From contig JARQTN010000015.1 in assembly GCA_029976695.1 (NCBI GenBank), forward strand, positions 1-37,298: a stretch of 37,298 nucleotides of DNA, given 5' to 3'. A model generated the notes under the pieces. The model was not told where the DNA came from and made no database searches. It saw only the letters and a program-made list of their open reading frames with translations. The position numbers were made by a program, and so were the translations under genes. Source of the stretch: Lewinellaceae bacterium. GTDB taxonomy: Bacteria; Bacteroidota; Bacteroidia; Chitinophagales; Saprospiraceae. Every line of letters begins with the position of its first letter. Position 1 is the stretch's first letter. Shown here piece after piece: positions 1-37,298 of the stretch.

Positions 1-143
1 TCATCGAGGAATTCTTCATCGACCTTCGATTTGCCGGCAATCGCCTTGGAGATCTTGCCGAAAATGCTGGTTTTGGTTTTTTCCAGCCCCTTGTCCAGTT
101 CCTGCTCCTTGTCCTTCGTGAAAAATTTATTGAAAAAACTCAT
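1..143 (-). CDS. ftsY: Signal recognition particle receptor FtsY, N-terminal fragment
   Basis: Only the first 47 codons are in the window; the gene runs off the left edge. The peptide begins MSFFNKFFTKDKEQELDKG and continues with the KTK-S-x-F-x-K-x-x-KAIAGKS-x-VD pattern typical of the start of the FtsY NG domain in Bacteroidota, which lack the long acidic A domain of E. coli FtsY. FtsY is the membrane-associated GTPase that receives SRP-bound ribosomes for co-translational membrane insertion. It follows rpmB, rpmG and the DUF4295 gene on the same strand, an order common in this phylum. A terminator-like hairpin at 178-211 lies between it and the DUF4295 gene, so it may be read only by read-through or from its own promoter. 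The GTPase motifs are outside the window, so the call rests on the N-terminus and context. Confidence 0.8.
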   Translation of the reverse strand, partial: MSFFNKFFTKDKEQELDKGLEKTKTSIFGKISKAIAGKSKVDEEFLD

Positions 144-177
144 GCGTATTCATGCTTTTTGATGAGGTGAAAAACAA

Positions 178-211
178 AAAAAGGCATTTGTGTTCAAACA
201 AACGCCTTTTT
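178..211 (-). terminator. Intrinsic terminator-like hairpin between DUF4295 gene and ftsY
   Basis: Arms AAAAAGGC (178-185) and GCCTTTTT (204-211) pair perfectly. The stem continues, after one mismatch, with TTTGT (187-191) against ACAAA (198-202), leaving a 6-nt loop. Read on the minus strand the stem is followed by a T-rich run (TTTTTTTG then TTTTT). It lies 66 nt after the DUF4295 stop and 34 nt before the ftsY start, so it probably ends or attenuates the ribosomal-protein transcript. Confidence 0.65.
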
Positions 212-276
212 CTGTCCTGTTGTGACATCATATCATGGATGTCGGAAGCCCCGAGGGCCTCCTCACACAAGGAGGG

Positions 277-453
277 TTATTTTTGTGCAAAGAAATCCTT
301 CACATCCTCTTTGTGGATCATCACTTCTTTGTAGGAATATTTCCCCGTTTTCGGGTCCTTGATGCTTTTCACAACTTTTACGAAATCCCGGCCTGAACCG
401 GCATTTTGGGCCCGTTGTGCGACTCTCGCGTTTTTGGAAACTTTCTTAGCCAT
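277..453 (-). CDS. DUF4295 family small basic protein
   Basis: A 58-residue ORF beginning MAKKVSKNARVAQRAQNAG and ending KDFFAQK. It is lysine/arginine-rich at the N-terminus and has a conserved-looking middle with D-F-V-K-V-V-K-S-I-K. It matches the DUF4295 family, a Bacteroidota-restricted small protein encoded just after rpmG, which is its position here, 2 nt after the L33 stop. Its function is not known to me; the genomic link suggests a ribosome-associated role (inference). The start follows the MAKK pattern shared with L33 upstream. Confidence 0.85.
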   Translation of the reverse strand: MAKKVSKNARVAQRAQNAGSGRDFVKVVKSIKDPKTGKYSYKEVMIHKEDVKDFFAQK

Positions 454-455
454 GA

Positions 456-644
456 TTATTTGATTTCTTTGTGTACAGTTACTTTCTTCAAGATCGGATT
501 ATATTTTTTCAATTCCAACCTGTCCGGCGTGTTTTTCCTGTTTTTCTGTGTGATGTACCTGCTTGTGCCCGGCATGCCGCTTTGCTTGTGCTCAGTGCAT
601 TCCAGGATGATTTGAATCCGGTTACCTTTCGTTTTCTTTGCCAT
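456..644 (-). CDS. rpmG: Large ribosomal subunit protein bL33
   Basis: A 62-residue protein starting [19 protein letters not shown], with the L33 signature of a basic N-terminus, I-x-L-E-C-T-E, then S-R-Y-I-T[16 protein letters not shown]. L33 is a small protein of the 50S subunit near the E site. Only one cysteine is present, so the two zinc-binding CxxC pairs of the C+ paralogue are missing and this is the zinc-independent C- form. It sits between rpmB (12 nt upstream) and the DUF4295 gene (2 nt downstream) in one transcription unit. Confidence 0.95.
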
Positions 645-656
645 GATCCTCTGATT

Positions 657-911
657 TTATCCTTTCAGTTTTACGCCGGTGTCCACACCTTTCCTTTCAA
701 GTTTCTTCAGGTAGGCGTAGATCCCCAATTTGTTGATTGTCCGGATCGCCTTGCTGGAAACCTTCAGGGTCACCCACTGATCCGTCTCGGGAATGAAAAA
801 CCGTTTTTTCTGCAAATTCGGCAGGAAACGACGCTTTACTTTCGTATTCGAGTGGGAAACATGGTTTCCCGTGATCGGTCTTTTACCCGTTAATTGACAT
901 ACTCTGGACAT
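657..911 (-). CDS. rpmB: Large ribosomal subunit protein bL28
   Basis: An 84-residue protein beginning MSRVCQLTGKRPITGNHVSH, with the diagnostic C-x-x-T-G-K-x-P-x-x-G-N-x-V-S-H-S motif and the R-R-F-L-P-N-L-Q segment of L28. It is a structural protein of the 50S subunit. The length is normal for the family. Of the four cysteines in zinc-binding L28, only the first equivalent is present. It is the first protein gene after tRNA-Arg, 46 nt upstream on the same strand, and the whole group is likely read from the promoter at 1073-1103. Confidence 0.95.
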   Translation of the reverse strand: MSRVCQLTGKRPITGNHVSHSNTKVKRRFLPNLQKKRFFIPETDQWVTLKVSSKAIRTINKLGIYAYLKKLERKGVDTGVKLKG

Positions 912-957
912 TGTTCAGTTTTTTTCTTCTTTATGATCCGTATCCGCTGATAGAGAG

Positions 958-1031
958 TGACTTCGGCAGGATTCGAACCTGCAACCTCCTGATCCGTAGT
1001 CAGGTGCTCTATCCAGTTAAGCTACGAAGCC
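958..1031 (-). tRNA. tRNA-Arg (anticodon ACG)
   Basis: Folded by eye as a 74-nt cloverleaf: a 7-bp acceptor stem (GGCTTCG/CGAAGTC with one G-T wobble), D-arm, anticodon stem CCTGA/TCAGG with loop CTACGGA (anticodon ACG), variable loop AGGTT, T-arm GCAGG-TTCGAAT-CCTGC and discriminator A. The ACG anticodon is normally edited to ICG and reads CGU, CGC and CGA. The CCA end is not encoded (CTC follows the discriminator), so it must be added by a nucleotidyltransferase. Confidence 0.97.
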
Positions 1032-1072
1032 TCAAAACGCCAGGAACCCTGTCGGTTACCTTTAAGCGGACG

Positions 1073-1103
1073 CAAAGATATATTTATTTGGCGGATTATC
1101 AAA
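1073..1103 (-). promoter_or_regulatory. Bacteroidota-type promoter for tRNA-Arg/rpmB/rpmG operon
   Basis: On the minus strand a TTTG -33 element (1103-1100) is followed by a 19-bp spacer and a perfect TATCTTTG -7 element (1080-1073), the TAnnTTTG consensus of Bacteroidota housekeeping promoters. Transcription would begin roughly 7 nt further on, about 35 nt before the mature tRNA 5' end. The element lies between the protease stop at 1116 and the tRNA. Confidence 0.75.
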
Positions 1104-1115
1104 CGCCAGAATTCC

Positions 1116-2816
1116 TCAGAAAGCGAAAAATTTCGCAGATTTTACATCTTTTCCCTTCCGGATGGTTGCAAAATAGATGCCAATGGGGAATCCCGCTGTC
1201 GAAACCTGAACCTGCTTTACGGAAAACAGGGGATCCTGAATGGTTTGTTCATGGATCACACGCCCCAGTACATCCACAATCATGAAATCGACCGGTTCAT
1301 TGTCCGGTGTTTCAAACTGGACCGTCACACGGCCGTTTGTCGTGGGACTTGGCCAGATGCTGACGATATCCAGTTCTCCGGAGGTTCCGCCGCAGACATC
1401 TGCCAGGCCGAGCAGGGCATTAAACGCATTCAGCCGTCCTCCGGTGCGTGTTTTACCTGACAGGCTCGCATTTTCATCGACCCCGCTCAGAAGCATGGAC
1501 CGGATATCAAGTGCGGCAAGCGCAGGTTCTGTCTTCACCTTGTCGATAAATCCCTCGCAAGCAGCTGCATACATCAATGCAACGACACCACTAACGTGCG
1601 GGGTTGCTGCTGAAGTTCCCGGAAAATTCTTTGTGCCATTCCCCAGATCGGTGGTCAATGTTGAGGTGCCGGGGGCGCCCAGGTCAATATGGATTGGTCC
1701 GAATGCCGCATTTGATGCCTTCACATCATCTTCGTTGAGGTTCGTGACACTGACCAGGAAATCACTGGTACAGGTCGTGGGCATGTCCCCATCCGAGTCT
1801 ACATCAATATTCTTGTTCGCTGTTGCGGCCACATTCAGGATCCCGGCCTGTCCCAGCTGCTCGTAAAGCTGGCACCAGATCGGGTGGTCCTCGGCAAATG
1901 CATTATCGATACCTGCAGACAGGTTTGTCGTGACGACAAAAGCGCCTTGTGCCCCATTCGATTCATTGTACCGTTTCCGCATTTCAAGGATATACCGGTA
2001 TCCTTCGATGATATCGGATTCAAAGCTGATCCCGCTGACAAGCATCATTTTGACATTCCAGTTGACACCGCTGATCGCAAAATCATTATTGCCTTTAGCC
2101 CCGATGATGCCGCACACATTCACACCATGTGCGTCGAGGGGGTGGTCGTCATTGCCTGTATCCAGGTAAATGCCCGCATAGTCGTCAATGTAATTGTTTT
2201 GGTCATTGTCGATCCCGTCCCCGGGCACTTCCTCCCGGTTATACCAGATGTTTCCCTTGAGGTCATCGTGGGTCAGGTCAAAGCCATCATCCAGGACAGC
2301 CACGACAATGGTGTCCCCCTTCTTTGTGATCCCTCCAGTGGTAATGTCCCAGGCCAGGGGCATATCGATCCTGTTCATGTCCCATTGCTGCAGGAAGAAC
2401 GGATCATTCGGGTTCGTGCTCCTGGTCATTACACGCCTGTTCCTGTAAATCACGGTGGTGGCAGGCAGGTTGGACAGGTATGCAATTTCCCCCGGGATTT
2501 CTACCTCAAGGTCCTTGCCGGTATAGCTGACAAGGAAAATGTCTGGAGAATCGAAGATCTGCCTGCATTCGAGCATTTTGGCCTGATCGCAAAAATCTAT
2601 CACCCCAAGGGCATCGGTGGTCTGGAGGATCCATGAAACTTCTTTGTGCCCGGAGGCATGTACAGCCTGGGAATTGACAAAACACATCAAAAAGAAAGGC
2701 AGGAAAAACAAGCGTATCCCGTCCAACTGAACTGAGCGGATTACGGCCTTTCGTACCTTGTGCCAATTGTCAAAAAAAATGAATCGGATCCTGTTTATTG
2801 TACCCATTTTATTCAT
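1116..2816 (-). CDS. Secreted S8 (subtilisin-like) serine protease with T9SS C-terminal sorting domain
   Basis: A 566-residue predicted exported peptidase. A hydrophobic signal segment lies at about 34-49, before AVHA. The S8 fold carries the catalytic triad: Asp176 in VAVLDDGFD, His230 in DAHGVNVCGIIG and Ser402 in GTSAATPHVSG. Around 201-212 there is an Asp/Asn-rich GIDNDQNNYIDD segment resembling a calcium-binding loop. Residues about 484-566 form a T9SS type A sorting domain (WPSPTTNGRVTV, then VDVLGR, and a final G-I-Y-F-A-x-I), which directs export across the outer membrane and surface attachment or release. The ATG at 2816 overlaps the stop of the preceding gene by 8 nt; ATG 2807 or a TTG at 2726, nearer the signal segment, are alternatives because the N-region is otherwise long. 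Last gene of the lepB group. Confidence 0.88.
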   Translation of the reverse strand: MNKMGTINRIRFIFFDNWHKVRKAVIRSVQLDGIRLFFLPFFLMCFVNSQAVHASGHKEVSWILQTTDALGVIDFCDQAKMLECRQIFDSPDIFLVSYTGKDLEVEIPGEIAYLSNLPATTVIYRNRRVMTRSTNPNDPFFLQQWDMNRIDMPLAWDITTGGITKKGDTIVVAVLDDGFDLTHDDLKGNIWYNREEVPGDGIDNDQNNYIDDYAGIYLDTGNDDHPLDAHGVNVCGIIGAKGNNDFAISGVNWNVKMMLVSGISFESDIIEGYRYILEMRKRYNESNGAQGAFVVTTNLSAGIDNAFAEDHPIWCQLYEQLGQAGILNVAATANKNIDVDSDGDMPTTCTSDFLVSVTNLNEDDVKASNAAFGPIHIDLGAPGTSTLTTDLGNGTKNFPGTSAATPHVSGVVALMYAAACEGFIDKVKTEPALAALDIRSMLLSGVDENASLSGKTRTGGRLNAFNALLGLADVCGGTSGELDIVSIWPSPTTNGRVTVQFETPDNEPVDFMIVDVLGRVIHEQTIQDPLFSVKQVQVSTAGFPIGIYFATIRKGKDVKSAKFFAF

Positions 2817-3708
2817 GTGTGCTGATCAAGGCCAATTGGTTGTTTCCATTGAGTGCCAAACGTGTAATATTGCCAACTCCGTATACGGAAAGGTCACTGA
2901 TCTCATTCCAGTCACCGTCTTCTGTTCCGGGGTGCATATAGAGTTTTGATCCTTTTCCCATAAAGACCCGCCCTCGCTTGTCCAGGCAAAAATCCTCCTC
3001 CCCGGGCAGGGTTTCTGTAATGATCCCCGACCTTTTCTGAATCGGATCATAAGATTTGAGGTACCAGTATGCATCCGTGTATTTATGCACGTAGACCAGG
3101 TTGCCATCGGGGTCAAGGCGCAGGCACCTGCCGATATTTGACAACCTGGGCTCCGTGTTCCCGGTAGTCGGGTCAGAGAAAGCTAGCCTGCTTTGATCTT
3201 CCACGAGAAAGAGGGCGATGATCCCTGCATCCATCGGGCAGAAGTAGCCAATGTTTTCTACATCGGGCAGCAAGATGCGCCCGTTTTCCGACTGATCAAC
3301 GGGAAAAACCACAAGATTTTGCCTGTTTGGCCCTTTTGTCGTCTGGCGTACGCAGCCGATCCGGGCACGATCCGGAAACAGGGTGGGGGAGAATTCGCTG
3401 TCCGGGGTATCCGTAACCCTCCGGATGGTGCGGTTGTCTATCTGGATTGCGTACAGATCATTTTGATTGTCCTCCTTCTTGCGTACGGAGATATAAAGCT
3501 CCCTGTCGGTGACAAAGCAGGGCTGGTTGGTATAGCCCCCCTTGTTGAAACCACTCAGGTATTCCGGCGAATGCACATGAATCGATCCTGCTGGCTGTTC
3601 CGTGAGTTGAAAGAGATAGAGGTCCGTTTCGGGTACCTGCGCTAAGGCTAAAGCACCGACACAGCATAGAAGGAACAGCGTTTGGATTTTCAAGATCGAG
3701 ATGTGCAT
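2809..3708 (-). CDS. Exported TolB/PD40-like beta-propeller protein
   Basis: A 299-residue protein with a clear signal peptide (MHISILKIQTLFLLCCVGA, then LALAQ). The body has repeats resembling PD40/TolB-propeller blades: D-L-Y-A-I-Q-I-D-N-R-x-I-R-R-V-T followed by F-S-P-T-L-F-P-D-x-x-x-I-G-C-V (about 84-121), and later blades such as DPDGNLVYVHKYTD and D-K-R-G-R-V-F-M-G. Such proteins are periplasmic or surface propellers; the ligand is unknown here. It starts 15 nt after lepB and its TAA overlaps the start of the S8 protease gene, so the three are probably co-transcribed. The PD40 call is by pattern only, and 299 residues leaves room for no more than about five or six blades. Confidence 0.6.
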   Translation of the reverse strand: MHISILKIQTLFLLCCVGALALAQVPETDLYLFQLTEQPAGSIHVHSPEYLSGFNKGGYTNQPCFVTDRELYISVRKKEDNQNDLYAIQIDNRTIRRVTDTPDSEFSPTLFPDRARIGCVRQTTKGPNRQNLVVFPVDQSENGRILLPDVENIGYFCPMDAGIIALFLVEDQSRLAFSDPTTGNTEPRLSNIGRCLRLDPDGNLVYVHKYTDAYWYLKSYDPIQKRSGIITETLPGEEDFCLDKRGRVFMGKGSKLYMHPGTEDGDWNEISDLSVYGVGNITRLALNGNNQLALISTHE

Positions 3709-3723
3709 GCCTGCGCCTGAAGT

Positions 3724-5322
3724 TTACATTTTGTTTGCTGAAGTAAATATCCGTTTCCAGTTGATGCCGTTGCGCATATCTCCTTTTTTTGTGGAGAACC
3801 AGATGAAGAGCGGCTTGCCGACAATGTGGTCCTCCGGTACAAAGCCCCACATCCGGCTGTCCTCTGAGTTGTGCCTGTTATCCCCCATCGCCCAGTAATA
3901 ATCCTGTTTGAAGGTGTATTCCGTGACGGGTTTCCCATTTACGATGAACTGATCACCTTTCCGCTCGTAGGAGTCATTATGGTCGTAGACATTGATGACC
4001 CGCTCATAGAGTGCGATATTTTCTGGCGTCAGGGTGACCGTCACGCCTTTCTTCGGAATGACGATCGGTCCGTAGTTGTCCACTGTCCATCCCGGAAAGT
4101 GTTTCGGATCGTGGGGGAAGTACTTGAGTTCCTCGAGCCTTGCTGTCGGATTGCCGGGGTCGATCGAAAAGTCATGGTGCTCAATGCTGATGTCGGGAGC
4201 GATCGTTTCCATCCATGCTTTTTGCTCGTCGGTCAGGAAGAAAATATTGCGGTTTCCGCCCCGGTAGTAATCCATGTTGATTCCTTCCTCTTCGAGTTTC
4301 GCCTTGTTCAGGGGTGTCCTGGTTGTCACTTCATACAGGTACTGGACCCCTGAAGGTTTTTCCTGTTTTTCCCCGTTAATGTATATGTCCCTGTTGATGA
4401 TCTGCAGGGTATCGCCGGGCAGCGCAATGCACCGCTTGATGTAGTGGTCCCTCTTGTCGATGGGCCGCGTAATCACGTCCAGTGATGAAGCGTTGCGCAA
4501 GCCGGTTTCACCGCGCTTTACCTGTCCGATCGCCCAGGACCGTTCAGGTGCGAGCACGACACTGTCACCAACAGGCCAGTTGAACACAAATGGCTCATTC
4601 CGGTCTACGGACTCCAGTTTCGGAAGCCTGTAATACGGGAGGTTCGGTTTCTCCAGGTATGACTCTGTGTTCAGGATCGGGATCCGGTTGTGCAGCAAGG
4701 GCACCATGACAGGGGTCATCGGCGTACGGATCCCGTAATGTGCCTTGCTCACAAAGAGGAAATCACCGACCAGCAGGGAGCCCTCCATGGAAGGCGTCGG
4801 TATCTTGTAGGCTTCGATCAGGAACAGCCGGATGAAGGCAGCAGCAAAGACGGCAAAGACGATCGCCTCGGTCCATTCACGCGTGGCAGATTTTCGATAC
4901 GGGTTGTTGTTGACCAGTTTTTTGTACAACCGGGTTTGATTGTTTGCCCTGGCCTGTTCAATCTGTTCCTTGTATTCCTGTTCCCTGACCAGTGTCGGTC
5001 CCCCGTATGCGAGGTCTTTGGACTTGATATACGCAAAAATGGCTGGCGCATAGATCACGGCTGCTGCACTGTGGATGAATTTATACAGTCCGAATGACCT
5101 GACCATATCCACGGCCATGCCGCAGAAAATGAAAATATTCACGATCGGAAAGAGGAGCCAGAGCGCGTACGCGGGCTTCCTTCCGATGATCCTGGCCCAC
5201 TCGACAAAATTCAGTCCGGGCACCAACCCCTTCCAGGCTGCAACGTTCGCTTTTGGAAAGATCAGGTAAAGGGTGATGGATAACAGGAGGTAGCTGATTA
5301 TCAGGAAGATGAATATGGCCAC
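3724..5322 (-). CDS. lepB: Signal peptidase I
   Basis: A 532-residue type I signal peptidase, the membrane Ser/Lys protease that removes signal peptides from Sec and Tat substrates on the periplasmic face. Catalytic Ser178 lies in IPTPSMEGSLLVGD (box B), general-base Lys296 in HYIKRCIALPGD (box D), and box E reads MGDNRHNSEDSRMWG near the C-terminus. It is much longer than the 324-residue E. coli enzyme. The N-terminal 100 residues hold about three extra hydrophobic segments (1-21, 51-70, 84-98) before the usual anchor at 152-169, and an insertion of over 100 residues lies between boxes D and E. Long LepB forms are common in Bacteroidota. A TAnnTTTG-like -7 element lies at 5394-5401 upstream. 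Confidence 0.95.
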   Translation of the reverse strand: MAIFIFLIISYLLLSITLYLIFPKANVAAWKGLVPGLNFVEWARIIGRKPAYALWLLFPIVNIFIFCGMAVDMVRSFGLYKFIHSAAAVIYAPAIFAYIKSKDLAYGGPTLVREQEYKEQIEQARANNQTRLYKKLVNNNPYRKSATREWTEAIVFAVFAAAFIRLFLIEAYKIPTPSMEGSLLVGDFLFVSKAHYGIRTPMTPVMVPLLHNRIPILNTESYLEKPNLPYYRLPKLESVDRNEPFVFNWPVGDSVVLAPERSWAIGQVKRGETGLRNASSLDVITRPIDKRDHYIKRCIALPGDTLQIINRDIYINGEKQEKPSGVQYLYEVTTRTPLNKAKLEEEGINMDYYRGGNRNIFFLTDEQKAWMETIAPDISIEHHDFSIDPGNPTARLEELKYFPHDPKHFPGWTVDNYGPIVIPKKGVTVTLTPENIALYERVINVYDHNDSYERKGDQFIVNGKPVTEYTFKQDYYWAMGDNRHNSEDSRMWGFVPEDHIVGKPLFIWFSTKKGDMRNGINWKRIFTSANKM

Positions 5323-5393
5323 GTGTGCTGGATTTCAGTGAACGAAAGCCGGAGAACCGATCCCGCAGACCGGCCCGGCTGATAAAAACTGCC

Positions 5394-5401
5394 CAAAGAT
5401 A
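5394..5401 (-). promoter_or_regulatory. Candidate -7 promoter element upstream of lepB
   Basis: The minus strand reads TATCTTTG, a perfect TAnnTTTG -7 box, 71 nt before the lepB ATG. No TTTG -33 box is visible 17-21 nt further upstream, so this is a partial match and moderately supported. Confidence 0.45.
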
Positions 5402-5451
5402 AACGAAATTGGAAGTATCCCGTGTGTTATGAATTCGTTAAAGGGACATAC

Positions 5452-6945
5452 TTAATTCCATTGCTCATCATCCTCATCCTCGTCTTCGTCGATGTCACCG
5501 AGCATGTCTGCAAGCGGATCATTGAACGCGATGCGGCCCTGGAGTACTTCCTTTGAGATCACATCAAATTCCGACATGGCATGCATGATGAATTCCTTGT
5601 ATGTCAGCCGGTCTGCATCTTCGATCTTGAAACTATTCAGCAAGTCATCCAGGCCGGGTATGGCATTAAGGATTTTTGCATATTTTTCATCGGGATCATC
5701 ATTTTGCAGTTCTACTTTTTTCCCGCTTGAGAAAAATGCCCGGATGACGCCGTAAGGATCTCTTTCCCTGCCCCTTTTGATCTTTTCCGGGTGGGGAAAG
5801 ATCTCAAGGAACAACGCCTTGATCGCATTGCCAAGGAGCTTGAGCGCGACACCATAATGGCCCATTTGTTCTCCTTCATAGACCAGCTCGATCTTTCCGG
5901 TGATCGCGGGGATGACACCCCAGAAATCAATGACCCGGGCAGTGGTCCTGTCTTCATGGTTCAGGATCATCCGCCGTTCTGCAGTGCTGTACAGGTTTTC
6001 GTACCCGGATATACTCATCCGCGCAGAGACACCGGACTTTTCGTCTACGAACTCGCTCTCGCGGGCCTGGAAACTGATTTCTTCCAGCAGGTTGCGGAGC
6101 AGGTCCGGCATGCGCACTTTTTCCTTCTGTTCTTTGGTCAGGATGGCCTCGGCATGCGTGATCTGTTTGGCATCCTCGATCGTGTTCGGATAGTGTGTCA
6201 GGATCTGGCTTTCGATCCGGTCCTTGAGCGGTGTGATGATCGACCCCCTGTTCGTATAATCTTCCGGATTGGCGGTGAAGACAAACTGGATATCCAGGGG
6301 CAGCCGCATTTTGAATCCCCTGATCTGGATGTCCCCTTCCTGCAGGATGTTGAACAGGGATACCTGGATCCTGGGCTGCAGGTCGGGGATCTCATTGATC
6401 ACAAAAATGCTCCTGTGTGCCCTCGGGATCAGGCCGAAGTGGATCACGCGCTCATCCGAATAGGGCAATTTCAGGCTTGCCGCTTTGATCGGGTCCACAT
6501 CCCCGATCAGGTCCGCAACGCTGACATCAGGTGTCGCCAGCTTCTCGACATATCGCTCGGACCTGTGTACCCATTCGATCGGTGTCTGTTCACCTTTTTC
6601 AGCAATGATATCCTTTGCTGTCCTCGAGATCGGGTCGAGCGGGTCATCATTGAGCTCGGAACCTGCCACGACAGGGATGTATTCATCGAGCAGCTGCACC
6701 ATGGTGCGGGCAATGCGCGTCTTCGCCTGTCCGCGAAGCCCTAAAAGCAGGATATTGTGCCTCGACAGGATGGCCCGCTCGATGTCGGGGATCACCGTAT
6801 CCTGGAATCCCACAAGTGAGTTGAAAGTGGCGTGTTCTGAACCCATGATCCGGACAAGGTTCTCCCTGATTTCGTCTTTGACTGACCGGGGTTCATAGCC
6901 GGATTTCCTGAGTTCACCCAGTGTTTTGATATGCGTAATTGACAT
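5452..6945 (-). CDS. MoxR/ChlI-like AAA+ ATPase
   Basis: A 497-residue AAA+ protein of the magnesium-chelatase-I/MoxR group. Walker A is GLRGQAKTR (69-77), Walker B is IFVINEIPDL (180-189) and sensor 1 is FVFTANPEDYTNRG around Asn226, followed by an Arg-containing D-R-I-E stretch. The C-terminus is a short Asp/Glu-rich tail. Proteins of this type act as chaperone-like motors together with a von Willebrand A partner, as ChlI acts with ChlD. The next gene upstream encodes such a VWA protein and the junction is TAATG (one shared base), implying translational coupling and a shared complex. No chelatase H subunit or other cofactor gene is nearby, so a chelatase role should not be assumed; the substrate is unknown. 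Confidence 0.85.
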   Translation of the reverse strand: MSITHIKTLGELRKSGYEPRSVKDEIRENLVRIMGSEHATFNSLVGFQDTVIPDIERAILSRHNILLLGLRGQAKTRIARTMVQLLDEYIPVVAGSELNDDPLDPISRTAKDIIAEKGEQTPIEWVHRSERYVEKLATPDVSVADLIGDVDPIKAASLKLPYSDERVIHFGLIPRAHRSIFVINEIPDLQPRIQVSLFNILQEGDIQIRGFKMRLPLDIQFVFTANPEDYTNRGSIITPLKDRIESQILTHYPNTIEDAKQITHAEAILTKEQKEKVRMPDLLRNLLEEISFQARESEFVDEKSGVSARMSISGYENLYSTAERRMILNHEDRTTARVIDFWGVIPAITGKIELVYEGEQMGHYGVALKLLGNAIKALFLEIFPHPEKIKRGRERDPYGVIRAFFSSGKKVELQNDDPDEKYAKILNAIPGLDDLLNSFKIEDADRLTYKEFIMHAMSEFDVISKEVLQGRIAFNDPLADMLGDIDEDEDEDDEQWN

Positions 6946-8042
6946 TATCTCCTTTTTCTTTTGTTGTTCTTGTAATCTAAAAATATGAACTGGCCGAGTC
7001 CCTCCAGCGAACTGTAGAAAGCCTTGCCATTGTTGGCGCGTGTGAACTGGTCGACAAATTGCACCAGCCAGGGGTCACGGGCGATCATGAAAGTCGTGAT
7101 GGGAATATTCATCTTCCGGCATTTCACGGCAAGGCCGAACGTGCGGTTCATGATCTTGCGATCGAGGCCGAAAGCATTTTTGTAGTACTTCTTTCCGATC
7201 TTGATGCAGGTGGGCTTGCCGTCCGTGATCATCATGATCTGCTTGTTCGGGTTTTTTCGCTTGCGCAGGATCTCCATGGCAAGCTCAAGGCCTGCGACCG
7301 TGTTGGTGTGGTAGGGACCCACCTTGAGGTAGGGAAGGTCCTTGATCTCGATCTGCCAGGCGTCGTTTCCAAATACAATGATGTCCAGGGTATCTTTTGG
7401 AAACCGGGTGGTGATCAGCTCGGAAAGCGCCATGGCCACTTTTTTCGCCGGCGTGATCCGGTCCTCCCCGTACAGGATCATACTGTGGGAGATGTCGATC
7501 ATCAGCACCGTGCTCATCTGGCTTTTGTAAAATGTCTCGTGGACGGCCAGGTCCTGCTGAGTCAGCTTGAAGTCATCGATGCCGTGATTGATCTGGGCGT
7601 TCCTGAGTGTTTCGGAAACCGCCAGTTTGTCCAGCTTGTCTCCGAATTCAAATGGACGGATCTCACTGGTAAATTCATCCCCCCATCCCGATACCTTCGA
7701 AGTGTGATTGCCCTGCTTTGATTTTTTTAGCTGGTCGAAGATATCCTCTAATGCCTGCCTGCGCATTTCGAGTTCCATTTTAGCTGCAGGTTTGAAAGTG
7801 CCGCTGCCGGGCTGATCCTGTTCAATGTATCCCTTGTCCTTCAGGTCCTGGATAAAGTCTGCGATGCCGTAATCACCATCCGTGAGGTTGTATTGCTTGT
7901 CCAGTTCAGTCAGCCAGCTGAGTGCTTCAGCGACATCTCCTGAGGTGTACACAAGGAGCTCCTTGAAAATCTTCAGCAGTTCTTCAAAGCCATTTTTGCT
8001 GAATTCTTCGGGATCAAATTTCTTGAATCTCCAGGTGATCAT
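6945..8042 (-). CDS. VWA domain protein, partner of the adjacent AAA+ ATPase
   Basis: A 365-residue protein. The first 175 residues are charged and helical. The VWA domain follows from about 177 with a complete MIDAS metal site: D-I-S-H-S at 183-187, Thr in the YHTNT region (246-248) and Asp274 in MITDGKPT. It resembles the VWA part of ChlD or CoxE-like proteins but lacks an AAA+ half; the ATPase is supplied by the downstream gene, whose ATG overlaps this TAA by one base. The C-terminus is very basic (KNNKRKRR). The pair likely forms a MoxR-VWA remodelling complex; target and location are unknown. No signal peptide or membrane segment is seen. Confidence 0.85.
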   Translation of the reverse strand: MITWRFKKFDPEEFSKNGFEELLKIFKELLVYTSGDVAEALSWLTELDKQYNLTDGDYGIADFIQDLKDKGYIEQDQPGSGTFKPAAKMELEMRRQALEDIFDQLKKSKQGNHTSKVSGWGDEFTSEIRPFEFGDKLDKLAVSETLRNAQINHGIDDFKLTQQDLAVHETFYKSQMSTVLMIDISHSMILYGEDRITPAKKVAMALSELITTRFPKDTLDIIVFGNDAWQIEIKDLPYLKVGPYHTNTVAGLELAMEILRKRKNPNKQIMMITDGKPTCIKIGKKYYKNAFGLDRKIMNRTFGLAVKCRKMNIPITTFMIARDPWLVQFVDQFTRANNGKAFYSSLEGLGQFIFLDYKNNKRKRR

Positions 8043-8110
8043 AGAAACAGGTTTATGCGATAGTATACAATAATTGGCCTCATTGGTTCAGGGTTTTGGA
8101 TGATCTTCGA

Positions 8111-8893
8111 TCAAATTGTACAAATCCCGGACATGAAAGTATGGGCACCACCTGTAATGAATACCCGATCCCCTTTGATGTGCAGCGAGAACATGCCCCC
8201 GCGCGCTGAAACCTGGTTTGTCACAAAATGGTCTTTTCCTGTCCGGGCATGCCAGAATGTAGCCAGTGTTGTCTGTGCTGATCCTGTTGCAGGATCCTCG
8301 TTGACCCCGGATTGCGGATAGAAGCAGCGTGAGACAAAATCCACTGAATTGGCGGGACTGGTCACGATGACTCCTCGTCCGTCAAATCGTGCCAGTTCAT
8401 GAAACGCGACCTGGATCTGCCTGATGTCTGTTTCATTGGGAAATACAAGCAGGTAATCCGATCTGCCTTTGTATGCAGCTTCGGCCGGATTGCTGAAAAA
8501 TGCTGTAATCGGGTGATTCAAAGGCAATTTTTCAATTTTGTCTGCCGGGAAGTCCAGGGTGTAATCTGTGTCATTGACCTGCACGGATATTGGTCCGCTC
8601 CTGGAATCAAACCTGATCGGGTTTTCCTTGTAGCCCAGGTGTTTCGCAAGGACATGACCTGATGCCAGTGTGGCATGCCCGCACAGGTCCACCTCTACGG
8701 TTGGCGTGAACCACCGGATCCTGAGCGGATTTTCGTGCAGCACAAAAAATGCCGTTTCAGAAAGATTGTTTTCGCAGGCAATCTGTTGCATGCGCACATC
8801 CGGTAGCCAGGCTTCCAGCGGACAGACAGCAGCGGGATTTCCATGGAAGATCCTGCTGGCAAATGCATCGACCTGGTAGATTGGAATATGCAT
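8111..8893 (-). CDS. PhzF-family isomerase/epimerase-like protein
   Basis: A 260-residue protein of the PhzF/diaminopimelate-epimerase fold, beginning MHIPIYQVDAFASRIFHGNP. It shows the family's N-N-L-S-E-T-A-F-F motif with the catalytic Glu at 46, the V-D-L-C-G-H-A-T-L-A loop, and the C-terminal V-N-E-D-P-A-T-G-S-A motif. PhzF itself isomerises a phenazine precursor, but most homologues have unknown substrates and no other phenazine gene is present, so the reaction is not assigned. The ATG at 8893 is preferred over 8941: the longer reading would run through the hairpin terminator at 8911-8935, and PhzF homology begins at MHIPIYQVDAF. It lies downstream of the coiled-coil gene but beyond that terminator. 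Confidence 0.9.
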   Translation of the reverse strand: MHIPIYQVDAFASRIFHGNPAAVCPLEAWLPDVRMQQIACENNLSETAFFVLHENPLRIRWFTPTVEVDLCGHATLASGHVLAKHLGYKENPIRFDSRSGPISVQVNDTDYTLDFPADKIEKLPLNHPITAFFSNPAEAAYKGRSDYLLVFPNETDIRQIQVAFHELARFDGRGVIVTSPANSVDFVSRCFYPQSGVNEDPATGSAQTTLATFWHARTGKDHFVTNQVSARGGMFSLHIKGDRVFITGGAHTFMSGICTI

Positions 8894-8910
8894 CGTGAAG
8901 CGATAAAGAG

Positions 8911-8938
8911 AAGGGGCGAAATCCATCCGCCCCTTTTT
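8911..8938 (-). terminator. Hairpin terminator after the coiled-coil gene
   Basis: AAGGGGCG (8911-8918) and CGCCCCTT (8928-8935) form a perfect 8-bp GC-rich stem with a 9-nt loop. It is flanked by a T-run on the plus strand and a pyrimidine-rich stretch on the minus strand, so it could act in either direction. It lies 20 nt after the stop of the minus-strand gene at 8958 and would end that transcript. It also shows that the 8941 start for the PhzF gene is unlikely. Confidence 0.7.
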
Positions 8939-8957
8939 CATGATAATTGATGAGTGA

Positions 8958-9938
8958 CTATTTCAATACAAATCCAGATGATCCGACAAGGTATCCCTTG
9001 TTATACAGCTCAACACTGTACGTGCCCGGCTGAAATTCGATATCCGGCTGCCAGCTGACGCATTCGCTGGTCTCCTCATTCTGGTAGTCAACGAGCTTGA
9101 CCGTCGAGTAGCGCATCTGATCACCTGTCTCGCTCAGTTCCATCAGGCCTGATCCAAGGGATTCGATTGCCATGGTTTCACCAAGCGGATTGATCACGCG
9201 CAGGTAGAATGTTTCGCGTCCCGGCGCGACCACATCGTTCTGGATCGTGCTGAAGCAAATTTTGATCCCGTCGATCGCCTTTGCCCTTTTCCGTTCGACC
9301 TCCTTTCCCGAGTTGCGCAGCTTGAAAGGCTCGACCTCCAGCTTGCTGGTCCTGATCACGGATGCAACAGATACCTTTTTGGCGAGTTTTTCCCTTTCCT
9401 CCGCAAGGGCTTCATTTTCGCTGGTCAGGGCGGCACGAGCGGTCAGCAGCTCATCATTCACCTCCCGTTCTTTCTGGATCTCCGAGGTCAGTACTTTTTT
9501 TTCCTCCTGTAAGACCAGGTTGGTTTGGGTAAGCGCCTCATTTTCCTTTTTCAGGGTCTTGATCTCATCCAGGTATTTCGCTGCGGTGGCCTTCATCCTG
9601 TTGATTTCTTCCCTTGCTTTCTGGTAATTTTTCTCGGACACAAGGAGTACAGATATCTGGTCTTTCTGGTTTTTCAGGTCAGCTTTGAGGGTCTCGATCA
9701 TGGCGTTGGCCTCCATGTTGTCCCCACGCAGTTCCTCCAGGTCTGACAAGGCCTGGTAATATTCCTTTTCGAGGTCCGACTGCAATTTCTGGGATTCGAT
9801 CAATTCGGCATTTTGTTTTTTGATCAGTTTATCCTGATTGATTTTGCTGTACATCAGGTAACCGTTCAGTCCCAGCAATGCGATGATGAAAACGGTTGCG
9901 ATCGCTTTTAACCGCTGGCTTGATGATGAAGTACTCAT
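8958..9938 (-). CDS. Membrane-anchored coiled-coil protein
   Basis: A 326-residue protein not recognised as a named family. A Ser-rich N-terminus is followed by one transmembrane segment (about 11-29, AIATVFIIALLGLNGYLMY). A long heptad-rich coiled coil (about 33-200, rich in Glu, Lys, Leu and Ala) comes next, then a C-terminal domain of about 115 residues that looks beta-rich: KICFSTIQNDVV, FYLRVINPLGE, and Y-S-V-E-L-Y-N-K-G. Similar proteins are seen in Bacteroidota as hypotheticals. The architecture suggests an inner-membrane protein whose C-terminal sandwich is held away from the membrane by a helical stalk (inference). It is divergent from the exonuclease gene at 10110, and a terminator follows it. 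Confidence 0.75.
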   Translation of the reverse strand: MSTSSSSQRLKAIATVFIIALLGLNGYLMYSKINQDKLIKKQNAELIESQKLQSDLEKEYYQALSDLEELRGDNMEANAMIETLKADLKNQKDQISVLLVSEKNYQKAREEINRMKATAAKYLDEIKTLKKENEALTQTNLVLQEEKKVLTSEIQKEREVNDELLTARAALTSENEALAEEREKLAKKVSVASVIRTSKLEVEPFKLRNSGKEVERKRAKAIDGIKICFSTIQNDVVAPGRETFYLRVINPLGETMAIESLGSGLMELSETGDQMRYSTVKLVDYQNEETSECVSWQPDIEFQPGTYSVELYNKGYLVGSSGFVLK

Positions 9939-10109
9939 AAAAGTCTACTTTTGTTTGATATTATCCAGGTCTAAAAAATGTACCGGTTGATCACTGAAAG
10001 GGCAAGAGAAATATGTATGGCAGAAGACGTTTCAGTGGTGCTAAAACGCCGCTACACCAGTTAAAATTACATAGAATTTGGAGATTTTGAAAATCAATTG
10101 CACGATCAA

Positions 10110-10853
10110 ATGAGCGGCCAGGTGGCATTGGATAAGATCCTCTTCATGGATATCGAGACGGTATCGGCTGCACCGGATTGGGATGCTCTTGGCGAAACCG
10201 AACGGGAACTCTGGCGGAAAAAATCGCAGTATTGGGTCAGGGACCTCGATCAACCAGGCGATGAGGACTATGGTCGGACCTACATGGACAAGGCAGCCAT
10301 ATATGCAGAGTTTGGCAGGATAATCGTGATTTCGGCAGGATTCCTCAGCAAAACTTCTTCCGGATACCGGATGCGCATCAAATCATACATTGGTGAAACC
10401 GAAAAGCAGTTGTTGGCTTCTTTTGCCGGGATGCTCGAGGAATACTATCCCAAGCCCGGCGAATACGGGATCTGCGGACACAATATCAAGGAGTTTGATG
10501 TGCCATACATCTGCCGCAGGATGCTGATCGATGATGTGCCGATCCCGACGATCCTCCAGGTGCGTGGAAAAAAGCCATGGGAGGTAGGTCACCTGATCGA
10601 CACCATGGACCTGTGGAAATTTGGCGACCTGAAAAACTATACTTCGCTGGACCTGCTCGCACATACACTGGGTATCCCTTCACCAAAAGACGACATTGAC
10701 GGAAGTCAGGTCGGGCGTGTATACCATGAAGAGCATGACCTGGACCGGATAAAAAGGTACTGCGAGAAGGATGTTCTGACCGTTGCCCAGGTATACCTCC
10801 GGCTCAACCAGTTTACGCAATTGAAAGAAGATCAAATCGAATTTATCCCCTGA
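10110..10853 (+). CDS. Predicted 3'-5' exonuclease, PolB-like DEDDy family
   Basis: A 247-residue protein with the exonuclease motifs of the DNA polymerase B-like proofreading family. Exo I is ILFMDIET (Asp14, Glu16), exo II is ICGHNIKEFDVPYICRR, and exo III is RYCEKDVLTVAQVYL with the Tyr and Asp of the DEDDy class. It would remove nucleotides from 3' ends of DNA with two bound metal ions. No polymerase domain is attached; stand-alone versions (PF10108-like) are common in Bacteroidota. The ATG at 10110 is chosen over a TTG 12 nt upstream. The rpe gene begins 2 nt after its stop, so the two are likely co-transcribed. Confidence 0.85.
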   Translation: MSGQVALDKILFMDIETVSAAPDWDALGETERELWRKKSQYWVRDLDQPGDEDYGRTYMDKAAIYAEFGRIIVISAGFLSKTSSGYRMRIKSYIGETEKQLLASFAGMLEEYYPKPGEYGICGHNIKEFDVPYICRRMLIDDVPIPTILQVRGKKPWEVGHLIDTMDLWKFGDLKNYTSLDLLAHTLGIPSPKDDIDGSQVGRVYHEEHDLDRIKRYCEKDVLTVAQVYLRLNQFTQLKEDQIEFIP

Positions 10854-10855
10854 CA

Positions 10856-11548
10856 ATGAATTCAAATATGAAACATGTGAGTCATCTCATTGCCCCTTCA
10901 CTGCTTGCATCTGATTTTGCCCACCTGGAGGAGGAAGTGAACCTGGTGAATCAATCCGATGCAGACTGGCTCCACCTGGATGTAATGGACGGGCATTTTG
11001 TCCCGAATATCAGTTTCGGATTTCCCGTGATCAAGGCTGCAAAAAAGTATAGCAAGGTGCCCTGTGATGTCCACCTGATGATCGAAAAACCCGACCAGTA
11101 CGTGGAGCGTTTCCGGGAAGCGGGGGCGGACATCATTTCCGTGCATTACGAAGCCTGCCCAAACCTGCACCGGACGATCCAGCTGATCAAAAGTACAGGT
11201 GCAAAGGCCGGTGTGGCTATCAATCCGCATACATCAGTGACATTGCTCGAAGACATCCTGGAAGATGTGGACATGGTCCTTGTGATGTCTGTGAACCCGG
11301 GTTACGGCGGCCAGAAATTCATCTACCAGTCCATCCCCAAGATCCGGAAACTGCGCGCCATGATGGATGAACGCAATATCCGTGCGCTCATCGAGGTAGA
11401 TGGAGGGGTTGGCCTGCAGAATGCAGAGAAGATCCTCCAGGCGGGTGCCGATGTCCTCGTGGCCGGCAGCAGCGTGTTCAGGGCAGAAGACCCGAAGGAT
11501 GCCATCTACAGGCTGAAAACGATTGGAAAGGAGACTATATTCGTCTGA
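10856..11548 (+). CDS. rpe: Ribulose-phosphate 3-epimerase
   Basis: A 230-residue TIM-barrel enzyme interconverting ribulose 5-phosphate and xylulose 5-phosphate in the pentose phosphate pathway. Diagnostic motifs are all present: APSLLASDFA, HLDVMDGHFVPNISFG (catalytic Asp and metal-binding His), DVHLMIEKPD, VMSVNPGYGGQKFI, and EVDGGVG with the second catalytic Asp, then VLVAGSSVF at the phosphate site. The length is normal. Translation may start at this ATG or at ATG 10868 (MKHVSHLIAPSLL). It follows the exonuclease gene by 2 nt, and the TonB receptor gene begins 40 nt after it on the same strand. Confidence 0.97.
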   Translation: MNSNMKHVSHLIAPSLLASDFAHLEEEVNLVNQSDADWLHLDVMDGHFVPNISFGFPVIKAAKKYSKVPCDVHLMIEKPDQYVERFREAGADIISVHYEACPNLHRTIQLIKSTGAKAGVAINPHTSVTLLEDILEDVDMVLVMSVNPGYGGQKFIYQSIPKIRKLRAMMDERNIRALIEVDGGVGLQNAEKILQAGADVLVAGSSVFRAEDPKDAIYRLKTIGKETIFV

Positions 11549-11588
11549 TTTTCGTTACCTGTTTGATTTCCACTGAATCCATATCTGC

Positions 11589-14126
11589 ATGCGTCTGATC
11601 ATCATCCTTTTTGCCTGGCTCATGGTTTTTGCTGCTGAGGGCCAACCAATATCCGGAAAGGCCGTTGTCCGCGGCGAAGTGACGGACAGGGCGAGTGGAG
11701 AGCCGGTCGAACTGGTGGTCATCTTTCAGCAGGAAACACAGAATGTCGTGGAGACCGGTGAGACGGGAAAATACAGGATCGAGGTAGAGGCTGAAAAAGC
11801 CTTTTCGCTTGAATACCGGCGCATCGGCTTTCAAACCTATGTCCAGGTTTTCGAGGCCCTCCCGGCAGGTACGGACCTGACAGTGAATGTGGCCCTGGTG
11901 GCGGCAGATTCTGACCTTGAAGTTGTGGTGACAGAGCAAAGGCTTGATGAGGGAGGCATGGTGCGGGAGAATGTCGAACCGATCAAGCTCATCCCGACAG
12001 CGACCGGAAACCTCGAATCCATCCTGCCCCATATCGCTCTGGGTACCAGTTCGGGCACCGGGGGAGAACTATCCAGCCAGTACAATGTACGTGGTGGAAA
12101 CTACGATGAAAACCTGGTGTATGTCAACGATTTTGAGATCTATCGCCCGCAATTGATCCGCATCAGCCAGCAGGAGGGTTTGAGTTTCCCGAATATTGAC
12201 CTGATCAAGGAATTGAAATTCTCCTCCGGGGGATTTGAATCAAAATACGGTGACAAGATGTCTTCCGTGCTGGATATCCACTATAAACGGCCGGACAGTA
12301 CCCGTGCCTCTGCCTCGGCTTCGCTGCTGGGTGCCAGTGCCCACCTGGAGGGGAGTATCCGCAACCGGGCGAACAAATACAAGCGCTTTCGGTACCTGGT
12401 CGGGGCGCGGTACAAAACAAACCAGTACCTGCTCTCCACACTCCAGGTTGAAGGAGAATATTCCCCGGACTTCGTCGATATCCAGACCTACCTGACCTAT
12501 GACCTCACGCGTGACCTCCAGGTTGAGTTCCTCGGGAATTTCAACAACAGCATTTACAATTTTGTCCCGGTTTCCGGTGATGTGGCACAGGGGCTGATCG
12601 ATTTTGCGCTGCGGCTCCGCACGACATTCCAGGGATCAGAAACGGATGCCTTCAGGAATGGCATGGGCGGTGTTTCCATGACGTACCTGCCTGACAGGGA
12701 CCGGAATCCCATTTTTTTGAAGTTCCTGGCATCCACCTACCAGAGCAAGGAGTCAGAAAAGTTCGATATCCTGGGTGACTACAGGCTGAGCCAGATCGAA
12801 ACGAACCTGGGGAGTGACAACGCAGGGGAGGAGATCCTTGTCCTGGGTACCGGGACCCAGCACTTGTACACACGCAACCTGTTTGTTGCAAATGTGACGA
12901 ACCTGGCGCACCGGGGAGGGATCGAACTGCAAAAGGAGACAGGTACAGCCGCACAGGAAATCGTCCATTTTTTGCAGTGGGGCGCCAAATACCAGCGTGA
13001 AGACATTTTCGACAAGATCAATGAATGGGAACGCCTGGATAGTGCCGGATATTCACTTCCATTTGACCCTGATGTCGTGCAGTTGCAATCTGTCCTGAAG
13101 ACGCGCAATGACCTCGAATCCAATCGCTTTACATTTTACGTGCAGGACAGTTACAGCAACATCCGGTTAAACAAATCCGAACTCAGGCTGACCATGGGCC
13201 TGCGCGGAAGTTACTGGGATCTCAACAATGAGTTTCTCCTGAGCCCCCGTTTCCAGCTTCTGTACAAGCCCCTTGGGTCAGAAAAGGATGTTTCCTACCG
13301 CTTTGCTGCCGGCATTTACAACCAGCCGCCCTTTTACCGGGAATTGCGCAGGCTGGACGGAACTGTGAACCGCAACCTGAAGTCCCAGAAAAGTGCCCAC
13401 ATCGTTGCCGGCATGACCAGTGATTTCGGCCCTGAAGTGAACGGGAAAAAGAAATTCAGGCTGATTATGGAAGCCTATTACAAGAGGCTCTGGGATCTTG
13501 TTTCCTATGACATTGACAACGTGCGCATCCGGTACTCCGGGGAGAATGATGCCACCGGGTACGTGATGGGGCTGGACTTGCGTATCAACGGTGAATTTGT
13601 TCCCGGGGCAGAGTCCTGGTTCAACCTTTCCCTGCTCAGGGCGCGTGAGAAACTGGACGGCATCGAGCACCTGCGCCGCGAGATCGGCGAGACGGAGGCA
13701 TCTGTGGTGAATGACGTGCCCCGGCCCACGGACAATGCGCTGCGGATGAATATCTTTTTCCAGGACCACCTTCCCATGAATGAGAATTTCAAGGTGCATG
13801 TCAATCTTTCCTATGGCACCGGACTTCCGTTTGGCCTGAAGGACAATAACCGGATCTACCGCAATACATACCGTTTCAGGTCTTACCAGCGTGTGGATGT
13901 GGGGTTCAGCCTTGCCCTCTGGGAAAGGCAAATGCGCCAGAAGCACCCCAGGCACCCGCTGCGGTTTGCCCGGTCCAGCTGGCTGAGCCTTGAAGTGTTT
14001 AACCTGCTGGACATCCGGAACGAGGCATCGAAAACCTGGATCAAGACGGTGTACAACCAGCAATTTGCCATTTCTAACTTTCTCACTTCAAGGCGTCTGA
14101 ATTTGCGATTCAGGTTTGATTTCTGA
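11589..14126 (+). CDS. TonB-dependent outer-membrane receptor with carboxypeptidase-regulatory-like domain
   Basis: An 845-residue protein. A signal peptide (about 1-18, ending AAEGQ) is followed by a CarboxypepD_reg-like beta-sandwich (about 24-110: V-V-R-G-E-V-T-D-R-A-S-G-E-P-V-E and Y-R-R-I-G-F-Q-T-Y). A plug domain then holds S-Q-Y-N-V-R-G-G-N-Y-D-E-N-L-V-Y-V-N-D-F-E (about 161-182) and K-F-S-S-G-G-F-E-S-K-Y-G-D-K. The remainder is a beta-barrel ending in aromatic residues (R-F-R-F-D-F), as expected for BAM-inserted barrels. It takes up a substrate using TonB/ExbBD energy. No SusD partner follows, so it is not a classic SusCD pair, and the ligand cannot be inferred. The 40-nt gap from rpe has no clear promoter. 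Confidence 0.9.
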   Translation: MRLIIILFAWLMVFAAEGQPISGKAVVRGEVTDRASGEPVELVVIFQQETQNVVETGETGKYRIEVEAEKAFSLEYRRIGFQTYVQVFEALPAGTDLTVNVALVAADSDLEVVVTEQRLDEGGMVRENVEPIKLIPTATGNLESILPHIALGTSSGTGGELSSQYNVRGGNYDENLVYVNDFEIYRPQLIRISQQEGLSFPNIDLIKELKFSSGGFESKYGDKMSSVLDIHYKRPDSTRASASASLLGASAHLEGSIRNRANKYKRFRYLVGARYKTNQYLLSTLQVEGEYSPDFVDIQTYLTYDLTRDLQVEFLGNFNNSIYNFVPVSGDVAQGLIDFALRLRTTFQGSETDAFRNGMGGVSMTYLPDRDRNPIFLKFLASTYQSKESEKFDILGDYRLSQIETNLGSDNAGEEILVLGTGTQHLYTRNLFVANVTNLAHRGGIELQKETGTAAQEIVHFLQWGAKYQREDIFDKINEWERLDSAGYSLPFDPDVVQLQSVLKTRNDLESNRFTFYVQDSYSNIRLNKSELRLTMGLRGSYWDLNNEFLLSPRFQLLYKPLGSEKDVSYRFAAGIYNQPPFYRELRRLDGTVNRNLKSQKSAHIVAGMTSDFGPEVNGKKKFRLIMEAYYKRLWDLVSYDIDNVRIRYSGENDATGYVMGLDLRINGEFVPGAESWFNLSLLRAREKLDGIEHLRREIGETEASVVNDVPRPTDNALRMNIFFQDHLPMNENFKVHVNLSYGTGLPFGLKDNNRIYRNTYRFRSYQRVDVGFSLALWERQMRQKHPRHPLRFARSSWLSLEVFNLLDIRNEASKTWIKTVYNQQFAISNFLTSRRLNLRFRFDF

Positions 14127-14144
14127 ATTTATATCCTATCTTTG
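14115..14144 (+). promoter_or_regulatory. Bacteroidota-type promoter for rpsP
   Basis: TTTG (14115-14118), an 18-bp spacer, then a perfect TATCTTTG -7 box (14137-14144). The -33 element lies inside the last codons of the TonB receptor gene. The predicted leader is about 65 nt and contains a small hairpin (CTTGT/ACAAG, 14166-14178) before the rpsP ATG. Confidence 0.7.
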
Positions 14145-14215
14145 CTGGCCGTTAAAATCCCGTGGCTTGTTTTACAAGGGAATCGGGTATGGTTGAACCA
14201 AATAAATTTTGACTC

Positions 14216-15010
14216 ATGGCAGTAAAAATCAGACTTCAGAGAAAAGGGCGTACCAAAAGGCCTTTTTACCACATTGTCGTCGCTGATGCAAGAGCTCCCC
14301 GCGACGGCCGTTTCATTGAAAAACTAGGTGTTTATAACCCGATGACAAAGCCCGCAACCATCGAGCTGGACCAGATGCGTGCATACGAATGGCTCACCAT
14401 GGGTGCACAGCCAACAGATACAGCAAGGGCAATTCTCCGTTTCAAGGGCGTCTTGAAGTATAAGCACCTGATGCGCGGCGTAAAGAAAGGCGCCCTGACC
14501 CAGGAAGAAGCAGATGCACAATGGAAGGAGTGGATCGCCCAGAAAGAGGCGAAAGTGGCTGCTCGCAAGGAAGCAACCGAGAAGGAGCAAGCAGATTGGC
14601 TTGCCCGGATAGACGGTACAGTAAAAGCGGTGAAAAAGGCAGAGAGCACGGTTTCTGCAGATGATGAAGGCAAAAACCCGCAGGCAGTTGCACAATCCCA
14701 GAAGACGCTGGCTGAACTCGCCGCGGAAAGTGCACCTGCTGAACTCGAGATCACAGAAGAAAAACCAGTACAGGAAGAAGCACAGCCGGCCCGGGAAACT
14801 GCGGAAGCAGAGGCCCCGGCCGATCAAGTTGAAGAAGAAGTCCCGGTCGAAGAACCAAAATCTGAGGCTCCTGCCGAACCGGCTGAGGAAGCAGCTCCTG
14901 CCGAGGAGGAACCAAAGGCAGAGGCCCATGCAGAAGAACCGGCTGCCACGGAAGCAGAACAGGCACAATCTGAAGACGATGATTCCGAGGTAAAATCAGA
15001 AGAAGAATAA
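14216..15010 (+). CDS. rpsP: Small ribosomal subunit protein bS16 with long acidic C-terminal extension
   Basis: A 264-residue protein. Residues 1 to about 82 are a normal S16: [42 protein letters not shown], and W-L[10 protein letters not shown]. S16 helps assemble the 30S body. E. coli S16 has 82 residues, so about 180 residues are extra. The extension is first a charged helical stretch (about 95-145, rich in Lys, Glu and Ala), then a low-complexity Glu/Ala/Pro-rich tail ending [11 protein letters not shown]. Moderate extensions are known in Bacteroidota S16; this one is long. Single-gene unit with its own promoter (14115-14144) and terminator (15049-15080). Confidence 0.95.
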
Positions 15011-15048
15011 CCCGGAACACAACGGACAGCGACTTTAAACAGGATATG

Positions 15049-15080
15049 AAAAGCCGACCCGAATAAGGGCCGGCTTTTTT
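15049..15080 (+). terminator. Intrinsic terminator after rpsP
   Basis: AAAAGCCG (15049-15056) pairs with CGGCTTTT within 15071-15080. After one mismatch the stem continues with CCC against GGG around a 6-nt GAATAA loop, and the right arm ends in TTTTTT. It lies 38 nt after the rpsP stop. Confidence 0.85.
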
Positions 15081-15115
15081 CATGCTCCATACAGGCCAAT
15101 CTGAGGTCTTTTCAC

Positions 15116-15123
15116 TATATTTG
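15116..15123 (+). promoter_or_regulatory. Candidate -7 element upstream of the 15222 operon
   Basis: TATATTTG is a perfect TAnnTTTG -7 box, 99 nt before the ATG at 15222. No TTTG -33 box is seen at 18-20 bp upstream, so support is partial. The predicted start of transcription (about 15130) would put most of the repeat structure at 15136-15181 into the leader RNA. Confidence 0.45.
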
Positions 15124-15144
15124 ATCACTTAGAAATTGATCACT
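15121..15144 (+). repeat. Direct repeat of TTGATCACT, 15-bp period
   Basis: TTGATCACT occurs at 15121-15129 and again at 15136-15144. Each copy contains the palindrome TGATCA. The first copy overlaps the candidate -7 box at 15116-15123, so the pair could be an operator. The same 9-mer also occurs upstream of the exonuclease gene (9987-9995). Confidence 0.6.
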
Positions 15145-15145
15145 A

Positions 15146-15181
15146 AATACCTAGTAAGGCTTCTGCGCGTTACTAGGTATT
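15146..15181 (+). repeat. Perfect 12-bp inverted repeat in the leader of the 15222 operon
   Basis: AATACCTAGTAA (15146-15157) and TTACTAGGTATT (15170-15181) are exact reverse complements separated by a 12-nt GC-richer loop. It is not followed by a T-run, so it is not an ordinary terminator. It could be a leader hairpin or a protein-binding operator, 40 nt before the start codon. Confidence 0.8.
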
Positions 15182-15221
15182 CATTTATTAAAGAAAAAGG
15201 TTATACAAAAAGCTGATTCAT

Positions 15222-16604
15222 ATGGAAGCACTGGATAAAAAGTACAGCATCGAACTGGAGAGTATCAAGGGCGCTATTCAAAGCTCGGATCTACTGGCGA
15301 AATATCTCGATGAGGAGGAGGAAGAAGATTACCAGGAATTGCGCCTCGCTTTTGAGCCGCAGATCGAGGAAGTCTATCAAAAGGTGGCTGACGAAAACCC
15401 GCTGCAATTGCTGAGCCTTGAACAACTCTTGCTCGATCCGGGCTTTGAGGGGATGTATATCTCCAAGATCCTTGGTTTTGCCGTGCTCAGGGGCGAGATT
15501 GACGACAACTACAGGTACAAAAGGCCGCAGAAACAGTTTAAGGATATCCTGCTCTCCATTTGCAATTCCTCAAATTTTGACCTCATCAGGAAAAGGATCG
15601 GGCAAGGTGTCCAGCTTGGTTTTGCACTGAGCAGCGATATCTGGATCACGAACCTGCTGAACCAGATCGTCAATCCGAAGGTGCGCCATTTCCTTGAATC
15701 CCTCAACATGGATAAATTCAGGGATGCATATGAACGGAAAGTCATTTACAGGCGCTATTCCAAGCAATTCCAGGCATATCATTTCCAGTCTGCTGAATTC
15801 CCGAAAACAGTTTCGGAATTGAAGATGAACTTCAGCGCCTTGCATACATTCCTGATCTACCGGATCCAGCACGGGATGCAGAACCACTCACTCGTATCCA
15901 GGATAACGGAGTTTTTGGAAAACGAAAAATTCCAGGGGACGGTGGAATACCTTCAGTTGATGACTTTGTTTACTATGTTTTTTGACCACGGAGACCACAG
16001 GGAATGGATCAGGAAAAGGTTTAACGAAGAGCGGCAAACCCCGGGATTTGTTGAGAAATACTTCAATTACCTGCTTACCCTGCTAGAGGACCGGGTGGAA
16101 ATCACCAAAGAAGCAGATGCACGGATCCTGAATATTCTGGATACAACGGTGGAGGATGACCTCACCAGTTACTACAAGGTCATGGAAACTGTGGACCTGA
16201 AAGGGTATATCCACGAAGATTCCATCGAGGCAGTCCGCTCGTTTTATGACAGGCATGCGGGCCTAAGCGTGGTAAATGAATGCGTCCGGTGGGCGATCTT
16301 CTCTGATTTTGAGAAACTGATGACCAATCTCCCGGTGGAGGATTATGCAACCTATTTCGAGATCAATAAAACATTTGCCACCTACATCAATATTTTCGGG
16401 AACCAGGAGTTTAACCAGTATGTCAAGAAGCTTTGCCTGGATTATGTCAAAAAGCTCCTGAAAAAATATACGGACAAGCGGGGCAAGGATTACCAGGATA
16501 TTAAAAAGTTCGTTTCAGCCTCGTTCCTTGATCTCGGATTCATGAAAGAAAAGGAGATTGTCGAATTGTTCAAGACCAGGCGGAAAAGGAAAGCAACCAC
16601 ATAA
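15222..16604 (+). CDS. Uncharacterised soluble all-helical protein
   Basis: A 460-residue protein that I do not recognise. No signal peptide or membrane segment is visible. The sequence is strongly charged and looks helical throughout, with an acidic Glu run near 32-36 (DEEEEED), several Phe/Tyr/Leu-rich amphipathic stretches (for example MNFSALHTFLIYRIQHGMQ and YLQLMTLFTMFFDHGDH), and a basic end (KTRRKRKATT). Spacing of these stretches is compatible with helical repeats, but no repeat motif is certain. It is the first gene of a tight run: 6 nt to the HU-CCDC81/SPOR gene, then the COG2509 flavoprotein and DoxX-like genes. The leader contains the direct and inverted repeats at 15121-15181. 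Link with a SPOR-domain protein hints at an envelope or division connection (inference only). Confidence 0.8.
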   Translation: MEALDKKYSIELESIKGAIQSSDLLAKYLDEEEEEDYQELRLAFEPQIEEVYQKVADENPLQLLSLEQLLLDPGFEGMYISKILGFAVLRGEIDDNYRYKRPQKQFKDILLSICNSSNFDLIRKRIGQGVQLGFALSSDIWITNLLNQIVNPKVRHFLESLNMDKFRDAYERKVIYRRYSKQFQAYHFQSAEFPKTVSELKMNFSALHTFLIYRIQHGMQNHSLVSRITEFLENEKFQGTVEYLQLMTLFTMFFDHGDHREWIRKRFNEERQTPGFVEKYFNYLLTLLEDRVEITKEADARILNILDTTVEDDLTSYYKVMETVDLKGYIHEDSIEAVRSFYDRHAGLSVVNECVRWAIFSDFEKLMTNLPVEDYATYFEINKTFATYINIFGNQEFNQYVKKLCLDYVKKLLKKYTDKRGKDYQDIKKFVSASFLDLGFMKEKEIVELFKTRRKRKATT

Positions 16605-16610
16605 TCAACG

Positions 16611-17855
16611 TTGAAGGAGTCAATACCATTTTATGTGCTACGGTTCCTGGATCAGCTGCCAGAATTGCATCTTCCGGGACTGGGCAGCTTTTACCGGGTA
16701 GAGACTCCAGCCCGCGTAGACCTGGAAGCAAAAAGCGTTTATCCCCCTTCCCGGAAGAACCGGTTTGAATATGATGAAGAGGTCGATGCCTCGCTTTTTG
16801 AAGGCTTCCTGGAATATCAGACCGGAAAACCACGAAAATTCTGCAGGCAGGCGGTCCGTTCGTTTGTCAATGACCTGCTGCTCCGCCTGAAAAAGGATGG
16901 TTCGGTTTCCTACCCCCATTTCGGGACTTTCAAAACAGATGCGCAATCCAATATCCGGTTTCTGTCGGACCCTGCTTATGAGAATGCCAGGTATATGGCA
17001 TTCCGGCCGGTATCGCTTCAAATATACATGCCAGGAGAGCCTGAACAGGAGCACCCGTCGAGCACGCAGCATGATCAGCCAGCAATCTCTACAGCACCCG
17101 TTGAAACTGTAGAGACCGGGTCCGGGACGAGCCCGGTTGATCATCAACCGGCGCAAATCATACACCAGGCAGGAGACGCAGTGGCGACCAGCGTGGAAGA
17201 TACTCGCGAAACGGGTGTTTCAACCGCCGACCAAAACGGGCAACCAAACACGGCCGGTAGATCAGGAACAGGCAAAAAAATCCCTGTCTGGCCCTGGTAT
17301 TACGGGAGCATCCTGCTCCTGCTATTGGTCATGGCATTATTGTTTCTATATGATGGGGTGCCTGCGCCCTTTTTTGACAGCCAGGAGGTGGTGGGGGAGG
17401 TTGTGGATCCTGAACCGGGGAATGTCCTTGAGGGCAGGGTTGATACGCCTTTTTCGCAAGGCCCTGTTGAAAACAGGACTGAAGCTGGAGGGACTACTGA
17501 AGCGGGATTGCCACCGGCAACTGATGAGGGGCAATCCTCAGGAGCAGGCAGTGAAGAGGCCTCTGTGGATGATCACCCCGAAGCGCCCTCCGGAATTGCA
17601 GATCCCTACGCCATGGCGGACTGCATGGTCGTCGTCGGTGCTTTCCGGGAAAAGATGAACGTCACGCGCATGCAGGCCAGGCTGGAAGACATGGGGTACA
17701 TGCCCCATCTGATGGAAAAGGGAAGCTTGACACTCGTCGGGGTAAAAAGGCCCTGCCGGACTGCTGAATTGAGATCCGTTCTGTACATGCTGAGAAATGA
17801 AATTGAAGGTGGGTCATGGGTCTTGCGGATTGCAGGGTCGCCCCCGCCTGAATAA
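16611..17855 (+). CDS. HU-CCDC81-like and SPOR-domain membrane protein
   Basis: A 414-residue protein with three parts. Residues 1 to about 135 resemble the HU-CCDC81 domain pair of Bacteroidota (L-x-L-P-G-L-G-S-F, then V-S-Y-P-H-F-G-T-F). A Ser/Thr/Gln-rich linker leads to one transmembrane helix at about 226-246 (YYGSILLLLLVMALLFLY). After an acidic linker, a SPOR-like domain occupies about 333-408 (M-V-V-V-G-A-F-R-E-K-x-N-V-T-R-M-Q-A-R-L). SPOR domains bind denuded septal peptidoglycan, so a cell-division or envelope role is plausible. The start must be TTG at 16611: the in-frame TAA of the preceding gene lies 6 nt upstream and the next ATG is over 100 codons in. It shares the reading frame of the upstream gene. 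Confidence 0.75.
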   Translation: MKESIPFYVLRFLDQLPELHLPGLGSFYRVETPARVDLEAKSVYPPSRKNRFEYDEEVDASLFEGFLEYQTGKPRKFCRQAVRSFVNDLLLRLKKDGSVSYPHFGTFKTDAQSNIRFLSDPAYENARYMAFRPVSLQIYMPGEPEQEHPSSTQHDQPAISTAPVETVETGSGTSPVDHQPAQIIHQAGDAVATSVEDTRETGVSTADQNGQPNTAGRSGTGKKIPVWPWYYGSILLLLLVMALLFLYDGVPAPFFDSQEVVGEVVDPEPGNVLEGRVDTPFSQGPVENRTEAGGTTEAGLPPATDEGQSSGAGSEEASVDDHPEAPSGIADPYAMADCMVVVGAFREKMNVTRMQARLEDMGYMPHLMEKGSLTLVGVKRPCRTAELRSVLYMLRNEIEGGSWVLRIAGSPPPE

Positions 17856-17867
17856 GAAAAGCCTGAT

Positions 17868-19430
17868 ATGCTGAAACAAATCGATATCCGCCTGCTCCCT
17901 GAAGCAGCTGGTGATCCGGGTAAGATCATCAGGAAAGCATCACAAAAAACCGGGGTCCCGGTGGATCGGATTCTGGATTATCAGATCGACAGGCGATCCA
18001 TCGATGCGCGGGGAAGCCAGGTGCTCATGCAGCTGCGAGTCACGATCTCGGATGAGCAGCTTGGATCACGGATTCCTGACATGATGAAGTTGCTGAGGAA
18101 TGTATCCTCTGCAGAGGAGGTCATCATCGTCGGTGCGGGACCGGCCGGGTATTTCGCTGCCCTTGAGTTGATAGAACTCGGATACAAACCGGTCATTCTG
18201 GAACGGGGGAAAGACGTGCGCGCAAGGCGAAAAGACCTCCGGGCGATCCAGCAGGACGGGATTGTCAACCCCCACTCGAATTATTGCTTTGGGGAAGGCG
18301 GCGCGGGTACATACTCGGATGGCAAATTGTATACGCGTTCCCACAAGCGCGGGAGCATCAGCAAGATCCTTAACTGGCTTGTTGCACATGGCGCGAAAGA
18401 GGATATCCTCATCGATGCCCACCCGCATATCGGGTCAAACAAATTGCCCAAAATTGTCCAGGCCATTCGGGAAACAATAGAAAACCATGGGGGGGAGGTG
18501 CATTTCAACAGCCATGTGCAAGACTTTTTCCTGAAAGGGAAGCAGGTCGAAGGCGTGATTTATAACGAGGGTCAGTTTCGAAAGGCCAGCCGGGTGATCC
18601 TGGCGACGGGGCATTCTGCCCGGGATATCTTCAATCTGTTGGAAAAGCGCGGTATCTGTTTCGAATTCAAGCCTTTTGCACTGGGCGTCCGCATCGAACA
18701 CCCCCAGGCCCTGATCGACGAGATCCAGTACAGCCAGCGGCCGCGCAGCCCGTATCTTCCTGCCTCCAGCTATGCCCTTACCTGCCAGGTGCAGAAAAGG
18801 GGTGTGTTCTCCTTCTGCATGTGTCCGGGCGGGCTTGTGGTGCCTGCAGCCACGGCACCCGGGGAAATTGTGGTGAACGGCATGTCGCTGTCCCGCCGGG
18901 ATTCGCCATTTGCGAATGCCGGCACAGTGGTCAGTGTTGGTGCTGGCGACATGGGTGTGGATGTCCTCCAGAACCCAATGGCCGGCGTGGAGTTTCAGGC
19001 CGGGGTGGAGAGGCTGATGTTTGGTGCCGGCGACGGGTCACAGAAAGCACCAGCCCAGCGGATCACCGATTTTCTCATTGCCCGGATCTCCGATGATTTG
19101 CCTCCCACTTCCTACATCCCGGGCATCTTCAGTGCCCCTGTTAATGCACTGCTGCCCCACTTCGTTTATGAACACCTGAAAGAGGCCATTCACAAATTTG
19201 ACCGTAAAATGCACGGGTACCTCACTGAAGAGGCTGTTGTCATTGGGACGGAGAGCAGGACCAGCAGCCCGATCCGGATCCCAAGGGACCAGAAAACACT
19301 GATGCACCCGGAAATATCTGGCCTTTTTCCCTGCGGTGAAGGTGCCGGCTATGCAGGTGGCATTGTTTCTGCTGCAATGGATGGTGAACGCGTGGCGAAA
19401 GCTGTTGCGATATCCATTAATTCAAATTGA
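17868..19430 (+). CDS. FAD-dependent oxidoreductase, COG2509 family
   Basis: A 520-residue flavoprotein. An N-terminal domain of about 80 residues (I-D-I-R-L-L-P, then the I-L-D-Y-Q-I-D-R-R-S-I-D-A-R motif of this family) precedes a Rossmann FAD-binding site GAGPAG at 89-94 (EEVIIVGAGPAGYFAALEL), ending in ILERG with the ribose-binding Glu. Further motifs are NYCFGEGGAGTYSDGKLYTR and, at the C-terminus, PCGEGAGYAGGIVSAAMDG, which closes the FAD site. Members are often annotated as uncharacterised FAD-dependent dehydrogenases; the substrate is unknown. It lies 12 nt after the SPOR gene and 1 nt before the DoxX-like gene, so co-transcription is likely. Confidence 0.9.
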   Translation: MLKQIDIRLLPEAAGDPGKIIRKASQKTGVPVDRILDYQIDRRSIDARGSQVLMQLRVTISDEQLGSRIPDMMKLLRNVSSAEEVIIVGAGPAGYFAALELIELGYKPVILERGKDVRARRKDLRAIQQDGIVNPHSNYCFGEGGAGTYSDGKLYTRSHKRGSISKILNWLVAHGAKEDILIDAHPHIGSNKLPKIVQAIRETIENHGGEVHFNSHVQDFFLKGKQVEGVIYNEGQFRKASRVILATGHSARDIFNLLEKRGICFEFKPFALGVRIEHPQALIDEIQYSQRPRSPYLPASSYALTCQVQKRGVFSFCMCPGGLVVPAATAPGEIVVNGMSLSRRDSPFANAGTVVSVGAGDMGVDVLQNPMAGVEFQAGVERLMFGAGDGSQKAPAQRITDFLIARISDDLPPTSYIPGIFSAPVNALLPHFVYEHLKEAIHKFDRKMHGYLTEEAVVIGTESRTSSPIRIPRDQKTLMHPEISGLFPCGEGAGYAGGIVSAAMDGERVAKAVAISINSN

Positions 19431-19431
19431 T

Positions 19432-19857
19432 ATGAAGAATATCTACGATCTGCTCGGACGCATCTTTGTCGCCCTGATCTTCATTTTTGAAGCCGGTGAC
19501 TCCATCGCCTATTTCAGGCAGACCAAGCAAACCATGACAGAGTACGGGATCACCTGGAACCAGGACATCCTCCTGATCGGGGCCATCACGTTTCTTATTA
19601 CAGGCGGGATCTTGCTGCTGATCGGCTACAGGGTCAGGCTTGGTGCATTCCTGCTCCTGCTGTACTGGCTGCCCGTCACGTTTATCGTGCATTCCTTCTG
19701 GAATGACCCTCAGGAAGTGCAGCGTCTGCAGTCGATCTACTTCATGAAGAACCTGGGAATTGCCGGGGCCCTGCTGCTCATCATCGCAAACGGCAGTGGG
19801 AAATTCGGAATCAAGCGCCTGATGGTGGTGTCGCGGATCCGGCCGGATGAAACATAG
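19432..19857 (+). CDS. DoxX-like integral membrane protein
   Basis: A 141-residue protein beginning MKNIYDLLGRIFVALIFIFE, with four hydrophobic segments (about 8-22, 46-62, 68-87, 106-121). The pattern L-L-G-R-I-F-V-A-L-I-F at the start, G-G-x-L-L-L-I-G-Y-R-x-R-L-G-A in the middle, and the late F-M-K-N-L-G-I-A-G-A-L-L-L match the DoxX family. Function of DoxX-family proteins is varied and mostly unknown. The ATG at 19432 follows the flavoprotein stop by one base; a reading that starts at 19336 inside that gene is rejected. It is the last gene of the plus-strand run and converges with the K+ channel gene, 11 nt away. Confidence 0.8.
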   Translation: MKNIYDLLGRIFVALIFIFEAGDSIAYFRQTKQTMTEYGITWNQDILLIGAITFLITGGILLLIGYRVRLGAFLLLLYWLPVTFIVHSFWNDPQEVQRLQSIYFMKNLGIAGALLLIIANGSGKFGIKRLMVVSRIRPDET

Positions 19858-19868
19858 GGGACTGAAGG

Positions 19869-20717
19869 TCACGAAGACCTGATCTGGTCACCACAAAATT
19901 TGCAGTAGAGTGCTTTTTGATCATGGTCTTCCCAGGTGCATGAGTCGCATTCATCCACCCTTTTCGGTCCCTGAACTTTTCCGTCAGCCCGGATAAACTC
20001 TGCTGAAACGATCCCTGTTGGAACTGCGATGATTGCGTAGCCGAGGATCATGACAACTGCGGCAAAAAACTGGCCGATGTTTGTATCGGGCGAAATATCC
20101 CCGTACCCGACGGTAGTCAGTGTCACGATTGCCCAGTAAACACTCCTGGGAATGCTGTCAAACTCCGGGTTGGTCCCGCCTTCAACCAGGTACATGATAC
20201 ATCCAATAATTACCACAAGGACCGATACAAAATAGATGAAGATCTCGATTTTCAGCCGGCTCGATTTTAATGCATTGACAATGTTTTGTCCCTGTTTCAT
20301 GTATCCCGCCAGCCGGAAGATCCGAAAGGCCCTCAGCAGGCGCAGTGCCCGGATGATGATCAGGTTTTGGGAGCCGGCAATGAATATGCTGAGGTATGTC
20401 GGAATGATTGCCAACAGGTCAATGATCCCCCAACTACTGGTCGCGTACCTGATCGGCCGCCTGGTGATCCACAGCCTCAGGATATACTCGATCGTGAAGA
20501 AAATGGTGAGGATCCATTCGATTGTATAAAAGAAGAAGTGGTAACGGTCATACAGGGACCGTACTGATTCGAGCATAACCACAATGACGCTGAGCAGGAT
20601 AGCGATGAGCAGAATAATATCAAACCGCTTTCCAGCAGGTGTGTTATGGTGGAAAATAATTTTGAACAGCTTTTCTTGCAGGGGCCCGAGTTCCCTCACC
20701 GGAGGTTTATCCGCCAT
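19869..20717 (-). CDS. Voltage-gated potassium channel with C-terminal zinc-ribbon-like tail
   Basis: A 282-residue six-helix channel subunit. A voltage-sensor S4 with Arg at every third or fourth position lies at about 123-140 (RALRLLRAFRIFRLAGYM). The pore selectivity filter TTVGYGD is at 201-207, followed by the inner helix S6. S1-S3 lie at about 33-50, 63-80 and 97-115. It would form a tetrameric K+ channel in the inner membrane. The cytoplasmic tail carries CDSC (257-260) and CKFCG (272-276), a CxxC plus CxxC arrangement that could bind zinc in place of an RCK/TrkA-N domain. The ATG at 20717 gives a normal N-terminal cytoplasmic segment. Convergent with the DoxX-like gene. Confidence 0.92.
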   Translation of the reverse strand: MADKPPVRELGPLQEKLFKIIFHHNTPAGKRFDIILLIAILLSVIVVMLESVRSLYDRYHFFFYTIEWILTIFFTIEYILRLWITRRPIRYATSSWGIIDLLAIIPTYLSIFIAGSQNLIIIRALRLLRAFRIFRLAGYMKQGQNIVNALKSSRLKIEIFIYFVSVLVVIIGCIMYLVEGGTNPEFDSIPRSVYWAIVTLTTVGYGDISPDTNIGQFFAAVVMILGYAIIAVPTGIVSAEFIRADGKVQGPKRVDECDSCTWEDHDQKALYCKFCGDQIRSS

Positions 20718-20942
20718 GAAGTCAATGATATTGATATACCACTATCACCTTTCAAAAATCATTCCATGCGAGGTGAAACGGCAAGGAAAAAGAAACAGAG
20801 GACAGGAATCAAAATATTGTGGTTCGGTTTCCGGGAAGGCCTCTTCCAGGTAAATTTGTGATATGTCCTCTGCTTCGGGTTATAAGATAGCTATGGGAGG
20901 GGATATGAATGGCGAATATACATATTCATATGAAAACGGGGA

Positions 20943-21374
20943 TTATACGAAGTCAGAATCCTTCCATTCTTTTCGCAACTTTCGAAACTCCCTCAATTCA
21001 AGTTCATCGATGCGGTCGTCCTCGAGATCAAGGCCATTTTTTTCATTCAGGGGGAGCCGGCTGATCCGTTCTTCATATTCATACCATTTCTCAGCATCGT
21101 TTTTATACTTTATCCGATCCATCTCCCTTTGCAACGCTTTTTCTTCCCAGTTTTTACCAAAACCGGGCAAGCCGAATACATCGAATGCCTGGAATGCAAC
21201 ACCGATACCCCAGCCAAGAATCGGGAAAATGGCCCAGAAATAGCCCGGTGATGTAAACAGGTTTAACAATGTGAAAAAGATGCTGAAAACGATCCAACTG
21301 GCAAAATTGGAATAGAATGCCTTTAGCTTTTTCACCCGTTTTCTCGCTTCTTTAACTTGCCAGTCTTCCATCAT
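20943..21374 (-). CDS. 2TM domain protein
   Basis: A 143-residue protein with a basic N-terminus (QVKEARKRVKKLKAFYSNFA), two hydrophobic helices (about 26-43 and 45-62, W-I-V-F-S-I-F-F-T-L-L and A-I-F-P-I-L-G-W-G-I-G-V) and a highly charged C-terminal half. This matches the 2TM domain (PF13239) found widely in Bacteroidota, where it also occurs fused to histidine kinases. In this stand-alone form the function is unknown. The start could be either of two consecutive ATGs. The 225 bp between it and the K+ channel start shows no coding signal that I trust. Confidence 0.8.
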   Translation of the reverse strand: MMEDWQVKEARKRVKKLKAFYSNFASWIVFSIFFTLLNLFTSPGYFWAIFPILGWGIGVAFQAFDVFGLPGFGKNWEEKALQREMDRIKYKNDAEKWYEYEERISRLPLNEKNGLDLEDDRIDELELREFRKLRKEWKDSDFV

Positions 21375-21421
21375 GTACTTTTCGCTTAAGATTAGTTCCG
21401 AAGTATTAACGGTTCAAACGC

Positions 21422-21460
21422 AAAAAAGGTGTCATCCCCGGTTCCCGTTTATCCTTTTTT
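21422..21460 (-). terminator. Possible terminator after the small membrane protein gene
   Basis: AAAAAAGG (21422-21429) and CCTTTTTT (21453-21460) are exact reverse complements with a 23-nt loop. On the minus strand the stem begins within the last codons of the gene ending at 21449 and finishes in a T-run. The stem is mostly A-T, so strength is doubtful. Confidence 0.4.
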
Positions 21461-21808
21461 TGTCCGGATTAATCGATTCAGGGACGCCGCGGACCACCCG
21501 GAAAGGCTTGCCAGCAGCCCACCAATGAGGGCAATGATGATGATCAGTAAAGGCTGACTGCCGATATTGAACACCTCTGCAAGATCCTTGCCCAGTGTGC
21601 TTTCCGACTGAAGCACCTGTAACCATGTGATCCCTCCCCAAAGCAGGATCCCGCCAAGGAACAGGGAACCGAAAGCCATGCCCGGCGAAAGCCTGAAGGC
21701 CAGGCTGACGAGAAACCCTATGAGGGCGATATCCCACCAGATACCTGAATACCGGGCCGAAATGAAACCCGCGACGAGGAAGACGATGATGGCGTAAATG
21801 TTCTTCAT
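21449..21808 (-). CDS. Small integral membrane protein
   Basis: A 119-residue hydrophobic protein with about four membrane segments (1-17, 24-40, 46-62, 86-104) and a basic C-terminal end (RLIRTKKG). I do not recognise a family. Its ATG overlaps the TGA of the penicillin-acylase homologue by 4 nt (ATGA), so it is translated from the same message. No signal motif suggests an enzymatic role; it may simply be a membrane partner of its neighbour or unrelated (inference). Confidence 0.7.
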   Translation of the reverse strand: MKNIYAIIVFLVAGFISARYSGIWWDIALIGFLVSLAFRLSPGMAFGSLFLGGILLWGGITWLQVLQSESTLGKDLAEVFNIGSQPLLIIIIALIGGLLASLSGWSAASLNRLIRTKKG

Positions 21809-24273
21809 GGGCGTCGGAATGTGAGTTGAGATCTGGTGGAGTCGAGTTCATGGGGTGTACGCACAAATCTTGCCCTGTGGTAATTTCCCTTTACCCAGTC
21901 ATCCACCATGTTGTCATAAAACGGATCACCCGGTGTTCCTGACTGGCCGCCCGGATAGACCACCCATGCCTGAACCGGGTCCGTCAATTCGACGATCATT
22001 CTCCAGGAAGGGCCGTGTGTCTGCGTGGTTGCATTCAGTGCGCTGCCGTGTCCCGACGCACCCGGTACATATCTTGAAAATGCGGGCAAGCGCGTCAGGT
22101 GCCTGATTTGCGTATGCTTGTACGTGCCCCAGGTCTGCATTTGATCTTCCTCTTCCCCTAATCGTGCACTGGTCATCATCCTGAATGACTGGAAGATCAG
22201 TTCCGGGGCATCCTCTGTTGCATCCGTGTCCTGCCTGTCAAAAAAGGGATGTGAAGGATTGTGCAAAGCAAGGTCCGCGGTTCGCCAGCTTTCCGGCCAG
22301 GCCACCGGGATAGAATCCCGGATCCGGAAGAATTCGTCCCAGACCAGCTGGTAGAATTGTTTGTACCACTCCTCAAAAAAGATGGGTACTTCAGAGTCTG
22401 ATTCGTAGGCATAATTCCACGCTGCGAGCTTGTTCAGCACAGCTTTTTCCTCTTTCTGCAAATCGGACCTGAGATTCATTTCGTGGATGAACATGGGAAG
22501 CAATTCCCCCGCCCTCAGGCTCCGGGTGTCCATCTGGAGCTCCATCATGTCTCGCACAACAGCATTATCCATCCCGGAGAGCTGCCTGTTCAGCCACCTC
22601 CCGCGGTAGTCTTCAAAATAGGGCTCTCCCGCGTAGAAATAGGGGTAGGTCGTGTCTGTCGATACCTGGTTTGCTGATGATACGAATCCGCGGGCCGGGT
22701 TCACATCCACCGGGTTGTGTGTTGCCGGGATCCTGCCTGACCATCCATTTGATGACTTGCTCCCATCTTGCACAAACACACCTTGTCCCTCTCTCCTGAG
22801 CGGCATTTGCCCGGAGATCCGGATGGCAATATCACCATCCCTTGAAGCAAATACGAAGTTTTGCAACGGTGAGACAAAGTGATCCGTAGCTTCCATGTAA
22901 TCGTTGAAGTTGCGCGCCTGGTTCAGTTTCAGAAACGTGCTCTGTTCCTCCTTGTACGGTGACTCCATACCCATCCAGTGCATGGCAAGGCCGGCGTATT
23001 TTCCCTCGTCTGATACCGGCCCCCATACCGTGTATTTAATGGTGTCCCTTACGGCTTGTGCCCCCCTGATCTGGTATTCTTCCACCGTCATTTCGACCTC
23101 TTTCTTTTGTCCGTCCATCCAGTATTGTGTTTGCTTGTCGTCTGCCCACTCGATTTGATACCAGTCCATGACGTCATGGCCTGCATTGGTGGAGCCCCAG
23201 GCGATATGCTCATTAAACCCGATGATGATGCCGGGCATTCCCGGAAGGGTTGCGCCATAGCAATTGAATGCGGGTGTGACGATATGGCATTCATACCAGA
23301 TGCTCGGAAGGTTGAGGGACAGGTGCGGGTCATTGCAGAGGATGGAGGCACCTGATTTTGTCCGGCTGCCCGCAAGTGCCCAGTTATTACTGCCGGGCTG
23401 CACATCATTGTATATAGGCTCTTCCGAGGACCCGGTTGCCCCGATGTCGATACGCGTAACACTGTCTGCGGGGACGTCAACAGGATCAAAACCCCACTCG
23501 GTACCAGGTGATATGACGGGGTCAGAATGTGGATTCCTGCCCGGGAAAAGATCCGTAAACAGGTCGTTTCCCAGGAGTTCACGCATGGTTGTATGCTCCA
23601 CATCTTTCTGCTGTGCACTCAGCATTTCCACCATTGATTTCATGAACAAGGCTGTTTTGTAAGTACTCCATGCCTCCGGTTCAAAATCAAGGATCTTGTA
23701 CTCCAGAGGGTATTCCGCTTTTCCAAGGCTGTTGATCCAGGCATTGACACCGTTGCTGTAGGCTTCGATGTATTGAAATTCAGCCGGATCTTCAGACCAC
23801 CTGGCAATCGCTTTTTCCGAAGCCCTGTGGAGGCCCAATTGCCTTTTTGCCCTGTCATAGGATAGTGTGCGTGCGCCGAGGACTTCGCTCAGCCTCCCGG
23901 CCGCAGCCCTGGTCGAAAAGTCCAGTTGGAAAAGGCGGTGCATTGCGGTGATGTAGCCCTGTACAAACAAGGCGTCTGCGAGGTCCTCTGCGAAGATATG
24001 CGGTACCATCCTTTCATCAAACAGGACCTGCACCGGTTTTCCGGAGGGCAGATTGACATTGACGGTTTCGGATGAAGGGAGCCGTCCCATGTTGTGGATA
24101 AATCCCGTCGCAGGAGAAAGCAACCGGCCAAGGGGCGGAATGCTTGATGTGCCGGCTGGTATCCGGATACTCAGGGTGTATAACATGCCGGCAAGAAGGA
24201 GGGTGGATAAAATGAACCTGAACATTGAATATTGCTTGGATATTTCCGGGCGCCCCGGTTTTAAAACGGTCAT
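21805..24273 (-). CDS. Penicillin acylase family (Ntn-hydrolase) protein
   Basis: An 822-residue exported hydrolase. A hydrophobic segment at 18-36 (FRFILSTLLLAGMLYTLSI) acts as signal or anchor; ATG 24225 (residue 17) is a plausible alternative start. An alpha-chain region (about 70-230, with the family F-V-Q-G-Y-I-T-A-M-H-R-L-F-Q-L-D) is followed by the self-cleavage site: Ser295 in Q-P-G-S-N-N-W-A-L-A, which becomes the N-terminal nucleophile of the beta chain. Downstream are G-A-S-I-L-C-N-D-P-H-L and W-G-S-T-N-A-G-H-D-V-M-D-W-Y. Such enzymes cleave amide bonds, for example in beta-lactam side chains, acyl-homoserine lactones or acylated peptides; the substrate here cannot be told. It follows yaaA by 11 nt and overlaps the small membrane protein gene. 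Confidence 0.92.
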   Translation of the reverse strand: MTVLKPGRPEISKQYSMFRFILSTLLLAGMLYTLSIRIPAGTSSIPPLGRLLSPATGFIHNMGRLPSSETVNVNLPSGKPVQVLFDERMVPHIFAEDLADALFVQGYITAMHRLFQLDFSTRAAAGRLSEVLGARTLSYDRAKRQLGLHRASEKAIARWSEDPAEFQYIEAYSNGVNAWINSLGKAEYPLEYKILDFEPEAWSTYKTALFMKSMVEMLSAQQKDVEHTTMRELLGNDLFTDLFPGRNPHSDPVISPGTEWGFDPVDVPADSVTRIDIGATGSSEEPIYNDVQPGSNNWALAGSRTKSGASILCNDPHLSLNLPSIWYECHIVTPAFNCYGATLPGMPGIIIGFNEHIAWGSTNAGHDVMDWYQIEWADDKQTQYWMDGQKKEVEMTVEEYQIRGAQAVRDTIKYTVWGPVSDEGKYAGLAMHWMGMESPYKEEQSTFLKLNQARNFNDYMEATDHFVSPLQNFVFASRDGDIAIRISGQMPLRREGQGVFVQDGSKSSNGWSGRIPATHNPVDVNPARGFVSSANQVSTDTTYPYFYAGEPYFEDYRGRWLNRQLSGMDNAVVRDMMELQMDTRSLRAGELLPMFIHEMNLRSDLQKEEKAVLNKLAAWNYAYESDSEVPIFFEEWYKQFYQLVWDEFFRIRDSIPVAWPESWRTADLALHNPSHPFFDRQDTDATEDAPELIFQSFRMMTSARLGEEEDQMQTWGTYKHTQIRHLTRLPAFSRYVPGASGHGSALNATTQTHGPSWRMIVELTDPVQAWVVYPGGQSGTPGDPFYDNMVDDWVKGNYHRARFVRTPHELDSTRSQLTFRRP

Positions 24274-24284
24274 GAAGATGATGG

Positions 24285-25049
24285 TCAGCCCTTTGTGAAA
24301 ACGAATTCATGGCTACCTGACATCTCCTCGTTGTAAATGTAATCATTGGAATCAAATGCGCGGATATCTTTCGGGTCAACGATCCGGTTTTGAATGATAA
24401 AGCGGGTCATCATGCCGCGTGCCCTTTTGCCACTGAATGAAATGAATTTGTATGTGCCCCCGCGGTTTTCCAGGAACTGGGCAGTATATACAGGTACAGT
24501 CAGTTTTTTTCTGTTTATGGATCTCCAGTATTCATTCGATGTCAGGTTCAGGACGCTCTCTACGTGATTTTCTGCGATGTCCCGGTTGAGCAGGTCCGTG
24601 ATCCGGTTTCCCCAGAACTGGTAAAGGTTCGTGCCACGTGATGTTTTGAGCCGCGATCCCATTTCAAGCCGATAGGGCTGGATCAGGTCCATCGGTTTCA
24701 ATAACCCGTACAGCCCGGAGAGGATGCGGAGGTGGAGATCTGCAAAGGCGAGGTCTGCATCGGTCAGGGAATTTGCCTCCATGCCAGCATAGACATCCCC
24801 GTCGAATGCCAGGATGGCCTGCTTTGCATTCTTTCGTGTAAATGGCGTGCTGAAAGAACGGAATCGATCCGCAGTCTGTTCAGCGAGGCTCTCGCTGATT
24901 TTCATGAATTCCCCCAATTGTGCCGGGGTTTTCTTCCGCATGATCCGGATGAGCATTTCAGCCTGGTCAAGTTGTCGCGGGATGGAGTGGGCGGTTACCT
25001 TGCTGTCTGAAAGATCCATTCCCTTTGAAGGGGACAATAAGACTAACAT
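24285..25049 (-). CDS. yaaA: Peroxide stress protein YaaA (DUF328/UPF0246)
   Basis: A 254-residue cytoplasmic protein starting MLVLLSPSKGMD and carrying the family patterns P-F-T-R-K-N-A-K-Q-A-I-L-A-F-x-G-D-V-Y, L-R-I-L-S-G-L-Y-G-L-L-K-P-x-D-L-I-x-P-Y-R-L-E-M-G, N-L-T-S-N-E-Y, and K-x-A-R-G-M-M-x-R-F. E. coli YaaA binds DNA and lowers intracellular iron under peroxide stress. The length matches the family. The ATG at 25049 is used; an upstream TTG (25076) would start inside the terminator at 25075-25106. It precedes the penicillin-acylase gene by 11 nt. Confidence 0.93.
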   Translation of the reverse strand: MLVLLSPSKGMDLSDSKVTAHSIPRQLDQAEMLIRIMRKKTPAQLGEFMKISESLAEQTADRFRSFSTPFTRKNAKQAILAFDGDVYAGMEANSLTDADLAFADLHLRILSGLYGLLKPMDLIQPYRLEMGSRLKTSRGTNLYQFWGNRITDLLNRDIAENHVESVLNLTSNEYWRSINRKKLTVPVYTAQFLENRGGTYKFISFSGKRARGMMTRFIIQNRIVDPKDIRAFDSNDYIYNEEMSGSHEFVFTKG

Positions 25050-25074
25050 GCAATTCCAATTTAAGGTAAGCAAC

Positions 25075-25106
25075 AAAAAAGCCCCGAAATTGATCGGGGC
25101 CTTTTT
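25075..25106. terminator. Strong bidirectional terminator between the DUF1573 gene and yaaA
   Basis: GCCCCGA and TCGGGGC form a perfect 7-bp GC stem with a 6-nt loop. It is flanked by an A-run on the left and CTTTTT on the right, so there is a T-run after the stem on either strand. It lies 18 nt after the DUF1573 stop (25125), whose transcript it should end, and 25 nt before the yaaA ATG. Confidence 0.88.
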
Positions 25107-25124
25107 CCATCAGTTCGTATTTCC

Positions 25125-25598
25125 TTATTGATTCGGGTTCTTTTGGAAGACGCCGTCCTTTTTCGGAAGTCCTTCAGGTTTTGAAACAGCGTTGATCTTT
25201 CCTTTGATCTGGAGCACGTGTGTACCCGCAGCATCGTTTGCCGTGATCTTTACGGTTTTGTTGATGTTGCCGATCCGCTTCGTGTCATAGCGAATCTTGA
25301 TTTCAGCTGATTCACCCGGCATGATCGGATCTTTTGGCCATTCCGGAACGGTACATCCACAGCTTCCGCGCGCATTGCTGATGATGAGCGGCTCAGTACC
25401 CGTGTTTGTGAATTTGGCCGCACGGAGTGGGTCTGATCCCTGGTCGATCTCACCATAATCCACGACCATGGTTTCAAATGTCATTTGCGGTCCTTCTGCT
25501 GATTTTCCTGCTTCATCCTGCGCCTGGGCATAACCGAGGGAAATCAGTGCAAAGAGAGAGAGAAAGAGTAATTTTTTCATTTTCAATGGAATTTTCAT
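25125..25598 (-). CDS. Exported DUF1573 protein
   Basis: A 157-residue protein with a Sec signal peptide (K-K-L-L-F-L-S-L-F-A-L-I-S-L-G-Y-A-Q-A) and one DUF1573 domain. It contains F-E-x-x-V-V-D-Y-G-E-I-D-Q-G, T-N-T-G-T-E-P-L-I-I, the hallmark S-C-G-C-T-V-P-E-W-P, and I-K-I-R-Y-D-T-K-R-I-G. The fold is an immunoglobulin/MSP-like sandwich found in abundance in Bacteroidota; the molecular role is not established. Start could be 25598 or ATG 25580 (MKKLLFLSLFA). A TATTTTTG -7-like box lies at 25604-25611 on the minus strand, which would favour the internal start. Followed by the terminator at 25075-25106, so it is probably monocistronic. Confidence 0.88.
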   Translation of the reverse strand: MKIPLKMKKLLFLSLFALISLGYAQAQDEAGKSAEGPQMTFETMVVDYGEIDQGSDPLRAAKFTNTGTEPLIISNARGSCGCTVPEWPKDPIMPGESAEIKIRYDTKRIGNINKTVKITANDAAGTHVLQIKGKINAVSKPEGLPKKDGVFQKNPNQ

Positions 25599-25603
25599 TT
25601 GTC

Positions 25604-25611
25604 CAAAAATA
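25604..25611 (-). promoter_or_regulatory. Candidate -7 element of the DUF1573 gene
   Basis: The minus strand reads TATTTTTG (TAnnTTTG). The predicted start of transcription would fall near 25597, almost on the first ATG (25598), so if this box is real, translation probably starts at the ATG at 25580. No matching -33 box was found. Confidence 0.35.
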
Positions 25612-25749
25612 CATGTTTCAAAACAATAATCTCTGATTGAAGTATAAATAGTGCGTTAATGTACTGTTAATCGCCCGGAAATAAATCTGTCGCGGGGATT
25701 CACTGGACCCAACAAAAATTCAGTTATCGTGGTTTCACATGTAACTTCG

Positions 25750-25757
25750 TAATTTTG
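25750..25757 (+). promoter_or_regulatory. Candidate -7 element of the E1 dehydrogenase gene
   Basis: TAATTTTG matches TAnnTTTG and lies 33 nt before the ATG at 25791. No TTTG is present 18-20 bp upstream, so the match is partial. Confidence 0.4.
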
Positions 25758-25790
25758 TATTTTCTCAGGCCATAATTAATATCGACCCTT

Positions 25791-28202
25791 ATGCTCTTAA
25801 AGTCAGAAGCCCTCGAATCGTTCCTTGTTGATGCAAAATCTGATGATGACAAATTCGTCAATGAAGTCCTGTCAGACTTTTGGATCTGTTGCGTCAGCCG
25901 GGAAGCAAGCTTGTTGGGCAGGCGTGAGGTCCTCACTGGTAAAGCGAAGTTCGGGATCCTGGGGGACGGCAAGGAAGTTGCGCAGGTTGCCATGGCAAGG
26001 GCATTCCGAAAGGGGGACTGGAGAGCCGGGTATTATCGGGACCAGACACTCATGTTTGCCCTTGGGCTGTCCACGGTAGAGCAATTTTTTGCACAGCTCT
26101 ATGCGGATGCCGAACATGATCCTTTTTCAGGGGGGAGGCAAATGAACAGCCACTATTCGACACCATCCATCGATGCACAGGGAAATTGGCTCGACCATAT
26201 GGAGATTTTCAATAACTCCACGGATGTATCATCTACAGGTGGGCAAATGGGGCGGAGTGTAGGCCTCGCACTGGCCTCCAAACTCTACAGGATGGTGGAC
26301 GCGGAACTGCAGGAGAGTTTTTCGAGGGGCGGCCAGGAAGTGTGTTTTGTGACCATCGGGGATGCGAGTACATCGGAAGGAGTTTTCTGGGAGGCGGTCA
26401 ATGCTGCGGGTGTGCAGAAGATCCCGCTGGCGGTAAGCGTCTGGGATGACGGTTACGGGATCAGCGTCCCGAAAGAATTGCAAACAACGAAATCGAATAT
26501 TTCCAAATTGCTGGAAGGTTTCCATATCGATGAACATGGCGAGGGCATCTATCTGTATACCGCCAAAGGCTGGGATTATCCGGAATTGTGTGCCATATAC
26601 GAAAGGGGGATCAGGAAGGTCCGCAATAACCATATTCCCGCTGTCTTCCATATCCAGGAAATGACACAGCCCCAGGGGCATTCAACTTCGGGATCCCATG
26701 AGCGGTATAAAACCAAGGAGCGCCTGGACTGGGAAGAAAAGCATGACTGCATCGAGATCATGGCCCGCTGGATGGTGGACAACCAGATTGCATCTGAAGA
26801 AGCCGTCGAGAAAATGCGGAAGAAAGCAAAGCAGTATGTGCGCGAAGCCAAATCGAGGGCATGGCAGATGTACTATGACCCGATCCAGGAGCGGTATGAT
26901 CAGCTGATTGCCGTTTACCAGGGGCTTGAAAAAGAGGTCAAGGCGAGCAAGGGCATTTCCGCCCTGCAGGTAACCTTGAGTAAAACGGTCCAGCCGCTTT
27001 TGAACGAGATTATGGCGAATGCCAGGCAGTTGCGTGTCGAACTCCTCCGGCTGGATCACGACATTCCGGGATCATTGGACAGTTTTATCCGCGAGATCCA
27101 GGAAATTGGGGAGCGCCGCTATAATACACACCTTTATTCTACTTCAGAACAGTCTGCCCTGCGCATCCCGGTTGTCCGGCCCACATTCGCGGAAGCACCC
27201 GCCGTTGTGAACGGATACCAGGTCCTGAATGCATTTTTTGATCATGCATTGCAACAATATCCGAAGCTTGTCGCTTTCGGAGAGGATGTCGGGAAAATCG
27301 GGGATGTCAACCAGGGGTTTGCAGGGTTGCAGAAGAAATACGGCGAACACAGGGTCTTCGATACGGGTATTCGCGAGTGGACGATTATCGGGCAGGCAAT
27401 CGGGCTTGCGATGAGGGGATGGCGGCCCATTGCCGAGATCCAGTACCTCGACTACCTTGTTTACGGTTTGCCGGCCCTGACTGACGATTTAGCAACCCTT
27501 CGGTACAGGAGCAACGGGATGCAAATGGCCCCGGCTATCATTCGTACGCGTGGCCACAGGCTGGAAGGCATCTGGCATGCCGGTTCACCCATGGGCCTGC
27601 TGCTCAGTTCCCTGCGCGGGATGTACATCTGTGTGCCGAGAAACATGGTCCAGGCTGCCGGCATGTACAACACGTTGCTGCAATCAGATGATCCGGCGAT
27701 AGTCGTTGAATGCCTGAACGGATACCGGTTAAAGGAACAGTTACCTGAAAATATCGGTGCTTACACTGTTCCGCTAGGTGCTCCCGAGATCCTCCGCAAG
27801 GGCTCGGATCTCACATTAGTGACGTATGGATCCTGCGTCCGTGTGGCTGAAGAAGCAGTTGAAGTCCTCGAAACACATGGCATCTCTGTGGAGGTGATTG
27901 ACGTCCAGACGCTGATGCCTTTCGACCTCGAACATGTCATTGTCGAGTCGCTGAAGAAAACCAACAGGCTTGTGATTCTTGACGAGGATATTCCAGGAGG
28001 GGCGTCGAGCTTTATCTTTCAGCATGTCATGGAAACGCAGGGCGGGTATTACTACCTGGATTCTGCGCCGGTTTGCATCACGGCTGATGACCATCGTCCG
28101 CCATATGGGTCTGACGGGGACTATTTTTCCAAGCCGAATGCAGAAGATGTGGTCGAGAAGATCCTGCACATCATCCACGAAGCCCGCCCGGCAGACTTCT
28201 AG
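25791..28202 (+). CDS. 2-oxoacid dehydrogenase E1, fused alpha and beta subunits
   Basis: An 803-residue thiamine-diphosphate enzyme in which E1 alpha (about 1-430) and E1 beta (about 470-803) are one chain. The alpha half has Y-Y-R-D-Q-T (81-86) and a TPP motif spanning IGDASTSEGVFWEAVNAAG to VSVWDDGYGISVP (189-227). The beta half has A-F-G-E-D-V-G-K-I-G-D-V-N-Q-G, P-I-A-E-I-Q-Y-L-D-Y, H-A-G-S-P, and T-Y-G-S. It decarboxylates a 2-oxoacid and passes the acyl group to an E2 lipoyl partner. Fused E1 of this kind in Bacteroidota is usually taken as branched-chain 2-oxoacid dehydrogenase, but pyruvate cannot be excluded from sequence alone. E2 and E3 genes are not in the window. Confidence 0.9.
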   Translation: MLLKSEALESFLVDAKSDDDKFVNEVLSDFWICCVSREASLLGRREVLTGKAKFGILGDGKEVAQVAMARAFRKGDWRAGYYRDQTLMFALGLSTVEQFFAQLYADAEHDPFSGGRQMNSHYSTPSIDAQGNWLDHMEIFNNSTDVSSTGGQMGRSVGLALASKLYRMVDAELQESFSRGGQEVCFVTIGDASTSEGVFWEAVNAAGVQKIPLAVSVWDDGYGISVPKELQTTKSNISKLLEGFHIDEHGEGIYLYTAKGWDYPELCAIYERGIRKVRNNHIPAVFHIQEMTQPQGHSTSGSHERYKTKERLDWEEKHDCIEIMARWMVDNQIASEEAVEKMRKKAKQYVREAKSRAWQMYYDPIQERYDQLIAVYQGLEKEVKASKGISALQVTLSKTVQPLLNEIMANARQLRVELLRLDHDIPGSLDSFIREIQEIGERRYNTHLYSTSEQSALRIPVVRPTFAEAPAVVNGYQVLNAFFDHALQQYPKLVAFGEDVGKIGDVNQGFAGLQKKYGEHRVFDTGIREWTIIGQAIGLAMRGWRPIAEIQYLDYLVYGLPALTDDLATLRYRSNGMQMAPAIIRTRGHRLEGIWHAGSPMGLLLSSLRGMYICVPRNMVQAAGMYNTLLQSDDPAIVVECLNGYRLKEQLPENIGAYTVPLGAPEILRKGSDLTLVTYGSCVRVAEEAVEVLETHGISVEVIDVQTLMPFDLEHVIVESLKKTNRLVILDEDIPGGASSFIFQHVMETQGGYYYLDSAPVCITADDHRPPYGSDGDYFSKPNAEDVVEKILHIIHEARPADF

Positions 28203-28308
28203 GTGACCGTTTTTACCATCGTGGAATTCGCATATGATTGTATCTTTACCAGCCGGTATACAGAGCAGGAGAGTCCACCCGGGTCTTCCTGGTGGCGCCG
28301 ATCATTAA

Positions 28309-29106
28309 ATGCATACAGATTTGTCAGAGCGTCTTGTCATTATTCCAACCTATAAAGAACGCCACAATGTTCAGCGCATCATTGAGGCGGTCATGGCATT
28401 GCCGCTCGAATTTGATATCCTAATCGTGGACGATGCATCTCCAGACGGTACTGCTGACGAGGTGAGAAGGCTCCGGCAGGTGTATCCCGGCAGGCTCTTT
28501 CTCGAAGAAAGAGAGGGCAAGCTTGGCCTGGGGACCGCTTATATCCTTGGATTTAAATGGGGGCTGGAACGGAACTACCAGTACATTTTCGAGATGGACG
28601 CAGATTTTTCCCATCCCCCGGGGGCGTTGGTGCCACTTTACCGGGCATGTGCAGAAGATGGGGCAGATGTAGCCATTGGCAGCCGGTATGTCAGCGGGGG
28701 AGCCGTTGAAAACTGGCCGCTAAACCGTAAAGTGCTTTCTTACGGTGCTTCCCTGTATGTGCGCCTGATGACGGGCATGAATGTGAAGGATCCTACTGCT
28801 GGCTTTGTATGCTACCGCAGAAGGGTCCTCGAAGCCCTCCATTTAGACCGGATTGAATTTGTCGGATATGCTTTCCAGATCGAAATGAAATTCAAGGTGA
28901 AACAGCTGGGCTTTCAGATCAAGGAGATTCCCATCACCTTTACCGACCGGACAGTCGGTGAGTCGAAAATGAGCAGTGGGATTATCAAGGAGGCTGTATT
29001 TGGTGTACTCAAACTGAAGTTCGACAGTATCTTTCACCGGCGCAGCCTGAAGAAATCCGGGTACACCGACCGTTCGACCATCTCAACCAAAAGCATCGAA
29101 GACTAA
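28309..29106 (+). CDS. Polyprenyl-phosphate mannosyltransferase-like GT2 (DPM1-like)
   Basis: A 265-residue GT-A glycosyltransferase of family 2. It has V-I-I-P-T-Y-K-E-R-x-N at the start, ILIVDDASPDGTAD around 37-50, the metal-binding DAD in FEMDADFSHPP, G-S-R-Y-V-S-G-G, and D-P-T-A-G-F-V-C-Y-R-R, all typical of polyprenol-monophosphomannose synthases. It has no C-terminal membrane helices, so it is the soluble type. It would transfer a sugar from a nucleotide donor to a polyprenyl phosphate for use in protein or envelope glycosylation; the sugar is inferred, not shown. ATG 28309 is preferred. A near-consensus -7 box (TATCTTTA) lies at 28241-28248. Confidence 0.88.
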   Translation: MHTDLSERLVIIPTYKERHNVQRIIEAVMALPLEFDILIVDDASPDGTADEVRRLRQVYPGRLFLEEREGKLGLGTAYILGFKWGLERNYQYIFEMDADFSHPPGALVPLYRACAEDGADVAIGSRYVSGGAVENWPLNRKVLSYGASLYVRLMTGMNVKDPTAGFVCYRRRVLEALHLDRIEFVGYAFQIEMKFKVKQLGFQIKEIPITFTDRTVGESKMSSGIIKEAVFGVLKLKFDSIFHRRSLKKSGYTDRSTISTKSIED

Positions 29107-29146
29107 TCCCGGAGCGTCCGATTTTCCTGCGATCAGCCCTTTCTTC

Positions 29147-29171
29147 CAAATCGGCATTTGATTTTTTTTTT
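29147..29171 (+). terminator. Weak candidate terminator after the glycosyltransferase gene
   Basis: CAAAT (29147-29151) and ATTTG (29156-29160) form a 5-bp stem with a CGGC loop, followed by A and ten T residues. The T-run is strong but the stem is weak. Confidence 0.4.
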
Positions 29172-29538
29172 GCTGTCATTTCATGTCCAGCAGTGTCCTG
29201 TGAAGAGATCATGGGTCTGCTTTCCCCCCTGTCTGAACATATGCTTGCCCTTAATTCCCATTTTTTCCCACACTTTTCGCTTCAAGATTTATCGAGGTAT
29301 TATTTTATTTTACATATTACAATTATTTTTAATATTATTTTGACCTTAATATTTGTGTTCAATTTGATTAATTAAATAATTGATTTAATGCATTTTGAAT
29401 ATTACAGATCTTATTAATATATTCATATAGCAAATTTTTATAATATTCAAAATACTTTATATGTGTACCTGGTATCACTATTTTGTGAACAAATATTTAT
29501 ATCAAAAGTGATGTAAATGGGTGCATTTGAAAATTTTG
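29172..29538. other. AT-rich non-coding region upstream of mraZ
   Basis: No ORF with a convincing product is present. Counted by hand, 29281-29460 contains about 15% G+C, against roughly half in the surrounding genes. It holds a 13-bp perfect inverted repeat (29392-29404 with 29441-29453) and, at about 29475-29514, an imperfect one (ATCAC...TTTTG against CAAAAGTGAT). No DnaA-box cluster is seen, and no RNA gene was recognised. Confidence 0.6.
29392..29453. repeat. 13-bp perfect inverted repeat in the AT-rich region
   Basis: ATTTTGAATATTA (29392-29404) and TAATATTCAAAAT (29441-29453) are exact reverse complements separated by 36 nt. It lies within the 15% G+C stretch, where short inverted matches arise more easily by chance, but 13 bp is longer than expected. 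Confidence 0.6.
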
Positions 29539-29563
29539 TGGGATTATAGGGGATTATGTGGGA
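29539..29563 (+). promoter_or_regulatory. Probable MraZ operator (three GGGA repeats)
   Basis: TGGGA (29539-29543), GGGGA (29549-29553) and TGGGA (29559-29563) are spaced by exactly 5 nt, giving a 10-bp period on one face of the helix. E. coli MraZ binds direct TGGGN repeats with 5-nt spacers upstream of mraZ, and this copy lies 46 nt before the mraZ ATG, overlapping the expected -33 region of the promoter at 29572-29579. Confidence 0.8.
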
Positions 29564-29571
29564 ATACTTGT

Positions 29572-29579
29572 TACATTTG
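29572..29579 (+). promoter_or_regulatory. -7 element of the dcw (mraZ) promoter
   Basis: TACATTTG matches TAnnTTTG, 29 nt before the mraZ ATG. The position of the -33 box is occupied by the GGGA repeats rather than TTTG, which would suit a promoter repressed by MraZ. Confidence 0.55.
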
Positions 29580-29608
29580 ATCCGTAACCAACTTGTGAAT
29601 TTCTGATC

Positions 29609-30085
29609 ATGCACCACCTGGCCGGAGAATATGAATGCAAACTGGACGACAAGGGTCGTTTGAAGTTGCCGCTCCAGCTCATGCGCCAGCTGAGTCCCAG
29701 GGGTGCAGTCAATCTCACGATTAATCGCGGTTTTGAAAAATGCCTGACGATGTATCCGGATGATGTCTGGGAAAAGGTTGTCGCAGGATTCGATCAGTTG
29801 GTTTATTTCAATGAGAAGGAACGCAGGTTTTTGCGGTACTTCTTTGGCGGGGCAACTCCGGTTTCAACCGATGCAGCTGACCGGGTGAGTTTGCCCAGGC
29901 CACTTCGCGAATGGGCTGATATCACCAAAGAGGTTGTCCTGGTCTCGATGAAAGACAGGGTGGAGGTCTGGGCGAAAGAGATGTACCAGAAGATGCGCGA
30001 TGCGGAGATGGATGACGGAGAGATGTCTGCGCTTGCCCAGGAAGTGTTCTCAAAAAGGCAAAGTGCTGAAGAAGAGTCAGCATGA
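29609..30085 (+). CDS. mraZ: Division/cell wall cluster transcriptional regulator MraZ
   Basis: A 158-residue protein with two AbrB-like SpoVT-fold halves. The first has G-E-Y-E-C-K-L-D-D-K-G-R-L-K-L-P (the D-x-K-G-R DNA-contact motif), the second D-A-A-D-R-V-S-L-P-R-P-L-R-E-W-A, in which the usual Gly before Arg is replaced by Asp. MraZ forms rings and represses its own dcw operon, and it also influences RsmH. The probable operator is at 29539-29563, just upstream. Its stop overlaps the rsmH start by 4 nt (ATGA). The length is normal for the family, with a short acidic tail. Confidence 0.95.
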   Translation: MHHLAGEYECKLDDKGRLKLPLQLMRQLSPRGAVNLTINRGFEKCLTMYPDDVWEKVVAGFDQLVYFNEKERRFLRYFFGGATPVSTDAADRVSLPRPLREWADITKEVVLVSMKDRVEVWAKEMYQKMRDAEMDDGEMSALAQEVFSKRQSAEEESA

Positions 30086-30984
30086 TGTATCATGAGTCAG
30101 TTTTGGTTTCGCAATCCATCGAAGGGCTGGATTTGAAGGAGGATGGGATCTATGTGGATGCAACGTTTGGCGGTGGAGGCCACTCAAAATCGATTTTACA
30201 ACAGTTGGGTGACAAAGGTCACCTGTATGCTTTTGACCAGGATGCGGATGCAAAGAGAAATGCAGGTGCATGGGAGCACTTCACATTTATCGCATCTAAT
30301 TTCAGGTACTTGAAAAGATGGATGCGCTATTACGGTGTGGACAGGCTGGATGGTGTGCTTGCGGACCTGGGGGTTTCCTCCCATCAGTTTGATGTGCCGG
30401 AACGGGGGTTTTCCTACCGTTTTAATGAATTGCTCGATATGCGCATGAACCAGCAGCAGGGAAAGACGGCAGGCGATTTCATCAATGAGTTGTCTGAAGG
30501 CGAGATCCGGCAGATCCTCTACGATTACAGCGATGTGCCGAATGCGCGCAAGCTGGCCAGGGAAATCGCCAGTGCCCGGCAGTCAGGAGAGATCCGGACG
30601 ACGGCGGACCTGGTTTCCGTCCTGGATCACTGCATCGTCGGGAGCCGGATGAAATACTTGTCGCAGGTTTTCCAGGCATTTCGGATTGCGGTGAACGACG
30701 AGATGGGTGCGCTCAGGGATTTTATCCGGGATGCATTTGACTTGCTGGCGCCGGGAGGCAGGATGGTCGTGTTGAGTTATCATTCCATGGAGGACCGGCT
30801 TGTCAAGCATTTTTTCAAGTCAGGGAATTTTGAGGGTAGGCAGATCAAGGATGAGTACGGTAATATCTACAGGCCAATGCGGCTGATCACGAAAAAGCCG
30901 ATCGTGCCGTCTGAAGAGGAGGTGAAGCGGAATGTGCGGGCGCGGAGCGCAAAATTGAGAATTGCAGAAAAGAAAAAGGATTGA
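30082..30984 (+). CDS. rsmH: 16S rRNA m4C1402 methyltransferase RsmH
   Basis: A 300-residue SAM-dependent methyltransferase that N4-methylates C1402 in the decoding centre. It begins MMYHESVLVSQSIEGL and has the SAM-binding VDATFGGGGHS motif, A-D-L-G-V-S-S-H-Q-F-D-V-P-E-R-G-F-S-Y-R, L-D-M-R-M-N, and V-L-S-Y-H-S-M-E-D-R-L-V-K. The C-terminus has the usual R-A-R-S-A-K-L-R-I-A-E. Second gene of the dcw operon; the ftsL-like gene begins directly after its stop. Confidence 0.97.
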   Translation: MMYHESVLVSQSIEGLDLKEDGIYVDATFGGGGHSKSILQQLGDKGHLYAFDQDADAKRNAGAWEHFTFIASNFRYLKRWMRYYGVDRLDGVLADLGVSSHQFDVPERGFSYRFNELLDMRMNQQQGKTAGDFINELSEGEIRQILYDYSDVPNARKLAREIASARQSGEIRTTADLVSVLDHCIVGSRMKYLSQVFQAFRIAVNDEMGALRDFIRDAFDLLAPGGRMVVLSYHSMEDRLVKHFFKSGNFEGRQIKDEYGNIYRPMRLITKKPIVPSEEEVKRNVRARSAKLRIAEKKKD

Positions 30985-31296
30985 ATGAGCTTCAGTGAGA
31001 TCAGGAAAAGGTTTGGTACGAAGCTGGTTTACAAAAACCTGCCCTTCGTGTATTTCCTCGCTTTTCTTGGCATTATCTACATCTGGAACGTGCATTATGC
31101 CGAACGGAATATTCGCGAGATCCAGGGGTTGAAAAAGGAGCTGAAAGAAAGCAGGTGGAAATACATGTCGATCAAATCGGATGTCATGTATCAAAGCATG
31201 CCTTCGCAGGTGGCGAAAAGCGTCGCGGATAGGGAGCTCCGGCTGTACGAGCAAAAACCGAAGCGCATTCGATCAAAGCATAGAAAACTCGACTAA
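30985..31296 (+). CDS. FtsL-like division protein
   Basis: A 103-residue bitopic protein: a short cytoplasmic N-terminus, one transmembrane helix (about 20-37, LPFVYFLAFLGIIYIWNV), then a periplasmic coiled coil (about 39-63, E-R-N-I-R-E-I-Q-G-L-K-K-E-L-K-E). Size, topology and position between rsmH and the PBP gene are those of FtsL, which with FtsB and FtsQ activates the septal PBP/FtsW pair. FtsL sequences are poorly conserved, so the call relies on context. No gap separates it from rsmH (TGA-ATG), and the PBP gene follows by 5 nt. Confidence 0.75.
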   Translation: MSFSEIRKRFGTKLVYKNLPFVYFLAFLGIIYIWNVHYAERNIREIQGLKKELKESRWKYMSIKSDVMYQSMPSQVAKSVADRELRLYEQKPKRIRSKHRKLD

Positions 31297-31301
31297 GGGA
31301 A

Positions 31302-33428
31302 TTGAAGGAAACGACAAAAAAGAGGGAGCTGTTGGGCAGGCTCTACATCGTCATGGTGTTTGTAGTCCTCACAGCGCTCATGCTCTTTGGAAAAGCAGTC
31401 AAGATCAGCGTGATCGAAGGAGACCGCTGGCGTGCAAAAGGAGATAGCTTGTATCTCAAATTCATGCCCGTGGTGGCCGACAGGGGCGATGTATTGGCTG
31501 CAGATGGCGCTTTGCTTGCGACATCACTGCCGTTCTTTGAAATACGGATGGATTTAAAGGCCGATGGCCTGACCGACCAGCTGTTCGCTGAACATGTGGA
31601 CAGCCTGGCCTGGTACCTTTCGAAATATGTGAATCCAAATTTCTCGCCACAATATTTCAGGAATCATTTGATCAAAAGGCGTGCCAAAGGTGACCGTTAC
31701 CTCTTGCTCGCAAAAGATGTGAACTATGAAATGTTGGGCAAGGTGAAACAGTTTCCGCTGCTCAGGCATGGGCCCTACAAGGGCGGCCTGATCGTGGAGC
31801 GCCAGAGCCGGAGGGCGAAACCTTACCAGATGCTGGCTAACCGCACGATCGGCTATGTCCGCGAGGATGTCCAGCCTGTCGGCCTTGAAGGTTCGTTTGA
31901 TCAGTACCTGCAAGGGGAGGCCGGCAAGCGCCTGATGCAACGGGTAAGTGGAGGCACATGGATACCGGTGCAGGATCTGTCGGAACTGGAGCCGCTGAGG
32001 GGTGATGATATCAGGACAACAATTGATATTGAGTTGCAGGACGTGGTCCACGAATCGCTCATGCAAGGTTTGCTCAGGCATAATGCCCTGTATGGTACAG
32101 CAATCCTGATGGATGTCAAGACGGGCGCGATCAGGGCGATTTCCAATATCGGGGCCACGGAAAATGGCTGGGCGGAAGATTACAACTATGCCATCGGGGC
32201 CGCCAATGAGCCCGGCTCGACATTCAAGGTGGCTTCCATGATGGCCATGCTTGAAGACGGGCTGGCAACCCCGGACACCAGGGTTGACCTGGAAAAGGGA
32301 AAGACAAGGTTTTACCGCTCGGATATGTATGATTCGAGGATGCATGGCGTGGAGGATACCACATTGCGCTATGCTTTCGAGACATCTTCAAATGTCGGGA
32401 TAGCGAAAACGGTAAATGAACTGTATGGCAAAACGAAAAACGCTGACCGGTTTATTGAGCGCCTGAAAAGTTTCCATGTGCATGAGAAGACGGGCATCGA
32501 GATCACAGGGGAAGGAACCCCGGTCATCAAAGAAGCCTATAGTCAGAAGGATCACTGGAGTGGCACGACCTTGCCCTGGATGTCTACAGGGTATGAAGTG
32601 AAACTCACGCCGCTTCAAACACTCAGGCTCTTCAACGCGATCGCCAATGACGGCAAGATGATGAAGCCTTACCTGGTGAGTGAAGTGATCAGGGATGGCA
32701 AACCGGTCAGGCAATTCGGGCCAACTATTGTGGATGGTCGGATCGCCAGCGCACAGACGATCAGGACGATGCAGGATTTGCTGCTCGGTGCCGTTGAGCG
32801 TGGCACCGGCCAATACCAGAAGACTGACCAGTATAAATTTGCAGGCAAGACGGGCACGGCGAGGGTCGACTACTACATGAAGGATGCCCCGCGCAAAATG
32901 TACCAGGCTTCATTTGCCGGATATTTTCCGGCAGAAGATCCCGTATACAGCTGCATCGTGCTCATTTACGACCCCAAGCAGAACGGATACTATGGCAGTG
33001 CTGTGGCGTTGCCTGTTTTCCGTGAAATTGCCGACAAGTGTTTTGCGCTGAAGCCGGAATATACTCCCCCGGTAAATGAAACAGATGAAGCACGGCCTGA
33101 CGGGGAGCTTGTATTTGCCGATGTGCGGGAAGGGTACCGCACGGATATTGAAGATGTCCTTGAATATATCGGTGTGGGATTTTCCACGACCCGGGACGGC
33201 GAATGGGCTGAGTCCGGGCAAGAAGGGGAGCTAATGTTGCAAAAGAAAGAATTCAGCGGTGGGGAAATGCCGGATGTACGGGGGATGCACCTGCGGGATG
33301 CTGTCTTCCTCCTGGAAAACCAGGGCGTCACGGTCCATTGCGAGGGGTATGGAAAAGTTGTCACACAATCCATCCGTCCGGGTACACCGATTCGTGAAGG
33401 TGTCCGGATCGATTTGAAATTGAGATGA
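31302..33428 (+). CDS. ftsI: Septal class B penicillin-binding protein (FtsI/PBP3-like) with PASTA domain
   Basis: A 708-residue transpeptidase. One transmembrane helix (about 13-30) precedes a dimerisation domain (R-G-D-V-L-A-A-D-G near 61-69). The transpeptidase domain has the three catalytic motifs: S306-T-F-K309 with the nucleophile Ser306, S362-S-N364, and K516-T-G-T519. A PASTA domain follows at about 645-708 (M-P-D-V-R-G-M-H-L-R-D-A-V-F-L-L-E-N). It cross-links septal peptidoglycan. The start is TTG at 31302: an in-frame TAG lies at 31281 and the first internal ATG is inside the membrane helix, so TTG is effectively forced. Fourth gene of the dcw operon; its stop overlaps murE by 4 nt. 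Confidence 0.93.
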   Translation: MKETTKKRELLGRLYIVMVFVVLTALMLFGKAVKISVIEGDRWRAKGDSLYLKFMPVVADRGDVLAADGALLATSLPFFEIRMDLKADGLTDQLFAEHVDSLAWYLSKYVNPNFSPQYFRNHLIKRRAKGDRYLLLAKDVNYEMLGKVKQFPLLRHGPYKGGLIVERQSRRAKPYQMLANRTIGYVREDVQPVGLEGSFDQYLQGEAGKRLMQRVSGGTWIPVQDLSELEPLRGDDIRTTIDIELQDVVHESLMQGLLRHNALYGTAILMDVKTGAIRAISNIGATENGWAEDYNYAIGAANEPGSTFKVASMMAMLEDGLATPDTRVDLEKGKTRFYRSDMYDSRMHGVEDTTLRYAFETSSNVGIAKTVNELYGKTKNADRFIERLKSFHVHEKTGIEITGEGTPVIKEAYSQKDHWSGTTLPWMSTGYEVKLTPLQTLRLFNAIANDGKMMKPYLVSEVIRDGKPVRQFGPTIVDGRIASAQTIRTMQDLLLGAVERGTGQYQKTDQYKFAGKTGTARVDYYMKDAPRKMYQASFAGYFPAEDPVYSCIVLIYDPKQNGYYGSAVALPVFREIADKCFALKPEYTPPVNETDEARPDGELVFADVREGYRTDIEDVLEYIGVGFSTTRDGEWAESGQEGELMLQKKEFSGGEMPDVRGMHLRDAVFLLENQGVTVHCEGYGKVVTQSIRPGTPIREGVRIDLKLR

Positions 33429-34879
33429 TGAAGATCAGGGCATTACTCGCGGATGTCAACACAATTGAAATCAAAGGGAGTCAGGATACGGAGGTGAAAG
33501 ATCTCCGGATCGACTCAAGGAAGATAAAAGACGGGGCGTTATTCGCCGCGTTGGCCGGGACCCGGGTAGACGGGCACAAGTTCATTGAAACAGCAGTTGA
33601 GAAAGGTGCAACATGCATCCTTTGTGAAAAATTGCCGGACCATTTGAATCCGGATGTGACATACATCCGGGTCACAAACAGTGCAGAGGCGATCGGGAAA
33701 ATTGCCCATGCCTTTTACGCAAAGCCTTCAGAAAGCCTGGAGGTGGTGGGCGTGACGGGAACGAACGGGAAGACAACCGTTGCCACCCTGCTTTTCAGGT
33801 TGTTTACCAGGCTGGGATTTACATGCGGACTCATTTCGACGATCGAGTACCATATCGGGAAAGAAACCTTTGAGAGTACGCATACGACCCCGGATGCAAT
33901 CAGGCTTCATAGCCTGTTGCACCAGATGGTTGAAGCGGGTTGCTCACATGTGTTCATGGAAGTAAGCAGCCATGCGATCCACCAGCGGCGGATCAGCGGC
34001 ATCAATTTCACGGGCGGCATTTTTACAAACCTTTCTCATGATCACCTGGATTACCACGGTACGTTCAAGGCGTATATAGAGGCAAAGAAAATGTTCTTCG
34101 ACACGCTTTCTGACCAGGCATTCGCTTTAACGAATGCAGACGACCCCAATGGATCGGTGATGGTGCAAAACACTTCGGCTAAGGTCTCAAACTATTCGCT
34201 GAATCAGGTTTCGGAATTCAAGGCACGCATCATCGAAAACACCATTGAAGGATTATATCTCGAATTGAATGGGACTCCCATTCATTCGAGATTGGTCGGA
34301 AGGTTCAATGCGTATAATCTCTGTGCAGTCTATGGCGGTGCCATCCTGTTGGGTTGTTCCAATCAGGAAGTGTTGCTGCAGATCAGCAACCTGGAACCCG
34401 CCGAGGGGCGTTTTGAGCTGTTCCGGGGAAAGAAAAAAAGGGTTGTCGGGATCGTGGATTATGCACATACGCCGGATGCCCTTGAAAAGGTGCTTTCGAC
34501 CCTCAACCAGGTCAAAAAGAGAGGCCAGAGGCTGATTGCCCTGGCTGGTTGCGGAGGGGACAGGGATCGCGAGAAACGGCCACAGATGGGCAGGATCATG
34601 GCCAGGCTGGCAGACATCCCGATTTTCACTTCCGACAACCCGAGGTCCGAGGACCCGGAAGAGATCCTTGCGGAAATGTATGCCGGTGTAGATGAAAAAG
34701 GGAAGGAAAAAGTGCTGATGATCTCAAACCGGAAACAGGCTATCCGGACTGCTGTACAACTCTCAAATGAGGGGGATATGATTTTGGTGGCCGGAAAGGG
34801 CCACGAAAAATACCAGGAAATCAAGGGTGTGAAACACCTGTTTGACGATATGACAGAGCTGGAAGAAGCCCTGTCCTGA
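33425..34879 (+). CDS. murE: UDP-MurNAc-tripeptide synthetase MurE
   Basis: A 484-residue Mur ligase that adds the third stem-peptide residue. It shows the N-terminal D-S-R-K-I-K-D-G-A-L-F-A-A motif, ATP-binding VTGTNGKTT (about 104-112), H-T-T-P-D, E-V-S-S-H-A (with the usual HAI), and N-L-S-H-D-H-L-D-Y-H-G. The amino-acid specificity loop reads S-D-N-P-R-S-E-D-P; DNPR is the known signature for meso-diaminopimelate, so the wall is predicted to be A1-gamma type. The ATG overlaps the PBP stop by 4 nt. No murF gene follows, as is usual for this phylum's cluster. Confidence 0.97.
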   Translation: MMKIRALLADVNTIEIKGSQDTEVKDLRIDSRKIKDGALFAALAGTRVDGHKFIETAVEKGATCILCEKLPDHLNPDVTYIRVTNSAEAIGKIAHAFYAKPSESLEVVGVTGTNGKTTVATLLFRLFTRLGFTCGLISTIEYHIGKETFESTHTTPDAIRLHSLLHQMVEAGCSHVFMEVSSHAIHQRRISGINFTGGIFTNLSHDHLDYHGTFKAYIEAKKMFFDTLSDQAFALTNADDPNGSVMVQNTSAKVSNYSLNQVSEFKARIIENTIEGLYLELNGTPIHSRLVGRFNAYNLCAVYGGAILLGCSNQEVLLQISNLEPAEGRFELFRGKKKRVVGIVDYAHTPDALEKVLSTLNQVKKRGQRLIALAGCGGDRDREKRPQMGRIMARLADIPIFTSDNPRSEDPEEILAEMYAGVDEKGKEKVLMISNRKQAIRTAVQLSNEGDMILVAGKGHEKYQEIKGVKHLFDDMTELEEALS

Positions 34880-34890
34880 ATAAGAAAACA

Positions 34891-35055
34891 ATGCGAAAGC
34901 GAAAGACATACAAGATAGGTTCTATTATCATTCTCAGGTTGGTTTTAGCAGTTGCAGCGGGCATGATACGGCCAATAAAGATTGGCAACCATGTCCGCTC
35001 GCAACTGGCTTTTATGCTCACTTTGAAGAAAGGATATGCTTTACGAGTTATTTGA
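34891..35055 (+). CDS. Possible 54-residue small membrane-like ORF between murE and mraY
   Basis: An ORF beginning [20 protein letters not shown] with a basic start, one hydrophobic stretch (about 9-25) and a basic rest. It begins 11 nt after murE and overlaps the first 20 nt of mraY in another frame. The murE-mraY gap of 156 nt is far larger than other gaps in this operon (0-5 nt or overlaps), which is why the ORF is listed. It may be chance; no family is recognised. Confidence 0.25.
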
Positions 35056-36295
35056 CTGGTTGCAGCGAGCCTATGATTTGCCCGGAGCCGGGCTGTTTCA
35101 GTATATCTCTTTTCGCGCAGGCGCGGCGATCATCATTTCACTGATCATCTCCATGCTCTTCGGAAAAGGGATCATTCGTTCTTTGACAAAAATGCAAGTA
35201 GGAGAGTCCATCAGGGATCTTGGACTAGAGGGCCAGATGGAGAAAAAAGGCACCCCGACAATGGGTGGCGTGATCATCATCATGGCGATCCTCATCCCAT
35301 GCCTGTTGCTTGCACGCCTGGATAACATCTACATCGTCCTGATGATCCTGACGACGATCTGGATGGGCATCATCGGGTTTATTGATGATTATATCAAGGT
35401 GTTCAGGAAAAACAAACAGGGCCTGAAAGGGATCTTCAAGATCATCGGGCAGGTTGTGCTTGGTTGTATCATCGGAATTGCCATGCTGGCAAGCAACGAT
35501 GTGCTTGTTCGGATGACACCCGAACAGGCAGCGCAGGATGGCTTCGAAGTGGTCGAGCGTTTGACGACGCGTGATCTGGATGACCCGGACAAGCTCATTG
35601 AAATGGTCCATGTGAAAACGACCCTGACCAATGTGCCTTTCTTCAAGGGAAACCAGCTGGATTATGCGGACCTGGTCAATTTCCTCGGAGACAATTTGCC
35701 GCTGCTGGGGTATATCGTTTTTGTGCTGATCACGATTTTTATCATCACCGCAGTTTCCAACGGTGCCAACCTCACTGACGGGCTGGACGGGCTGGCAACA
35801 GGCGTGTCTGCGATTATCGCAGCAACCCTGGGCATATTGGCCTACGTCAGCGGTAACGTGATCTTCGCCGATTACCTGAATATCTTTTACATCCCCTACT
35901 CGGAGGAGCTGGTCGTTTTTTCGGCTTGTTTCCTGGGGGCATGTATCGGGTTCCTCTGGTACAATGCACATCCGGCGGAAGTTTTCATGGGGGATACCGG
36001 GAGCCTGACGATCGGCGGCATCATCGCATCCATGGCGATCCTGCTCCGGAAGGAGCTATTGATCCCGATCCTGTGCGGCATCTTCCTGGTCGAAAACCTG
36101 AGCGTCGTGATCCAGGTGTATTATTTCAAGTACACGAAAAGGAAATATGGTGAAGGCAGGCGGGTGTTTTTGATGTCACCGCTACACCACCACTACCAGA
36201 AAAAAGGAATGCATGAATCGAAGATCGTGACCAGGTTCTGGATCTCCGCGATCATGCTGGCAGTACTGACCATCATCACACTAAAAATCAGGTAA
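35036..36295 (+). CDS. mraY: Phospho-MurNAc-pentapeptide translocase MraY
   Basis: A 419-residue polytopic enzyme that joins phospho-MurNAc-pentapeptide to undecaprenyl phosphate, making lipid I. It has K-K-G-T-P-T-M-G-G (69-78), I-G-F-I-D-D-Y-I-K with the catalytic Asp pair, [27 protein letters not shown], and M-S-P-L-H-H-H-Y-Q near the C-terminus. It is about 60 residues longer than the 360-residue E. coli enzyme, mainly from an extra stretch (about 158-220) between membrane helices, rich in charged residues and probably extracytoplasmic; such an insert is common in Bacteroidota. murD begins 3 nt after its stop. Confidence 0.97.
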
Positions 36296-36298
36296 TGG

Positions 36299-37298
36299 AT
36301 GGAAGGGATGCAGATGATCGGGATTATTGGTGGAGGAGAGAGCGGGGTCGGGGCGGCACTACTTGCGAAACAAACAGGACATGAAGTCTTCCTCTCGGAT
36401 GCCGGCAAACTGACGGCTGGGAGAAAGGAAGAACTCGAAAAATACGAGATCCCCTTTGAAGAAGGGGGACACACTTTTGAAAGACTGAAAATTGCAGATC
36501 TCATCGTGAAGAGCCCGGGTGTTCCGGATTCTGATCCTTTGATTGCGGATCTGCTGGATGCAGGCCGGGAAGTGATTTCGGAAATCGAATTTGCTTACCG
36601 GCACCAGCACGGCAAGATCCTCGCGATTACGGGCAGCAACGGGAAAACCACGACGACGCACCTGGCATATCACATGCTGAATCATGCCGGTTTTGATGTG
36701 GCCGAAGTGGGGAACGTGGGCAAGAGCTTTGCACGGCAGCTTTTTGAGCAGCGGCATGACTGGTATGTGATCGAGGTGAGCAGCTTTCAGCTGGACGGAA
36801 TCCGGTTTTTCAAGCCAGATATTGCAGTCCTCCTGAATATCACACCTGACCACCTGGACCGCTACGGAGGTGATTTTGAGCGGTATGCCGAATCCAAGTT
36901 CCGGATCTTCAGAAATTTGGGAGCCGGGGATTGGCTGATCTTCAATGCCATGGATCCCGGGATTTCTTCCCGGATCAGGCTGGACCAGATCCATGCACGG
37001 TTGCTTCCAATGGGACATGCCCATCTGGACGGGCGCAGAAGAGTCAGATTGACTGAAAACAGGGATTTATCTGTTGCCGATGCAAGGTTGATCGGGCGGC
37101 ACAACCAGGTGAATCTCCTGGCAGCAGCACTGGCGGCAAAAGAAGCAGGCGCATCTTACGCACAGATCAGGGAATCACTGGCTACCTTCCAGAATGATCC
37201 CCACCGCCTGGAGGTCGTGGGCGAATGGAACGGGGTGCTGTTCATCAATGACAGCAAGGCAACAAATGTCGATGCGGTGTATTATGCCCTGGAGGCGA
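36299..37298 (+). CDS. murD: UDP-MurNAc-alanine:D-glutamate ligase MurD, N-terminal part
   Basis: The reading frame is open to the right edge: 333 complete codons with no stop. It begins MEGMQMIGIIGGGESGVGAA, where I-G-G-G-E-S-G-V-G is the uridine-nucleotide-binding Gly-rich loop of MurD. Then come S-P-G-V-P, I-T-G-S-N-G-K-T-T-T-T (ATP loop), E-V-S-S-F-Q-L-D, N-I-T-P-D-H-L-D-R-Y, G-R-H-N-Q-V-N-L-L-A-A and D-P-H-R-L-E. MurD adds D-Glu to UDP-MurNAc-L-Ala. Start could be 36299, 36308 or 36314. It follows mraY by 3 nt, continuing the operon; roughly the last quarter is missing. Confidence 0.95.
   Translation, partial: MEGMQMIGIIGGGESGVGAALLAKQTGHEVFLSDAGKLTAGRKEELEKYEIPFEEGGHTFERLKIADLIVKSPGVPDSDPLIADLLDAGREVISEIEFAYRHQHGKILAITGSNGKTTTTHLAYHMLNHAGFDVAEVGNVGKSFARQLFEQRHDWYVIEVSSFQLDGIRFFKPDIAVLLNITPDHLDRYGGDFERYAESKFRIFRNLGAGDWLIFNAMDPGISSRIRLDQIHARLLPMGHAHLDGRRRVRLTENRDLSVADARLIGRHNQVNLLAAALAAKEAGASYAQIRESLATFQNDPHRLEVVGEWNGVLFINDSKATNVDAVYYALEA

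Follow-up and report, generated by a model that had tools for sequence, protein, structure and literature searches.

Results

The rpsP-ORF460 region

The window, by which we mean the whole stretch of 37,298 bases that was analyzed, holds between rpsP and an uncharacterized gene that we call ORF460 a short region with several sequence features (Table 1). A first-pass annotation had described a direct repeat, a -7 box and a 12-bp inverted repeat with a 12-nt loop in this region, and our inspection confirmed all of them, position by position.

Table 1. Coordinates of the features between rpsP and ORF460 in the window.
Feature	Position	Strand	Remarks
rpsP (S16)	14216-15010		Pfam PF00886
Terminator-like hairpin and T-run after rpsP, AAAAGCCG ... 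CGGCTTTT then T	15049-15080	+	Read directly
-7 box TATATTTG	15116-15123	+	Fits TAnnTTTG; predicted transcription start about 15128
Two TTGATCACT copies, period 15	15121-15129 and 15136-15144	.	Not conserved in relatives
Leader hairpin, 5' arm AATACCTAGTAAGGC	15146-15160	+	
Leader hairpin, loop TTCTGC	15161-15166	+	
Leader hairpin, 3' arm GCGTTACTAGGTATT	15167-15181	+	
A/U-rich tail CATTTATTAAAGAAAAA	15182-15198	+	The alignment consensus has a similar TTTAAAA-type tail
ORF460	15222-16604	+	460 aa, predicted all-helical; paired with the hairpin across the family

The two arms of the inverted repeat, AATACCTAGTAA (15146-15157) and the exactly complementary TTACTAGGTATT (15170-15181), are spaced by 12 nt, and the 12-mer is found at just these two places within the 4.12-Mb assembly. 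The stem extends past a G.G mismatch through the pairs G15159-C15168 and C15160-G15167, so that the loop proper is reduced to 6 nt. No other perfect inverted repeat of at least 12 bp with a loop of 3-15 nt exists in the window, and none at all appeared in any of 20 dinucleotide shuffles. Folded as RNA, positions 15125-15224 reach -22.3 kcal/mol (z -3.39), a value as low as which was seen in 0 of 200 shuffles. A search of the organism's own genome for extra copies of the hairpin found none.

Upstream, the element at 15049-15080, which is absent from the list produced by the automatic scan, is terminator-like and would separate the leader from rpsP. In the rpsP product itself, the S16 domain is followed by a long C-terminal extension rich in Ala and Glu, and some relatives are apparently alike when compared by eye.

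Conservation and covariation of the hairpin

We sampled up to 300 nt before the ORF460 start codon in each fetched locus. The same hairpin was present upstream of ORF460 homologues in 105 of 113 locus rows (the window is among the rows four times, and some genomes twice) and yielded 90 distinct sequences. Hairpins were picked by the pattern CCT..[AG]GG together with complementarity, a procedure that inflates the share of paired cells and makes the CCT and GG columns invariant by construction. There was no pick in eight rows (L006, L022, L024, L025, L026, L067, L071 and L102), three of which (L026, L071 and L102) hold variants of the hairpin recognizable by eye. The stem lies 20 to 262 nt from the ATG, with a median of 42 nt (at most 50 in 57 of the 90 loci, more than 100 in 15), and spacing this loose makes it less likely that the hairpin simply masks the start site.

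After leaving out 13 of the 90 distinct sequences as near-duplicates, an alignment of 77 (A1) was obtained, in whose 15-pair stem 95.7% of the cells are paired; shifting the partner by one column lowers this share to 43.0 or 53.2%. Both sides have changed in 11 of the 15 pairs, and the number of doubly changed cells (193) compares with 56.9 in column shuffles and was reached in none of 500. When placed on the ORF460 protein tree, changes of Watson-Crick pair type sum to at least 100 over the 11 varying pairs, pointing to many events and not to a few inherited ones. The hairpin hence shows the compensatory changes within a conserved secondary structure that mark a leader RNA. Conservation and covariation of the arms, which the first-pass annotation had named as the check on its proposal, came out in favour of it.

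Because the original pick had required the motif, the test was repeated with a sequence-blind search for Watson-Crick-only hairpins in 103 distinct upstream regions of 150 nt. In 88 of them the best hairpin paired an arm containing CCT with one containing AGG or GGG, against 4 at baseline (one shuffle per upstream region). The median stem score was 10.5 versus 6.0 in the shuffles, with 35 of the 103 above the 99th shuffle percentile; given this modest contrast, it is the shared sequence and the covariation that carry the argument, and not the strength of the stem.

The substitutions also have a direction. In A1 there are 110 G-U cells for 15 A-C cells (81 for 3 in the core), and 65 for 6 in the sequence-blind set. 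A palindrome of double-stranded DNA should show G.T and A.C about equally often, so this imbalance speaks for selection on + strand RNA. In the window, the covariance model scores 54.3 bits on the + strand and 25.8 bits on the - strand; in a few genomes the complement scores almost equal to the + strand, and in G011 it scores higher. Judging from these sequence patterns, the stem is selected as an RNA of the + strand and not as a DNA operator.

Promoter box and direct repeat

A TAnnTTTG box occurs within 150 nt upstream of the stem CCT in 54 of the 90 distinct loci, and at 15-85 nt in 47 of them; over 200 shuffle rounds the corresponding means were 8.8 (maximum 16) and 4.5 (maximum 10). The -7 box is reported to cover -12 to -5 in Flavobacterium psychrophilum (PMC9723704). 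By analogy with mapped promoters, transcription in the window would start at about 15128, in which case the hairpin would span approximately +19 to +54 of a leader of about 94 nt. It is the Bacteroidota -7 box upstream that places the hairpin in the 5' leader; with the start taken from this box, the hairpin falls within the ORF460 5' UTR in species after species.

The two TTGATCACT copies had been proposed as a repressor or activator site. This direct repeat is a less striking feature than the hairpin, for the window has eight exact 9-bp repeats with a period of 10-30 (shuffles: mean 2.2, maximum 5). TGATCA was found within 100 nt upstream of the hairpin in just 3 of the 90 distinct loci, the window included, and for want of conservation we rejected the repeat as an operator. 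In 19 of the 90 loci, L004, L005, L007, L012 and L070 among them, a GGCTATACTTTAATTCTA-like box lies between promoter and hairpin, 27-35 nt before the stem CCT; the window has no such box, and the TTGATCACT copies occupy its place.

Linkage of the hairpin to ORF460

ORF460 relatives are present in 216 of the 248 genomes of the window's family, and the covariance model matches 171 of the 248 at E ≤ 1e-3 (both counts include the window's own genome). ORF460 is carried by 165 of these 171 genomes (Fisher p 4e-10), and by 126 of 126 among those matched at E ≤ 1e-6. Best matches were listed for 143 hairpins, and an ORF460 row was also listed for 115 of them; among these listed matches, 114 of 115 lie upstream of ORF460, on the same strand and within 611 nt, and the remaining one is an opposite-strand call of the same site. 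These positional counts rest on the matches listed, 28 of the 143 having no listed ORF460 row. In 60 genomes, again including the window's own, all matches below E 1e-6 sit at the ORF460 site.

The six matched family genomes that lack ORF460 reach 3.8e-6 at best. One of them, G003, has 15 hairpin matches weaker than E 1e-6. The two matches inspected in these genomes, L133 from G003 and L138 from G005, are hairpins of terminator-like form with T-runs that are long. Among the other genomes of the class, 13 of 292 gave weak matches, the best at 4.7e-5. We inspected eight matches at other places (L133, L138, L139, L141, L142, L147, L148 and L149) and found a T-run of at least five on the matched strand in six, L139 and L142 being the exceptions (L133 was judged by eye). 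Three of these weak matches, L147, L148 and L149, come from other families of the class and are terminator-like, their stems being of the CCTGATAG or CCCGATAG type and their T-runs 7-9 long.

Searches of more than 40 genomes ran with stricter filters, by which weak matches are lost, and 51 of the 216 ORF460 genomes gave no hairpin match at E ≤ 1e-3 under these filters. Twelve of the 51 were fetched. The hairpin is there below threshold in five (L150, L155, L160 and L161 by the model, L156 by eye), about four have a different hairpin (L153 by script; L154, L157 and L159 by eye), and L151, L152 and L158 have no clear hairpin. Neither L154 nor L157 has the CCT/AGG hairpin; by eye, a different long stem, AGTCCATAGTTG...CAACTATGGACT, is common to both at about that position and may have replaced it.

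Comparison with known RNAs

Scored against the gathering thresholds, Rfam 15 gave no match for the site or for any of 12 related loci; its scan of the window returned one tRNA, away from the site. The best permissive match over the site is the Bacteroid-trp leader (RF01692), whose 20.7 bits (gathering score 49) and E of 3.1 are at chance level. A literature search that covered listings and the opening lines of abstracts, mostly of open-access journals, and that reached the 104-RNA survey (PMC2864571) by its listing and a study of 224 candidate RNAs through citations by others, returned no description of the motif. Structured 5' leaders without an Rfam match have already been reported from Bacteroidota (PMC9723704).

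The ORF460 protein

ORF460 has no match in Pfam. Its closest named relatives belong to the Saprospiraceae, such as Phaeodactylibacter, and a profile search of 295 genomes of the class matched three, the window's own and two others of its family, with no homologue outside the family. We found no credible sequence relative in the PDB. The predicted structure is of high confidence (pLDDT 92.7) and all-helical; Foldseek gave no match at E ≤ 0.001 (best 0.018), and the best VIA-align hit has a Z of 9.1, with an rmsd of 11.4 over 235 residues, which falls below the helical-repeat benchmark of about 13, so that we name no fold family. Nor do these fold comparisons point to an RNA-binding family. The protein is acidic overall (net charge -7.4), with basic stretches at residues 151-180 and 391-420 and in the last ten residues. 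The predicted fold and these basic stretches would permit RNA binding without demonstrating it.

Discussion

We propose, with a probability of roughly 0.7, that ORF460 has in this hairpin a cis-acting regulatory leader RNA, one that is carried in the 5' leader of its mRNA and probably serves as a control element for the gene. The best reading of the comparisons made here is that it would represent a new, family-restricted member of an already known kind of cis-acting leader RNA. The first-pass annotation had suggested a regulatory leader hairpin: the conserved leader RNA is borne out by conservation, covariation, strand-specific G-U pairs and the promoter box upstream, while regulation is what we infer from them. 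Riboswitches tend to precede several genes of one pathway. A leader hairpin that belongs to one gene and is absent where that gene is missing looks instead like a feedback leader, and the element would act by binding a protein, with translation, RNA stability or elongation as candidate steps under its control. The likeliest binder would be the ORF460 protein itself, because no other gene was found with the hairpin, and it would exert feedback on its own message in the manner of single-hairpin ribosomal protein leaders. Autoregulation by the ORF460 product is a guess drawn from this one-gene linkage, and we hold it only tentatively. No less speculative is the joint idea that hairpin and 460-aa helical-repeat protein form a new RNA-protein pair, in which the protein would bind the ACCURGUAR stem-loop of its own leader and set its own level; ORF460, which our searches recovered from this bacterial family only, would in that case be an RNA-binding protein of a new type.

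The single-hairpin leaders of ribosomal proteins such as L31 (PMC7247131) are among the closest parallels, since they likewise consist of one 5' leader hairpin at one gene and are restricted to a lineage. They differ in that ORF460 is no known ribosomal protein and that binding is putative here. The S16 leader reported from Flavobacteria (PMC7247131) is likewise a Bacteroidota element near rpsP, but it lies upstream of rpsP, whereas the ORF460 hairpin lies downstream, and also occurs where no S16 was found nearby. Nor is the hairpin itself a leader of a ribosomal protein, for it precedes and goes with ORF460, not S16.

The hairpin could alternatively be a passive element of the mRNA, stabilizing it or providing a ribosome standby site, with no ligand. 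Conservation of the A/U-rich tail would fit, as would the traits reported for initiation in Bacteroidota, which proceeds without a Shine-Dalgarno sequence and favours low structure near the start codon and upstream adenines (PMC6847099); the same can be said of the roughly four genomes in which another stem seemingly serves as replacement. However, the CCT/AGG arms recovered by the sequence-blind pick go beyond what pairing alone would need, and ORF460 is the only gene at which the fetched genomes show the hairpin. That CCT and GG never vary in A1 does not count against a passive element, since the pick had required them. On balance we think this explanation unlikely.

Terminators need a U-tract. 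A second alternative is a transcription attenuator, in which a weak intrinsic terminator in the leader would allow ORF460 to be made only when it is overridden. This would agree with a strong stem near the transcript start, with the terminator-like character of six of the eight model matches inspected at other places, and with T-runs of at least five in the 14 nt after the stem in 15 of 90 copies (for example L077, L092 and L104). Yet the T-runs are of at most four in the other 75 copies (of three in 49), a common tail is UUUGCCUUUAAAA, and no alternative antiterminator pairing was evident by eye in 12 folded leaders. In the window, where the tail reads CATTTATT, no U-tract follows directly upon the stem. 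Intrinsic terminators of Bacteroidota do have similar CCTGATAG-type stems, but those inspected carry long U-tracts and the leader hairpin mostly has none. An attenuator is in our view rather improbable, somewhat more so than a passive element. The earlier remark that nothing here looks like a terminator is accurate for the window and for the 75 copies, and does not extend to the 15 with longer T-runs. At L077 (2907-2963), L092 (905-961) and L104 (2915-2971), T-runs of 6-8 follow the hairpin, which sits 22-26 nt past a -7 box, and a short leader RNA may be made there.

We disfavour, as very improbable, the notion that the hairpin is a 3' end element (a terminator) of rpsP. Of the 67 named loci that extend at least 2.5 kb upstream, 50 do have S16 there, but the hairpin occurs without an S16 match in 16 of the 67 (the loci without S16 and without the hairpin were entered into this count by hand), rpsP has the terminator-like hairpin of its own, the -7 box falls between the two, and genomes without ORF460 have no match at E ≤ 1e-6. 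A palindromic DNA operator for a dimeric regulator, as might be imagined from a perfect inverted repeat that adjoins a promoter box, is the least credible reading of all and is disfavoured by the excess of G-U over A-C cells and by the low score of the opposite strand.

The hairpin is thus a structured RNA for which Rfam 15 gave no match in scans of the window and 12 related loci, and the covariation is strong enough to be accepted without experimental backing. One gene and one hairpin make a system in which the ligand can be sought directly, and it provides a lead on a conserved protein with no Pfam match.

Genes downstream of ORF460

The first-pass annotation had the hairpin controlling an operon at 15222-19857. 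This proved too wide: the link to ORF460 stands, but the other genes of the operon are not common to relatives. Outside the window loci, L010 alone had an HU/SPOR gene near ORF460 and L048 alone a FAD gene, and no DoxX gene was found; the search covered at most 1.5-3 kb downstream, and a diverged HU/SPOR gene could escape it. In 5 of the 14 loci that hold a next ORF, among 15 inspected, that ORF is on the opposite strand. In the window, the protein encoded behind ORF460 (16611-17855, with a TTG start) resembles the HU-like CCDC81 domain PF18175, at 22.8 bits and hence below the cut-off of 35.
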